DNA of 64,000 nt from Phormidesmis priestleyi Ana (GCA_001314865.1 LJZR01000002.1:248001-312000), one strand, 5' to 3'. Counted from the first letter of the stretch, positions 1 through 64,000 are shown. Translations and numbers: made by a program. The notes: generated by a model not told the origin, from the sequence alone.

Positions 1-240
1 CTCGACGAATACCGTGAAAGCTACGTCATTAACCTCACCGACTCGCAAAACGCGCTTAGTAGAGCAGGCGAGGCGATGGTAAGCGTGCGAGATGCTGAAT
101 CAGAAGAAGCGCTGCGAAAGGTTTTTAACCAATACCAAACCGAGGGCAATCAGGCTTATGACGATATTTTGACGCTCGGTGCTAGCGAGGCGGCCCTGGT
201 GGAGCAGGTTAATGAATACTGTGGTCAGGCAGTCGAGTAG
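1..240 (+). CDS. 3' end of an unrecognised protein (partial)
   Basis: Frame 1 is open from the first base to a TAG at 238-240 and encodes 79 residues. The peptide is hydrophilic, rich in Glu, Ala and Gln, and looks mostly helical. It has one Cys near the end (EYCGQAVE) and no motif I recognise. The stop lies 63 bp before the preferred ATG of aroA on the same strand, so co-transcription is possible. The N-terminal part is outside the window, so no function is assigned. Confidence 0.6.
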   Translation, partial: LDEYRESYVINLTDSQNALSRAGEAMVSVRDAESEEALRKVFNQYQTEGNQAYDDILTLGASEAALVEQVNEYCGQAVE

Positions 241-303
241 AATTTACCGTGGGGCAGATCAACAGCAGATCAACAATTTTTGGAACAACTTTGGGGTGGG
301 GTT

Positions 304-1650
304 ATGACCTTTTTGCAGCTAATCGATCAGGGCGCTCATCAAACCTTACAGATCGATGGTCGCCAGGGTGGGCCACTCACCGGAGAAATGACCGTTCCAG
401 GAGATAAGTCAATTTCTCATCGGTCGCTCATGCTCGGCGCGATCGCCCAAGGCACCACCCGCATCAAAGGCCTACTGCTGGGTGAAGATCCGCGCAGCAC
501 CGCAGCTTGCTTTAGCGCTATGGGCGCAAAAATATCCAACTTAGAAGACGAATGGATCACCGTCGAAGGCACTAGCGGGCAGCTGCAAGAACCGGACAAT
601 GTTTTAGATACTGGCAACTCAGGCACCACCTTTCGGCTCATGCTGGGGCTACTAGCCTCACAGCCCAATAAATTTTTTGCAGTTACAGGCGACGATTCTA
701 TCCGCGCTAGGCCGATGAAGCGCGTAATCGCCCCGCTGACGCAAATGGGCGCGGTGATCGCTGGCAAAGCTCACAACACCCTTGCCCCGCTCGGCGTGCA
801 GGGCCAGCAGCTCAAGCCTTTTCACTATCACTCGCCGATAGCCTCAGCACAGGTGAAGTCTTGCCTATTGCTGGCGGGCCTCTCCGTAACTGGCGATACC
901 ACCATCACCGAGCCCAGCCTGTCACGCGATCATAGCGAGCGCATGCTCAAGGCATTTGGCGCAAAGCTATCGATTGATCCGACAACCCACAGCGTTACCC
1001 TTCACGGCCCTGCTCAGCTCACGGGGCAAACAGTCATTGTCCCCGGAGATATCAGCTCTGCTGCTTTTTGGCTGGTCGCTGCGGCGATTACTCCCGGATC
1101 TAATCTGCTGATTAAAAACGTAGGCGTAAACCCCACCCGAACCGGTGTGCTCGATGCGTTGGCAGAGATGAATGCAGATGTGACCCTAGAAAACGAACGA
1201 GAGGTCACCGGTGAGCCCGTGGCCGACCTACGGGTTCGACATAGCCAGCTGAAGGGCTGCACGATTGGCGGTGCCCTCATTCCTCGGCTAATTGATGAAG
1301 TGCCTATTTTGGCAGTGGCAGCGCTGTTTGCAGAAGGCACTACAACAATTACAGATGCTGCCGAGTTACGGGTAAAAGAGAGCGATCGCCTAGCTGTAAT
1401 GGCCGCTGCGCTCACCCAACTCGGCGGCAGCATCACCGAGCAGCCAGAAGGAATGAGCATTGTTGGGATGGGCGCAGATGCCCGGCTCACCCCGACGGAT
1501 CTCGATAGCTATACCGACCACCGCATTGCCATGAGTTTGGCCGTGGCTGCAACTTGCGCTCCAGGTATCTCTCACATTCACCGGGCCGAAGCGGCTGCTG
1601 TTTCTTATCCCCGTTTTTTTGACAGGCTAAGGACACTTTCAGCTAATTAA
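304..1650 (+). CDS. aroA: 3-phosphoshikimate 1-carboxyvinyltransferase (EPSP synthase)
   Basis: Joins PEP to shikimate-3-phosphate in the sixth step of the shikimate pathway to chorismate; cytosolic. Visible signatures are GDKSISHRS near the N-terminus, the glycine-rich loop [53 protein letters not shown] and DHRIAMS. The GDK, SAQ..K, RDH.E and N..TR pattern fits the class II (CP4-like) group. Unlike CP4, the glycine loop carries Gly rather than Ala at the glyphosate-determining position. I chose ATG 304, which follows a GGGGTGGGG stretch; a TTG at 280 would add eight residues. Length of 448 aa is normal for the family. Apparently monocistronic, or following the partial upstream gene. Confidence 0.95.
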
Positions 1651-1821
1651 TCAAATTGTCCATGAGTCTGCATTCGCATAGCCGGGAATTCTAAAATTGT
1701 TCAACAATCCCGGTTCCAAGCGGCTCGTAATTGTCATTCCTTTTTATACTTACTCATCACCTAACCGACTTCTGTTGCCTGCTAAAGCAGCCGAATAGAC
1801 GAGAGGGCTCAACAACCGTTC

Positions 1822-3669
1822 ATGCAAAAAATTTTAGTCATTGAAAGCCCAGGTGCTAGGCGTACTGACTTAGTCGGCTATCTAGAATCTGAGAAGTTTC
1901 TCGTCAATACCGCAGATGACGGCTCAACAGGGGTGAAGGCCGGTCGGCAGCATCGGCCTGATGTGGTTCTATGTAGTGCTGAGTTTTTTACGCCGGGGTT
2001 AACGGGGCTTCAGGTGCTTCAGATGATGCGCCAAGATCATGAACTACGGCTAACGCCGTTCATTTTGCTCACTGATGACACTGCGCGATCGCACATTCGC
2101 CAAGCGATGGAACTCGGCGCCGATGACTGCATTGTGCGGCCAGTCAGCCATCCCGAAATTGGTAATACCATTGCCGCCCGCATCCGGCGGCAAACCGCCA
2201 CGAGCGAACTGTATCTCACCACGCTGCGTAACACTGCTGAGCAAATCAATCGGCTAGCCCACTACGACGCCCTTACCGATCTGCCAAACTATCGGCTGCT
2301 ACATCAGCGGCTGAGCCAAGCCATTACCATTGCTCATAGTAGCCAGCAGACGCTTGCTTTTATGTCAGTCAGCCTAGATCGCCTGCGGCTGGTCAATACC
2401 GTCATGGGCTACCCAGCCGGAGATGAACTGCTCAAAGCGTCTGCCCGTCGGATGCAGGCTTGCCTGCCGCCCGAGGCCACCTTAGCCCGCCTGACTGCCA
2501 ACCAGTTTGCCGTTGTGCTACCCAACTTGCCCCGCCCTCAGCAAGCACGCGAAACCGCCGAAAACCTGATGGATGCTCTGAGTCGTCCGTTTTCACTACC
2601 CGGCCAAGAGATTTTTGTAACCACCAGTATTGGCGTGGCCTTTTTGCTGCATCAAAGCGAAGATATCTACACGCTGCTACGACAGGCCGATGCGGCGCTA
2701 GAATCTGCCAAAAAGCAAAAGAGTAACTACTGTCAGTTCTATCGGTCTGATATGCCAGTCGCTTTTAGCGACCAAATTTCGATGGAGACTTGGCTGCGCT
2801 ACGCGCTAGAGCGCAGTGAGTTTGAGGTGTACTATCAGCCCCAGCTCAATTTAAGTAACAATCGAATCGAGGGCTGTGAGGCCCTGATTCGCTGGCGTCA
2901 TCCTGAGCATGGCTACATCTCCCCAGCCAAGTTTGTGCCCCTCGCAGAAGAAACCGGGCTGATTATTGACATTGGTCAGTGGGTGCTCGAAACCGCTTGC
3001 AGTCAGGCCAAGCGCTGGCAGCAGATGAATTTAGGTATGAAGTACATATCGATTAATCTATCGAGCGTGCAGTTTAATAAGCCCAACCTAATCGATTCCA
3101 TTAAAAATACGCTGGCCACGACTGGGCTGGCCCCTTATGAGCTGGAACTAGAGGTGACTGAAACTGCCTTGATGCAGGATGCCGAATCTGCGATCGCCAT
3201 CCTTACAGAGCTAAAAACGTTGGGTATTCGCACCGCTATTGACGACTTTGGGACTGGTTACTCATCGCTGAGCTACCTCAAAGAGCTACCGGTTGACACG
3301 CTAAAAATTGACAATTGCTTTGTGCGGGGAGCTAACCACGATCCCAAAAATCAGGCCATTTTGCAGTCCACCATTGAGCTGGCCCATCGGCTAGGCCTCA
3401 AAGTTGTCGCTGAAGGCGTCGAAAACCTCGAAGAGCAAGTGTTGCTCACCCATTACAACTGCGACTATCTGCAAGGGTTTTGGGTCGGTCGTCCAATGAC
3501 CGCCAGTGATGTTGAGAAAAAATGTGCGATCGCCCCAGTTGCTCCAGTTATTGAGCATTCTGCTGAATCTTTTGTTGACCCTAATACCGCACCGTTGGCC
3601 AAATCTCCTGCTCAGCCCTCTGCTGAACCTATCGTGGGTTTAGTTCAGGGTTATAGCTCCAGATTTTAG
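1822..3669 (+). CDS. Degenerate receiver - degenerate GGDEF - EAL protein (probable c-di-GMP phosphodiesterase)
   Basis: The 615-aa protein has three domains: receiver (about 1-125), GGDEF (about 140-300) and EAL (about 325-575). In the receiver, the position of the phosphorylated Asp is Ser (PDVVLCSAEF), the acidic pocket is reduced to ES, and the conserved Lys is Arg (IVRPV). The GGDEF signature reads TANQF, so cyclase activity is unlikely. The EAL domain keeps CEALIRW, INLSS, ELEVTE, the loop DDFGTGYSS, LKID and EGVE, which are the residues that bind metal and hydrolyse c-di-GMP. The sequence therefore predicts a phosphodiesterase whose upstream domains may sense a ligand or GTP rather than phosphate. 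The stop codon lies inside the first unit of a 13-bp tandem array. Confidence 0.9.
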   Translation: MQKILVIESPGARRTDLVGYLESEKFLVNTADDGSTGVKAGRQHRPDVVLCSAEFFTPGLTGLQVLQMMRQDHELRLTPFILLTDDTARSHIRQAMELGADDCIVRPVSHPEIGNTIAARIRRQTATSELYLTTLRNTAEQINRLAHYDALTDLPNYRLLHQRLSQAITIAHSSQQTLAFMSVSLDRLRLVNTVMGYPAGDELLKASARRMQACLPPEATLARLTANQFAVVLPNLPRPQQARETAENLMDALSRPFSLPGQEIFVTTSIGVAFLLHQSEDIYTLLRQADAALESAKKQKSNYCQFYRSDMPVAFSDQISMETWLRYALERSEFEVYYQPQLNLSNNRIEGCEALIRWRHPEHGYISPAKFVPLAEETGLIIDIGQWVLETACSQAKRWQQMNLGMKYISINLSSVQFNKPNLIDSIKNTLATTGLAPYELELEVTETALMQDAESAIAILTELKTLGIRTAIDDFGTGYSSLSYLKELPVDTLKIDNCFVRGANHDPKNQAILQSTIELAHRLGLKVVAEGVENLEEQVLLTHYNCDYLQGFWVGRPMTASDVEKKCAIAPVAPVIEHSAESFVDPNTAPLAKSPAQPSAEPIVGLVQGYSSRF

Positions 3670-3725
3670 TGCCAGATTTTAGTGCCAGATTTTAGTGCCA
3701 GATTTTGGTTCTAGATTTTAGCTTC
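3661..3725. repeat. 13-bp tandem array, 5 units, starting at a stop codon
   Basis: The unit AGATTTTAGTGCC occurs three times perfectly, followed by two diverged copies. The TAG of the EAL gene (3667-3669) is part of the first unit. The array fills most of the gap to the convergent Nudix gene. Confidence 0.9.
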
Positions 3726-3735
3726 AGGTTATAGA

Positions 3736-4209
3736 TCAAGCCAGGACAGTTTTACCGACGAAGTAGTCGTTTAACTGAGCTGCATGGTCATGCGCTAGCG
3801 TCCCAGTCGGCAAGGCTTCCTGTTCGAATGCCTGCACCTCAATCACTTCCGCCTTATCAAAAATCTTAAAACTGCCTTCCACCTGAGCTTCTAGCGCAAC
3901 ACATATCGAATGAAATCGAGGGTCTCGGTTCCGAGCCGAATATACGCCTACTAATCGGCCTACAGCGGTCAGCATGAGGCCCGTTTCTTCCATGAGTTCG
4001 CGGGTCGCTGCGGTTGTGATGTCTTCGTCCCAATCAACAATGCCGCCCGGTAGTGCCCACAGACCATCATCCCGACGGCGAATCAAGACAATCCGACCGT
4101 CTGGCAACAGCGGAATAATGCTAGTCCCCACAATAGGACGGCGCAGCAAAAGTCCTAGCAGCGTACGGACAGGTCGAAGCTTTTGTAATGGGTTAAAGAT
4201 CTTCGCCAT
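3736..4209 (-). CDS. Nudix hydrolase
   Basis: Hydrolyses a nucleoside-diphosphate-linked substrate, which cannot be named from sequence. The Nudix box is complete: GGIVDWDED, then REL, then EETG, matching G-x5-E-x7-REUxEExGU, with the EExG glutamates as metal ligands. The frame is open back to 4362, but that longer form would overlap prxQ by 50 bp and add a basic, unconserved-looking leader. I chose ATG 4209 (MAKIFNPLQK), giving 157 aa, normal for the family. Same strand as prxQ with about 100 bp between, so a shared transcript is possible. The stop faces the 13-bp array that ends the convergent EAL gene. Confidence 0.85.
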   Translation of the reverse strand: MAKIFNPLQKLRPVRTLLGLLLRRPIVGTSIIPLLPDGRIVLIRRRDDGLWALPGGIVDWDEDITTAATRELMEETGLMLTAVGRLVGVYSARNRDPRFHSICVALEAQVEGSFKIFDKAEVIEVQAFEQEALPTGTLAHDHAAQLNDYFVGKTVLA

Positions 4210-4312
4210 GAGAAAACGCCTAAACAGACAGGAGAGAGCTTTGCTGATGTGTGGTCTGGTGCGTTGCCGATTGGAGATGCCTCTGTCGTAAGTGCTTATC
4301 CAGCGGCAGGAT

Positions 4313-4804
4313 CTACGCCAATGCAATGAGCTCGTCAATATCTGCAATGACCTCTGCAACATGGGGCTCGGGCTTTACCTTACGATAAACCTTTTCGAGG
4401 GTGCCATCAGGCCCAATGATAAAGGAGCTACGGGTGATGCCCATATATTCTTTCCCGTACATTTTTTTGAGACCGTAGCAGCCATAGCGAGTCCCAACTT
4501 CGCCATCTTCATCTACTAGCAGCGGAAACGTTAGGCTGTGCTTAGCGGCAAACTTGGCGTGCGATTTAGCGCTGTCTGTGCTCACGCCTAACACCACGAC
4601 ACCTTTGCTTTGGAGTTCGTCGTAAGCATCGCGGAAGCCACAGGCTTCTTTGGTGCAGCCCGGCGTGCTGTCGCGAGGGTAAAAGAACATGACAATGCGC
4701 TGACCTTTTAGCTCGGCTAGGCTAACTGTGTTGCCATCAGCGTCGAGCATGGAAAAATCTGGAGCAGGATCGCCAGCGTTAAGAGCCATAGCGTTAAGAG
4801 CCAT
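4313..4804 (-). CDS. Peroxiredoxin, BCP/PrxQ type
   Basis: Thiol peroxidase that reduces hydrogen peroxide and organic peroxides using thioredoxin. The active site STPGCTKEACGFRD shows the peroxidatic Cys and a resolving Cys five residues later, the arrangement that defines PrxQ/BCP. GxPAPDFS near the start, FFYPRDSTPGC, and TRSSFIIGPDG near the end are also typical. Length of 163 aa is slightly over the usual length because the first five codons (MALNA) are duplicated, so translation could start at 4804 or at the internal ATG at 4789. Lies upstream of the Nudix gene on the same strand. Confidence 0.92.
   Translation of the reverse strand: MALNAMALNAGDPAPDFSMLDADGNTVSLAELKGQRIVMFFYPRDSTPGCTKEACGFRDAYDELQSKGVVVLGVSTDSAKSHAKFAAKHSLTFPLLVDEDGEVGTRYGCYGLKKMYGKEYMGITRSSFIIGPDGTLEKVYRKVKPEPHVAEVIADIDELIALA
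4775..4804. repeat. 15-bp duplication containing the prxQ start codon
   Basis: AGCGTTAAGAGCCAT occurs twice in direct tandem. On the minus strand each copy encodes MALNA, so the gene has two equivalent in-frame ATG starts. Confidence 0.95.
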
Positions 4805-5133
4805 AGAAAGAGGCGAATGGATGAAGTGCTAGGAAATTGTATACTGCTATGCCGTTTAAAGGGCAAGAAAGACGGTGCATCCCCTGTCGGCATAACATCT
4901 CAAGAAAATGGATTCAAGAAAACGGATATTCGGGCAGGGGTCGTCACTTGGGTCTCCGTATTTGTACTAATACTTGCATCAGTATTTGCATCAGTAACTT
5001 TCAGATTTCGATCATTTTCGATCATTATTGAGATGATCGCGCCTATCGCTTGTCCAGCTACCATATTTTCCCGCTACTATTTTAGGAGTGGTTCTTCGGC
5101 CACGTGCTTGTAAGCGGCGACTTTATACAGACT
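4805..5133. other. Divergent intergenic region between prxQ and a lipoprotein gene
   Basis: About 330 bp with no convincing gene. Short open frames exist on the plus strand but resemble nothing. Near 4965-5035 there are small direct duplications (TTGCATCAGTA twice, TTTTCGATCAT-like twice). It should hold the promoters of prxQ (minus) and the lipoprotein (plus), but I could not fix promoter boxes. Confidence 0.5.
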
Positions 5134-5847
5134 ATGAGCATCTTTTTTAACTTGGCCCACTTATTAACCCAACAATCCATCCAACGAGGGTTTAACCCAA
5201 AAACGTCAGTTAAAGCTGCGTTGGCGACAACGTTGGCCATGCTATCAGCGGGCATAGTGGGCTGTCAGCCAGAAACGAGCATCCTGCCTAAAAATACGTC
5301 TACAAATACGGACAATCGGTCTGAGGATGTAGCCCTTATGGAGCAAGTGACGGGGCAGGTAGACAAAACTAAAACCACCAAGGGAGATGCGACTGCCAAA
5401 GCGGTCTCTCAGGAAGAAAGTGCTGCGCTCCCAAGTATGAGCCGATATACCTTAGAACGTTCGAGCAATCAGTCGTCGAACTCGTCTTTAGAAACGTCAG
5501 TAGCGGCGGCTTCAAATTTGGACAAGGGGCTTGAACCGGGAGAATATTGCTTTTATAAGACGGGTAATGAAAACTGGCTGAGCATTCGCTTGCATGTAGA
5601 TGACAATCAGCAGCTGAAGGGTGAAAGTGCGGGCAGCGTGAATCATCCTCAGCAGGGTGAGCTGGTTTATCAGCAGGTTTTTGCTGGAGAATTGATGGGC
5701 GATCGCGCGATGGTCAATGTCACCACATATATCGCAGATACCTCGCAAAGCCGCAAAGAATCCTGGATAGTCAATCCGAATGAGCTTGATATGGGCCGCG
5801 TTGCGATTGAAGAAGCGACTTGTTCGGATCTGCCACCTAGCCTTTAG
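5134..5847 (+). CDS. Putative lipoprotein, unknown function
   Basis: A 237-aa protein from ATG 5134; an in-frame GTG at 5104 would add ten residues. After a rather long N-terminal stretch there is a hydrophobic segment (AALATTLAMLSAGIVGC) ending in a lipobox-like IVGC, then a Ser/Thr/Lys-rich linker. The C-terminal half has a small-domain look (GEYCFYKTGNENWLSIRLHV, LKGESAGSVNHPQQGEL). Two Cys (YCFYK and ATCSDL) remain in that domain. I do not recognise the family. Predicted location is the periplasmic face of a membrane. It stands alone between prxQ and the zinc operon. Confidence 0.7.
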   Translation: MSIFFNLAHLLTQQSIQRGFNPKTSVKAALATTLAMLSAGIVGCQPETSILPKNTSTNTDNRSEDVALMEQVTGQVDKTKTTKGDATAKAVSQEESAALPSMSRYTLERSSNQSSNSSLETSVAAASNLDKGLEPGEYCFYKTGNENWLSIRLHVDDNQQLKGESAGSVNHPQQGELVYQQVFAGELMGDRAMVNVTTYIADTSQSRKESWIVNPNELDMGRVAIEEATCSDLPPSL

Positions 5848-6082
5848 CGTTTTATCAAACGTTTTTATTGGGCGTTTAAGCTTTATTGCTGCAAGTCCTG
5901 CGAGCCTTGCGAGTCTCTAGTGCGACCTTGGGTTCTGACTTTTGGCTGTGACTTTTGGCTGTGACCTTTGGCTGTGACTTTTGGCTGTGACTTTTGGCTG
6001 TGACTTTTGGCTGTGACCTTTCGCTGTGACTTTTGGTTGACTGGGGGCTACTGCCGAGTACCTAAGATGCAGTCTAATGAAT
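5848..6082. other. Repeat-rich spacer upstream of the Zur box
   Basis: The spacer between the lipoprotein stop and the Zur box carries no gene. It is dominated by the 13-bp array at 5936-6039 and a short run of related CGAG/CTTG words near 5895-5925. Confidence 0.6.
5936..6039. repeat. 13-bp tandem array, 8 units
   Basis: The unit TGACTTTTGGCTG is repeated eight times, five perfect and three with one or two changes. It is among the longest arrays in the window and ends about 44 bp before the Zur box. Confidence 0.95.
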
Positions 6083-6097
6083 TGATAATGATTATCA
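6083..6097 (+). promoter_or_regulatory. Zur box upstream of znuA
   Basis: TGATAATGATTATCA is a perfect 7-1-7 inverted repeat matching the known cyanobacterial Zur operator TGATAATNATTATCA. It overlaps a possible -35 (TTGATA, 6082-6087), and a TATTTT at 6106-6111 could be the -10. Zur with zinc bound here would block transcription of znuA-znuC-znuB. A zur gene lies at 53582-53965. Confidence 0.88.
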
Positions 6098-6182
6098 TTT
6101 CATGGTATTTTTGTTAAACTTTCTTTGAAATCAATCAGAGAAAGTGATTCAGAGCAATTAATCGGCCATCAATTATTTGTGA

Positions 6183-6227
6183 TGAGCTGATTGCATGAGC
6201 TGATTGCATGAGCTGATTGCATGAGCT
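6183..6227. repeat. 13-bp tandem array in the znuA leader, 3 units plus part
   Basis: TGAGCTGATTGCA occurs three times plus a partial fourth copy, between the Zur box and the znuA ribosome-binding site. Confidence 0.95.
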
Positions 6228-6270
6228 CAGTACTCGCTCTGTAACAGGAAGGCAATTAGGAAGGCAAGCA

Positions 6271-7383
6271 ATGGTTATTCGGGTAAAATCGACCTTGAGG
6301 TGGGCTGCTGCCGTGGGTATGACAACGCTGTTGTCTAGCTGTACGGCAACGACTGAATCCACAATATCGACTGAAGCCGCCATATCGACGCAGGACGATA
6401 AATTGCAGGTGGTGACTACATTTTTGCCGATGACGGCCTTTACTGAGGCGGTGGTGGGCGTTGGTGAGGTTCCGGCTGATGAGCTGCGCGCTGAGGTGAT
6501 CCAACTCCTCCCGGCCAGTGTGGACCCTCATGATTATCAGGCTAAGCCCCAAGATGTTCAGCGTTTAGCCCAGGCTGATGTGCTTATCAAAAACGGCCTA
6601 TCGTTTGAGCTGTTTTTGTCAGATTTGATTGCTAATGTGAGTGGCGATGATTTGATTGTGGTGGATGCCAGTGAAGGCATTGACCCAATTTTAGTAGCAG
6701 ATTATGCCGATGATAAAGCTCACGAGGATGAAGGTCACCAGCATGACGATCATGGTCATGGCGATCATGGTCATGGCGATCATGGTCATGGCGATCACGA
6801 CCATGACCATGAATCAGGCGATCATGACTCGCATGATCATGGCCCTGAAGATCCGCATGTTTGGTTAGATCCTAAGAAAGCTATTCAGCAGGTCGAAAAT
6901 ATTCGAGATGCGCTAGTTGCTGCCGACCCTGAAGGTAAGTCTGTTTATGAGGCCAATGCTGCTGACTACATTGAGCAGCTTCAGGCGCTAGATCGTAAGA
7001 TGACAGAAATGCTAGCGCCTTACGAGGGCAAAACCTTTGTTACGCATCACGATTTTGCCGATTATTTCGCTCGTAGCTACGGCCTGAATGTTGAGTATTT
7101 AGTAGATGCGCCAGAGCAAAGTGCTGCGCCAGGTGATGTGCTGAATGTGATTGAGGTAGTCAAAGCGTCTAATCTTAAAACGTTGTTGAGTGAACCAGGC
7201 GGGCAAGAAGGCTCGTTTGAGGCGATCGCGCAAGAGGCGGGTGTGTCTGTCAGTGTGTTTGACCCCCTAGAAACCAGTGGGGAAACCAACGGTATGGAAG
7301 TCTCAGCCTCCGACTACTACCTCACTGTAATGAACCAAAATTTAGAGAATTTAATGGCGGCCTTTAGCCAAGTAACTCCTTAG
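6271..7383 (+). CDS. znuA: Zinc ABC transporter, substrate-binding lipoprotein
   Basis: Captures zinc in the periplasm for high-affinity uptake. I chose ATG 6271 because AGGAAGG sits just upstream and because it gives a short basic n-region before the lipobox LLSSC. The expected metal-ligand histidines are in VDPHDYQ, DPHVWLDP and FVTHHDFADYF, with an acidic ligand expected near SEPGGQEG. Between the first two (about residues 150-193) lies a long His/Asp/Gly-rich loop typical of zinc rather than manganese binders; part of it is a perfect 15-bp repeat. 370 aa. First gene of a znuA-znuC-znuB operon behind a Zur box. Confidence 0.95.
   Translation: MVIRVKSTLRWAAAVGMTTLLSSCTATTESTISTEAAISTQDDKLQVVTTFLPMTAFTEAVVGVGEVPADELRAEVIQLLPASVDPHDYQAKPQDVQRLAQADVLIKNGLSFELFLSDLIANVSGDDLIVVDASEGIDPILVADYADDKAHEDEGHQHDDHGHGDHGHGDHGHGDHDHDHESGDHDSHDHGPEDPHVWLDPKKAIQQVENIRDALVAADPEGKSVYEANAADYIEQLQALDRKMTEMLAPYEGKTFVTHHDFADYFARSYGLNVEYLVDAPEQSAAPGDVLNVIEVVKASNLKTLLSEPGGQEGSFEAIAQEAGVSVSVFDPLETSGETNGMEVSASDYYLTVMNQNLENLMAAFSQVTP
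6748..6792. repeat. 15-bp in-frame repeat in the ZnuA His-rich loop, 3 units
   Basis: GATCATGGTCATGGC occurs three times perfectly and encodes DHGHG. The period is a multiple of three, so the frame is kept. Confidence 0.95.
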
Positions 7384-7392
7384 CATTCGTTG

Positions 7393-7432
7393 CTTTACCC
7401 TTTAGCCTTACCCTTTAGCCTTTCCCTTTTAG
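7393..7432. repeat. 13-14-bp tandem array between znuA and znuC, 3 units
   Basis: Units close to CTTTACCCTTTAGC lie just after the znuA stop. A stop triplet (TAG) is present in every unit. Confidence 0.8.
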
Positions 7433-7481
7433 ACTTGTTTTTACTCGTAATTTCAACAAATCCTCCAGCGAAGCAACGCGC

Positions 7482-8291
7482 ATGACATTAGTCCCACTAC
7501 CTAATTTGCCCTCTCCTGCTTGCTCAACTGTTTTGGAGGTTAATCAGCTGACAGTGCGCAGGGGACAGCAAGCGACGTTGCAAGATATCTCCTTTAACCT
7601 GGAGGCCGGAACAGATGTGGCAATTATCGGCCCCAATGGCGCGGGCAAAAGTACGCTGGTGCAGTCTATTTTAGGAATTTTGCCGCGTGAGGCGGGCTCG
7701 GTGAGGCTGCTGGGCCAATCGGTAAGTGCCAATCGGCCAATTCCGGCAGCAGTGCGCCATCAGGTGGCGTATCTGCCGCAAAACTTTTTGGTGGATCGAC
7801 GAATTCCGCTGACGGTTGGAGAGTTGGTTGCGCTGGGCTGGGATAAGCTTGGGCTACAGCTGCCCTGGGCGCAGCGGGCGGTGCGGCGAGCTGCGGTGAA
7901 AAGTGCCTTAGAGCGGGTGTCAGCCGGGCACTTAGCGCGTAAGTTTTTGAGTGAGCTGTCGGGTGGGGAAACTAAGCGGGCACTGCTGGCCTATTGTTTG
8001 GTGCGATCGCGCCAACTCCTGATTTTAGATGAAGCGCCTGCCGGGCTAGATGTGCGCGGCGAAGCAGACTTTTACCAGCTACTGTACGAGCTGAAAGCCG
8101 AGCAGGGCTGGACAATTTTGCAGATTTCTCACGATTTAGATATGGTGAGAAAACACTGCGATCGCGTCATTTGCCTCAATCGCCGGCTGCTGTGTCAGGG
8201 CGTACCTGAAATGGCCTTAGCACCCGAAAGTCTATCGGCTACGTACGGCCCAGAATTTGTCCGCTATCGTCATCACAATCATGCTTGCTAA
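7482..8291 (+). CDS. znuC: Zinc ABC transporter, ATP-binding protein
   Basis: Powers zinc import through ZnuB. The 269-aa ATPase shows Walker A GPNGAGKST, Q-loop LPQNF, signature LSGGE, Walker B LLILDEA and H-loop SHD in the correct order. Family members of metal ABC ATPases share the LTVGELVALG stretch seen here. The C-terminus ends RYRHHNHAC, a small His cluster. Lies 98 bp after znuA, across a short repeat array, and 73 bp before the preferred znuB start. Confidence 0.95.
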   Translation: MTLVPLPNLPSPACSTVLEVNQLTVRRGQQATLQDISFNLEAGTDVAIIGPNGAGKSTLVQSILGILPREAGSVRLLGQSVSANRPIPAAVRHQVAYLPQNFLVDRRIPLTVGELVALGWDKLGLQLPWAQRAVRRAAVKSALERVSAGHLARKFLSELSGGETKRALLAYCLVRSRQLLILDEAPAGLDVRGEADFYQLLYELKAEQGWTILQISHDLDMVRKHCDRVICLNRRLLCQGVPEMALAPESLSATYGPEFVRYRHHNHAC

Positions 8292-8364
8292 TGTCTCTTT
8301 TGCTAGCGATTGATTGGCCTTCTATCCCTACCATCAGCAGCATTATGAGATCATCGGCAGCATT

Positions 8365-9216
8365 ATGAGCGATATTGTGTTGCTGTTTTCTCAGCCATTT
8401 ATGCAACGTGCCTTGCTAGGTGGCATCTTAACCGGCATTACGGGCGGATTGCTCGGCAGCTTTACCGTCGTGCGCCACCTTTCTTTTTTTAGCGATGCAC
8501 TCGGTCATTCCACACTGTTAGGGCTCAGCGTAGGAATTGTTTGTGGCATCAGCAGTCCGTCTTTAATGGTGCTGCCGTTTGCCCTGCTATTTGCCCTGCT
8601 GGTTACCTACCTCATTGAAAAAACTGACCTCTGGACAGACGCGCTGCTCAACTTAATTTATTCGTCATCTTTAGCGATCGCAGTGCTGATACTCAGCCTG
8701 TCTGGGGAATCGCAAGGAAATTTGCACAGCCTGCTATTTGGCGATATTTTGGCCCTGAAAACAGCTGATTTGGTGACCAGTGGACTGCTGTTATTGGTCT
8801 GCAGTCTGTTTGTTGGGCTGACCTTTAGGACTCAAATGCTGCTGACGCTAGATGAACCTTTGGCGATCGCCCGAGGCGTGAATCTGTGGCTGCATCGAAA
8901 TGCCTTCATGGTGCTGCTTTCGCTAGTAGTGGCCACGTCTATTAAAGCCATCGGCGCGCTGCTAGTCGGGGCGTTTGTCGTGATTCCGGCCTGTGCAGCC
9001 CGAGCAATTAGCCGCGACTTTACGGGTTATGTGCTGTGGTCAGCAGGACTGGGGGCATTGAGCGCGGCAGCAGGAATGCTGCTTTCAGGTGCATTCAACC
9101 TGCCATCGGGCTCAAGCATTGTGTTGGCGCAGCTCGTCCTTTTTTTGATGGCTACCTTCATTCCTAAGATCTCGTCCTTTGCTGTTTCCTTCAATCAATC
9201 TAAGCCAAAGCTTTAG
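8365..9216 (+). CDS. znuB: Zinc ABC transporter, permease
   Basis: Membrane channel of the zinc importer, of the ABC-3 family. The 283-aa protein has about eight hydrophobic segments, with typical ABC-3 stretches such as SFFSDALGHSTLLGL near the start and KAIGALLVGAFVVIPACAA near the end. The open frame reaches back to a TTG at 8314, but ATG 8365 (MSDIVLLF) fits the family's usual start better. Its stop begins a tandem array that continues to the stop of the convergent gene. Confidence 0.94.
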   Translation: MSDIVLLFSQPFMQRALLGGILTGITGGLLGSFTVVRHLSFFSDALGHSTLLGLSVGIVCGISSPSLMVLPFALLFALLVTYLIEKTDLWTDALLNLIYSSSLAIAVLILSLSGESQGNLHSLLFGDILALKTADLVTSGLLLLVCSLFVGLTFRTQMLLTLDEPLAIARGVNLWLHRNAFMVLLSLVVATSIKAIGALLVGAFVVIPACAARAISRDFTGYVLWSAGLGALSAAAGMLLSGAFNLPSGSSIVLAQLVLFLMATFIPKISSFAVSFNQSKPKL

Positions 9217-9224
9217 GTCAAATC

Positions 9225-9320
9225 GCTAGGTCGAAAAGGCTAGGTCGAAAAGGCTAGGTCGAAAAGGCTAGGTCGAAAAGGCTAGATCGAAATGCTAAGT
9301 CGAAAAGGCTAAGTCAAAAC
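9225..9320. repeat. 14-bp tandem array spanning two convergent stop codons, 7 units
   Basis: The unit GCTAGGTCGAAAAG occurs four times perfectly, then three diverged copies; a weaker copy at 9211-9223 covers the znuB TAG. The last unit contains the stop of the inositol-phosphatase-family gene (9309-9311). The array thus fills the whole convergent spacer. Confidence 0.95.
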
Positions 9321-10121
9321 GACATTAACCAAAGGTTCGAACGTTTCAACTAAGTCAGGCCGAGTCACTAGGGTCGGGAAAGGAAAGGTGCTGTAGTCCT
9401 TCCCTGCTATGAGCGGAAAAGACTTCTGATGATCTAGCGCTGTCCAAGTCGCGCCTGCTGCCTGGGTAATGGGCCACACCGCTGCGATATCCCAAATTTT
9501 TGGGGTGGCTTCGACGGCGCCTAGGCTCACGCCCGAGGCCACTGTGAGCAAATTGTAGGTTGCCACACCCAGCATCCGAATTTTGCAGGGGAAGGGCTTC
9601 TGTAGCACCTTAACGCTGCGGGCACATAGGCTAAAAAAGTGGGAGCCTGTCGGCGCATCGGGTGTCGGTGCGATCGCTCTTTCATTTACAAACGCACCCG
9701 CTGGCATCTCTAGTCCCGACTCGCCTGGCCAAAATCCGTAAAAGTGCTCATCAATCGAAGGAATATAAACATGCCCAAACACGGGCGTGCCCTGGTACAG
9801 CAACCCCAACGAAATGCCCCAAAGCGGCACGCCTCTGGTAAAGTTCGTAGTCCCATCAATCGGATCAATCACCCAGCACCAATCTGTTCCCGGAAAGACA
9901 TGTTCGGCTTCTTCGCTTAAAATGCCGTGCTCAGGAAAGGCCGCTTCAATTTGTTGAGTAAGCTCCGCGTCGGCCCATTTGTCATATTGAGTGACTAGGC
10001 TGCCATCGGCTTTTTGCTCAGCAGTGGCATTGCCAAAGGCTTTGAGCAGCGTTGCGCCCACTTCAGTCGTAGTGGACTGGGCAAAGGCCGTAACCCTATC
10101 CCAAAAATCAGGTGTTGTCAT
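9309..10121 (-). CDS. Inositol monophosphatase family protein
   Basis: Mg2+- and Li+-sensitive sugar- or inositol-phosphate phosphatase fold. The metal-binding signatures are present: EEAEH for the first glutamates, DPIDGTTNF for the central motif, and WDIAAVWPI near the C-terminus. Length of 270 aa is normal for the family. Cyanobacterial members may act on inositol-1-phosphate, histidinol-phosphate or fructose-1,6-bisphosphate, and sequence alone does not decide. Start is ATG 10121. It converges on znuB, its stop codon lying within the 14-bp array. Confidence 0.9.
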   Translation of the reverse strand: MTTPDFWDRVTAFAQSTTTEVGATLLKAFGNATAEQKADGSLVTQYDKWADAELTQQIEAAFPEHGILSEEAEHVFPGTDWCWVIDPIDGTTNFTRGVPLWGISLGLLYQGTPVFGHVYIPSIDEHFYGFWPGESGLEMPAGAFVNERAIAPTPDAPTGSHFFSLCARSVKVLQKPFPCKIRMLGVATYNLLTVASGVSLGAVEATPKIWDIAAVWPITQAAGATWTALDHQKSFPLIAGKDYSTFPFPTLVTRPDLVETFEPLVNVVLT

Positions 10122-10252
10122 GAGTTACGCAGTCTTTTTGTACGGAGCAATGAATTTGTTCCCCAGGCTTTTTTCTGGTCTTTACATTCTGCGACATCTG
10201 CGTGCTTTCTTGGCGCATCTTTGGCCTGAGGTCTACAATTCGAGCAACTTTT

Positions 10253-10292
10253 GTAGAAGTCTGTGCCAGTTCGTAGAAGTCTGTGCCAGTTG
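10253..10292. repeat. 20-bp direct duplication
   Basis: GTAGAAGTCTGTGCCAGTTS occurs twice, followed by a decayed third copy (GAAGCCTGTGCCATAC), in the spacer between the phosphatase gene and the PucC-like gene. Confidence 0.9.
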
Positions 10293-10314
10293 GAAGCCTG
10301 TGCCATACAACTGG

Positions 10315-11775
10315 CTAATCCAGGTCGCTTTCTAGGGCCGCCGTCATCGCTCGCTTGGCATCCATTTGAAATTCTTGAATATCTACTCGGCTCACCAGCA
10401 CAATGGCGACTAGCATACCAACGGCCTGGGTGATAAATACCAGCGCATAGGCGGGCAAAAGCTGTTCTACAGTAGGCTCAATCGCAGCAGCGGCTCCGGT
10501 CAGGTTTTTACCCAAAGACAGCAGCGCGCCGCCTAGCACCGATGCGCTGCCACGAGCGATCGCCTGCGCCAATCCCCAAGCACCAATAAACGTGCCTGCT
10601 GTTTCCGCCGCTGTCAAATCAATCATCAAAATAATAGACCCCGTCGTCAGCAGCCCTGCCGCAAGCCCAAACAGGCCCACCGCGCCTCGAAAGATCCAGG
10701 GATTGGCTGTTATACCTGCCGCCGCAAGTCCGACTAGGCAAATGGCCGCTGCTAAGCAGCCTGCTTTTACCGTGCGCTTTTTACCGACTAGCGGTACTAA
10801 TACAAAGCTGGTGAAGATAATGCCGATTAGCGTACCACCTCCAAAAAAGCCATTCAGTGCGGTGGTTTGCTGAATGCTCATGTCAAAAATTTGGCCGCCG
10901 TAGGGTTCTAACACCGTGTCTTGAGTGAACAGGCTAAGGCTAAGCACCAGCAAAAAGCAAAAGAACAAGCCGGTCTGACGGCTGGCCGTGAGCACTTTGA
11001 TCGCTTGCTGGAGCGTAACACTGTCTTCTCGGCTGCTGGCAGTTGAGCGTTGAGTTAAGCGAGAATAGCGTTTTTCGATGCCAATTGTGCTGACGAATGC
11101 CAGCGCACAAACGATGGCGGGTGCAATTATAAAGAGGCGATTGATGGGGCCGCGCAGTTCTGCCACTGAGGAGGCGTTTTCGAGCGGGCCAAGGACGGCA
11201 GCGATGATGCCCACGCCTGCCACAATGCCCAGCATGAGCATTGACCAGCCAATGCCGACGATTTTAGACTTGGTTTTTTCGTCAGAGACATCTACAAGTA
11301 GGGCGGTGAAGGGCGTGGATGTCGCTGATAGGGCCAATCCATAGAAGGCGAATACAGTCGCAAGTAGACCCACCCAAGGATAAGCGCTAGGCCCCCAACC
11401 TAAGGTTTCAATATTTTCGCCAAGCGCCCACATCACCTGTACCGCGATAAAGGCGCTAGCCCACATACTGACAATGCCAAGCCAGATATAGCCGCTCCGG
11501 TGATGGCCCAGTAGGGGCTTAGCGTCAGACATTTGGCCAAACCAGATGCGGGTAGGCGACATGAACTGATGAACCGCGATCGCACTGGCTGCTACGAGGG
11601 CAGGCACCCGCAATTCATCAATCATCACCCGGTTGAGCACCCCCAGGGTTAGCAGCGACATAATGCCCAACCCCATGTTAAACACGCCCAACCGAAGCAT
11701 GGTCACAAGGCCAATTTTAGGTATTTCAGGTACCCCTGTGGCGGGGGTGACGGAGGGAATATTGTGGCTCGCCAT
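10315..11775 (-). CDS. PucC-like BCD family MFS transporter
   Basis: Member of the PucC/LhaA (bacteriochlorophyll delivery) branch of MFS proteins, thought to help deliver chlorophyll or assemble antenna complexes in the thylakoid membrane. The 486-aa protein has about twelve hydrophobic segments. Family-typical stretches include GLGIMSLLTLGVLNRVMIDEL and SPTRIWFGQMSDAKPLLGHHR. I chose ATG 11775 (MASHNIPSV); the longer frame to 11811 merely translates a 12-bp tandem array (MREYLREPLRES) upstream. It runs toward the phosphatase gene on the same strand, about 190 bp away. Confidence 0.88.
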   Translation of the reverse strand: MASHNIPSVTPATGVPEIPKIGLVTMLRLGVFNMGLGIMSLLTLGVLNRVMIDELRVPALVAASAIAVHQFMSPTRIWFGQMSDAKPLLGHHRSGYIWLGIVSMWASAFIAVQVMWALGENIETLGWGPSAYPWVGLLATVFAFYGLALSATSTPFTALLVDVSDEKTKSKIVGIGWSMLMLGIVAGVGIIAAVLGPLENASSVAELRGPINRLFIIAPAIVCALAFVSTIGIEKRYSRLTQRSTASSREDSVTLQQAIKVLTASRQTGLFFCFLLVLSLSLFTQDTVLEPYGGQIFDMSIQQTTALNGFFGGGTLIGIIFTSFVLVPLVGKKRTVKAGCLAAAICLVGLAAAGITANPWIFRGAVGLFGLAAGLLTTGSIILMIDLTAAETAGTFIGAWGLAQAIARGSASVLGGALLSLGKNLTGAAAAIEPTVEQLLPAYALVFITQAVGMLVAIVLVSRVDIQEFQMDAKRAMTAALESDLD

Positions 11776-11778
11776 AGA

Positions 11779-11814
11779 TTCTCTCAGAGGTTCTCTCAAA
11801 TATTCTCTCAAACT
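11779..11814. repeat. 12-bp tandem array at the 5' end of the PucC-like gene, 3 units
   Basis: TTCTCTCAGAGG, TTCTCTCAAATA and TTCTCTCAAACT lie in tandem directly upstream of ATG 11775. On the coding strand they place GAGAGA, a possible ribosome-binding site, at 12-bp intervals. Confidence 0.8.
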
Positions 11815-11887
11815 CGTGCTCTACAAGCATATGAGATTCTATAGTTCTGTATTGCTGTATTGATGGGTATCCACTCTGCTGTGCGAC

Positions 11888-11924
11888 GCAAAAAAGCGGG
11901 CGATGCATTGCATCGCCCGCTGAT
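11888..11924 (-). terminator. Rho-independent terminator for the Hsp20 gene
   Basis: A perfect 13-bp stem (11895-11907 with 11909-11921; AGCGGGCGATGCA) is followed on the minus strand by a run of Ts (A-run at 11890-11895 on the plus strand). Correctly placed about 130 bp after the Hsp20 stop. Confidence 0.88.
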
Positions 11925-12052
11925 GTACCTAAATTTCGTTGTCTCAAAATCTCTTGTCTACAGAGGTCTTAACAGAGGTCTTAAGGCTTTGAGGGGGCAG
12001 TGGATCATGAGTCTCCTAACCAATGACCCACTGCCGGGGAGTTTCTCTGCTA

Positions 12053-12553
12053 CTACTGAGCTTCAGTAGCGTCGGCATTGTCATTGGCCGCTTCAGTGAT
12101 AGCGGACTTTTCAGCAGCGCCTGTAACGCTAACCTTAACCACTTTATTGCGCTCATCTTCGGCTTTGGGCAGCATTAGCACTAAGATGCCTGCTTCGTAG
12201 TCAGCAGTGACCGCTTTAGGATCAATGGCTACAGGGAGTGACACTACACGGCGGAATGCTCCGTAGCGGAACTCATTGCGACGCAGCTTAGCGCCTTCGC
12301 TGAGTTCAGGCGCAGTGCGATCGCCCGAAATAGCCACTACTTCACGACCTGCCTGAATATCAATAGCATCCGCATCTACGCCAGGTAGCTGTACATGAAG
12401 CATTAAAGCCTCCTCGCTTTCTACCAAAGTCACAGCGGGCGTCCAAGTAGTAGGTGCAGTTTCAACCCCTGCAAAATCATCAAATAGTTGATCAAGCTGT
12501 TGCTTAACAGTATTGAACTCTTGCAAAGGCTGCCAATAACGGTGAACAATCAT
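12053..12553 (-). CDS. Hsp20 / alpha-crystallin family small heat-shock protein
   Basis: ATP-independent holdase that binds unfolding proteins during heat stress, similar to cyanobacterial HspA/Hsp17. The alpha-crystallin domain runs from about residue 37 (TPAVTLVESEEAL) to 135, with VQLPGVDADAIDIQ and a C-terminal GILVLMLPKAE, equivalent to the A-x-x-x-n-G-v-L strand. Length of 166 aa is standard. ATG 12553 (MIVHRYWQP) is preferred over the frame start at 12580 because GGAG sits seven bases upstream. The leader holds a 10-bp inverted repeat whose proximal arm covers part of that GGAG. A strong terminator follows. Confidence 0.94.
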   Translation of the reverse strand: MIVHRYWQPLQEFNTVKQQLDQLFDDFAGVETAPTTWTPAVTLVESEEALMLHVQLPGVDADAIDIQAGREVVAISGDRTAPELSEGAKLRRNEFRYGAFRRVVSLPVAIDPKAVTADYEAGILVLMLPKAEDERNKVVKVSVTGAAEKSAITEAANDNADATEAQ

Positions 12554-12563
12554 AAATTTATCT

Positions 12564-12654
12564 CCGAATGTCGATGTCACTATGATGCCAATTGCAGATG
12601 CAATCCATTCAGTGTGACAACCCTCACCTACCGGTAGAGGATGCCGACATTCGG
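12564..12654 (-). promoter_or_regulatory. Possible SD-masking RNA structure in the hsp20 leader
   Basis: CCGAATGTCG at 12564-12573 and CGACATTCGG at 12645-12654 are perfect 10-bp complements separated by 71 bases. In the minus-strand transcript the second element lies upstream and can pair with CGACATTCGG just before the start codon, covering the first two G of the GGAG ribosome-binding site. This could be a heat-sensitive switch. It could also be a DNA operator; the sequence does not decide. Confidence 0.45.
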
Positions 12655-12736
12655 TTGAGGTAGGGTTTTCACATTACTCCGCCCACTTCTGCCGCCGTTA
12701 TCTCTTATCCCTTCTCCTCCTTTGGCCGTCTCTTCT

Positions 12737-13525
12737 ATGTCTTCTACAGCTCTCATTACTGGCGCGTCCAGCGGTATTGGTCTCGAACTCGCAAAAGTCT
12801 TTGCGCATCATCAGCACAACCTTATTTTGGTCGCACGCAGCGAGGACAAGCTTCAGGCACTCAGTCAAGAACTTTCGCAAACGCACGGCGTTAAAGTGAC
12901 CGTTTTAAGCCATGACCTGACGAATAAATCAGCTCGACAGACTCTGTTTGATCAAGTTCAGCAGCAAGGCCTAACGGTGGATGTGCTGGTTAATAATGCA
13001 GGTTATGGCGATTACAACGAGTTTGCTAATAGCGACTGGGACAAGCTAGAAGGGATGATTTTGCTGAATGTATTAGCAACGACCCATCTCACCCGACTGT
13101 TTTTGCCGCCAATGCTGAACCGAAAAGCCGGAAAAATTCTCAATGTGTCTTCTACCGCTGCTTTTCAGCCGGGGCCAATGATGGCAGTTTATTTTGCGAC
13201 TAAGGCTTATGTGCTTTCGTTTAGCGAGGCGATCGCCGCCGAAACCGAAGACCAAGGTATTACGGTAAGTACCCTATGCCCCGGCCCCACCCAGTCCGAA
13301 TTTATTGGTAAGTCCAATATGGATCATGCCGGCCTAGCTAACAGCATGACGATCGACAAAATTCCCACCGCCGCCGAAGTCGCTAAATTTGGTTATGAGG
13401 CATTGCAAAAAGGTGAGGTCGTTGCCGTTCATGGCTTGTCGAATAAGCTAATGGCCTTTTCGACTCGGCTAGCGCCCAGAGGGCTCTTGCGCAAAGGGGT
13501 CAAACAGCTCATGGCGTCGAATTAG
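12737..13525 (+). CDS. Short-chain dehydrogenase/reductase
   Basis: Rossmann-fold NAD(P)-dependent oxidoreductase of unknown substrate, closest in feel to the DltE/YqjQ subgroup of classical SDRs. The cofactor loop TGASSGIG lies at residues 8-15, followed by VNNAGYG, the catalytic Ser in NVSSTAAF and the Y-x-x-x-K pair in VYFATKAY. CPGPTQSEF is the usual segment after the fourth strand. ATG 12737 (MSSTALITG) gives 262 aa; a TTG at 12722 would add five residues. Divergent from Hsp20 and convergent with the next small gene. Confidence 0.9.
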   Translation: MSSTALITGASSGIGLELAKVFAHHQHNLILVARSEDKLQALSQELSQTHGVKVTVLSHDLTNKSARQTLFDQVQQQGLTVDVLVNNAGYGDYNEFANSDWDKLEGMILLNVLATTHLTRLFLPPMLNRKAGKILNVSSTAAFQPGPMMAVYFATKAYVLSFSEAIAAETEDQGITVSTLCPGPTQSEFIGKSNMDHAGLANSMTIDKIPTAAEVAKFGYEALQKGEVVAVHGLSNKLMAFSTRLAPRGLLRKGVKQLMASN

Positions 13526-13559
13526 TACTCTTTAGCATCCAAGATTTAGCGCTAAATAT

Positions 13560-13922
13560 TTAGCGCCAAGGGAAATGAACCTTAAAGGAGATCGAATCTT
13601 CAGTAGACTGTTCTTCAACCGATAGCGGCTTTGAGGCTGATTTTTGAGTGGGTTCGTGGGTGTTACTCAGTTGTCCCTTAGCAGCTTCGTTTTGACATTG
13701 ATCAACTGATCCCGATGCCTTCGCTTCGCTTTCCGACATCGGAACCGTCCCATCAGTTTTTGTAACCTTTGGTAAGTGCGTTGCATTACTCGCAGCAGCG
13801 AGTGCCATTCCGCCGAGAATCAGCCAGCTACCTGAGGCTCGAAAGCTGCCCAGTTCGGCTACCCATTGGTAAAGCTCAGCCGAGATAAACAGCAGCCCAA
13901 AGCATGCCAGCCAAAATTTCAC
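13560..13922 (-). CDS. Small membrane protein, unknown function
   Basis: About 120 aa from GTG 13922, preceded by AGGTG at a good distance. There are two hydrophobic segments (WLACFGLLFISAELY and GSWLILGGMALAAASNA), then a polar tail rich in Ser, Glu and Lys. Three more in-frame GTG codons, one per unit of an 18-bp repeat or just after it, lie upstream (13940, 13958, 13976), so the true start is uncertain and up to 138 aa is possible. I do not recognise the family; the FWLACFGLLF..AELYQW stretch looks conserved-cyanobacterial. Confidence 0.6.
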   Translation of the reverse strand: MKFWLACFGLLFISAELYQWVAELGSFRASGSWLILGGMALAAASNATHLPKVTKTDGTVPMSESEAKASGSVDQCQNEAAKGQLSNTHEPTQKSASKPLSVEEQSTEDSISFKVHFPWR

Positions 13923-13933
13923 AGCAACACCTG

Positions 13934-13987
13934 TTGTCACGTCAGAACGGTTTGTCACGTCAGAACGGTTTGTCACGTCAGAACGGT
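13934..13987. repeat. 18-bp tandem array, 3 perfect units with in-frame GTGs
   Basis: TTGTCACGTCAGAACGGT occurs three times perfectly. On the minus strand each unit supplies a GTG in the same frame as the small membrane protein gene. Confidence 0.97.
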
Positions 13988-14066
13988 CGATTACATTATC
14001 CTTACTCTTCAGTTAAGCAGTAATGGCGCTAGAGTAAGAAGATACCTCATACCGCCATAAGTTTCC

Positions 14067-14885
14067 GTGAAAGATCACTCTCCCGAAGCGCCTTTTAGAG
14101 GCATTACCTTACTTTCTGACCGCGAAATTGAAGCAATGCGCCCCGCTTGTAGGCTATCCTCCCAGCTATTAGATTTTTTGACGCCTATGGTTAAGCCGGG
14201 GGTCAGCACGCTAGAGCTAAATGACGCTGCTGAAGAATGGACTCGTAAACACGGAGCCGTTAGCGCCCCGCTAGGTTACCCAGGGCCAGAAGGTGCGATC
14301 GCCTTCCCCAAGTCTATTTGCACCAGCATTAATGAGGTGGTGTGCCACGGCATTCCCAGCAAAAAAGACATTCTCCAGGATGGCGACATCATTAATATTG
14401 ATGTGACACCTTTTTATCAGGGCTATCACGGCGACAGCTCGCGTACTTTTATGGTGGGTAATGTTTCGCCCACTGCGCGCAAGTTAGTAGAAGTCACAGA
14501 AAAAGCAATGTGGAAAGGAATAGAGGCCGTTAAGGTCGGTGGTCGGATCGGGGATATTGGCGCCGCGATTCAAGAATACGCAGAGTCCGAAGGCTTTTCG
14601 GTCGTACGTGACTTTGTCGGTCACGGCGTTCACCGTATATTCCACACTGAGCCTCAAATTCCTCACTATGGCGTCCGAGGCAAAGGCAAAAAAATTCGCC
14701 CCGGCATGGTGTTCACCATTGAGCCGATGCTAAACGTAGGCACCTACAAAGTAGAGCTTCAGTCCGATCAGTGGACAGCTGTTACTCAAGATGGTGAACT
14801 GTCGGCCCAGTTTGAGCACACATTGGCAGTGACTAAGTCCGGTGTAGAGGTGTTGACCTGTATGCCTGCGGCGGTTGCGGTGTAG
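14067..14885 (+). CDS. map: Methionine aminopeptidase, type I
   Basis: Removes the initiator methionine from new proteins. The five metal ligands are visible: Asp in NIDVTP, Asp in GDSSRTF, His in GHGVHR, Glu in TIEPML and Glu in QFEHT. The substrate-side His in CHGIPS is also present. The 272-aa length fits type Ib enzymes without the SH3-like zinc linker. The start is GTG 14067; no ATG occurs until residue 25, inside the conserved fold. The stop lies 22 bp before a 14-bp tandem array leading to the convergent CPBP gene. Confidence 0.95.
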   Translation: MKDHSPEAPFRGITLLSDREIEAMRPACRLSSQLLDFLTPMVKPGVSTLELNDAAEEWTRKHGAVSAPLGYPGPEGAIAFPKSICTSINEVVCHGIPSKKDILQDGDIINIDVTPFYQGYHGDSSRTFMVGNVSPTARKLVEVTEKAMWKGIEAVKVGGRIGDIGAAIQEYAESEGFSVVRDFVGHGVHRIFHTEPQIPHYGVRGKGKKIRPGMVFTIEPMLNVGTYKVELQSDQWTAVTQDGELSAQFEHTLAVTKSGVEVLTCMPAAVAV

Positions 14886-14907
14886 AACTTGGCAAAGGCT
14901 GGGTTTC

Positions 14908-14986
14908 TAGGTCTAGATTTTTAGGTCTAGATTCTTAGGTCTAGATTCTTAGGTATAGATTTTTAGGTCTAGATTCTTAGGTCTAA
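14908..14986. repeat. 14-bp tandem array between convergent genes, 5 units plus part
   Basis: TAGGTCTAGATTCT repeats with few changes. The final partial unit contains the stop codon of the CPBP gene (14983-14985). Confidence 0.95.
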
Positions 14987-15876
14987 GCTTTCGAGTCTAA
15001 AAAGATTTGGGTTTTGGGTTTAGCGATTTTTGCAAATTGAGCGGCAATGATACCCAGCAAAATCAGCCCTAGTAGGCCTGCGAGTGGATTACTGTCTATT
15101 CCAGTAATCCACTCAGGCGCTCGGCCTGTGGGCTCACTCAAGCCGCCTACATTCACAATGTAGTAGCCCCAAATCAACCCCGCATGAAGCCCAATGGGGT
15201 AGCCTAGCGAGCTAGATGTCCCAAACCTGCCAGGACTGCGCCTTGCCCATACCAAAGCCATTCCCAGTATCACCAAGCCTAGAAACTGCGGAAAGGTTCG
15301 CACGATTTCGGGCCAAGGTTTAATAAAGTGCGTACTCGCAAAAAGCAACGCATTGACCACTAGCGAGATAGTCGCGCTGTAGCTCTGCTCAAGTTCAGCT
15401 AGCACCCATCCGCGAAACAAGGTTTCTTCTGCAAAGCCAACTGCCAGCGCCATTATTAGCCCTTCTATTACAAAGCGTCCGATGCGAGGACTCGGCGCAC
15501 TTGGCGTAGCCCAGCCCATGAGCGTCTTTATCCCAAATAATGCAAACACGCCTAAGACGCCAATGACCAGCGCCACGCCTAAATTACGCGCGGTTGCTGC
15601 ATTCTTTACCAAACCATATTGTTTTAACGGCTGCGGCCAGCGATGGATGTGTTTGCCCCAGCGCGGCAGCCCCCACAAAAAGCCAAGGTACAGCAGCGCC
15701 AGTGCCACAATCTCGGTGATATTGGAATAACCAAAGGTGTAGCCGAGCCAATAGATGGGGGCTGCGATGGGCACCCAGGCGATCGCCAACAGACCCAAAA
15801 ATATTAGTATCCGCCAGCTAGCTTCTCGATTCCTGGTCCAACGCTGAAAAGCGGCCCAGCTTTTTGGCTTATTCAT
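14983..15876 (-). CDS. CPBP-family intramembrane metalloprotease
   Basis: Integral membrane protein of the CAAX-protease/bacteriocin-processing family. About eight hydrophobic segments surround the signature GFAEETLFRGWVLAE, where the EE and following R are the catalytic pair, and the later ASTHF and GLHAGL segments supply the His ligands. Substrate unknown. ATG 15876 overlaps the clpS stop by 8 nt (ATG inside the last clpS codons), so translation is probably coupled. The start is therefore well fixed; an upstream start would run through clpS. 297 aa. Confidence 0.9.
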   Translation of the reverse strand: MNKPKSWAAFQRWTRNREASWRILIFLGLLAIAWVPIAAPIYWLGYTFGYSNITEIVALALLYLGFLWGLPRWGKHIHRWPQPLKQYGLVKNAATARNLGVALVIGVLGVFALFGIKTLMGWATPSAPSPRIGRFVIEGLIMALAVGFAEETLFRGWVLAELEQSYSATISLVVNALLFASTHFIKPWPEIVRTFPQFLGLVILGMALVWARRSPGRFGTSSSLGYPIGLHAGLIWGYYIVNVGGLSEPTGRAPEWITGIDSNPLAGLLGLILLGIIAAQFAKIAKPKTQIFLDSKA

Positions 15877-16162
15877 CCGGCTCGATAGTGCTTGTAAGCC
15901 CCTTACTACAGAGACTATCGCAGTAAAACTCAGCATGCTCTAGCTCACACACAATCACTAGCCCAGTGCCTGAGTTATGCGCCTGCATCATAATATCAAT
16001 CGCCTGCGGCACAGTGAGCGCAGGCACAGTTTGCACCAGGCACTCAACAACATACTCCATACCGTTGAACTCATCGTTGTGCAGCAGCACCCGGTACCGA
16101 GGGGCTATTTTACGAACTGTCGAAACGGCTGGTTTTTCAATAGTTCCAATAGAGGTGGACAT
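15869..16162 (-). CDS. clpS: ATP-dependent Clp protease adaptor ClpS
   Basis: Delivers N-degron proteins to the ClpC/ClpP protease. The 97-aa protein carries the ClpS fold signature: YRVLLHNDEFNGMEYVVECL, in which the NDE acidic patch binds the substrate's free amino group, then MMQAHNSG and CELEHAEFY. The C-terminus GLTSTIEPDE is typical of the cyanobacterial protein. A 14-bp tandem array lies 72 bp upstream. The gene overlaps the CPBP protease gene by 8 nt, which suggests the two are made together. Confidence 0.93.
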   Translation of the reverse strand: MSTSIGTIEKPAVSTVRKIAPRYRVLLHNDEFNGMEYVVECLVQTVPALTVPQAIDIMMQAHNSGTGLVIVCELEHAEFYCDSLCSKGLTSTIEPDE

Positions 16163-16234
16163 GTTTTAGTTCGCTCCTTTCCTATGGTCCTTGTGGTCTC
16201 AAATACCTATCGATTGCCAATTGCAGGTCAATTT

Positions 16235-16304
16235 TGAGTGATCAACTCTGAGCGATCAACTCTGAGTGATCAACTCTGAGTAATCAACTCTGAGTAATCA
16301 AAAT
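16235..16304. repeat. 14-bp tandem array, 5 units
   Basis: TGAGTGATCAACTC repeated five times with scattered changes. Each unit carries a TGATCA-like palindromic core. Confidence 0.92.
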
Positions 16305-16423
16305 TCTATCGTCAGAAGTTAATCATCGTCTGTTCACAATTGCCTTTCATCATCCTTTAGCGTTTAACCATCCTTTAGCGCTGTGGTTATCCCTCCATTG
16401 GCCGGTCTTTATGGGCGCCTGTC

Positions 16424-16453
16424 TGAAGTGCAATGGTATGAAGTGCAGTGGTA
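16424..16453. repeat. 15-bp direct duplication
   Basis: TGAAGTGCARTGGTA occurs twice in tandem with one difference. Confidence 0.9.
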
Positions 16454-16664
16454 TACCGACGGCCCATGAGAATGCTAAGATAGCGAGGATTGCAAATATG
16501 CACGATTCTTAATATATCTTAGTCAAAAGAAAAATGGCGCAACAAGCGTCAGTTAAATTCAAACATCTAAATCAAACATCAAAACACACTTACCGCTTAG
16601 CCATCCTTGAACATCCCCTCCATAACATTCGGTTTCAGTAATTTCTTAAATTCCTCATTTTTGT

Positions 16665-17102
16665 ATGAGCGTTGTTCCTTCTCAAATTCTCTACTTAGAG
16701 CATGGCTCGACTCGGCTTTATGCAGAGGCTATTCAGGTCATTGAAGCTCGTCACCTTTGCTGGGCTAGGCCCACTCTTTTAATTCAAGGGCTGCCGGTAG
16801 AGGCTGATGCTGCTTCGCGACAAGCTGCGATCGCGCTAGCCGCTGCCAACCCTGTTGCCACTACTTTGAGCCTGTACGACCTCGAAGAAGCTCCCGATTT
16901 GATATGGCCGCTTGAGCTTTTTCAAATTGCTTATGATATTGACTTTTTTTCCATACTAGTACAGCTAAAAATAAGCCCGAATGAAATGACACCCCAAAGT
17001 GGGCATGAGCAACTCAGTCGCTTCATTCGTAGCTTTTGGCATACTCATCCAGCGGCCTTTCAATCAACCAGTCGTGAATTGTCTTCTACTAGTGCAAGAT
17101 AG
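16665..17102 (+). CDS. Cyanobacterial hypothetical protein
   Basis: 145 aa starting at ATG 16665. The N-terminal two-thirds looks like a compact domain: ILYLEHGSTRLYAEAIQVIE, ARHLCWARPTLLIQGLP and LYDLEEAPDLIWPLELFQIAYDIDFF. No catalytic motif, membrane segment or signal peptide is visible. The last 20 residues are Ser/Thr-rich. I have the impression of similar short proteins in other cyanobacteria but cannot name a family. It stands alone, followed by a gene-free kilobase. Confidence 0.65.
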   Translation: MSVVPSQILYLEHGSTRLYAEAIQVIEARHLCWARPTLLIQGLPVEADAASRQAAIALAAANPVATTLSLYDLEEAPDLIWPLELFQIAYDIDFFSILVQLKISPNEMTPQSGHEQLSRFIRSFWHTHPAAFQSTSRELSSTSAR

Positions 17103-18176
17103 CGGTAGGTTGTTGCCTACACGATGCCATGCGCCCCATTCCTTCATCTGCTGCCATCGCTGCCTGACTCGCTACACTGCTCACGAACTTCAAATGCTCG
17201 CGCTGTGACTATTTGTGAGGTGGTCGTTGTAGGTGCAGTTGTAGGTGCAATCTGTAGAAGTATGAGTCTTTTAAGTATTCGCTCTACGGTTGCCTAAATG
17301 GTTGATGTTTGGATGGTTAATCTTATGCGTATTGTCTTCCATCTTGAGTGGAAAACTTGAGTGAAAAACCGACTTTTCCTAACAGCTTCTCTGTCTATAG
17401 ATAGGGTTTTGGTTTTCTTGATTTTGTGCTTAAAAATACAAAGGCGGATTTCGAAAAAGGGACAGCTATATTCAATCTAAAAGATCGGTTCATTATACAA
17501 ATGAGTAAACAGGAAGAGTGGGTATTATGAAAATAGTTGATTAATTGTCAGGGAACAAAAAAAATATGAATGCATCTTGTTTTATTAGGTGCTGGCTACC
17601 CTGGATTGGTCAAGGCTTGTAGAAAGTCGGCCATAAGCTGCTTCCCAGTTTTGTTGTGATATCTGTAATTGTTCAAAGAAAGTGTCAAAGCATTTGCCTT
17701 TAGATCTATCTTTAGATAGATGGGTGATACAGGGCTACACGGGCCATATATTGCTAATGACAACAGCAGTAGATTGATTATTTTTTTTGATTGTTTTGTA
17801 GTCGAGCGTACGGATCTTTACGGTTGCATTTAGTTTAAGTAATAATGCTTGCTTGAAACTTTATGAAAATGTCTATGAGTTCAAGATTTGAATAAATATA
17901 CCGTTAGTTTCTAGTCTGTCTTGGTTTAAGGTCGCTATGTTAATAGCCATGCAAATGCCAATTACACTATTGCAAATGTAAATAGTTTATAAATGCATAG
18001 CAAAGAACACATAGCAAAGAACGCATAGCCAAGTAAGTACATAGCGACATATCAAACATACGTACGTAGCCTGACGAAGTCAAAGACAAGTCAAGCTAAG
18101 ACACATCAAAAATCTTTTATCAACTTTATTAACTCAGTAGCTTGCGATCGCAACGCTAAATTTAGGAGAAAATCAC
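17103..18176. other. Gene-free AT-rich region of about 1.07 kb
   Basis: No convincing gene on either strand; the longest recognisable frame I read is a 30-codon GTG frame near 17205. The region is clearly more AT-rich than its surroundings, has many A/T runs, and carries a small 14-bp array at 17996-18037. It could be a long 5' leader for the STAS gene, a regulatory RNA locus or a decayed gene. Nothing here is specific enough to choose. Confidence 0.5.
17996..18037. repeat. 14-bp tandem array, 3 units
   Basis: GCATAGCAAAGAAC-like units in tandem, with further decayed copies (GTACATAGCGACAT) following. Confidence 0.82.
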
Positions 18177-18515
18177 ATGTTAGCTAGTTCCCCTTCTGTG
18201 ACTGCACCTTCAGCGACTGTCGTTTATCTATCGGGTGTTTTAAATGCTGAAAGCGCAGCTGAATTTGAGCGCAAGCTGATTTCGGCGATGCGATGCGATC
18301 GTTCTAATGAGGTCGTTGTCGATATGAGTCAAGTCGAGTCTTTGGACAATGGTGGATTGTTGCCGTTTATGTCGGCACTTAACGCTGTACGTTCTGAAAG
18401 TAAAGATTTGAGCATTTGTTCTGCTCCGCCCGCTATTCGCATTGTGTTCGAGCTAACTCAGTTAGACCGAATTTTTACCATGGTTGAGCACTCTCCCGCC
18501 GCTGTGGCCGCTTGA
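18177..18515 (+). CDS. STAS-domain protein (anti-sigma factor antagonist-like)
   Basis: 112 aa, essentially a single STAS domain of the SpoIIAA/RsbV type, which usually works by partner switching with an anti-sigma kinase. VVYLSGVLNAESAAEFERKL, VVVDMSQVESLDNGG and ICSAPPAIRIVFELTQLDRIF match the fold. At the position of the phosphorylated Ser the motif DSSG is replaced by DNGG, so regulation by phosphorylation at the usual site is not expected. A clear AGGAGA lies upstream of ATG 18177. No partner kinase or phosphatase gene is adjacent. A terminator hairpin follows at 18643-18673. Confidence 0.85.
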   Translation: MLASSPSVTAPSATVVYLSGVLNAESAAEFERKLISAMRCDRSNEVVVDMSQVESLDNGGLLPFMSALNAVRSESKDLSICSAPPAIRIVFELTQLDRIFTMVEHSPAAVAA

Positions 18516-18557
18516 TTCCTATGGCCGTGGCCATGTGGGTAAAGGCCGAAATACAGA

Positions 18558-18597
18558 CTGGAATAACTAACCTGGAATAACTAACTGGAATAATTAC
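18558..18597. repeat. 13-bp tandem array, 3 units
   Basis: CTGGAATAACTAA occurs twice and once with changes (CTGGAATAATTAC), shortly after the STAS stop. Confidence 0.9.
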
Positions 18598-18642
18598 CAG
18601 AGACCCTAATGTTCAAAAAATACTTCCCCGAATGGGGAGTCG

Positions 18643-18673
18643 AGCGTTTCCACAAGTTTGGGAAGCGCTTTTT
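18643..18673 (+). terminator. Probable rho-independent terminator after the STAS gene
   Basis: A 9-bp stem (AGCGTTTCC with GGAAGCGCT, one G-T pair) with a 9-base loop is followed by TTTTT on the plus strand. Confidence 0.75.
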
Positions 18674-18835
18674 AATGCTTATTCATTTAATGCTGATTTG
18701 TGAGCGTTTGCCCTGAGTATTTTCCCTGAGTGCTGGCCTTTGCTTACTTGAGTGCTTACTTTTGAGAAGGCTTGCGGTCGGGGTTCATGTGCCTACGATA
18801 TAGTTGTAGCCTGATAACCTTTGCGATAACTTGCC

Positions 18836-21604
18836 GTGACTTTTGCTGCCCCTTCTGCTGTTTTTCCTACAGATGTTGCCGATCTGCTGAATGCTGATAT
18901 TTCTAAACCGGCTCGCTACCTAGGTAATGAGCGAGGAGCCGTTCGCAAGCCATGGGACGCTGCTGACGTTCGCTGGGTGTTGACCTATCCCGAGATATAT
19001 GAGGTGGGTGCCTCTAACTTAGGGCATATCATTCTGTACAGTATTTTGAATGCTCAGCCCAGGCAGCTGTGCGATCGCGCCTATCTCCCCGCTAGCGACT
19101 TAGCTCAAAAGCTTAAAGACTTAGACAGGCCGCTGTTTGCGGTAGAGTCTCAACGCAGCCTATGCGAGTTCGATATTTTGGGCTTTAGCCTCAGCTATGA
19201 GCTAGGAGCGACCAACATTTTAGAAATGCTGACGCTCGGGCAAGTGCCGCTGACCTGGCGAGAACGTGATGCTCATGCAGATCACGCTTGGAATGTTGAA
19301 TCCGGTAGCTGGCCGCTGGTATTTGCAGGTGGGGGCACGGCGACCTCTAACCCAGAGCCGTATGCTGAGTTTTTTGACTTTGTGGCTTTAGGGGACGGGG
19401 AAGAACTGCTGCCCGAGATTGGTTTGGTGTTAGAAGAAGGCAAGGCCGCTGGACTCAGCCGCCAGGAAATTTTGCTGGATTTAGCGCAGGTGCCGGGTGT
19501 TTATGTGCCCCGCTTTTATGACATGGCGTCTGATGGCTCGGTGCATCCTAACCGCCCGGATGTGCCGCCTCGGGTGCTGCGCCGGGTTGCGCCGCCGATG
19601 CCTGAGTATTCCATCGGCCTGGTGCCCTATGTTGAGACGGTGCATGATCGTCTAACAGTTGAGATTCGGCGCGGCTGCACTCGGGGCTGTCGCTTTTGTC
19701 AGCCCGGTATGCTGACTCGCCCCGCCCGCGATGTGCCGCCTCAGCAGGTGATAGACACCATTGAGCGAGGGATGCGCGAAACGGGGTACAACGAATTTTC
19801 CTTACTGTCTTTGAGTTGCTCCGATTATCTGGCTCTACCTGCGGTTGGAATCGAGATTAAGAACCGACTGAAGGGCGATAATATCAACCTTTCGCTGCCT
19901 AGTCAGCGGGTGGATAGGTTTGATGAAAATATTGCTCATATTGTGGGTGGCCTGAGGCAAACCGGGCTGACATTTGCGCCTGAAGCGGGCACTCAGCGAA
20001 TGCGTGACATCATCAACAAGGGGCTGACGAATGAGGAGCTGCTGCGGGGCGTCAAGACGGCCTATGAGCAGGGCTGGGAGCGGGTGAAGCTATATTTTAT
20101 GATTGGCTTGCCTGGGGAGACCGACGTGGATGTGCTGGGCATTGCGGAGACGGTGCGGTGGCTGCGGCAGGAATGTTTTATCAAAGGGCGGCGATCGCTT
20201 AAGTTCAACATTACTATTTCGAATCTCACGCCTAAGCCGCATACGCCTTTTCAGTGGCATTCGGTATCGACTGATGAGTTTAAGCGTAAGCAGTCGCTTT
20301 TACAGGCTAAGCTGAATTCTATTCGAGGGGTTAAGGCCAACTTTACAGATGTCCGAATTTCGGCGATGGAGGACTTTGTCGGGCGAGGCGATCGCCGACT
20401 TTCTGCGGTTGTGCGCAGGGCCTGGGAACTCGGTGCGGGCATGGATGCCTGGTGGGAGAGCTTGGAGAAAGCCTTCGGTGCTTGGACACAGGCGATCGCA
20501 GATGTCGGACTAGATTGGCAATATCGCCGAGTTGAAAGCGGTGAATGGAGCCTGGATGAAAATATCGCAACGCCTGACCAAGCCGGTCGGCAGGTCAGCG
20601 ATGAGATGGAATCTGTGCTGGCTCGCCCGCTGCCCTGGGATCACATTGATACCGGCATCGAAAAACAGTGGCTACAGGATGATCTCAGACGCGCGTTAGA
20701 AGCGGCCACGGTGCCTGATTGCTCGTTTGAGGGCTGTTCGCACTGCGGCATCTGTGGGCCAGACTTTGGTCACAATGTCGTTGTTCCACCCTTACCCATT
20801 CCTGAATTTTCGGGGCATTTTGCGCCGAACCAAACCCGTGCTCAGCGACTGCGCATCAAGGTGGGCAAGCTAGGCGACATGGCCTTAATTGGCCATTTAG
20901 ATTTTGCCCGACTGATGGACCGAGCGATTCGACGCGCGTCGTTGCCGATTGCGTTTACGGGCGGCTATCATCCGGGGCCGCGAATTTCAGCGGCTAATGC
21001 GCTGCCGCTGGGTATTACCAGTACAGGTGAGGTGATTGATTTTGAATTTACTGAGGCGATCGCACCGGAACTCTTCAAAGCGCGATTACAAGCGCAACTC
21101 TCGGCAGAAGTTCCGATTTACGAGGTGACAGAAGTGCCTGTTTCTTCGCCTTCTGCAACGAAGTGTTTGGATCGAGCTGAATACTTTATTGCAATTAACA
21201 GGGCTGATTCGGGTGAGACGGATAGCCAGGATACTCACTGGCCGAGCATAGTACAGAAAATGGTACAGCAGGTGCTCTCGGCTGAACATGTTATGCACAC
21301 CAAAATGACCAAATCGGGTAAGCCTCAAGAGATTGATCTGCGATCGCGCCTATTCGATTTATCCCTGGCTAATGCGTCGCAGCTAGCAACGCTGCCTGAG
21401 TCAGTACAAGCTCGTTTAAACCTGGCGACCCGTTTGGACACAGGTTTAGACACAGAGTTTGTTGTGCTGCGCTATGTAGGTAGCTGTCGTAACGATGGCA
21501 CGCTACTCAAGCCTCAAGATATGGTGTCAATGCTGGAGGCCGTGAGTGGTCAGGAGATATTGCTCGGCCCAGTTCATCGGGTGCAACTGATTTTAACAGC
21601 CTAG
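18836..21604 (+). CDS. B12-binding-like radical SAM protein fused to a TIGR03936-type domain
   Basis: The 922-aa protein resembles the TIGR03960 radical SAM family, whose reaction is not established. The N-terminal third looks like the cobalamin-binding-like domain of such proteins (PEIYEVGASNLGHIILY, VFAGGGTATSNPEP). The [4Fe-4S] motif follows at RRGCTRGCRFCQPG (C-x3-C-x2-C), then EAGTQRMRDIINKG and YFMIGLPGETD. A second Cys cluster, CSFEGCSHCGICG, precedes the C-terminal DUF2344/TIGR03936-like domain (RLRIKVGKLGDMALIGHLD, YHPGPRIS), which is a separate gene in some bacteria. The start is GTG 18836. The stop begins a 13-bp array that ends at the next gene's ATG. Confidence 0.88.
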   Translation: MTFAAPSAVFPTDVADLLNADISKPARYLGNERGAVRKPWDAADVRWVLTYPEIYEVGASNLGHIILYSILNAQPRQLCDRAYLPASDLAQKLKDLDRPLFAVESQRSLCEFDILGFSLSYELGATNILEMLTLGQVPLTWRERDAHADHAWNVESGSWPLVFAGGGTATSNPEPYAEFFDFVALGDGEELLPEIGLVLEEGKAAGLSRQEILLDLAQVPGVYVPRFYDMASDGSVHPNRPDVPPRVLRRVAPPMPEYSIGLVPYVETVHDRLTVEIRRGCTRGCRFCQPGMLTRPARDVPPQQVIDTIERGMRETGYNEFSLLSLSCSDYLALPAVGIEIKNRLKGDNINLSLPSQRVDRFDENIAHIVGGLRQTGLTFAPEAGTQRMRDIINKGLTNEELLRGVKTAYEQGWERVKLYFMIGLPGETDVDVLGIAETVRWLRQECFIKGRRSLKFNITISNLTPKPHTPFQWHSVSTDEFKRKQSLLQAKLNSIRGVKANFTDVRISAMEDFVGRGDRRLSAVVRRAWELGAGMDAWWESLEKAFGAWTQAIADVGLDWQYRRVESGEWSLDENIATPDQAGRQVSDEMESVLARPLPWDHIDTGIEKQWLQDDLRRALEAATVPDCSFEGCSHCGICGPDFGHNVVVPPLPIPEFSGHFAPNQTRAQRLRIKVGKLGDMALIGHLDFARLMDRAIRRASLPIAFTGGYHPGPRISAANALPLGITSTGEVIDFEFTEAIAPELFKARLQAQLSAEVPIYEVTEVPVSSPSATKCLDRAEYFIAINRADSGETDSQDTHWPSIVQKMVQQVLSAEHVMHTKMTKSGKPQEIDLRSRLFDLSLANASQLATLPESVQARLNLATRLDTGLDTEFVVLRYVGSCRNDGTLLKPQDMVSMLEAVSGQEILLGPVHRVQLILTA

Positions 21605-21639
21605 AAACTATGTCTAGAAACTATGCCTAGAAACTATGC
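21601..21639. repeat. 13-bp tandem array joining a stop codon to a start codon, 3 units
   Basis: CTAGAAACTATGY occurs three times. The first unit contains the radical SAM gene's TAG (21602-21604) and the third contains the next gene's ATG (21636-21638). Each unit carries both a TAG and an ATG. Confidence 0.97.
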
Positions 21640-22436
21640 CTAAAGCCTTGCCCAACAGCTTGCCCAACAGTTTGACTAAAAAACAAGGAGTCCTGCTAGG
21701 CGGTCGCTCATCGGTTGGCATTGCTATGGCAATGCCGATCCTTTGGAGCATTGCCCTATTAGGCCATGCTTTTGCATCTCCATCGCTGTCCTTGCCAAAT
21801 ACTCAACCCGACGCTTCCCTTAGAGGTCTCGAAGAGCATGGTCAACCTATTGTTCAAACAGATCCGAGATCCCTTGAGGCGACCGGCTCTGACTTGCCGA
21901 TTGCCTTGATAGATCTCAATAGATTTCCGCTGTTTTCATCTGCAAGCCAGGGAAATTTAGTCGCCTCAAGCAACCTTATTTCGCCTACTCAAATCAGTTC
22001 GCCCAGTTTGGTTTGGACTCAGGAAAAGCTAGGCGATCGCTATGGCAGCGATCGCTTAATCGAGCAGTGGCGAGCGTATCGCGTTACCGAACCTGTCCCC
22101 AACAGCCTCAACCCAAATAGCTTCAACTATGTAGATGTCATTGTTAACCAGCGCATTTGGAATTTGCTGAGCTACTTTGAGCGCTACGCCTTCATTTCGC
22201 AATTTGGCTCAGAGACCAAAGAATACGGCTATAGTCTGCGCGTGTTCCACAGCGGCGACATCGCCAATTTAGAGGATAGGAGAACTTCACAGAGTGCCAA
22301 TTTTGTAGCATTGCGCGGCGCTTATCTCTGTCCATTTGGCCAAATTACCGTGCCGCCCACGCCTGAAGAAACAGCGGCATTGCCCTGTGAAGTCGTATTT
22401 AACAGAACAACGGGGCGTCGCGTCCTGCCGAACTAG
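21636..22436 (+). CDS. Secreted hypothetical protein
   Basis: 266 aa with a basic N-terminus, a hydrophobic segment (VGIAMAMPILWSIALLGHAF) and a likely signal-peptidase site after AFA. The mature part is Ser/Pro/Asn-rich, then has a C-terminal block that looks folded: IVNQRIWNLLSYFERYAFISQFG, EYGYSLRVFHSGD and two Cys (YLCPFG and LPCEVVF). I do not recognise the family. Near the start, a 12-bp duplication (21648-21671) encodes LPNSLPNS. Its start codon is the last ATG of the 13-bp array, so translation may depend on re-initiation after the upstream gene. Confidence 0.75.
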   Translation: MPKALPNSLPNSLTKKQGVLLGGRSSVGIAMAMPILWSIALLGHAFASPSLSLPNTQPDASLRGLEEHGQPIVQTDPRSLEATGSDLPIALIDLNRFPLFSSASQGNLVASSNLISPTQISSPSLVWTQEKLGDRYGSDRLIEQWRAYRVTEPVPNSLNPNSFNYVDVIVNQRIWNLLSYFERYAFISQFGSETKEYGYSLRVFHSGDIANLEDRRTSQSANFVALRGAYLCPFGQITVPPTPEETAALPCEVVFNRTTGRRVLPN

Positions 22437-22468
22437 GGGATTCGACTTTTTTTGTGCTCACACCCCAA

Positions 22469-23725
22469 CTAGGTAGCTCGAATCTGCTGCCATAGCTCAA
22501 GGTAGGTCGTTTTCAAGGTGGCGGGAATTGGCAAAAGAAACTCGCTGTTGCTGATAACCTCTGCTGACAGAGCGTTATTCGCTAGGGTTTCGGGTAAGCG
22601 AACTTCTGGGGTAAGAAAGATGGGCGATATCCCCTCCCCAGAGAGTGAAATTTGCGTTGCGGGCCCTACCTGCCAGCAAAAGTCTATCCAGTTCTGCGCG
22701 GCGGTGACGCTATCGGCAGTCTGATTGCGGCGGCTTTGAGGTCGCACCCACATATCTGCCGACAGCAAACTGCCCTCCTGAGGGATCGCAATTCTGAGAT
22801 CACGGTAGCGTTTAGCTGCGGCTACGGCGTCTCCTAACCAGCAAACGACGGCTTTCACATCTTCATTGATCAGTGCCTTAAGCGGATCTACTGAGCTGTA
22901 GGTTTTAACCTGTTGGTTGAGCTGATTGAGCGTTGCTACAACCTGATTGTTCATGCCTGTAGTGCTGCTGCCTGCGCCGCTATCGGGGCCTTCTATAACT
23001 GTATTAAAGCTACCGCTTTGGATTTTGTGTGCTAGCCCAATGACCAGTCTAGGATGGTCGGGAAGCGCAATGCTGCCACTGAGCGATGGCTGAAGCAACG
23101 CCTGCCAGCTGGTAAAAGCTGAGCTGTCATCTAAGGTCTTATCTAATGTCTCAGAGAAAAGATTTTTGCGATAGACAATTGCTAGGCTTTGAACCCTATA
23201 AGGGGCTGCCCAGAGTGAGATTTTTTGAGCGGCGGGCTCGGATGCTGAGGGCTCGGATAATCCTTCGACGAGTCCTTGACTATCGCGGCTACTGAATCTT
23301 TGCCAGCCTATGGGTAGTTTTTCGAGGCTGCTAGCAGGAATGTTGAGCGGTTCAATCAGGTTTTGGGTGATCGCACTCTCCAGCCAATAGTCGCCAATGC
23401 TGACCAAGTCGTCACGCTTGGGTTCGGCTTCGGCCTGGAGCCAAGGCAAAAAACGCCTAATTGAATCCTTGGACGCTTCAGACGCCTCGGGCAATTTCTG
23501 CCAGCTTTGCAATTGCTGAAAGATATCTGATATTTGAGTTGCTGCTTGAAACCGTACCGCCTCAGCAGCTTGCTGCTGAAACTTTTGTAATACTTCTGAA
23601 GGCACCGCGCCTTCTAAAAGTAGGACCTTAAGGGCAGCCTTTTGAGCTGCCCTTTGACAGCCTGTAAGAACGCTGGTAAGCGCAATACCAGCCGTTCCAA
23701 AAAGAAGTGTTCTACGATTGATCAT
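22469..23725 (-). CDS. Extracellular substrate-binding lipoprotein (Tat-type), polyamine/iron-binder-like
   Basis: 418 aa from ATG 23725, the start that places a signal correctly: NRRTLLFGTAGIALTSVLTGC has the twin arginine of a Tat signal and an LTGC lipobox. The mature part resembles family-1 periplasmic binders for spermidine/putrescine (DDLVSIGDYWLESAI, WAAPYRVQSLAIVYRKNLF, VVCWLGDAVAAAKRY). The ligand is not certain. No permease or ATPase gene is adjacent, so it is an orphan or partners with a distant transporter. The frame start at 23764 would add 13 residues before the signal. Confidence 0.82.
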   Translation of the reverse strand: MINRRTLLFGTAGIALTSVLTGCQRAAQKAALKVLLLEGAVPSEVLQKFQQQAAEAVRFQAATQISDIFQQLQSWQKLPEASEASKDSIRRFLPWLQAEAEPKRDDLVSIGDYWLESAITQNLIEPLNIPASSLEKLPIGWQRFSSRDSQGLVEGLSEPSASEPAAQKISLWAAPYRVQSLAIVYRKNLFSETLDKTLDDSSAFTSWQALLQPSLSGSIALPDHPRLVIGLAHKIQSGSFNTVIEGPDSGAGSSTTGMNNQVVATLNQLNQQVKTYSSVDPLKALINEDVKAVVCWLGDAVAAAKRYRDLRIAIPQEGSLLSADMWVRPQSRRNQTADSVTAAQNWIDFCWQVGPATQISLSGEGISPIFLTPEVRLPETLANNALSAEVISNSEFLLPIPATLKTTYLELWQQIRAT

Positions 23726-23812
23726 CAATAAAAAATCAAGATGAGGTCGGATTTTAGCAGGCAACCAGGTAATGCATCCGCACTTTGCTACAGGTATCGC
23801 ATTGCTACAGAA

Positions 23813-23842
23813 AAGCGCAGTAGGACAACGCCTACTGCGCTT
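23813..23842 (-). terminator. Probable terminator downstream of psbV
   Basis: A perfect 12-bp stem (AAGCGCAGTAGG with CCTACTGCGCTT) and 6-base loop. On the minus strand it is followed by TTTTC, correct for ending psbV transcription. Confidence 0.82.
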
Positions 23843-23925
23843 AAATTTTAGTTCTTTTAATCAAACACTTGTAACCAAAACGACTGCTCTAGGACTTGGG
23901 GTAGTCTCTAGGACTTGAGACAGGC

Positions 23926-23961
23926 TCTACATCTTAGGCCAGTTCTACATCTTAGGCCAGT
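23926..23961. repeat. 18-bp direct duplication
   Basis: TCTACATCTTAGGCCAGT occurs twice in tandem. A related CTCTAGGACTTG pair lies just upstream near 23886-23920. Confidence 0.95.
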
Positions 23962-24014
23962 TCTAGAAAGGATCACAAGGCTTGCTTAGTAACCCTTTTT
24001 CAAGCCAGCTTTAT

Positions 24015-24046
24015 AGAAACTTCGTTTTACAGAGACTTCGTTTTAC
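24015..24046. repeat. 16-bp duplication covering the psbV stop codon
   Basis: AGAAACTTCGTTTTAC and AGAGACTTCGTTTTAC lie in tandem. The psbV TAA (24027-24029 on the minus strand) is in the downstream copy. Confidence 0.92.
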
Positions 24047-24545
24047 CAGCGCCCCACTTATCGCCCATTACCTTAGGCATGACCAAAATATGGGCTGAAA
24101 TAGCTTGCAGGTCATCTTCGGTTAGGTTACGCATTTTGGGGTATACGTCGGTACTTTTGGTGCTAGGGTGTAGCTCGGAAATTTCAACAAGCCCGTCATA
24201 GGTGGTGGGATTGTGCAAATAGTCCACTAGGGCCGCGAGGTTATCACGGGGAGGGAATGCGCCTTCTAAAGACTCGGTATCTAGCCCAACGTTAGGGTTT
24301 GTTTTAGTAATACCAGCGACATGGCAGGTCGCGCAGGCCACGTTGAACTGTTTACGGCCTCGTAAAAAGTCTTCTACAGGGAGCGTGACCGTGTCCCCGT
24401 TTTCATTCGCTTTGATTGTACGGATTGCGGCATCTAGCTCAGCGGCGATCGCCTCACCTGAAAACATTCCTGCGCCCAATACACCGGAGACTAGAATCAC
24501 AGCGGCTAGCAGTAGCCCAGTGCATCTCTTAAACAAATTTCTCAT
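24027..24545 (-). CDS. psbV: Photosystem II cytochrome c-550
   Basis: Lumenal extrinsic subunit of photosystem II that stabilises the oxygen-evolving centre. A signal peptide of about 35 residues ends at AIAAEL. The heme site CATCH is at residues 71-75 and the second axial His is H126 in SELHPS. ITKTNPNVGLD, NPTTYDGL and FPPRDN are strongly diagnostic, as is PKMRNLTEDDL. Total 172 aa. Unusual: the family normally ends in a Tyr-containing tail such as GGGKIYY, but here the end is GAGKTKSL, encoded inside a 16-bp tandem duplication. A terminator follows. Confidence 0.95.
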   Translation of the reverse strand: MRNLFKRCTGLLLAAVILVSGVLGAGMFSGEAIAAELDAAIRTIKANENGDTVTLPVEDFLRGRKQFNVACATCHVAGITKTNPNVGLDTESLEGAFPPRDNLAALVDYLHNPTTYDGLVEISELHPSTKSTDVYPKMRNLTEDDLQAISAHILVMPKVMGDKWGAGKTKSL

Positions 24546-24729
24546 TTTTTATGCTCGCTTCTCAGACACGCAACACAGCAGCGGTTTAGATAAAACTAAA
24601 CCAAATTATGCTTTTATCATGCCATGAATAGGGCGACAGAGGGTAAAAGGCAGACGAGAATATCTATAAAAAAAGTTTGAAACTAGAGTGGGCTGCTTTA
24701 CTCAACTCAGATTCGTTACATTTGTTCAT

Positions 24730-25674
24730 TTAATCTGATCTTTTCAGTACTGTTTCTACCTGTCTGGCGGTTTCTGTTTGCTTGGCGGCGATGGCCACTT
24801 GACCCATTGGACGGTGCAGCCGAATCAACTGAGCGAGTGTCTGTTTTAGTTCGGTGCGTGGCACAATTTTGTCTACAAAGCCGTGGCTCAGCAAATACTC
24901 TGATGTCTGGAACCCGTCAGGCAGCTTTTCACGGACGGTTTGCTCTACTACTCGGCGACCGGCAAAGCCAATGGTGGCCTCGGGTTCGGCCAATATAATG
25001 TCACCTAGCATGGCGAAGCTAGCAGTGACGCCGCCCGTGGTGGGATGGGTCAAAATTGGGATATAGAGCAGATGCGCTTCGCGATGGCGCTCTAGGGCGG
25101 CTGAAATTTTTGCCATTTGCATTAGGCTGAGCATGCCTTCTTGCATTCGGGCTCCCCCCGAAGCACAGACAATGAATACGGGTAGCCGTTCGTGGGTGCC
25201 AAGTTCAATCAGTCGGGTCAGCTTTTCACCGACTACCGAGCCCATGCTGCCGCCCATAAAGCGAAAGTCCATCACGCCTAGGGCCGCAGGTTCTCCGTGG
25301 ATATGGCCAATTCCCGTTTGGACGCCATCAGTCAGCTTGGTTTTGGCCTGCGTATCGCGAATGCGGTCGGCATAGGCTTTGCGATCGCGAAACCGCAATG
25401 GATCTTCGGGCGCTACCTGGGTGTTAATTGGTTTCCAGGTGTCGGTATCAATGAGTTGTTCGATGCGATCGCCACTAAAAATGCGATGGTGATGGCCGCA
25501 GTCAGGACAGACCTGTTGATTGGCCTTTAAGTCTTTGGTGTAGGTGAGCACGTCACAGCGCTCGCACTTCGTCCAAAGGCCATCGGCAATTTCTCGCTCA
25601 TGCCGGTTTTCGCTAACCAGTCCCGTCTTTTTGCGATTGGCAAACCAGTCGAACAGTGACATTTTCCCGCTCAT
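24730..25674 (-). CDS. accD: Acetyl-CoA carboxylase, carboxyltransferase beta subunit
   Basis: With AccA, transfers carboxyl from biotin to acetyl-CoA to make malonyl-CoA, the first step of fatty-acid synthesis. [11 protein letters not shown] and the zinc ribbon (CERC and CPDC, C-x2-C-x15-C-x2-C) open the protein. The crotonase-like core shows [22 protein letters not shown] and [11 protein letters not shown], with [11 protein letters not shown] near the end. Homologues usually begin at the second Met (25662, MSLFDWF); both starts have plausible ribosome-binding sites. 314 aa. Lies 171 bp downstream of the prepilin peptidase gene's stop side, on the same strand. Confidence 0.95.
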
Positions 25675-25845
25675 CGAACCTAAGTTTTTTTAAGTCGTTG
25701 CCCCAAAATATACGGATTTTTACGAGGCAAATTACTTAATCATCCTACTGGGTTGCTCGCCTACTTGTACGACTACGGTAAAAATTCGATTTAAAACTGG
25801 GGCGATCGCTTTCAATCTGGGCTCGATCTGAACCCGATCTGGGGC

Positions 25846-26667
25846 TTAGAGACCCACAGGGAAAAATATAGACAGGTAGGCTGAAATGAGCTGTTGACCA
25901 TAAAACAAGGTCAGCACTGCGCCTAGCGCCAGATAAGGCCCAAAGGGAATATGCTGCTTCGTGCTAAGTACGCCCAAAGCCAAAGCGCTCCCACCCACAA
26001 CCGCCCCCAAAGTCGCTGCCAAAAAGGTAGATAGCAATAGGCCCTGCCAGCCAAGCCAAGCTGCCATCAGGGCCGCAAGCTTACTGTCACCTCCGCCCAT
26101 CGCAGCCTTACCAAACGCTTTGCTACCCGCAATACCGATCAAATCAAAAAACCATAGTCCAAAAATGCTCATAAAAATGGCCCAAAGAATGCCGCCAGCG
26201 ACCTGCTGAACTGTCGGTACTTGCAGGTAGCTCAACCAACCTTGAAAGCCCCAGCCCAGAATCATTCCTGATGCCGTTAGGCGATTGGGCAGCGTCATCG
26301 TATCCAGGTCAATCATTGCCAGTGCCAGCAGCCAGCAGATAAACAACCAATAGCCAGGGGTTAACCAAGTCGTTCCAAAGTTTATAAATACAGCGACAAA
26401 CAGGCACCCGCTGGCAAATTCCACGATGGGGTAACGAGCGGCAATCGGCAGCTTACAGCTACGGCAGCGCCCTTTTAGCCATAGCCAGCCCAATATAGGC
26501 ACGTTGTCGTAGGCTTTAAGCTGGGTTTGGCAGCGCGGACAGCGAGACGGCGGATAAATCAACGAAAGCCCTTCAGGCAAACGATAAATCACCACGTTAA
26601 GGAAGCTTCCAACTGCCGCACCCAGGATGAAAGCAATCAGAATTGGAAGGATAGAGTCAATGCTCAT
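25846..26667 (-). CDS. pilD: Prepilin peptidase / N-methyltransferase
   Basis: Membrane aspartyl protease that cleaves and methylates type IV prepilins, needed for motility and DNA uptake. The N-terminal part has FLNVVIYRLPEG and the two CxxC pairs of the methylase half (CPRC and CRSC). The two catalytic Asp are in MIDLDTMTLPN and GGGDSKL. About eight hydrophobic segments follow. ATG 26667 (MSIDSILPIL) gives 273 aa; the open frame to 26712 adds 15 atypical residues. No other pilus gene is visible nearby. Confidence 0.93.
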   Translation of the reverse strand: MSIDSILPILIAFILGAAVGSFLNVVIYRLPEGLSLIYPPSRCPRCQTQLKAYDNVPILGWLWLKGRCRSCKLPIAARYPIVEFASGCLFVAVFINFGTTWLTPGYWLFICWLLALAMIDLDTMTLPNRLTASGMILGWGFQGWLSYLQVPTVQQVAGGILWAIFMSIFGLWFFDLIGIAGSKAFGKAAMGGGDSKLAALMAAWLGWQGLLLSTFLAATLGAVVGGSALALGVLSTKQHIPFGPYLALGAVLTLFYGQQLISAYLSIFFPVGL

Positions 26668-26833
26668 CGGGGTTAAGGCTCGGCAGCTGAGGCACTTGAG
26701 AAGCCCTTTCAAAGTGCCCAGATAGCCCGCCTCGTTAATCAGTCATGGTTGATGCATATTGAATACATCGTTTTCGATACACCGTTCATGAGCGATCATG
26801 AGCGTTTGTAAGCTACTTATCCCATGGCCTCCA

Positions 26834-26859
26834 GATAGCCACTTTAGATAGCCACTTTA
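26834..26859. repeat. 13-bp direct duplication
   Basis: GATAGCCACTTTA occurs twice followed by a partial third copy. Confidence 0.9.
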
Positions 26860-26877
26860 GATAGCCAGACAAACCAA

Positions 26878-26911
26878 AAGCTCTGCCGATAGATAGTTAT
26901 CGGCAGAGCTT
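26878..26911 (-). terminator. Hairpin terminator whose arm has been amplified
   Basis: A perfect 14-bp stem (AAGCTCTGCCGATA with TATCGGCAGAGCTT) and 6-base loop, followed on the minus strand by TTTTGG. It would end the transcript of the 102-aa gene at 27050-27358. Confidence 0.8.
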
Positions 26912-26970
26912 GGACTATCGGCAGAGCTTGGACTATCGACAGAGCTTGGACTATCGGCAGAGCTTGGAGA
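26901..26970. repeat. 18-bp tandem array derived from a terminator arm, about 4 units
   Basis: CGGCAGAGCTTGGACTAT repeats almost four times. The first unit starts within the right arm of the hairpin at 26878-26911, so the array adds extra pairing partners for the left arm. A 62-codon frame (26857-27045, minus) translates it as SPSSAD repeats. Confidence 0.93.
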
Positions 26971-27049
26971 CTCACCAGCGCTCGAAGGCTGAGCGGAGTC
27001 GTAAGGCGAAAGACGTCGCAAAACCAACGGCGTCACGGTAGGCATTCGC

Positions 27050-27358
27050 CTAAATCAAGCCAGGCTCAATTTGGCTAAAGGGCACAAAGCATTCTTGTGG
27101 TAGCAAAACGGGCTTATCGCCAAACACGAGCTTGCCACGGTGGTTGTGGCGGCCAATGGCAACACCAATAGGACGCTGCATAACGTCAGGATGCACTTCG
27201 TAAAAGGTGCGATAAATGTGCCGTGCGGCTTTGATCAGTTCGGGGTTTAGTAACACCGAGTCGTCTCCAAATGCGAGCCGATCGGTTTTTTGAGGTTGCA
27301 TGGTCAGCGTGCTCATAGGGGGAGTGCTCAACTTGGGTAATACCATTTTTGATGACAT
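27050..27358 (-). CDS. Small hypothetical protein
   Basis: 102 aa from ATG 27358; internal ATGs at 27346 and 27316 are alternatives. The C-terminal two-thirds looks like a real fold: LIKAARHIYRTFYEVHPDVMQRPIGVAIGRHNHRGK, then LVFGDKPVLLPQECFVPFSQIEPG. The phrase LAFGDDSVLLNP and the later LVFGDKPVLLPQ resemble each other, which may be an internal repeat. No signal peptide or membrane segment. I do not recognise the family. A hairpin terminator follows at 26878-26911. Confidence 0.6.
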   Translation of the reverse strand: MSSKMVLPKLSTPPMSTLTMQPQKTDRLAFGDDSVLLNPELIKAARHIYRTFYEVHPDVMQRPIGVAIGRHNHRGKLVFGDKPVLLPQECFVPFSQIEPGLI

Positions 27359-27443
27359 ATTTGCGCTGATATTACAGCTTCTTTTGACTATTTACCTATT
27401 TTTTTGCTTTATCTACTTTTGAGTAGGTTTTGCACCAACCTTT

Positions 27444-27485
27444 AGCCAGTAAAAGCCAGCCAGTAAAAGCTAGCCAGTGAAAGCA
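27444..27485. repeat. 14-bp tandem array, 3 units
   Basis: AGCCAGTAAAAGCY occurs twice plus a diverged copy, just beyond the leuB stop on its downstream side. Confidence 0.92.
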
Positions 27486-27513
27486 ACTGCACAAAAATGA
27501 TCCATCAAGTGAT

Positions 27514-28599
27514 CTATTTTGGCCTTAACGCTTGTTTGAGTGCTTCACCCATTTCTCGGCAACCCACGGCTTTCATCCCTTCAGACATAATGTCTCCGGT
27601 TCGATAGCCTTGATCGAGCACGGTCAAAACGGCCTGCTCTATTTGGTCAGCGGCCTTGGGCTGATCGAGCCCGTAGCGTAGCATCATCGCTGCGCTGAGT
27701 ACCTGAGCGAGTGGATTGGCCTTATCCTGCCCAGCAATGTCGGGCGCTGAACCATGCACCGGCTCAAATACACCTGGGCCGCTTTCCCCTAGGCTCGCAG
27801 AGGGCAACATACCAATGCTGCCAGTGAGCATCGCGGCCGCGTCGGATAAAATATCGCCAAACAAATTGCCGGTGACAATGGTGTCAAACTGTTTGGGTGC
27901 GCGGACGAGCTGCATCGCCGCGTTATCGACATACAGGTGAGAGAGTTCTACGTCTGGGTAGTGGGTGCTGAGGGCAGTAATGCGATCGCGCCATAGCTGC
28001 GAAACATCCAGCACATTGGCCTTATCCACCGAACATAGCTGCCCTTTACGCTTACGGGCCGTCTCAAACGCGACCTTGCCGATTCGATCAATTTCGCTGC
28101 TGTGATACACCATAGTGCTCACGCCTCGCTGGCCGTCTTCGGTTTCAAAAATGCCCTTAGGCGTGCCAAAGTAAATGCCACCCGTGAGCTCACGAACCAC
28201 CATAATATCGACCCCCTCGACAATTTCTGGTTTCAGTGACGAGGCGCTCAGCAGCTGAGGCAAAATGGTCGCAGGGCGCAAATTGGCAAATAGCTTTAGC
28301 CCTGAGCGAAGTCCAAGCAGCCCGGTCTCTGGCCGTTTCTCACGAGGCAAATCGTCCCACTTGTATCCGCCAATAGAGGCCAGCAACACGGCGTCGCTTG
28401 CCTGGCAGGTACTTAATGTCTCAGCTGGCAAGGGTGAGCCGGTTGCATCAATTGCCGCTCCCCCGAGCAGTGCTTCTGTGAAGTCAAACTGAATGTTGTG
28501 CTGCTCACCAACCTGTTTTAAGACGGCCACTGCCACCGTCATAATCTCTGGGCCGATGCCATCTCCGGGCAGCAGCGTAACGCGGAACGATTTTGTCAT
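27514..28599 (-). CDS. leuB: 3-isopropylmalate dehydrogenase
   Basis: Oxidises and decarboxylates 3-isopropylmalate in leucine synthesis, using NAD+. [11 protein letters not shown] opens the protein. The substrate-binding motifs [12 protein letters not shown] and [11 protein letters not shown], the Tyr in MVYHSSE, the Lys in VDKANVLD, and the metal Asp in [12 protein letters not shown] are all present. [13 protein letters not shown] is the NAD-binding end. ATG 28599 ([10 protein letters not shown]) gives 361 aa, standard length; the open frame to 28623 adds eight residues. Divergent from hisC. Confidence 0.95.
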
Positions 28600-28700
28600 G
28601 GCTTGGGGAAGAAGAATGGGCAAAGGGATTGGGAGTCAATATATCATTGGGCCTGGGCATTGGGCATATCGTTGGGCCTAGCTCGCTCACAGCCTAGGGG

Positions 28701-28742
28701 TGTAAAATTCTGACATATCTATGTAAAATTCTGGCATATCTA
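28701..28742. repeat. 21-bp direct duplication in the hisC promoter region
   Basis: The unit TGTAAAATTCTGACATATCT plus one base occurs twice with a single change, 51 bp before the hisC start. Confidence 0.93.
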
Positions 28743-28792
28743 TCACTGCGGGATATGGATGTAAAGTTCCATGTCTGCACAAGGCTCCTCGC

Positions 28793-30079
28793 ATGGCATT
28801 TCTTCGGCATGATCTCTCTCAGCTCGCGGCATATCAGTCGCCTCATCCTGTTGCCGGTTCACAGGCTACTGGTGGTTCACAGGCTAGTTTAGACGAGCCT
28901 TTGCCTTTGCGAGTAGATGCACTCGATACGAACGAGAGCCCGATTGATCTGCCGGAAACCGTGAAGGCTGAATTGGCTGAATACTATCGGGAGGCGATCG
29001 CAGCCAACCGATATCCTGACGGCACCCAGCTAGCTTTAAAGCAAGCAGTGACTAGCTATGTTATCGAATCTGCGGTCGGCTTAGTAGTCGAATCTGCGGA
29101 CAAATCGACTGCTGAGCCTGCTATAGATGCGTCTATCAAGGTGAATGGCGCACTGGGATCTCACCTAAAAGCAAAGCAGGTGGCTATTAGTCCTGCCAAT
29201 ATCACCCTTGGCAATGGCTCCGACGAGCTCATCCGCTCAGTGATTATGGCCACCTGCTTGGGCAATCATGGTTCCATTTTGGTGGCGGCACCGACCTTCT
29301 CCATGTATGCCATCCTCGCCAACACGTTAGGCGTTACGGTTCATACGGTCGGTCGCTCAGATACGTTTGAAGTTGATTTAGTAGCTGCTGACGCTGCCAT
29401 ACAATCGGCTGCGCTCAATGGCTTACCTATCCGATGCGTCTTCATGGTGCATCCTAATTCTCCGACAGGCAATGCTCTTACCCCTCGTGAACTCACCTGG
29501 CTCAGACAGCTCCCAGAAGATATCTTGATTGTGGTTGATGAAGCCTACTTCGAGTTCAGTGGCCGGACTACAGTGACAGATGCGCTCAGTCGGCCCAACT
29601 GGTTGGTAACACGTACTTTTTCTAAAGCGCTACGGCTGGCCGCTCACCGAGTAGGCTATGGCATTGCTCACTCTACGATTATTGCGGCTCTAGAAAAGCT
29701 GCGACTACCCTATAACCTCCCTAGTTTTTCGCAGGTCGCAGCTCACACGGCATTGACCCACCGGGTGCAAATCCTCAGCCAGATTCCGGATATTTTGGCT
29801 GAGCGAAATCGGCTCTACCAAGCACTCAGTGACCATCCCTACTTACAGGTTTGGCCCAGCGACAGCAACTTTTTGTACGTTCGCCTCCAAGCCAATGCTC
29901 TCTCCGTTTTAGAAGCCCGCTCTCAAGCAGAAGGGCTAATCAAACTGTTAGGTCAGCTTAAAGAAAAGGGGACATTGGTGCGTCAAACGGGCGGGGGATT
30001 GCGGATCAGTATCGGTACGCAATCCGAAAATCAACGGACGCTAGCCAATATACAGCAAGTGCTCGGTAGCAAAATGTAG
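28793..30079 (+). CDS. hisC: Histidinol-phosphate aminotransferase-like enzyme
   Basis: PLP-dependent class I/II aminotransferase; the HisC family moves an amino group to imidazole-acetol phosphate in histidine synthesis. LGNGSDELI, HPNSPTGN, VDEAYFEFS and the PLP lysine region TFSKALRLAAHRVGYG are visible, with LRISIGTQSEN at the end. The 428-aa length exceeds the usual 350-380 because of a 20-residue leader and an insert around residues 100-135 rich in Ala, Glu and Lys. Related activity on aromatic amino acids cannot be excluded. Divergent from leuB. Confidence 0.87.
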   Translation: MAFLRHDLSQLAAYQSPHPVAGSQATGGSQASLDEPLPLRVDALDTNESPIDLPETVKAELAEYYREAIAANRYPDGTQLALKQAVTSYVIESAVGLVVESADKSTAEPAIDASIKVNGALGSHLKAKQVAISPANITLGNGSDELIRSVIMATCLGNHGSILVAAPTFSMYAILANTLGVTVHTVGRSDTFEVDLVAADAAIQSAALNGLPIRCVFMVHPNSPTGNALTPRELTWLRQLPEDILIVVDEAYFEFSGRTTVTDALSRPNWLVTRTFSKALRLAAHRVGYGIAHSTIIAALEKLRLPYNLPSFSQVAAHTALTHRVQILSQIPDILAERNRLYQALSDHPYLQVWPSDSNFLYVRLQANALSVLEARSQAEGLIKLLGQLKEKGTLVRQTGGGLRISIGTQSENQRTLANIQQVLGSKM

Positions 30080-30140
30080 GGCTCCCTGCTACGAGAGCAT
30101 TTCTACTAGAACCGCTTGTAGAAACACTTTATGACTAAAA

Positions 30141-30186
30141 ATTACCAGACCAGAATTACCAGACCAGAATTACCAGACCAGAATCA
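30141..30186. repeat. 14-bp tandem array at a stop codon, 3 units plus part
   Basis: ATTACCAGACCAGA occurs three times. The next, changed copy (ATCACC) supplies the TGA stop of the gene that converges from the right (30184-30186, minus strand). Confidence 0.93.
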
Positions 30187-30969
30187 CCAGACAAATCCAG
30201 AGCGAACTCGATGAATGGTTTGGGGTAGAACACCCACTAATAGCGCAAAAGCCTCATCAGGCACTGTATCGACTGTGCTTTGATCAAAGTAGGTTTTGAA
30301 CTGCTCTAGGATCATTCTGGCCCGATCATCAGGACTAGGCTGGTCAGTGAAGTTTTGTGTGAGCCGAATCCACTGGAGTCGAATTTTAATCGCATTCTGA
30401 TGCGCTTCGTGAGAATCAGGCTCTAACAGTGACAGGTTGCCAATCGGAATTAGCTTGACGATATCGTTATCAAGATCGCCACCGACAGCCGCACCGGGGC
30501 CTGCAAATTCAGCATGAAATTCTCTCAGTACAATCAAGCCATTTCGACGACGGCTGTTGACAACCCAAAGCTTGCCGCTTTCTATTTTCTCAACCACTTC
30601 GTCAATTTGTAGGTATTGATTCACGGATTTGCCGAAGAATTTCCAATTCCCCGCTATACGCGGAGAATCTTGCAAAATTGATGACTGCGAAGAGGTTCTC
30701 AAGCTCTTACCATTCTCCATACCACTATTGGGGTGGCCGGCTATCACACCGGCTGTCCTACCGGCTATCATACCGGCTGACACACTCGTCATATTTTGGG
30801 CTAGAAGGGAGGACGGCGAAATGATACTACCAGAGCCGCCCGATAACTCACAAGTGGATAGCCGCTCAGATGCCTGATGATGAGCTGTCTGATTGACCTG
30901 AGTCTGAAAATGACGCTGAGTCTGCCAGGCTGATGCCGTGGCTCTTTCAAAGGTGGGCTTGGAATCCAT
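30184..30969 (-). CDS. Hypothetical protein with a conserved-looking C-terminal half
   Basis: 261 aa from ATG 30969. Residues 1-100 are low-complexity (Ser, Thr, Gln, Gly, His) and probably disordered. From about residue 108 the sequence looks folded: FFGKSVNQYLQIDEVVEKIE, LWVVNSRRRNGLIVLREFH and DLDNDIVKLIPIGNLSLLEP. The C-terminal part (IKIRLQWIRLTQNF, DDRARMILEQFKTYFDQ, DEAFALLVGVLPQTIHRVRSG) appears helical. No enzyme motif is evident. I do not recognise it. The stop is inside a 14-bp tandem array. Confidence 0.65.
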   Translation of the reverse strand: MDSKPTFERATASAWQTQRHFQTQVNQTAHHQASERLSTCELSGGSGSIISPSSLLAQNMTSVSAGMIAGRTAGVIAGHPNSGMENGKSLRTSSQSSILQDSPRIAGNWKFFGKSVNQYLQIDEVVEKIESGKLWVVNSRRRNGLIVLREFHAEFAGPGAAVGGDLDNDIVKLIPIGNLSLLEPDSHEAHQNAIKIRLQWIRLTQNFTDQPSPDDRARMILEQFKTYFDQSTVDTVPDEAFALLVGVLPQTIHRVRSGFVW

Positions 30970-31431
30970 GTTTTAGGTGTGCTCACTCAGCGTATCTGAT
31001 GGCTGCAGCGGGTAACTACTCCTAATGTGATACGAATCGTCTGGAAACCTAAAAAGAACAAATAGTTTTTATTCATTCTTTATGCCTTAGCGGCCCGGTC
31101 TTTATACACCTTACATAAAACTCTATGATCTGAGTGTGAAGCGTTAGTGAACATACGTAGTTATGTATGTATGATTTATGGCATGTAGGTTTGCCGTTGA
31201 TCCCGGTAGTTCGTATTGCCTGCTATCTAAGCTTTATGCCGGCTGCCGCTATGTCCGTAATTACTCTGAAGCTGATGCTTTTTGATGGAGTATTTGCGTG
31301 ATTTCCTCTTGAGTTAAAGTGCTTTTAAAGACGTTTATTTTGTTTGGCGGTTGCTAGCTGGAGCCACTCATATTCTGAATAGAGACGCTAATATCTCTAA
31401 ACTGTAAATTCTGATCCCCTGGCTTTTGGTC
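30970..31431. other. Gene-free region between two minus-strand genes
   Basis: About 460 bp, rather AT-rich, with runs such as TAGTTATGTATGTATGATTTATG. No gene, tRNA or strong hairpin was found. It should hold the promoter of the 261-aa gene. Confidence 0.5.
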
Positions 31432-32061
31432 TCATGATTTTGAGATCAGATCGCCTGGTTTGGGATCAGGCGATCGCACCGCCTTAGAGAGCAGTAGCCG
31501 TTGGGGCCTGAGCCCACAGCCCGAAAGAATTGGGTTGCTGACCTCACAAGGCCGATAGCCCGCGCGTCTGTATAGTCTTTGGGCGTCTGCATTATCGGCC
31601 ATAACATGCAAGTAAATATGTGAAAAGCCCCAACTCACGGCGATGCTTTCGCAAGTAAAGAGTAGCTGCCTAGCAGCGCCTGCTCGCCTATGCGTTGGGC
31701 TGATCGCCAAATTAGATAGATAGGCGCGTTTGGGCGGAAAGAGCTGCCAGGTTTCACAAGGGCGCTGAGAGATTTCTGCTGTGCCTACAACTGCGCTGGA
31801 CTGCGCTGAGTCAGGATGAAGCGTGGTGGCGACTAGGCAAGCATACTGATTGACCGGACTCTTGATTTTAGTCTTAAGGTCTTCTTGAATGCCCAAGCGC
31901 AAAATCCAATACAGCCATTGAGTGGCACGGGCTTGAACGTAAAAGCTATTGAGCAGAACGCTCGCAATTGGGCCAATGTCTTTGAACTGAGCCGCCCGAA
32001 TACGAAAGGACTGGTGCGGGTAGCTAGCAGGCGTTTCGCGTTCAGCATCGGTCGTAGGCAT
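31432..32061 (-). CDS. GNAT family N-acetyltransferase
   Basis: Transfers an acetyl group from acetyl-CoA to an unknown amine. RIRAAQFKDIGPIASVLLNSF opens the GNAT fold. The acetyl-CoA loop is LAISPTHRRAGAARQLL, and HVMADNADAQRLYRRAGYRP is the typical end of the domain. I chose ATG 32061 (MPTTDAERE), giving 209 aa; a GTG at 32184 would add a basic 41-residue leader, which cannot be excluded. Divergent from the large cyclase gene 205 bp away, so the two may share a promoter region. Confidence 0.82.
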   Translation of the reverse strand: MPTTDAERETPASYPHQSFRIRAAQFKDIGPIASVLLNSFYVQARATQWLYWILRLGIQEDLKTKIKSPVNQYACLVATTLHPDSAQSSAVVGTAEISQRPCETWQLFPPKRAYLSNLAISPTHRRAGAARQLLFTCESIAVSWGFSHIYLHVMADNADAQRLYRRAGYRPCEVSNPILSGCGLRPQRLLLSKAVRSPDPKPGDLISKS

Positions 32062-32265
32062 AGTAGAAACTCGAAAGCGAGTGGGAACTTTATAAAGGAC
32101 GTTGCACAGCTGCCTCTGCGTATGTAAGGGGTTCTCGGGCAAAGGTTTTTTAGCGTGTCTCCTAAGAGAAAGCTGCCGTAACACTTCTCAAGGAATGGTT
32201 CAAAAAGCAGCTTTCCTAGCGGGAGACGCCGGAGTAGATATCGAGCCTAAATGAGAGATTGATAC

Positions 32266-35200
32266 ATGGCAGTTAGAGAGCGTAGTCGGCGGCAGAAGAC
32301 ATCTAAGCACAAAATATTAGTGGTAGATGACGAACCCGACAATTTGGATTTGCTCTACCGCACATTCTATAGAGATTTTAAAGTGATCAAGGCCAATAGT
32401 GGTCATGACGCACTAGAAATGCTCTCTGAGCAGGGTGATATCGCGGTAATTATTTCTGACCAGCGAATGCCTGGGATGAGCGGCACAGAGCTATTAAGCC
32501 TAACTGCCGACCGGTATCCTAATTCTATTCGGATTATGCTCACTGGCTATACCGATGTAGAAGATTTGGTAGAGGCCATCAATGAGGGCAAGGTATTTAA
32601 ATATGTGACTAAGCCCTGGGAAGAAGATGACCTTCGCCTGGTGGTCAATCAGGCGGTGGATACTCACAGCGTGCTCAATGCTCGTACCCAAGAGCTCAAC
32701 CGAGTACTGCGCCAAGAAACGCTACTCAATGCGATTACAAATACCATTCGCAGTGCTCAGAGCTCTCAGGAAATGCTCAAAACCATTGTAGAAACCTTGG
32801 GTACGGCGTTTGAGTTAGATTACGGTGTTGTGAAGCCTTTGTTTGAGGCGGATCTTAATTCTCCGGCTTTTTACTATATGGGTACTGCCATTCCTAACGA
32901 TCAGCGAACGGCAGATACCTCGGCGCTTTCGACTGAAACTTTGGCTCTGCTTGATAAAACGGTTTGGCCAACAGCTTTTGTTCAGCACTTAGAGGTGGCT
33001 GAAGACGTGGCTGAAACGGCGCCTGATGCGGACAGCATAGCGGCATATCAAGCGTTGGATATTCATACTAGCTTGCTGATTCCGCTGACGTTTAAGCAGG
33101 ATGTGTTGGCGGTGTTGGCACTGCATAAGCGATCGCACCAAAAGCTATGGGAAGAGAGCGAAATTAAGCTGCTCACTACGCTGGCTGACCAGGCCGCGCT
33201 GGCGCTCTCTCAAACCTGGACTTATGAGCGTGTGCAGTCTTTGGCTCAGCGAGAGGTGCTGATTAACACCATTACACAGGCGCTGCATGCCAGCCTAGAG
33301 CCCAGTGAAACCTTTGCGGCGATTACGCAAAAACTGGGGCAGGCATTAGAGGTCGATAGCTGCATGCTGTCGCTATGGACACAGACGGATTCTCAATGCG
33401 TTGGTCGCTACGATGTGACTGAGGTAACGCCGCGATCGCTGCCCGAACCCAGCGTGGTCATTGCTGAAGATGCTATTTTTTCGACGCTGCTGACGACTCG
33501 GCAGCCGGTGGTGGTGAACACTCCAGATAGCGCAAGAGATAGCGCAAGTGCCCATCTTTTGGGGCGCAAGCGGGTGAATGCTCAGGCCTTGCTGGCTGTG
33601 CCGCTGCTGGCCGATGCTAACATTACGGGCTGTATCGTACTCCGGCAGATACAGTGCGATCGCCAATGGCAGCCGGATGAAGTCACCCTGGTTCAGTCGG
33701 TGGCCAATCAGGCAGCGATCGCTGTTCAGCAGGTCAACCTTTACCAAAAGAGCCGCCGTCAAGCAGAACAACTGCTAGAGCTAGACCAGCAAAAGAATGC
33801 CTTTTTTCAAAATATTTCTCACGAGTTTCGCACGCCGTTAACGTTGACGATTGGCCCGTTGGAATCAGCGGTAGAGCGCAGCGAGGGGCTAGATGCTGAG
33901 CAATCGGTGATTGCACTGCGAAATTCTCGTCGGTTGCTGCGCCTAGTCAACCAGCTACTGGACTTGCAGCGGCTAGATGCGGGCAAAATGCAGCCTACTT
34001 TTAGGCCCTGTGACTTAGCAGTCTTTACCGCTGAGGTGGTCGAAGCTTTTCAAACCTATTGTGAGCGTAAGCAGATCACGCTGACCACTGAGATTGCATC
34101 TTGCCCTTGCGTGTACTTGGACATGGAAAAGTTCGATAAGGTGCTCTACAACCTGCTTTCTAACGCAATGAAATTTACCCCAGCGGGTAAGTCGATTACG
34201 GTAAAACTCAAGGAAGTAGATGGCAAGGCTTGGCTACAGGTGCAAGACGAGGGGATTGGCATTCGCGAAGACCAAATTCCGCATTTATTTGAGCGTTTTC
34301 GTCAGGCGGATGGCTCGGCTAATCGTCACTATGAAGGCACAGGGTTAGGACTATCGCTGGTGCAAGAGCTGTCTGAGCTGCATGGTGGCCAGGTGACTGT
34401 GCAGTCGGCCTATGGTGAGGGAACCACCTTTACGATTGAGTTGCCGTTGGGCGCTAGTCATTTGCCGGCGGAGCAGGTGGTAGAGCAGAGACTACAGACT
34501 GAAAAAGGCCGCGCGGCGGTGGAGCTGTCGGATATTGAAATGGCCTCGGCAACGGCTGATCGGGCGGTGAGTTTGCCAGACAAAATAGAAGGCGACCATG
34601 CTGAAGTTGCGTCATTTGAAGGGGCTCAGATATTAGTGGTTGATGATAATCCTGATTTGCGCGCCTATGTCTCTAGCGTGTTGCAGCGCAAAGGCTATCA
34701 GGTGCGGACGGCTGAACAGGGGGCGGAAGGGCTCGAAATGGCAACGTCTTACAAGCCTGATTTAATCATTACGGATTTGATGATGCCTGGGGTTTCTGGG
34801 TTGGAGATGATTGCACGGATTCGGACAGACCTGGCGCTTCAGGGTACGCCAATTATTCTGTTAACGGCCAAAGTTGACGATGAAACTCGCTTGGAAGGGG
34901 TAGAACAAGGCGCAGATGCTTATCTTTCTAAGCCGTTTAACGACCGTGAGCTATTGGCTGAGGTGCGTAATTTGCTGGCGCTGAAGGCCAATGAGCGGAA
35001 GGTTGCTCAGCTGAATCAGTATTTAACAGAGTCGGTGCTACAGCGCTTTTTGCCGCCGTCGCTAGTGCACAAAGCCAGCAAGGGTAATTTGCAGCTGGAT
35101 CTGCGGCCTGAGCCTCGCTTGGTGACCATTTTATTTAGCGATATTGTTGGCTTTACTCAGCTAAGTAATACGCTGCGATCGCGCCGAGTTGCCGAACTGC

Positions 35201-41810: not shown

Positions 41811-44003
41811 TTAAGGTGTTTCAGCAGGCGCTAAATTTACGAGCGAATCCAGCTGCCAGTATTCGTCGGTACTAGAAGTTGTGCTGCCAAAGCCGCGAAT
41901 GGTGCCTAGGTAGCTTTTGACCGTTTGGAAGAAGGGCTCGTCGGGAGCGATTTGCAGCCATTGAGTCACCCAAGAATAGATCAGCGAAAAGGTAGAACCA
42001 GTGTTGACGTAGCTATAGCCGTTGTTGGGATAGGGCAGTGATTCAGTGGCATTAAGAAAAGTCGGGTACTGATTAATGGGCTCAAAGGCAGTGGCGTTGA
42101 GCAGCTGACTCATTGCGCCAGCGCCGGAGGTCACAATCAAGGTGTCTTCGGAGACCCATTCATGGCTGAGGTAGCTGGTGGCAAAGTCGCCGACTAGACT
42201 ATCGAGGGTATCGAGGGCTGTTTGGGCGGTGGGGCGATCGCTCGTTTGAACCGCAATGCCTATTTCTAGCCCTGTGCCTGGGGCAAAGCTATTGACTGCA
42301 CCGCGACTGCTGGGAAAAAAGAACAGCACAAACTCTCGATCCATCCAGCCAATTAGCTCGCTATCAAGATCTAAACCAGTGAGCAAAGAAACCGTACTGC
42401 GTGCCTGCGCCAGAAAATCGCGCGTAAGGGGGTTAAGGGATAAGCTGTTCGCAATTTGCCTCCACAGCCCAGCAACATCGCGACCGCTGCTAAGGGCAAA
42501 GGTCGGCGCAGGAACAAAGCTCAAGGCGGAGTCGGCATAGGGCAAATCAGGTGTTTCCGCGGTACGAATCAGCTCGTTGCCGTACACTCTGCCCTGTAGC
42601 CTAATCCCTTCTGTTTGCGGATATACCACAATATCTAGAGAGGTGCCCTTGAGAACATTGGCCGCGAGTAACCGCGTCTCTAGTTGGGTAGATAATGATG
42701 AGGGAGCGGGAAATCCAGGAATCTGTGGCATTCTGGGTAGCCCAGGTGCCGGAAACTGGGCCGCTGGAAAGGTGCCATCAAGGTTGTACTTACTGATTTC
42801 TGAGAGGTTGCTATAAAGGCGCGCGATCGCGCCGGGTTGGGTTGCGTATTGCGATCGCAAAAATAGCTCACTATCGCTCAGCCGAGGATAGTCAAACTGA
42901 CCGTAGTCCAGTAACTCCTTCAACGGCTCAGGCTCTGACGCAAAGATCAAGTAGCCATCTACATAGGCAATGGCCTGTCCCTTAACTTCGTAGGTGTTGT
43001 AGTCAGGTTCGGCCTCAAAAACTTCGGGGCCAGGCAGTAAGAAGCGATCATCCGAACCTAGCGCTTTCAATCCAAGTGCATTTTGCTTCGCAGGTGTATT
43101 TTGCTTCGCCGTTGGGTTTGAGCCAACCTGCGAAAGGTTCAAAAGCTCTTCATGAGGGACTTCCGGCAGATTTTGCCAATTGTCATTAGGGTCACCCCAG
43201 CCCTGGTCGCTAAAGGTTTCGGTGCGTGACGGCCATACCCATAGCTGTGCGCCCAAATAGGTGCTCTTTTCAGGCAACTCTGGCCGAGAGGTTTCAAGTG
43301 CCGCTAGATACGACTCTATAGCGGCTCCATCGGTTACGGGTAGCACCACGAGCATTCGGGTATCAAGGTCTGTTAAGGCAATGCTGCGCGGTGTTTTATC
43401 GGGTAGTGCTGCAATCATTGCCTGATCGCCAATCCAAGGCCGAATATCAGTTTCATAGTCCACTCCCGGTAAGGCAGCTAGAAGGCGAGCCGGATTGATT
43501 GCTCGCTCAGGTTCTTTGAGTCCTTCTTCCTCAACTCCTTCGACTCCTTCGGCTCCTTCGAGTTCTTCGTGCCCTTCAAGCCCTTCGAAGGCAGCTGTGT
43601 AAGCTTTAAACGTAGTAAAGGCCATATTAAACAGCTCGTACTGCGCTAACGCATCCCAATCGGCTTGCTTTGTAGAGAGAAAAATCGCCATCGGGGTATT
43701 GGCTGGCAAAATGTGAACCAGCTGACGATGAGCAGCCAGTTTCTCTGCGTCATAGCCTAGTTCCCCGGTTTCAGTGGCTTCACCGGCTTCCCTGGCTTCC
43801 CTGACTTCCTTGGCTTCAACCGCGATACCCATCGGGGCTGCTACGATGCCCAGCGCCAAAGAGAGACAAATTGCCAGCGTTACACGACATTTTTGAGGAA
43901 TGCCTCTAGGCTGACGAAAAGCTGCTGTTTGAAAAGGCTGGAAAGAGCGGGCCATGTCCGCGAAAATCATGCTTAAGAACCGAGGGGTTGAATCATCAAT
44001 CAT
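41811..44003 (-). CDS. DUF3352-type envelope protein
   Basis: 730 aa. A hydrophobic N-terminal segment (VTLAICLSLALGIVAAPMGIA) may be a signal or anchor. AAHRQLVHILPANTPMAIFLSTKQAD, IRPWIGDQAMIAALPD and YVDGYLIFASEPEPLKELLD are characteristic of the cyanobacterial DUF3352 family, whose function is unknown. Region 115-145 is a Glu/Gly-rich segment with short repeats (EGLEGHEELEGAEGVEGVEEE). The start may be ATG 44003 or an internal Met (MARSFQPFQ at 43955). Divergent from the next genes by 180 bp. Confidence 0.82.
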   Translation of the reverse strand: MIDDSTPRFLSMIFADMARSFQPFQTAAFRQPRGIPQKCRVTLAICLSLALGIVAAPMGIAVEAKEVREAREAGEATETGELGYDAEKLAAHRQLVHILPANTPMAIFLSTKQADWDALAQYELFNMAFTTFKAYTAAFEGLEGHEELEGAEGVEGVEEEGLKEPERAINPARLLAALPGVDYETDIRPWIGDQAMIAALPDKTPRSIALTDLDTRMLVVLPVTDGAAIESYLAALETSRPELPEKSTYLGAQLWVWPSRTETFSDQGWGDPNDNWQNLPEVPHEELLNLSQVGSNPTAKQNTPAKQNALGLKALGSDDRFLLPGPEVFEAEPDYNTYEVKGQAIAYVDGYLIFASEPEPLKELLDYGQFDYPRLSDSELFLRSQYATQPGAIARLYSNLSEISKYNLDGTFPAAQFPAPGLPRMPQIPGFPAPSSLSTQLETRLLAANVLKGTSLDIVVYPQTEGIRLQGRVYGNELIRTAETPDLPYADSALSFVPAPTFALSSGRDVAGLWRQIANSLSLNPLTRDFLAQARSTVSLLTGLDLDSELIGWMDREFVLFFFPSSRGAVNSFAPGTGLEIGIAVQTSDRPTAQTALDTLDSLVGDFATSYLSHEWVSEDTLIVTSGAGAMSQLLNATAFEPINQYPTFLNATESLPYPNNGYSYVNTGSTFSLIYSWVTQWLQIAPDEPFFQTVKSYLGTIRGFGSTTSSTDEYWQLDSLVNLAPAETP

Positions 44004-44185
44004 TATTTCAATAAACCTAAAGCGTTCACATCAATTTCATGTATTTGGTACGCCAATTTGACTTGAATTTTCGTATTTCGGCTTTTAGCAGTTAACTGCT
44101 TTGTTTGCGTACAATCTAAGACAGCTTTTAAGACATAACACAGCTTGAGATGTCGCCCCAAAACGTTTGAGAGAGGATGTTGGCA

Positions 44186-44404
44186 ATGGGTAAAGGTCAG
44201 TTGAAGACAGTCGCGCTACTTGCTTTTTATAAGGCTCAGCCCGTTATCCGCGCTCAAGCACCTGCTATTTACAATATGGCTGAGCGTCTCGCCCGAAAAG
44301 CCGAAATTCCGATACCGGCTGTGTACTTGGTTCCTCGCTCAGCTGCCATCCACTTTCTTAATAGATTTGTATCCCTAGAGTCTAAACCCCAATACTCCAC
44401 GTAA
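44186..44404 (+). pseudogene. Possible remnant of an M48/HtpX-type protease N-terminus
   Basis: 72 aa from ATG 44186, which has AGAGAGGA eight bases upstream; an in-frame ATG three codons earlier is also possible. QAPAIYNMAERLARKAEIPIP followed by AVYLVPRSAA resembles the segment just before the metal site in HtpX-like M48 proteases, but the frame ends before any HExxH. It may be a decayed gene end or a real short protein. It sits 25 bp before the dikinase fusion gene on the same strand, so it could be its leader ORF. Confidence 0.4.
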
Positions 44405-44429
44405 AATTACCAACAACAGCGACTCACTT

Positions 44430-47400
44430 ATGGATCAAGTCCTCGGCGCACTCCTTATTTTCACCCTAGTGCCTCTGCTCGGCGCACTCCCCCTGACGGG
44501 TTGGATAGTCCGCCTCCTTACTGGCAAACAACTTGCTACCCTAGGCACTGGCAACACCAGCGTGTCAGCCGCCTTTTACCACGGTGGCACCCTTCCAGGC
44601 ATATTTTCTGTCACCGCCGAAGCGCTTAAAGGCATCGCCGCCGTTGTAATCGCCCGCTACTTTTTTGGCAGTGACGCCATTTGGCCTGTCCTCTCTCTCA
44701 TATTTTTAGTGATGGGCCGCTACTGGGGGAGCCAAGGTGCTGGCACTACCAACGTTGCTTGGGGCTTTTTGGCCTACGATCCGATCGTGGCTGGGCTGAC
44801 TTTTCTGATTAGCTTTATTGGGTTTACCCTTTTGCGAATGCGCGATCAGGGCCGACTGTTTGTGCTGGTTCTCATGCCTGTGCTGACTGCGTTGCGCCAT
44901 CCTACCGACGGTATGCGCGTCTTAATTGTGGCCTGCCTGTCAGGTGTTGTAGCCTGGATATATCACAAAATACCCGACGACTTAGATTTACCGATTGCCA
45001 ACAGTACTGGAGAGTCTCGGCGCATGTTTCGATTTTTTCAGGGCGATCGCGCCTTAAAGTCCCTCAACACCCGATTGAGCCCCAAAGATGTCGGCGAAAA
45101 AGCAGCCACCCTTTCTGAGCTGCACTACTGGGGCTACCCGGTTCCACCAGGATATGTCATCGCGGCAGGCGACGACCCGGCTGCGCTTATTGCCACTGTG
45201 TTTCCTGGCATTGCCAACCCCATGGACAATGTCACTCACGATCAAAAAGTTGTCGCCCGTTCCTCGGCCCTTGGCGAAGACTCGCTGACCTCATCAGCCG
45301 CAGGCCAGTATGTTTCTGTCACTAATATCACCAGCCCTGCTGCCCTAGAGCAAGCCATTATTGCCTGCTTTAAAGCCTACAACGCACCTAGCGCCGTTCG
45401 CTACCGACAGTCGCGCAATTTGCCCGAAGGCAAAATGAATGTCCTGGTGCAGCCCCATATCTCAGGGCTTTATTCTGGCGTCGCCTTTAGCCGCGACCCC
45501 ATGGCTCATGCAGGCGATGTTGTTGTCATAGAAGCTTTGCCTGGAGAAGCCAGCCAAGTCGTCTCTGGCAAAATAACGCCCGAGCGCTACCAGGTGGTTG
45601 TCTCTGATGTGTTAGATGCCGCTTTTGGTTCTTCTAAGAATGATTCGGATGTCTCGGATGTCTCGGATGACTCGGATGCCTCGAAGAACTCATGGCAGAT
45701 GCCCTCAGATCTGGCTTTGCCGGTCACGGGCAAAGGGAAAACGCCTACCGATTTGATTCAACAGGTCGCCTATCTGGCCCGCCATCTTGAAAATCGCTTT
45801 CATGGTATTCCACAAGATATTGAGTGGAGCTTTGATGGTCAGCAGCTTTGGGTGTTACAGAGCCGCCCTATTACGACCTTGCTGCCGATTTGGACCCGGA
45901 AAATTGCTGCTGAGGTCATTCCGGGCGTGATTCGTCCGCTTACTTGGTCTATCAACCGACCGCTCACTTGTGGCGTATGGGGCGATTTATTTACGACTGT
46001 TCTGAAAGACCGGGCGGCGGATATTGATTTTTCGCAAACGGCAACGCTGCACTATATGCGAGCGTACTTTAACGCGACTTTGCTCGGCGATATTTTTATT
46101 CGGATGGGTCTGCCGCCCGAGAGTCTAGACTTTTTGACGCGGGGAGCTAAGTTTAGCCGTCCGCCTTTGGGTGTGACGCTGAAAAATGCGCCTGGACTTT
46201 TCCGACTGCTGGGTCAGGAGATGAGTTTGCCGCGTCAGTTCGCTCGGGTTAACACGGCTGAATTTGCCCCAGCATTAAAGAAACTGCAAAACGAGCCGAT
46301 CAAAGATTTGTCTTTAGGCGCGATCGCCCCACGAATCGAAACAATCCTAGCGTTGCTAACACAGGTAACCTATTACAACATCATGGCGCCGTTGAGTTTG
46401 GCCCTGCGACAGGCCCTATTCAAGGTGGATTTGGCGACCTTAGACAACGCTCAAAGTCCTGAGATAATGGCCGTAGAAGCGCTCAAAAAGATGGCCGACG
46501 ATGTGCGATCGCTGCTGCCCCAGCTAGGCCTCCATTCCCTCTCAGACGATATCTCAGGCAACGCCGTTTGCACGCCGCCCAATAACAGCGCTTCGCTATT
46601 CGCCGCCCTTTCCGAACATCCAGAAGGCCATCGCGTATTCAATCAGCTCGATCAGTTTTTAGACGAATACGGCTATCTGAGCGATGTTGCGACCGACATC
46701 GCGGTTCCAACCTGGCGCGAGTCCCCCCAGCCCGTTCGCGAGCTGTTAGCTCAGTATCTGTTTAATTCAGAGCCCAGCCAGTCAAAAACCAGCCAGTCAA
46801 AAACCAGCCAGTCAACACCTAAAAATAACGGATCTACCAGCGGATCTGGTTGGCGCTACCGGCAGGTGCAGGCCCGACTCAATCTCAAAGGCCAAGTCGC
46901 AGAAGTGTACAACCGACTACTGGCAGCATTACGAAGCTGCTTTGTAGAAATAGAAAGTCGTTGGTTAACAGCCGGATGGCTCGAAGCTCAAGGCGATATT
47001 TTCTTTTTGAGCTGGGATGATATTCGCGCTCAACTGCTGGCTGCGACCGCTCAACCGGATGAAAGCATGCGATCGCCGACAGAAATGTCACAAGCACCGT
47101 TGATGGAACCGCCCACAGACCCGTACGAAGCCCTCCGCCTCAAAATTGTGCTGGAGAAAGCGCATTGGCAAAGGCAACAGGGCACAAGAGTGCCTAGCCT
47201 GGTGTACGGAAATACCCCACCGCCGCTGGCCTCATCTACCGTCACTACTAATACCCTTCCGACGATATCTTCGGGTACGCTACAGGGGATTGGTGCGAGC
47301 AACGGATGCGTAGAAGGGACGATTTGCGTGCTAGAAGCCCTACCAGAATCGGCAATCGATATTAATGCTCAGACCATTCTAGTGGTTCCCTACACCGATG

Positions 47401-47636
47401 CTGGATGGTCTCCGCTACTGGCCCGCATTGGGGGCCTGATTGCGGAAGTGGGCGGCCAACTCTCTCATGGTGCAATTATTGCGCGTGAATATGGCATTCC
47501 TGCTGTTATGGACGTTAGCAACGCAACCCATCGGCTCAAAACGGGCCAGCGGGTACGGATTGACGGGCAACGTGGCACAATCGAAATCTTATCGATTCCT
47601 TGTAAGCAGTTGGGCGATCGCCCCAACCAACCTTAA
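44430..47636 (+). CDS. PlsY-like membrane domain fused to a PEP-synthase/rifampicin-phosphotransferase-like dikinase
   Basis: 1068 aa. Residues 1-185 are a multi-helix domain resembling PlsY, the acyl-phosphate G3P acyltransferase (GTGNTSVSAAFYHGG, GRYWGSQGAGTTN, LRHPTDGMR), but the glycine-lysine phosphate motif of true PlsY is missing. Residues about 207-480 are a PPDK/PEP-synthase ATP-binding domain (SPKDVGEKAATLSEL, VARSSALGEDS). A middle region (WTRKIAAEVIPGVIRPLTWS onward) resembles rifampicin phosphotransferase. Residues about 950-1060 are the swivelling phosphohistidine domain, with the His in GGQLSHGAIIARE (about 1012). Substrate unknown. Two low-complexity inserts come from 9- and 15-bp repeats. 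The downstream neighbour is a lipase-like hydrolase. Confidence 0.85.
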   Translation: MDQVLGALLIFTLVPLLGALPLTGWIVRLLTGKQLATLGTGNTSVSAAFYHGGTLPGIFSVTAEALKGIAAVVIARYFFGSDAIWPVLSLIFLVMGRYWGSQGAGTTNVAWGFLAYDPIVAGLTFLISFIGFTLLRMRDQGRLFVLVLMPVLTALRHPTDGMRVLIVACLSGVVAWIYHKIPDDLDLPIANSTGESRRMFRFFQGDRALKSLNTRLSPKDVGEKAATLSELHYWGYPVPPGYVIAAGDDPAALIATVFPGIANPMDNVTHDQKVVARSSALGEDSLTSSAAGQYVSVTNITSPAALEQAIIACFKAYNAPSAVRYRQSRNLPEGKMNVLVQPHISGLYSGVAFSRDPMAHAGDVVVIEALPGEASQVVSGKITPERYQVVVSDVLDAAFGSSKNDSDVSDVSDDSDASKNSWQMPSDLALPVTGKGKTPTDLIQQVAYLARHLENRFHGIPQDIEWSFDGQQLWVLQSRPITTLLPIWTRKIAAEVIPGVIRPLTWSINRPLTCGVWGDLFTTVLKDRAADIDFSQTATLHYMRAYFNATLLGDIFIRMGLPPESLDFLTRGAKFSRPPLGVTLKNAPGLFRLLGQEMSLPRQFARVNTAEFAPALKKLQNEPIKDLSLGAIAPRIETILALLTQVTYYNIMAPLSLALRQALFKVDLATLDNAQSPEIMAVEALKKMADDVRSLLPQLGLHSLSDDISGNAVCTPPNNSASLFAALSEHPEGHRVFNQLDQFLDEYGYLSDVATDIAVPTWRESPQPVRELLAQYLFNSEPSQSKTSQSKTSQSTPKNNGSTSGSGWRYRQVQARLNLKGQVAEVYNRLLAALRSCFVEIESRWLTAGWLEAQGDIFFLSWDDIRAQLLAATAQPDESMRSPTEMSQAPLMEPPTDPYEALRLKIVLEKAHWQRQQGTRVPSLVYGNTPPPLASSTVTTNTLPTISSGTLQGIGASNGCVEGTICVLEALPESAIDINAQTILVVPYTDAGWSPLLARIGGLIAEVGGQLSHGAIIAREYGIPAVMDVSNATHRLKTGQRVRIDGQRGTIEILSIPCKQLGDRPNQP
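46776..46820. repeat. 15-bp in-frame repeat in the dikinase fusion gene, 3 units
   Basis: AGCCAGTCAAAAACC occurs twice plus a diverged copy, encoding SQSKT repeats between domains. Confidence 0.93.
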
Positions 47637-47668
47637 AAGCTCCCTATTAAAGTCATTGCACGGCATCT

Positions 47669-47710
47669 TGCACACCGCATACTGCACACCGCATACCGCA
47701 CACCCCATAC
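47669..47710. repeat. 14-bp tandem array, 3 units
   Basis: TGCACACCGCATAC occurs twice plus one changed copy, filling the gap between the dikinase fusion and the hydrolase gene. Confidence 0.95.
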
Positions 47711-47732
47711 TGTGCTTCTCCTTGTAGCCGTC

Positions 47733-48713
47733 ATGAACTCTGCTCAAACACACTCACCCGTGGCCCATCAAGGCATCTTTACCGGCTCCAATGCACTCCA
47801 GCTCTTTTATCAAAGCTGGTATCCCAACTTGGCAACGGCCCTGCCTTCTAACGCTGTCGCTGTAAAAGGTGTTTTAGTGCTGGTTCACGGCTTAGGCGAG
47901 CATTCTGGTCGCTATTGCAATGTGGTAAAAGCACTCACCGCAGCCGGATACGCAGTGTACGCTTTTGACAACCAGGGCCATGGCAGGTCGGAAGGGCAGC
48001 GCGGACATATTAATCGCTGGCAAGACTATCGCAATAACATTCGCTACTTTTTACAGCTGGTTCGGCAGCAGGAGCCCACCGCACCGCTTTTTTTGATGGG
48101 CCATAGTCTAGGAGGGTTGATTGTGCTGGACTATGTTTTACGCAGCAGCGCTTTACGCAGCGACGGCACAGCCTTGTCAAATCAAGATCACCCCCAAGAA
48201 CACTCAGAAGCTTCCGGGTCTGAGTTTGCTGCGCTCAACCTTGTTGGCATTGTGGTGAGTGCGCCCCCTATTCAACCGGCTAAGGGAACGGCCAGCTCTG
48301 TGCGAATTATGATTGCTCGCCTACTATCGGGCTTATTGCCGCGTTTGCCTTTAAAAATGGGGCTGGATAAAAAGGGCCTCTCTCGTAGTTCAGAAGCAAT
48401 AGAAGACTTGGTTGATGACCCACTCATTCACCCTTATGTAACGCTGCGCTGGGGCAGCGAAACCCTCAAAACAATTGCCTGGGTAAAGGCCAATATTGAT
48501 CGACTATGTCTGCCGATTCTGCTGACACATGGCGATGCTGACCCTATCATTGCGCCTGCTGGCAGCTATGAGATATTTCAGCAGATACCAACGCCCAATA
48601 AAACGCTGACTCTGTATCCAGGTAGCTATCATGAGCCCCATAACGATTTGGATGCGGATGTGGTGACCACTGACCTTGTGAACTGGCTCAATAAGTGTGT
48701 CGCTGCTGCTTAA
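47733..48713 (+). CDS. Alpha/beta hydrolase, monoacylglycerol-lipase-like
   Basis: 326 aa of the serine aminopeptidase S33/monoglyceride lipase type. The oxyanion-hole region LVHGLGEHSGRY, the nucleophile elbow MGHSLGG, the acid in THGDADPI and the His in YPGSYHEPHND form the expected catalytic set. An insert around residues 145-165 is rich in Ser, Glu and His. I chose ATG 47733 (MNSAQTHSP); a TTG at 47712 would add seven residues. The gene lies 96 bp after the PlsY-like/dikinase fusion on the same strand, which may point to a shared lipid-related job. Confidence 0.87.
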   Translation: MNSAQTHSPVAHQGIFTGSNALQLFYQSWYPNLATALPSNAVAVKGVLVLVHGLGEHSGRYCNVVKALTAAGYAVYAFDNQGHGRSEGQRGHINRWQDYRNNIRYFLQLVRQQEPTAPLFLMGHSLGGLIVLDYVLRSSALRSDGTALSNQDHPQEHSEASGSEFAALNLVGIVVSAPPIQPAKGTASSVRIMIARLLSGLLPRLPLKMGLDKKGLSRSSEAIEDLVDDPLIHPYVTLRWGSETLKTIAWVKANIDRLCLPILLTHGDADPIIAPAGSYEIFQQIPTPNKTLTLYPGSYHEPHNDLDADVVTTDLVNWLNKCVAAA

Positions 48714-49141
48714 ATCTGGCAAGCTTAAAAAGTCTGCTACTATAGATGCTTGGCCGCGCTCTATTTAATTACGTTAATTACGCGTTTGCGCCAGGAGCGC
48801 TTTATCGCACTGCCCTGCTTTTGAGTCTGTTTGGTGAAATTTATTTCATTAACGGGCCTTATGGGGTTTGCCTTACTTGATAAAATTCGCTTCAAATCTC
48901 GTGAGTCAAACTCCGCAAGAGCTCGTTCAATTGTTCGTTGGTATTGCGATCGCCTTCTTTGGTAGAAGCTGCTTTCGTCAATATTTTTTCTATGATTTTT
49001 GTACGGGCTTTGTAGGGGTTGCTCTAAAAGTCGTTGCTCTTAAGCTCAGCTTGAGCGTAGCTTGGCGGTTTGCCCTTGATGCGCCGTAGCTAGGATAGAG
49101 CATATCAAAACAGTGTGGCTGAGGAGCCAGTGAATTAGCTT
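48714..49141. other. Spacer upstream of the RNA helicase gene
   Basis: About 430 bp. A 73-codon frame exists at 48868-49089 but is not supported by any motif. Long leaders are common before cyanobacterial cold-regulated helicase genes, and this stretch may be one. No hairpin strong enough to call was seen. Confidence 0.45.
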
Positions 49142-50596
49142 ATGTCTTTCGAAAATCTTGGCTTACGGGCCGAACTGTTGCGTGCCGTAGCCGAGCAGGG
49201 TTATACCGATCCAACCCCGATTCAAAAAAAATCTATTCCCATTGTAATTCAGGGCCGCGATGTGATGGCCAGCGCCCAAACTGGTACTGGCAAGACGGCG
49301 GGCTTTACGCTGCCGATGTTGCAGCGCCTTTGCGAGCAGCTTCCCGCTCAGTCACTGCCCGCCCAAGATGCAGCCGCAGAGCCAAGCAGCGCCGCTGTTC
49401 AAGGCAAGCGAGGCACTAAGCCAGTCCTAAGAAAAAAAGGTGATGCCCCTAGCCCGAGTCGAAATGCTGGGCGTCGTCCGATTCGGGCGCTCATTGTCAC
49501 CCCGACTCGGGAGTTAGCGGCTCAAGTGGGCGAAAGTGTTGAGACCTACAGCAAATATTTGCCTATTCGTTCAACGGTTATCTTTGGCGGAGTCAAAATC
49601 AATCCGCAAATTTCTAAAATTCGCCAGGGTGTCGATATTTTAGTCGCTACGCCCGGTCGGTTGTTAGACCATGTCAATCAGCAGACGGTCGATCTCTCTC
49701 AGGTAGAGATTTTGGTGCTAGATGAAGCCGACCGGATGCTGGATATGGGCTTTATCCACGATATTCGTAAAATTTTGACGCTGGTATCTGATGATCGGCA
49801 GACGCTGCTGTACTCAGCGACGTTCTCTCAGCCGATTAAGAAGCTGGCAGATAGCTTTTTGCGATCGCCTGATCTCATCGAAGTTGCCCGCAGCAACGCC
49901 GCCGCCGAAACCGTCGATCAAATCGTATATCCGGTAGATCGCGTTCGTAAAAGCGAGCTGCTTTCATTTATTATCGGCTCCCGCAATTGGCGTCAGGTAC
50001 TGGTGTTTACCCGTACCAAGCATGGCGCTAACCGCCTGACAAAACATCTCCAAAAAGACGGTCTCACCGCCGCCGCAATTCATGGGAACAAAAGCCAAGG
50101 GGCCAGAACCCGCGCCTTAGCCTCCTTTAAAGCGGGCGACATACGCATATTAGTCGCAACCGATATTGCGGCTCGCGGCTTAGATATTGATATGCTGCCT
50201 CACGTTGTGAATTTTGAGCTGCCCAACGTGGCTGAAGACTATGTTCACCGAATTGGTCGAACAGGGCGAGCAGGAAATGAAGGACAGGCTGTTTCGCTGG
50301 TCTGCGTGGATGAAAAGGCGCTACTGAGGAGCATTGAGCGACTGTTAAAAAAAGACATCCCGAAAGAGATTATTCCAGGCTACGAGCCTGATCTTTCAAT
50401 TCCACCCGAGCCGATTCCGAATGGACGCAACGGTGTGGGCGGCGGCCAATCTCGGGGTGGAAATCAAAGACGCTCAGACAGCCGATCTTCTGCTAGTAAG
50501 GCTTCGCCAGCGCGTGGGTCTAGGCCCAGCACCTCAAAAAGTGCCGCGCCGAAGGGCACCAAGTCAAAACCCACGCTTAAAAGCCGGCGTCCTTAG
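49142..50596 (+). CDS. DEAD-box RNA helicase, RhlE-like
   Basis: ATP-dependent RNA unwinding enzyme, probably acting in ribosome assembly, mRNA turnover or cold adaptation. The motifs occur in order: Q motif ([10 protein letters not shown]), [31 protein letters not shown], and [10 protein letters not shown]. An insert between motifs I and Ia (about residues 73-110) and a basic Ser/Arg/Lys-rich C-terminal tail of about 60 residues are visible; the tail probably binds RNA. 484 aa from ATG 49142. Confidence 0.94.
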
Positions 50597-50651
50597 GCAG
50601 GCAATCTGTACGCGTAACGCTCAGCCAAATGACAGTGCCATCATCAGTTTG

Positions 50652-50684
50652 GAAATCAGTCTGAAATCAGTCTGAAATCAGTTT
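50652..50684. repeat. 11-bp tandem array, 3 units
   Basis: GAAATCAGTCT occurs twice and once changed, between the convergent helicase and acs genes. Confidence 0.93.
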
Positions 50685-50725
50685 GCAATTGATGATGGCA
50701 ATCTAAATCCACGCCCTACTAGTGC

Positions 50726-52696
50726 CTAAGAGCCCTGTCGCAGCTTGTCGAGTACGCTTTGGTCTTCCATTGTGGTCGCATCGCCGACCACTTCTTCGCC
50801 GCTTGCGAGGTTGCGAAGGAAGCGACGGATAATTTTGCCGGAGCGGGTTTTGGGCAAGGCGTCGGTGAATTGGATTTCACCAGGGCGGGCGATCGCGCCA
50901 ATCTCCTTCACCACATGCTGTTTTAACTCAGCTTTTAGCTCGTCACTGGCTGTATAAGTGCTCTCTAAAGTCACAAATGCAAACACATCCTCACCCTTGA
51001 GGTCGTCCTTGCGGCCAACTACAGCGGCTTCTGCCACTGACGGATGCGACACCAGCGCCGACTCAATCTCCATCGTGCCAAGCCGATGGCCTGATACATT
51101 GAGCACATCATCCGTGCGCCCCATCACCCAAAAATAGCCATCTTGATCCTTTCGGGCGCCATCGCCTGCAAAGTACAGATAGTTGCCGTCCTTAGGCGGA
51201 ATATGCTCCCAGTAAGTGCGGCGGAACCGGTTATCATCGCCGTACACTGTGCGCATCATGCTAGGCCAAGGGTGCTTAATTACGAGGTAGCCCCCTTCGT
51301 TAACCCCAACCGAATTCCCCTCAGTATCGACCACATCGGCCAAGATGCCCGGAAATGGCTTGGTCGCCGATCCAGGCTTGGTTGGCGTTGCGCCCGGTAG
51401 CGGTGTGAGCATAAATCCGCCTGTCTCGGTTTGCCACCAGGTATCAATAATCGGGCATTGGTCGCCGCCAATAACTTTGCGATACCACATCCAGGCTTCG
51501 GGATTAATCGGCTCCCCCACCGTGCCGAGGAGCCTTAGTGATGACAAATCGCGGGCATTGGGCAGCTCATCACCCATTTTCATAAAGGCGCGAATCGCTG
51601 TGGGCGCGGTGTAAAAAATGGTGACTTTATACTTTTCGACAACGTCCCAAAAGCAGCCGGGGTTAGACGCTCGCGGCGCGCCTTCATACATCAAGCTAGT
51701 GGCCCCGTTAGAGAGCGGGCCATAAACGATGTAGCTGTGGCCGGTAATCCAGCCAACATCTGCGGTACACCAGTAAATGTCGTCTTCTTTAATGTCAAAG
51801 GCCCACTTAAAGGTGACGTGGGTATAAAGGTTGTAGCCCGCAGTGGTATGAACAACGCCTTTGGGTTTGCCCGTGGTGCCGCTCGTGTACAGGATAAATA
51901 GCAGATCTTCTGAGTCCATTGGCTCAGCCGGACAGTCGGTAGCCGCAGTAGCCTTAACCTCATGCCACCACAGGTCTCGTCCTTCAATCCAGTCCACAGC
52001 TTGCTGAGTGCGTTGAACCACGAGTACGTTGGTGACTGAAGGTACGGCATTATCTGCCAGAGCTGCATCTACAGCGGGCTTCAGGCCCATCGGTTTATCT
52101 TTACGGAAGCCGCCATCTGCGGTGATCACAACTTTGGCTTCGGCGTCATTGAGGCGATCGCGCAATGCCTCTGCGCTAAACCCTCCAAATACCACCGTAT
52201 GCGCCGCTCCAATTCGGGCACAGGCTAGCATAGCGACAGCCGCTTCAGGGATCATGGGCATATAAAGGCCCACGCGATCACCTTTTTTCACCCCCATATC
52301 CTTGAGCACATTCGCCATCTGACACACTTCTTGGTGCAGTTCAGCATAGGTAAGCGTGCGAGAATCACCCGGCTCACCCTCCCAAATCAACGCTGCCTTG
52401 TCGCGTTTATCCGTAGTGAGATGCCGGTCTAAGCAATTGTAAGAAATATTGATTTTGCCACCGTCAAACCATTTTGCGACTGGCGGCTGCCAGTCCAGCA
52501 CGGTATCCCATTCTTGAAACCAGTCCAACTCCGACTTGGCCAGCTTGGCCCAAAAAGCAGCCGGGTCAGCCGCCGCTTCGTCATACAGCTTTTGATAGGC
52601 TTCCGTACTCGGTATTCGTGCATTAGCCGAAAACGCTGCCGGTGGATCAAAGACCCGCTGTTCTTGCAGAATGGATTCGATGGTGGAGTCTGACAT
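50726..52696 (-). CDS. acs: Acetyl-CoA synthetase (AMP-forming)
   Basis: Activates acetate to acetyl-CoA via acetyl-AMP. The motifs are complete: [19 protein letters not shown] (ATP loop), [27 protein letters not shown] and the C-terminal [11 protein letters not shown], whose Lys is the regulatory acetylation site in this family. Length of 656 aa is typical of Acs. Start ATG 52696. Regulation by lysine acetylation is likely from the conserved site. It converges with the helicase gene. Confidence 0.96.
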
Positions 52697-52991
52697 GAAA
52701 AATTAGCCTAAAACGCGCTGTAAAAAATATGAAGGGAACCCCTTCCAAAACCATACTGCGTTTTGCTCGTAGCAAGTTCGTTGGCGCTGAGTTCCTTAAT
52801 AAAAGTCCTTTTATATCCTTTATTTATGCTTTATTTATGCTTTATTAGATTCTCCTTAAAAGACTCAATCAAAATCAGATCCTATCCAAATCGTTGGCTG
52901 TTGCAGTTGCGCTTGGCGGGCCGTCTTAAAAAATCAACTCAAGTGTCATATGTCATATTATGTCTAGAGGTGAATATTCCTGGAATAGAGT
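52697..52991. other. Divergent spacer between acs and a PadR regulator gene
   Basis: About 295 bp, AT-rich in the middle, with TTTATTTATGC duplicated near 52820-52845 and a TGTCATATGTCATATTATGT stretch at 52943-52964. This stretch could be an operator, since PadR proteins often bind ATGT/ACAT-type palindromes, but it is not a clean match. Confidence 0.45.
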
Positions 52992-53555
52992 ATGACGCTT
53001 CCCTATGCAATTTTAGCGGCGTTGATGAACCAGCCGTGCAGTGGCTATGACTTGGTGAAGCGATTTAACAAGTCGGTAGAGTGCTTTTGGAGTGCAAGCC
53101 ATCAGCAAATTTATAAGGCACTAGCTAAGCTAGAAGCCGATGAACATATTGGCTCCGAAGTCATTGAGCAGGAAAATCGACCCAATAAAAAATTCTATAC
53201 CGTAACCGAAGCAGGTCGGCAGCATTTGCAGCAGTGGGTCGGTGAGCCGGGCGATATTGCGATGCTGAAGTCTGACCTGCTCATTAAGCTGTCGGTCGGG
53301 CATATGGTTCCAACGGAGACGCTGCTACAAATGTTGCAGAGCTACTACGAGCAGCACAAGGAAAAACTCAAGATTTATCAGGCAATTACCAAGCAATATG
53401 TGCAACTGCCTGAACGCTCACGCGAAGATCAGTTTCAGGTGCTGGTGCTGCGCGCAGGTATTCGCCAGCAGCTGGCTTGGATTGCCTGGTGTGAGGAGGC
53501 TCTAGGCTTTTTAGGGCAGCCAGTTACCGTGCGAGAGCCTTCTTCGATAGGGTAG
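52992..53555 (+). CDS. PadR family transcriptional regulator
   Basis: 187 aa. The winged-helix DNA-binding domain (residues 1-85) shows YAILAALMNQPCSGYDLVKRF, ASHQQIYKALAKLEADEHI and KKFYTVTEAGRQHLQQWV, the standard PadR pattern. The C-terminal half is a helical dimerisation domain (MLQSYYEQHKEKLKIYQ, LRAGIRQQLAWIAWCEEAL) of the Vir-type PadR group. Ligand and target are unknown. Divergent from acs, and PadR genes often regulate a neighbour, so acs is one candidate. It converges on zur. Confidence 0.9.
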   Translation: MTLPYAILAALMNQPCSGYDLVKRFNKSVECFWSASHQQIYKALAKLEADEHIGSEVIEQENRPNKKFYTVTEAGRQHLQQWVGEPGDIAMLKSDLLIKLSVGHMVPTETLLQMLQSYYEQHKEKLKIYQAITKQYVQLPERSREDQFQVLVLRAGIRQQLAWIAWCEEALGFLGQPVTVREPSSIG

Positions 53556-53581
53556 GGCTTGGCTCTTCTCAAGTGAGCCGT

Positions 53582-53965
53582 TTAGTGGGTCTGACACTGT
53601 TCGCACAGGCCAAAGAATTCTAAGGTGTGATAAAAAATTTGGAAATGATGGGATTCGGTCAGATGCTCTTCGAGCCCATGGACCGGGCATTCTGCCATCA
53701 CAGTCGAACTGCCGCAGCGGACACAGGTGAGGTGATGGGTGTCTTCTTTGGCAAGGCTATAAAGTGATTCCCCACTCGAAAGGGTGCGTACCTGAAGTGC
53801 ACCTTCTAGCTTGAGTGACTCTAACGCACGATATATCGTTGCCAAGCCCATGCTGACATGCTGTTGCTTGAGCTGCAAATACAGTGCCTGGGCTGAAATG
53901 GCGCCTTTGATTTGTTTTAGCTGCTCTAAAACCTGGGTCTGACTGCGGGTACGGCGGCTGTTCAT
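53582..53965 (-). CDS. zur: Zinc-uptake regulator of the Fur family
   Basis: 127 aa. Represses zinc uptake genes when zinc is bound. SMGLATIYRALESLKLEG is the DNA-recognition helix region and matches cyanobacterial Zur (FurB) closely, as do HHLTCVRCGSS, CPVHGLEEHL and IFYHTLEFFGLCEQC. The two C-x2-C pairs (CVRC and CEQC) form the structural zinc site. The probable target is the znuABC operon, which has a perfect Zur box at 6083-6097. No such box is seen in front of zur itself. ATG 53965. Confidence 0.93.
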   Translation of the reverse strand: MNSRRTRSQTQVLEQLKQIKGAISAQALYLQLKQQHVSMGLATIYRALESLKLEGALQVRTLSSGESLYSLAKEDTHHLTCVRCGSSTVMAECPVHGLEEHLTESHHFQIFYHTLEFFGLCEQCQTH

Positions 53966-54187
53966 TAGCCTTTTGTGAAAAAAGTAGAGTGCGTAGAAAA
54001 TAGCGTTGTGGTGTGTCAGCGAATGCTAACTTCAGCTACTGCCTGTTTCTAGCTTAAGCGAACCCGGTGCAAACTAGGGCTATTTGAATGAGACAATTGC
54101 GGTAGGATCACATAGGTTCTAATGACAGGTTCTGACTATATTTTTAGGCTCTGACTGCATTTTTCTGTTTTTTATTTTGTAACTATC

Positions 54188-54484
54188 GTGGCGCAATCTT
54201 CTCAGGTCAGCTCACAGCATGTTTATGAGGCTAAGGTGTATGTTACCCTGCGGCCTTCTGTCCTCGATCCGGCAGGCACTGCGGTGCGTTCGGGGCTAAG
54301 CCACATGGGTTATGACAATATATCTAAGGTGCGGATTGGTAAGTACATTGAGCTAGAACTTACGGCTGAGAATAAGGCGGTTGCCCAACAGCAGTTAGAT
54401 AAAATGTGCGATCAGCTGTTGGCTAATCCGGTCATTGAAAACTATCGCGTGGAAGTGTTTGAATCGGTGCCCGCTGGCGTGTGA
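54188..54484 (+). CDS. purS: Phosphoribosylformylglycinamidine synthase subunit PurS
   Basis: 98 aa; the small scaffold of the three-part FGAM synthetase (PurS, PurQ and small PurL), which makes FGAM in the fourth step of purine synthesis. AKVYVTLRPSVLDPAGTAV, GYDNISKVRIGKYIELEL and NPVIENYRVEV are typical. Start is GTG 54188. purQ follows 61 bp later on the same strand; purL is not in the window. Confidence 0.95.
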   Translation: MAQSSQVSSQHVYEAKVYVTLRPSVLDPAGTAVRSGLSHMGYDNISKVRIGKYIELELTAENKAVAQQQLDKMCDQLLANPVIENYRVEVFESVPAGV

Positions 54485-54545
54485 TATCGCTTAGCTAGAG
54501 GGTAGGGTCGCTGAGTAGTTTGCACAAGAAAAGCAGGGAACAAAA

Positions 54546-55244
54546 ATGAAGTTTGGCGTGATTGTATTTCCAGGCGCTAATTGCGATCGCGATATTGCCT
54601 ATGTCTTACAGGATGTTTTGCAGCAGCGGGTTCGCATGGTTTGGCATGAGGACAGCGATCTGTCAGATATTGATGTGGTAGTGGTACCCGGCGGCTTTAG
54701 CTATGGGGATTATTTGCGCTGTGGGGCGATCGCGCAATTTTCACCGGCTATGCGGGCAACGGCTGAACATGCTAGTCAAGGTAAGCTTGTAATGGGCATT
54801 TGCAATGGCTTTCAGGTTCTCACCGAGATGGGGTTGCTGCCGGGGGCACTGGTGCGCAATCGGGATTTGCATTTTGTGTGCGATCGCACCTCAATGACGG
54901 TTGAGCGAACCAATCTACCCTGGACTCAAGGCTACGCAAAAGGGCAGATCATCACGCTGCCCATTGCGCATGGAGAAGGCTGTTACTATGCCGAGCCAGA
55001 TGCGATCAAAGCGTTAGAAGATAACGATCAGGTGATTTTTCGCTACAGCGATCGCAGCGGTAGCCATGGCTCTGCCACCAATCCTAACGGCTCAATTAAC
55101 CATATTGCCGGTATCTGCAATCGGGCTGGCAACGTGCTAGGCATGATGCCTCACCCCGAACGCGCAGCCGACCCAGTACTCGGCAATACAGATGGTTTGG
55201 CCTTGTTTGAAGGACTTTTGAAATCTGCGCTAGTGGCGGTGTAG
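54546..55244 (+). CDS. purQ: Phosphoribosylformylglycinamidine synthase, glutaminase subunit PurQ
   Basis: 232 aa class I glutamine amidotransferase that supplies ammonia to PurL. The catalytic triad is visible: Cys in GICNGFQVL, His in MMPHPERA, followed by the conserved Glu. VVVPGGFSYGDYLRCGAIA and AHGEGCYY are also diagnostic. Starts at ATG 54546, downstream of purS. It converges with the next gene, with a small AT-rich hairpin near 55257-55276. Confidence 0.95.
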   Translation: MKFGVIVFPGANCDRDIAYVLQDVLQQRVRMVWHEDSDLSDIDVVVVPGGFSYGDYLRCGAIAQFSPAMRATAEHASQGKLVMGICNGFQVLTEMGLLPGALVRNRDLHFVCDRTSMTVERTNLPWTQGYAKGQIITLPIAHGEGCYYAEPDAIKALEDNDQVIFRYSDRSGSHGSATNPNGSINHIAGICNRAGNVLGMMPHPERAADPVLGNTDGLALFEGLLKSALVAV

Positions 55245-55272
55245 CTCTTTTGTCTTTTGATTGATCAACCAA

Positions 55273-56100
55273 TCAATTAACAATGAGACGGCGCGTAATA
55301 ACAGTCAGGCCGTCTTCGCGAACTAGCAGCGCCGAGACCCATCGACTATCAGGGGTATTGGGTGCCTCCCCAATCTTGAATAGTCCGCCTGCGGCTAAAA
55401 GTTCGAGATCTACAGGCCTACCCACAAAGAAGTCTTCTGACGTGGTGCCTTCCTCTACAGCGGCCCCTAGCAAGTACCGATTGCCTAGCGGCTCTGTAAC
55501 AATGGCATCAAACTCATAGCTTTCTCCAGCTTCAACCGCCTCAGGCAAAATAACAGACACAGTAGGCGGGGTCGCACCCGAACTCACCTGGTTGCGCTCA
55601 GACAGCGTCTTTTGAGAGACCACTTTACCGTCTACAAAAGTTTGTTCTGAGCGAATAACTGACTCTAGCTGCGTCGGCTGACCATTCACTAGCTTACTGC
55701 CATTGATATAAGTGACCGTTTCTGCCGAGTAGCCATTGGAGTTAGGCTCCCAAGACTGTAGCTCTACTCGATAAGTCAGATCGCTGTAGCGCTCCCAAAA
55801 GGTCGTTAGCGCAACGGGCAGGGTTTCGTAGGTAAACCCATCGTCATTCGTAAATTCTGGGCTGTAGCCCTGCATAACGGCGGCAACATCACCAGCGGTG
55901 GCGGCTGTCTCGATTTGCTCAAGGAAGCTCACTAAGCCAGCGGGCGCGGTCTCAGGCGTTGCTGCTTGTGCGCTTTGCCTGCTGATGCACTCTCCCAAGC
56001 CCCAGCTTAGAGCAATCGTGCAGACAACAGCAGCGGCACGCCGATAGCCTTTCAACCAACTTGTTGCTGAGCCTGCGGGCTGTTGTTGGCGGTAAGTCAT
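55273..56100 (-). CDS. Secreted NTF2/SnoaL-like domain protein
   Basis: 275 aa from ATG 56100 (MTYRQQQPAG); the frame is open further upstream to 56445 but would run into the murG promoter and has no signal. A hydrophobic segment (AAAVVCTIALSWGLGECIS) ending near AQAA looks like a signal peptide. Residues about 55-165 resemble an NTF2-like cone fold (FLEQIETAATAGDVAAVMQGY, TTFWERYSDLTYRVELQSW). The C-terminal part (TVSVILPEAVEAGESYEFDAIV) looks like a beta-sandwich. Function unknown. Confidence 0.72.
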   Translation of the reverse strand: MTYRQQQPAGSATSWLKGYRRAAAVVCTIALSWGLGECISRQSAQAATPETAPAGLVSFLEQIETAATAGDVAAVMQGYSPEFTNDDGFTYETLPVALTTFWERYSDLTYRVELQSWEPNSNGYSAETVTYINGSKLVNGQPTQLESVIRSEQTFVDGKVVSQKTLSERNQVSSGATPPTVSVILPEAVEAGESYEFDAIVTEPLGNRYLLGAAVEEGTTSEDFFVGRPVDLELLAAGGLFKIGEAPNTPDSRWVSALLVREDGLTVITRRLIVN

Positions 56101-56360
56101 GAATTTGCGCGTCCTTATAAATATATTGAAAGGTAATAACGATATTTTTTTAAGTATAGAGCGGATAGCCCTGCCGCTGAGCCTCATCATATGCCAATCA
56201 CATGCCAGCCACACCACAATCACAGGCCAGTCACATCCCAATTGGGAGACAAATGGGAGGCGGAAATTAGAATTGTTGGCAGATATCATCTCAAACCACC
56301 TGAAACCAAGGTAACCTGAACTCTGTATTATGACGGTTATTTCAGGGAGCTGCGGATATC

Positions 56361-57452
56361 GTGAATGCCATGGGAGGACAAAAGAAACTGTTGATTGCAG
56401 CCAGTGGGACAGGTGGGCATTTGTTCCCGGCGATCGCAACCGCACAGCAGCTGCCTGACACCCATATTGAATGGCTAGGTGTCCCCGACCGGCTAGAAAC
56501 CGAGCTAGTGCCCAAACAGTATTTTCTCCATACGGTTCGGATGGGCGGTGTTCAGAGCGGTTTTGGCCTGTCTACGCTCAAGCTATTGGTTCGCTTTGTA
56601 AAGTCTACGGTGCAGGTGCGACGACTGCTCAAACAAGGCGGTTTTCAGGGTGTGTTTACCACCGGGGGCTATATTGCTGCACCCGCCATCATCGCAGCTC
56701 GATCACTGGGCCTCCCTGCGATTATGCATGAGTCAAATGCATTGCCCGGCAAGGTAACCCGCTGGCTAAGTCCTTGGTGTACAGCAGTGGCGTTGGGCTT
56801 TGCTGAAACGGCGCAACGCCTGCCGAAAGCCCGTACATCGGTAGTCGGAACACCTGTGCGATCGCAGTTTTTGGCTGCGGCCCTTAAGAATGAACCCGCA
56901 CGACTTCCTGATATAGATATTCCTTCAGATGTGCCGCTAATTGTCGTGGTTGGCGGTAGTCAGGGCGCGGTCGCGGTGAATCAACTGGTTCGAGCAACTG
57001 CTCCCGCCTGGCTCGCCGCAGGCGCGTGGATTGTGCATATTACCGGTGCTAGCGATGCCGAAGCTGATAGCTTTAGACATCCTCACTACATTCACCGGCC
57101 TTTTTATAACGATATGGCGGCTTTGTTTCGGCGCGCAAACTTAGCGATTAGCCGTGCTGGTGCTGGTACCCTCATCGAACTAGCTATCACAGGAACGCCC
57201 TCTATTCTGATTCCTTATCCGTTCGCTGCCGAAGATCATCAAACTTACAATGCGATCGCTTTTAGTAAAGCAGGTGCTGCTCAGCTCCACCAACAGTCAG
57301 CACTGACCGCTCAGAAATTGCAAGCAATCGTAGCAGACCTCCTGCAATCTCCAGAGCAGCTTGAAACAATGGCTGATGCCGCTCGCCGCCTTTCAACTAC
57401 TAACAGCGCCGAGAAAATGGCTCATTTGATCGAGCAATGTCTCTCCGCCTGA
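56361..57452 (+). CDS. murG: Undecaprenyl-PP-MurNAc-pentapeptide-UDPGlcNAc GlcNAc transferase
   Basis: 363 aa; adds GlcNAc to lipid I to form lipid II at the cytoplasmic membrane. The glycine-rich loop SGTGGHLFPA, the second motif VVVGGSQGAVAVN, FTTGGYIAAP, MHESNALPGKV and SRAGAGTLIEL are all present. The start is GTG 56361, with ATG 56370 as an alternative three codons later. It stands alone, not in a dcw cluster. The following 650 bp are gene-free. Confidence 0.94.
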   Translation: MNAMGGQKKLLIAASGTGGHLFPAIATAQQLPDTHIEWLGVPDRLETELVPKQYFLHTVRMGGVQSGFGLSTLKLLVRFVKSTVQVRRLLKQGGFQGVFTTGGYIAAPAIIAARSLGLPAIMHESNALPGKVTRWLSPWCTAVALGFAETAQRLPKARTSVVGTPVRSQFLAAALKNEPARLPDIDIPSDVPLIVVVGGSQGAVAVNQLVRATAPAWLAAGAWIVHITGASDAEADSFRHPHYIHRPFYNDMAALFRRANLAISRAGAGTLIELAITGTPSILIPYPFAAEDHQTYNAIAFSKAGAAQLHQQSALTAQKLQAIVADLLQSPEQLETMADAARRLSTTNSAEKMAHLIEQCLSA

Positions 57453-58102
57453 AGCTGAAGTGCCGTTGGTAAGGCTAGTTCTCCATCGGCCATGTCTGCA
57501 AGTGATCTCAGTCACAACGGCATTTATTGCTGCCCCACACATGGTATAGATAAGCACACCCTTGGGAACATCGCAGACTGGTTTAAGTTCTTACACAGAT
57601 AAGCAAAAACTAGTTACCACTGGTGTTTATCGCTAGCATAGCGCTACGAATCGTTGCCGCAAGCTCACTGTAACGCCCTTGTTTTCGGTCTGTTAATTGG
57701 TTTGGAATTTGCTTGAATAAGGTGCACTTACTCCGTATGCTCGCAACTAATCAGATACCTTTTCCTCAGAAGGTCAAAGTTTTTACGCAATTGCTGATTT
57801 TGATGAAAACTTCATTATGCTGGCCCGTATATATACCTTAGCAAGCTTTCCTGATCTTATTATCAGCTTAAGAACATAGGTAGATATAGGTACTAATCGT
57901 GAGCGCTGGTAGCGGTATCTTTATAGCGCTATCGCCTCTTTTGGCAATTATTTGGTAATTATCAGGTAATTATCGTCATCACCTGCAATGCCTGTTGCAC
58001 ATGTGCCAGGATTGCCCGTCAGGGCGGTAGCTGCTAAAGAAGTTGTTTTTAGTTGACAGGCATTAGTTTAGTTTTTTAGAGGGTGGAGGTATAGGAAGCC
58101 CA
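57453..58102. other. Long spacer ahead of the exopolysaccharide export genes
   Basis: About 650 bp with no gene on either strand. It is mixed in composition and includes an 11-bp array (57943-57975) and TGTTGCACATGTGCC-like palindromic words near 57990. It should hold the promoter and leader of the Wza-like gene. Confidence 0.5.
57943..57975. repeat. 11-bp tandem array, 3 units
   Basis: GGYAATTATYN units in tandem upstream of the polysaccharide export genes. Confidence 0.82.
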
Positions 58103-59371
58103 ATGTATTTTTTAAGAGCAGCCACAGTAAAAGTCGCCACAGCCAAGGTCGCCACAGCCAAGGTCGCCACAGCCAAGGTCGCTTTAGTGCTGGCATCCGT
58201 TCCAGCTATTTTAATTTCAGCTAGCAATCTTGTATCTGGTACTGCTCTGGCTAATGAGCTTCCTGAGTTAGTCGCTCCATCCACCGCTGAGCCCTCTACT
58301 ACTAATCCTGCGCTCACTCCCCTTTCTATCCCTAGTGGTCAAGTGAATGCACCCTTGGCCTCCGTGGTTCGACAACGCTTGCCATTTTCGCCAGGAGACC
58401 GTATTCGGATTACGATTCCGGGCCTAGGTGGTGAAGAGTTTACTGGCGAGTACGAGGTTAACTTCAACGGCGATCTAGAGATTCCTTATCTCGGTGCTTT
58501 TCCTGCTGTCGGTTTGGTTTCTAGTGAAGTCGAAGCTAGGCTTCGTGATGCCTTACTTCAGCAGCAATTCTTCCTGCCCAGCCAGCTTAGAGTCAGCGTT
58601 CAAGTATTAGATTACTCACCGATTCAGGTGGCGGTCACAGGCGAGGTTTTTGAACCAGGTCGTATTTTGATCTCTACCGAAAATTCTGTCATTGCCGACT
58701 TTCAAGGCGATGTCATCGAGCTACCTGGAGACAACCCGCTTGAGCGCTACTTAACCTCTGCTTTGAAGGCAATTGGCGGTGTCAAGCCAACGGCTGATGT
58801 CAGTAAAGTGCAAGTGCTTCGAGGGACTGAATCAATTGTCGTAGACCTATCTGGCATCTTCTCAGGGACGACGGTGAATGACTTTCCCCTCATCGCAGGC
58901 GACCAAATCATCGTTCCAAATGCTGGCGAGTTTCAAAGAGAACTGGTTCGTCCTTCTCAAATTACGCCTGATAGTATCAATACCTATGTTTCAAACGTGA
59001 CGGTTCCTGGTGGCACCATTCTGGGTGGTACAGATAACATTAATGTGGCCACCTTTGAGTACGGGATTAACCTGGCACAGGCCCTAGTCTCCGCCCGCTG
59101 CGTTGGGGGTACCCAGTCTACCAATGCCAATCGTAGAGCGCTGCTGATTCAAACCGATGGCGTAACGGGTGGCCTCACAACCTCGGAGTACAGCATTACC
59201 GATTTGGTGAGTGATTCTACAGAGTCCTCTGATGCGAATCCCTTCTTGATGCCAGACGATGCGATCGCTTGTTACGACTCTCGTAATACCAACGTTCGAG
59301 GCGTATTAGGAACGGTAGTTGATTTTCTCAATCCGATCAATCTGTTGATCAATCTATTTGATCGTGAATAA
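58103..59371 (+). CDS. Wza-like polysaccharide export protein
   Basis: 422 aa; outer-membrane or periplasmic export protein for exopolysaccharide. The signal segment VALVLASVPAILISASNLV is preceded by three VATAK repeats made by a 15-bp array. The export domain shows PFSPGDRIRITIPG, GEYEVNFNGDLEIPYLGAFPAVG and SQLRVSVQVLDYSPIQVAVTGEVFEPG, followed by SLBB-like segments (GGVKPTADVSKVQVLRG). Length is normal. First gene of a probable Wza-Wzz-Wzx unit; 164 bp separate it from the next. Confidence 0.9.
   Translation: MYFLRAATVKVATAKVATAKVATAKVALVLASVPAILISASNLVSGTALANELPELVAPSTAEPSTTNPALTPLSIPSGQVNAPLASVVRQRLPFSPGDRIRITIPGLGGEEFTGEYEVNFNGDLEIPYLGAFPAVGLVSSEVEARLRDALLQQQFFLPSQLRVSVQVLDYSPIQVAVTGEVFEPGRILISTENSVIADFQGDVIELPGDNPLERYLTSALKAIGGVKPTADVSKVQVLRGTESIVVDLSGIFSGTTVNDFPLIAGDQIIVPNAGEFQRELVRPSQITPDSINTYVSNVTVPGGTILGGTDNINVATFEYGINLAQALVSARCVGGTQSTNANRRALLIQTDGVTGGLTTSEYSITDLVSDSTESSDANPFLMPDDAIACYDSRNTNVRGVLGTVVDFLNPINLLINLFDRE
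58133..58177. repeat. 15-bp in-frame repeat before the signal segment, 3 units
   Basis: GTCGCCACAGCCAAG occurs three times perfectly and encodes VATAK. Confidence 0.97.
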
Positions 59372-59535
59372 AACGATGCAAACAACGATGTAAGCAGCTG
59401 ATTACTTTGAGGCATTCCTTTTGAGCTATCCAACTGATTAAGTGCAATACGAACTCTCATCTGTTTCCCTGAAACTGCAGAGTGTTTATTCACCGTTCAT
59501 TAACCCGTTGTCACCGAATTTCACCCTATTGACTA

Positions 59536-60981
59536 ATGACTGAATCTTCTTTCCCTACTCCCCCCTCTCGACAGACCGCTTCCTACGGCCGCGGTATGCG
59601 AGTCTCTAAATTAGGCTATTTGGGCTTAGGCCTACTGGCGAACACGCTAATATGGGGCTTGGCTTTGGCCTATCTCAAGCTGGCTCCAACCACCTACACC
59701 AGCGAATGGGGTCTCAACGTACTTGATACTGCCGCCTCTGCCGACGTGACTTTGCCAGAAGGCGGTCGCGCTGCGCTCAATCCAGCGGGTTACAATCCTG
59801 TTCGCAGAGATCCCCGAACTGACTATGTCTATTTGGCGCAAAGCCCAGACATTCTTAGAGAGGCGGCGGCCGAGGTCGATTTGACTGTACAAGAGTTTGG
59901 CAACCCTGAAATTACTACCGAAGAAGACAGCTCTATTATTGGTTTTGTCGTTAAAGGTGAGACGCCTGAGATGGCCCAAAAGCAAGCAACTGCCTTGTAT
60001 GTGGCGCTAGCTCGTAGAATCGATCAGCTCCGGCAAGCCGAACTGCTGCGTCGCGAACTGGAAACTAAAGCAGCTCTAGAATCTGCGCGTGGGCAAGTGG
60101 AAGATGCTCAGAACGCACTGGCTAGCTATCAAGCGAACTCAGGCCTGAGTTCTGAGGCTCAAATTTCTGATTTGGCAGTGGGCGTAGAACAGCTGCGTCG
60201 GCAGTATGCGCTGGCGGTTGCTGAGGAGAAAGGATTGGGCAGTCAGGTTCAGCAACTGGCTCAAGATATTAATGAGTCGTCAGCAGGCGCAGCCGATGCT
60301 TATCGATTACAAGTCGATCCGGTCTACAAAAGTCAGTTTGAAGAATATGGGATAGCAGCGGCCGAATATGCTGATATTTCATCTCAGCTGGGGGCTCAGC
60401 ATCCTCAAGTCGTGGCTAAACGGGCCGAAGTAGAAGGACTGGCGTCTGCGTTGGAGGGGCGGGGTTCTTTCCTCTTAGGCCGAGAGGTAGATCAAAGCGT
60501 ACTGACTCAGCTTGGGCCGATTGGGGTTGATCCTAGAGTCGCAGCGTCTCGCGGTGAGCTTTTTCAGGTGGCCGTGAACAGTCGGGCTAATCAAAGTGGT
60601 TTACAGTCTCAAACTCAAGAGCTGTCTAACCAAATTGGGGGACTAGAAGGTCGCTTGCGTCAGCTGACTCAGGAGCAGTTTACGGTGGATAGGCTGGAGC
60701 GGAACTTGCAGGTTGCAGAAGCCATCTTTGCTGCTGCTGTGGCAAAATTGAACCTAAGCGATGCGGATATCTACTCCGTTTATCCGCCGACTCAGTTGGC
60801 GGCTGAACCCACCTTGCCCGATGAAGATAAATATATTTCTCCAAGCCCTGTAGTTGCGATTGGCGGGGCGCTAGCGGGCTCTTTCTTAGCAACGACAGGT
60901 CTTTTGTTGCTTTGGGCCAATCGGAGGAATTCAGTGGCAGAAGAACAATTGGTCGCGGCTGATTTTCCGTTTAGAGCCTAG
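59536..60981 (+). CDS. Wzz/GumC-type chain-length determinant protein
   Basis: 481 aa polysaccharide co-polymerase. Two membrane segments bracket a long periplasmic region: LGYLGLGLLANTLIWGLALAYL near the N-terminus and VVAIGGALAGSFLATTGLLLLW near the end. The middle is helical with coiled-coil character (residues 150-390, many Gln/Glu/Leu). PPTQLAAEPTLPDE before the second segment is the proline-rich motif of the family. No tyrosine-kinase domain is fused. Three bases separate its stop from the Wzx-like gene. Confidence 0.88.
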   Translation: MTESSFPTPPSRQTASYGRGMRVSKLGYLGLGLLANTLIWGLALAYLKLAPTTYTSEWGLNVLDTAASADVTLPEGGRAALNPAGYNPVRRDPRTDYVYLAQSPDILREAAAEVDLTVQEFGNPEITTEEDSSIIGFVVKGETPEMAQKQATALYVALARRIDQLRQAELLRRELETKAALESARGQVEDAQNALASYQANSGLSSEAQISDLAVGVEQLRRQYALAVAEEKGLGSQVQQLAQDINESSAGAADAYRLQVDPVYKSQFEEYGIAAAEYADISSQLGAQHPQVVAKRAEVEGLASALEGRGSFLLGREVDQSVLTQLGPIGVDPRVAASRGELFQVAVNSRANQSGLQSQTQELSNQIGGLEGRLRQLTQEQFTVDRLERNLQVAEAIFAAAVAKLNLSDADIYSVYPPTQLAAEPTLPDEDKYISPSPVVAIGGALAGSFLATTGLLLLWANRRNSVAEEQLVAADFPFRA

Positions 60982-60984
60982 ATT

Positions 60985-62319
60985 ATGATGAGTGCGCGTG
61001 CCGCAAGTGGTCTTAAAAACAAACTTGTCAAAGGTGCTGCGGGGGCCTTTGGGCTCCGGCTAATCTATACAGGACTCACCTTTCTAACCAGCATCTTACT
61101 AGCTCGTGTTTTAGGAACCACTGGGTTTGGTACTTACACGTATGCTGTGGTCTGGGCGTTTCTTTTGAGCGTTCCGGCTACGATGGGCTTTGATAATTTT
61201 ATCGTACGTGAAATAGCGGTGTATCAAACCCAGTCTTTTTGGGGTTTGATGCGAGGAATTTTGATCTGGGCTAACCGCTCTGTTCTAATTGCTTCTATCT
61301 GTTTAGCGCTGATCGCGATATTAGTGGCTTGGTTTATAGGCGAAGATGCTCACTCAGAAACGTTTATTGGCTTTTGCATTGCGGTTTCGCTGATGCCAGC
61401 GATTGCTTTGCGTAATGTTAGGCGCGGTGCTATGCGAGGACTGAATCATATTGCAAAGGGTTTGGTTCCTGAGCTTCTGATAGATCCACTGCTCCTGATT
61501 GTGCTAACGTTTACTGCCTATCTGGTGATGAAGCAGACGCTAAATGCACTCTGGGTCATTGCCTTCTATGGCTTTGGAACTGCTACCACGCTGATGATTA
61601 TTAGTCGGTTTGTCAACCAAGCATTGCCTGCTCCTGCAAAAACTGCACAACCTGAGTACAACGGAAGGCTCTGGCTAAGCAGTGCTTTCCCGTTTATGTT
61701 GATTGAGAGCATTCCTATCATCAACGGACAGACGGATGTCCTCATGCTAGGTGCGTTTAGAGGCGTTGAGGCAGTGGGTCTGTATGTGCCGGTTAACCGG
61801 GGTGCTCAACTGATTACATTTATTTTGATGGCGGTTGGCAGTGCGCTAGCGCCTATGGTTGCGAGCGCTTATGCCGATAACCAATTGTTTGATTTGCAGC
61901 AGACGGTGACTAAAAGTGTGCGTGTTGTTGCAGGTGTTGGTTTTTTGTTTGCGATTAGCTTAATTGTTGGCGGGCATTGGTACCTTTCTATCTTTGGGCC
62001 TGAGTTTGTAGAGGGTAGTACAGCACTCTACATTTTGTGTGTGGGTACCTTTGTTTCTACTGCACTAGGTCTTTCGTTTACGATTTTGAACATGACAGGT
62101 CACGAACGGTACACAGCTATGCTGGGCTGGGTGACGACAGTGCTCAATATTGTGCTCAATGCAATTTTTATCCCGCTGTGGGGGGTCGAGGGGGCCGCGA
62201 TCGCGACTTCAAGCAGTGTGCTGCTTGGTAGCTTTGTGGCGGTGTATGCAGTCAGACAAAAGCTAGGAATTGACGCTACTTTGATGGGCCTACCGGCTAA
62301 AAGACTCAACCCTAGGTAG
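60985..62319 (+). CDS. Wzx-like oligosaccharide flippase
   Basis: 444 aa integral membrane protein with about twelve to fourteen hydrophobic segments, of the polysaccharide transporter/MOP type. It moves lipid-linked sugar units across the membrane. ARVLGTTGFGTYTYAVVWAF, TDVLMLGAFRGVEAVGLYVP and LNIVLNAIFIPLWGVEGAAIAT are typical. Two ATGs in a row occur at the start. Immediately follows the Wzz-like gene, so they are probably co-transcribed. The stop lies in the first unit of an 18-bp array. Confidence 0.9.
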   Translation: MMSARAASGLKNKLVKGAAGAFGLRLIYTGLTFLTSILLARVLGTTGFGTYTYAVVWAFLLSVPATMGFDNFIVREIAVYQTQSFWGLMRGILIWANRSVLIASICLALIAILVAWFIGEDAHSETFIGFCIAVSLMPAIALRNVRRGAMRGLNHIAKGLVPELLIDPLLLIVLTFTAYLVMKQTLNALWVIAFYGFGTATTLMIISRFVNQALPAPAKTAQPEYNGRLWLSSAFPFMLIESIPIINGQTDVLMLGAFRGVEAVGLYVPVNRGAQLITFILMAVGSALAPMVASAYADNQLFDLQQTVTKSVRVVAGVGFLFAISLIVGGHWYLSIFGPEFVEGSTALYILCVGTFVSTALGLSFTILNMTGHERYTAMLGWVTTVLNIVLNAIFIPLWGVEGAAIATSSSVLLGSFVAVYAVRQKLGIDATLMGLPAKRLNPR

Positions 62320-62419
62320 ACAGTCACCGCAGATAGACAGTCACCCCAGATAGTACAGTCACCCCAGATAGTACAGTCACCCCAGATAGTACAGTCACCC
62401 CAGATAGTACAGTCACTGC
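62315..62419. repeat. 16-18-bp tandem array starting at a stop codon, 6 units
   Basis: AGATAGTACAGTCACCCC occurs three times perfectly, flanked by shorter or changed copies. The first contains the TAG of the flippase gene (62317-62319). It leads to the convergent glycosyltransferase gene. Confidence 0.96.
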
Positions 62420-62477
62420 CGCGGTCGCCTTTACCTTGTTATTGTCATCATTTTGTCATCATTTTTTACTGTCATCA

Positions 62478-63602
62478 TTATTGAGAGACGGCTGCTTGCC
62501 AATACTGAATATCGGCCGCGTAGCTGTCGGCAGCAGTTTGCCAGGTGGGTAATGACTTGTTAGGACTAGCTGTTGTCGAAAGTGCCAGCTGGCGGATGAC
62601 TTTCTGGGCGGCAGTAGTGGGGGCTTGGGTGGAGATAGGGATAATTGCTCCTTTCCCCACCTCAATTGCTGCCTGATTGACCTCGTTGACAACTACCCAC
62701 TTTTTAAATGAGGCAGCCTCGGCAATAGGCAGCCCAAACCCTTCGCTCTCGGATAGATAAACGACGGCAGCAGCCTGTCGGTAACACTGTGCCAGCGTTT
62801 GGTCATCTACATGTCCTTGGTATGTCACCCACTCCAGCTGACTGACTGAATCTAAAAAAGCCTCGCCTTCTAACTGGGTCGAGGTGTTCATCCCGCCGAC
62901 GAGCCGGAGTTCCCATGGCTGGCCACTATGTTCGCGGAGTGCTCTAACCAGCGCTAGGGCCTCAGGCAGGCGCTTGGCCGCTGGGTCGATCCGACCTACT
63001 GAAAGCAGAAATGGATGGTCTGAAGTAGGCAGGTTGACAGGTGGCAGGCTTGCTAGCGATGAATCAGCGCCGTTAGAAATGACTTTGAGTTTATCTTTGA
63101 GCCGAGTCTGAGGCCGAAAGTGGTGTAGATCGTCTTCGGTTGCTTTGCTCACCGCGATAATTTCTTTAGCGAGCCAGATCGAGGCATCTAGATAGATGAG
63201 CGATCGCAGCGCAGTCTTCAGCCGACTGCCATATTTTTCTTTGGCTTTCCATTCGTTGACATCGTGAATGACAGCAATCGTCGGTGGGTGCCAGGGCAAG
63301 AGCACCGGGTTGGATAACCATACCGCCAGATTGATGCCTGAGTGTTGGCAGTATTGACTGAACTTTGTGGCCAGCCAGAGATAACGCCTGCTGGGTGAGT
63401 AGTCTAGCTCCGGAATGACTTCTACGTAAGCTTTGAGCTGCTGCAGCGCAGGCGTATTTTGAAGCGCATTGGGCGAACTTAAAATTTTGAGCTGAATGCC
63501 TTTTTGGACGAGGGCTTCAACTAAGGGGGGCAGCAACCGGTCTAAATACTGGCCGATGCCCAAACGAGGGCCTAGATAGTAAGCAACAAGGGCAACGGTC
63601 AT
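62478..63602 (-). CDS. Glycosyltransferase family 4 protein
   Basis: 374 aa GT-B enzyme, probably adding sugars to the exopolysaccharide repeat unit. VALVAYYLGPRLGIGQYLDRLLPPLV is the N-terminal domain start. The C-terminal domain has HPFLLSVGRIDPAAKRL, WVTYQGHVDD and the diphosphate-binding stretch VYLSESEGFGLPIAEAASF, with the E-x7-E pattern of the family. Acceptor and donor sugars are not predictable. It faces the Wzx-like gene across the 18-bp array, on the opposite strand. Confidence 0.9.
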   Translation of the reverse strand: MTVALVAYYLGPRLGIGQYLDRLLPPLVEALVQKGIQLKILSSPNALQNTPALQQLKAYVEVIPELDYSPSRRYLWLATKFSQYCQHSGINLAVWLSNPVLLPWHPPTIAVIHDVNEWKAKEKYGSRLKTALRSLIYLDASIWLAKEIIAVSKATEDDLHHFRPQTRLKDKLKVISNGADSSLASLPPVNLPTSDHPFLLSVGRIDPAAKRLPEALALVRALREHSGQPWELRLVGGMNTSTQLEGEAFLDSVSQLEWVTYQGHVDDQTLAQCYRQAAAVVYLSESEGFGLPIAEAASFKKWVVVNEVNQAAIEVGKGAIIPISTQAPTTAAQKVIRQLALSTTASPNKSLPTWQTAADSYAADIQYWQAAVSQ

Positions 63603-63918
63603 AACAGATGATGTCAGGAAGATGAATAAGAATACTTAGGTCAAGATACCTTCTGAGCCGTGTCTTGATCTGAATTTGGTAGACGCTTTTTTGCGATGGG
63701 GCGCTTAGCAGGACTTTATAATAACTTTGCAGCTCGTCTAATTTCATGCATATGAGTTATTACATCTATAGCGAGTGCGTTCTTCTGTAGATATACTTTG
63801 AACTCATGGACGATGGGGTCAATAACTTTGGCAGTAATACCGATGATTGTTTGTCCGGCAAGGTGCTATGAGGTCTGTATATATGTTTAATGGGCATACA
63901 TATTTATGACTGGTCCTT
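63603..63918. other. Divergent spacer at the right end
   Basis: About 315 bp between the glycosyltransferase and a possible new plus-strand frame; no gene or strong structure seen. Confidence 0.45.
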
Positions 63919-64000
63919 ATGACTGCTTTTATGCCTGAGGCATTAACTGAGGCGAGCGCTGGTTTATTCCTAATCGACTTCCTAATTGACCATGTCAGAT
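63919..64000 (+). CDS. Possible 5' end of a gene running off the window
   Basis: An ATG at 63919 (a second in-frame ATG at 63931) opens a frame without stops to the window end, giving 27 residues (MTAFMPEALTEASAGLF and onward). The peptide is too short to identify. Divergent from the glycosyltransferase, it may be another exopolysaccharide gene. Confidence 0.35.
   Translation, partial: MTAFMPEALTEASAGLFLIDFLIDHVR

Follow-up and report, generated by a model that had tools for sequence, protein, structure and literature searches.

We found that one gene in the window (the whole 64,000-nucleotide stretch of Phormidesmis priestleyi Ana DNA analysed here) encodes a membrane domain with the fold of the G3P acyltransferase PlsY, joined to a complete phosphohistidine dikinase. 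The residues with which PlsY holds G3P are replaced in the fusion, and the family has invariant pocket motifs of its own. We suggest that the fusion is a cyanobacterial membrane-integral small-molecule dikinase whose membrane-soluble substrate is held or delivered by the PlsY-like domain, a reading in which we have about even confidence.

The gene is a single open reading frame, open across all 1068 codons, with the following layout.

44430..47636, + strand: complete fusion gene, 1068 aa (PlsY-like membrane domain, ATP-grasp, RPH-like middle, His swivel domain).
44430..44999, + strand: PlsY-fold membrane domain, residues 1-190 (PF02660, E 1e-15; AlphaFold; PlsY crystal structures, Z 18).
45042..45881, + strand: ATP-grasp (PPDK_N) domain, residues 205-484 (PF01326, E 6.5e-37; alignment to RPH-Lm 5FBS).
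45882..47264, + strand: helical middle (acceptor) domain, rifampin phosphotransferase (RPH)-like, residues 485-945 (profile and fold match to RPH).
47265..47591, + strand: phosphohistidine swivel domain, residues 946-1054 (PF00391, E 1.3e-22).

The Pfam match to PF02660 (G3P_acyltransf, PlsY) covered residues 15-179 and scored 58.7 bits against a cut-off of 24.1. Matches to PF01326 (PPDK_N) at residues 270-484 and to PF00391 (PEP-utilizers) at residues 979-1049 were each far above cut-off. An earlier sequence-only reading had proposed that a PlsY-like domain and a complete phosphohistidine dikinase, with a swivelling His domain carrying GGQLSHG, lie in one chain. The open reading frame, the Pfam matches, the fold matches and the presence of that motif bear this out. 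A frameshift or an assembly error joining two neighbouring genes is ruled out by the many independent assemblies, finished chromosomes included, in which the fusion is a single ORF; frayed copies in three genomes (G005, G016 and G041) are the exceptions. The fusion is a genuine single gene. The window protein also contains two low-complexity insertions that are absent from most relatives (45618-45680, SSKNDSDVSDVSDDSDASKN; 46773-46820, PSQSKTSQSKTSQSTP).

Structure models were consistent with this layout. The AlphaFold model of the N-terminal 207 residues (pLDDT 88, pTM 0.85) matched the aaPlsY crystal structures 5XJ5-5XJ8 with Z 18.0-18.5 and an rmsd of 2.7-2.9 Å over 177-184 residues (VIA-align). 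Compared with Aquifex PlsY, the TM score was 0.7 at 17-19% identity (Foldseek, VIA-align). The next fold matches were unrelated structures at only Z 6. A phmmer search of the N-domain sequence against PDB chains gave no direct match; the fold search did. The resemblance to PlsY claimed for the first ~185 residues is thus significant both by profile (PF02660, E 1e-15) and by fold. The remainder of the chain matched rifampin phosphotransferase (5HV1 and relatives) by profile and, from a low-confidence model, by fold. The family profile aligned to RPH-Lm in the ATP-grasp and swivel domains and in the second half of the acceptor domain; that second half, together with the fold match, supports the proposed RPH-like middle. 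The full-length AlphaFold model was weak (pLDDT 66, pTM 0.43) and too unsure to show whether the PlsY groove touches the acceptor site; its best matches were rifampin phosphotransferase structures over most of the chain and PlsY over the N-domain.

We compared the PlsY site in 64 N-domains and 28 canonical cyanobacterial PlsY proteins. In aaPlsY, the phosphate of G3P is clamped by Ser35, Arg45, Lys104 and Asn180, His177 contacts the 2-OH of G3P, and His92 contacts the acyl phosphate (PMC5700162). The Ser35 position was Thr in 62/64 N-domains (Ser in 28/28 canonical PlsY), the Arg45 position was Tyr in 60/64 (Arg in 28/28) and the Lys104 position was Gly in 64/64 (Lys in 28/28). Arg97 occupied the His92 position in all 64. 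Motif 3, with His177 and Asn180, was absent from the fusion (the NI motif was found in 28/28 canonical PlsY), and its His column held Tyr178 in 61 of the 64 N-domains. GAGTTN stood in place of the GGK(G/S)VAT phosphate loop, so that the PlsY half does lack the GGKGVAT-type loop and other key residues, as had been noted. Single mutants of aaPlsY are crippled at these sites, with 17% of activity left in S35T, 1% in R45A, 7% in K104A and 2% in H92K; T41S retains 45% (PMC5700162). Replacement of all the G3P-holding residues argues that the fusion is not a G3P acyltransferase, as the sequence-only reading had surmised, and the effects of the aaPlsY mutations make PlsY-type activity very unlikely.

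The replaced residues were not simply variable. Two motifs characteristic of the fusion occupy the corresponding loops.

44544..44588, + strand: loop-1 motif GTGNTSVSAAFYHGG, residues 39-53, standing where PlsY has GSG(S/N)xGATNxxR.
44715..44765, + strand: loop-3 motif GRYWGSQGAGTTNVAWG, residues 96-112, standing where PlsY has GHxxx...GGK(G/S)VAT.

Among 58 distinct full-length proteins, G39, N42, A47, A48, F49 and G53 of loop 1, R97, G105, T107, W111 and G112 of loop 3, and E64 were each found in 58/58; the Lys of PlsY loop 3 was absent and its His was Arg97. The family's own invariant motifs (GTGNxSVSAAFYHGG, GRY and GAGTTN) were invariant even in the deepest members found. The fusion thus shares with PlsY the whole membrane-domain fold, a Gly-rich loop 3, loop-1 hydroxyl residues and a conserved Lys-Gly at 67-68. 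It differs from PlsY in the G3P clamp residues, the His177 motif, Lys104, the change of His92 to Arg, a loop 3 that is four residues shorter (hand count on the alignment) and the new invariant motifs. We take the invariant replacement residues to reflect selection for a different ligand or partner.

The host genome has a separate, intact plsY, for which a check had been proposed. This gene (G000:C9:64859-65428) lies on another contig, is ordinary (218 codons) and is the sole further PF02660 gene; the genome has one plsX. In two distant genomes (L001 and L161), canonical plsY adjoins a permease gene and a small membrane protein gene. The permease is presumably MlaE-like, and these surroundings suggest a conserved lipid-transport neighbourhood. 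Short plsY-flanking sequences of L161 (~1593-1640, 2890-2950, 3021-3050 and 5751-5792) occur in dozens of places in G109 and G117 and are dispersed repeats.

Two near-complete genomes, G098 and G109 (L142, L143, L163), had both the fusion and plsX, yet a canonical plsY was not detectable in them at E up to 10, and G109 had no extra PF01553 gene that might supply a compensating PlsB/PlsC-type acyltransferase when compared with same-genus genomes. These genomes might indicate that the fusion is a working G3P acyltransferase able to replace PlsY. However, every G3P-contact residue is replaced in their fusion proteins too, in the same way as in the others, and we therefore do not take them as working PlsY. 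In aaPlsY, no single substitution at these sites leaves more than about a quarter of the activity (PMC5700162). Moreover, a same-genus genome (L161) carries, in one block, genes for a permease, a small membrane protein and a coiled-coil protein together with plsY; G109 lacks this whole block, plsY and what lies upstream of it, but retains the genes that follow. The absence is possibly a deletion or an assembly gap. We consider replacement of PlsY by the fusion extremely improbable.

The acyl-phosphate half of the PlsY site is less damaged than the G3P half. In aaPlsY this half-site consists chiefly of backbone amides together with Thr41 and His92 (PMC5700162). The Thr41 position retains a hydroxyl in the fusion (Ser46 in 53/58 full-length relatives), the Gly-rich loop is kept as GAGTTN, the basic Arg97 is invariant, and only the G3P half-site is wiped out; the T41S activity given above fits with this. 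The dikinase might therefore convert a free fatty acid or other carboxylic acid to its acyl phosphate, with the PlsY-like half acylating an acceptor other than G3P, since PlsY chemistry takes an activated acyl donor of a kind that a dikinase could supply. Against this, the H92K mutant is nearly inactive, although Arg was not among the mutants in that work (PMC5700162), loop 3 is shortened, and we found no characterised dikinase in the literature that makes an acyl phosphate. We regard this route as attractive but distinctly unlikely. A related possibility is that the fusion is bifunctional: its RPH-type dikinase would produce an acyl or prenyl phosphate, which the PlsY-derived domain, its G3P site rebuilt, would use or present for transfer to a new acceptor. 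This, too, seems improbable.

The dikinase half is complete in its nucleotide-binding and phosphohistidine parts, as had been claimed. K224, R277, E465, Q477 and R479 of the ATP-grasp domain were each found in 58/58 full-length relatives, and in alignments K224, R277, Q477 and R479 are the equivalents of Lys22, Arg117, Gln309 and Arg311 of RPH-Lm; E465 likewise corresponds to one of its nucleotide residues. Three further features lie in the acceptor and swivel domains.

45891..45983, + strand: near-invariant block WTRKIAAEVIPGxIRPLTWSINRPLTCGVWG, residues 488-518 (family alignment).
46887..46892, + strand: K820-G821, at the position of RPH-Lm Arg666-Glu667 (K820 in 56/58, G821 in 54/58).
47466..47468, + strand: catalytic His1013 in GGQLSHG, found in 58/58 full-length relatives and aligned with the RPH-Lm swivel motif.

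K820-G821 was placed only tentatively, by hand and with no gaps allowed, taking the DI(F/Y)FL motif shared in the profile alignment as anchor; in the same hand alignment, RPH-Lm Lys670 falls on a variable position of the fusion. E495 (57/58) was placed at RPH-Lm Gln337 by a similar ungapped hand count, just as tentatively. The acceptor step of RPH-Lm requires Arg666 and Glu667, and the Arg-Glu pair and the Lys are retained even in the distant clade Q (PMC4844700). Because the catalytic Arg666-Glu667 pair is aligned with Lys820-Gly821, phosphotransfer chemistry at the acceptor site of the fusion is not assured. The acceptor site is conserved, yet it appears to have been rebuilt.

The dikinase half did not fall within a named family. 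Like RPH-Lm (5FBS/5HV1) and the small-molecule dikinases (HpeHI, PpsAB and CreHI, and the PigC/RedH ligases), it has an ATP-grasp domain, a helical acceptor domain and a C-terminal swivel His. With RPH-Lm it shares, in addition, the ATP-site residues Lys22, Arg117, Gln and Arg as well as the catalytic His; it differs in its extra N-terminal membrane domain and, by the hand alignment, in having Lys-Gly for Arg666-Glu667. Many PEP synthase-like, RPH and PigC/RedH models of NCBIfam matched the window protein far below their curated cut-offs (148-232 bits against 850-1700 for the RPH, PigC, RedH and PRK06241 subfamilies), and the same models matched 19/19 relatives scanned. We rejected identity with the resistance enzyme rifampin phosphotransferase (218.8 bits against a family cut-off of 999). 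We also rejected identity with PEP synthase or PPDK. These enzymes have ATP-grasp and swivel-His domains in common with the fusion, but the fusion has no Pfam match to their C-terminal PEP/pyruvate-binding barrel, and its chain ends after a swivel domain that is C-terminal rather than central. Work on HpeHI shows that the small-molecule dikinase class has a wide variety of substrates (PMC12167813).

Reduced relatives of the fusion bear on the role of the PlsY-like pocket. Four relatives of 596-683 aa (L090, L092, L094 and L095, from G007, G027, G020 and G031) have the PlsY-like, ATP-grasp and swivel domains but not the acceptor domain, and two of the four have Asn for the catalytic His. All are second copies, from one genus, and adjoin a short-chain dehydrogenase gene. 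Seven relatives of 392-428 aa (L131-L136 and L150; the L135 genome is presumably Synechococcus elongatus PCC 6301) consist of membrane and ATP-grasp remnants only, with frames still open. One relative of 932 aa has Gln in place of the catalytic His. The loop-1 motif was lost in 12/12 reduced relatives (N42 in 0/12), which retain the membrane helices. In all 71 sequences compared, the loop-1 motif went together with an intact acceptor domain plus catalytic His (59 with both, 12 with neither). On a tree built leaving out the columns of the scored traits, both changed four times, always together, on at least two well-supported separate branches; with only 2-4 independent events, the sign test for joint loss gave p 0.5.

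The joint loss suggests that the PlsY pocket serves catalysis rather than anchoring alone, although overall decay of genes that had already lost their function could also explain it. The PlsY-like domain might be only a membrane anchor or localisation module, with the RPH-like middle alone binding the substrate. All of the G3P residues are lost, the reduced relatives keep membrane helices without the pocket motif, and both RPH and HpeHI function without a membrane part (PMC4844700, PMC12167813). However, the loop-1 and loop-3 residues are invariant over a deep divergence, a constraint not expected of a mere anchor, and the pocket motif is lost jointly with the acceptor domain or the His. That the loop-1 motif is never kept or lost without them argues against the PlsY part as an anchor only, and we consider that reading unlikely. 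The sequence-only reading had offered a membrane anchor or a substrate-presenting domain; the former, as a degenerate anchor alone, is not favored, and substrate presentation agrees with the strictly conserved pocket motifs and their loss together with parts of the dikinase.

Some relatives without the acceptor domain, the His or both remain open ORFs, suggesting non-catalytic roles there. These would fit a phosphate-relay regulator in which the phosphohistidine and swivel domain report ATP or energy state, or phosphorylate another protein, and the membrane domain acts as sensor. Most members, however, have a long and strongly conserved acceptor domain, as expected of a small-molecule kinase, and we think a regulator quite improbable.

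The gene neighbourhood gave little indication of a substrate. Upstream of the fusion is a divergent DUF3352 gene and downstream is a Hydrolase_4 (monoglyceride-lipase-like) gene. The latter had been taken to fit lipid chemistry, and it is indeed present, but it was found 4-106 bases 3' of the fusion only in the host genus and one further genus. Because it is confined to close genera, an argument for lipid from this neighbour is weak and says little about the substrate. No other neighbour of the fusion was conserved across families. Elsewhere in the window, 39912-40604 encodes a 230-aa protein with a C-terminal NYDRP repeat tract and no Pfam match. We rejected replacement of DgkA or CTP_transf_1-type lipid kinases by the fusion, as both families were present in 21/21 genomes with or without it; CTP_transf_1 also covers CdsA, and phytol kinase is not separable in this comparison.

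The fusion occurs across the cyanobacteria, in agreement with the mention of similar cyanobacterial annotations in the sequence-only reading. A query with the N-domain gave matches in 49/58 related genomes, mostly in frames of 950-1085 aa. In a class-wide sample of 195 Cyanobacteriia genomes (at least 95% complete), about 109 encoded the full N-domain within a single reading frame of 900 aa or longer, and there were a few interrupted copies besides. We counted the 109 by hand from the match table; the automatic tally, 131, also takes in reduced forms and weak hits on canonical PlsY. In the phylum's other classes, each of 79 sampled genomes had just one PF02660 gene, or none. A scan of genome contigs, whose reach was limited to close relatives, found fusions only in cyanobacteria and dikinase-only matches elsewhere. 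Two fusion carriers are, we assume, Gloeobacter violaceus and G. kilaueensis, so that the fusion would reach back close to the root of the class. Our literature search on this architecture, or on a cyanobacterial PlsY/dikinase fusion, found nothing relevant and no reported function.

We favor the reading of the fusion as a membrane-integral small-molecule dikinase. In this mechanism, ATP would charge His1013 (ATP -> AMP + Pi) and the swivel domain would bring the phosphate to the acceptor site. The PlsY-like groove, with its loop-1/loop-3 pocket, would hold or deliver a membrane-soluble substrate: a molecule with a hydrophobic tail that is an alcohol, a phenol or a carboxylic acid. Phosphorylation would turn it into an activated, lipid-like product. 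The sequence-only reading had proposed a lipid headgroup, a polyol or an isoprenoid as possible substrates. No acylation of G3P by the PlsY-like domain would be involved.

More than half of the Cyanobacteriia genomes sampled, probably with Gloeobacter among them, thus encode a large enzyme for which we found no assigned function. Scored against reference models, it comes out as PEP synthase-like or as a G3P acyltransferase. Should it prove to be a membrane dikinase, it would to our knowledge be the first RPH-type enzyme acting at the membrane, and knowing its substrate would reveal a new step in the lipid, isoprenoid or quinone metabolism of cyanobacteria. If it is instead bifunctional, it would represent an undescribed cyanobacterial lipid-activation route. 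The family is also a clear example of a fold, that of a core lipid enzyme, apparently rebuilt for a new ligand, with the reduced forms as natural controls.
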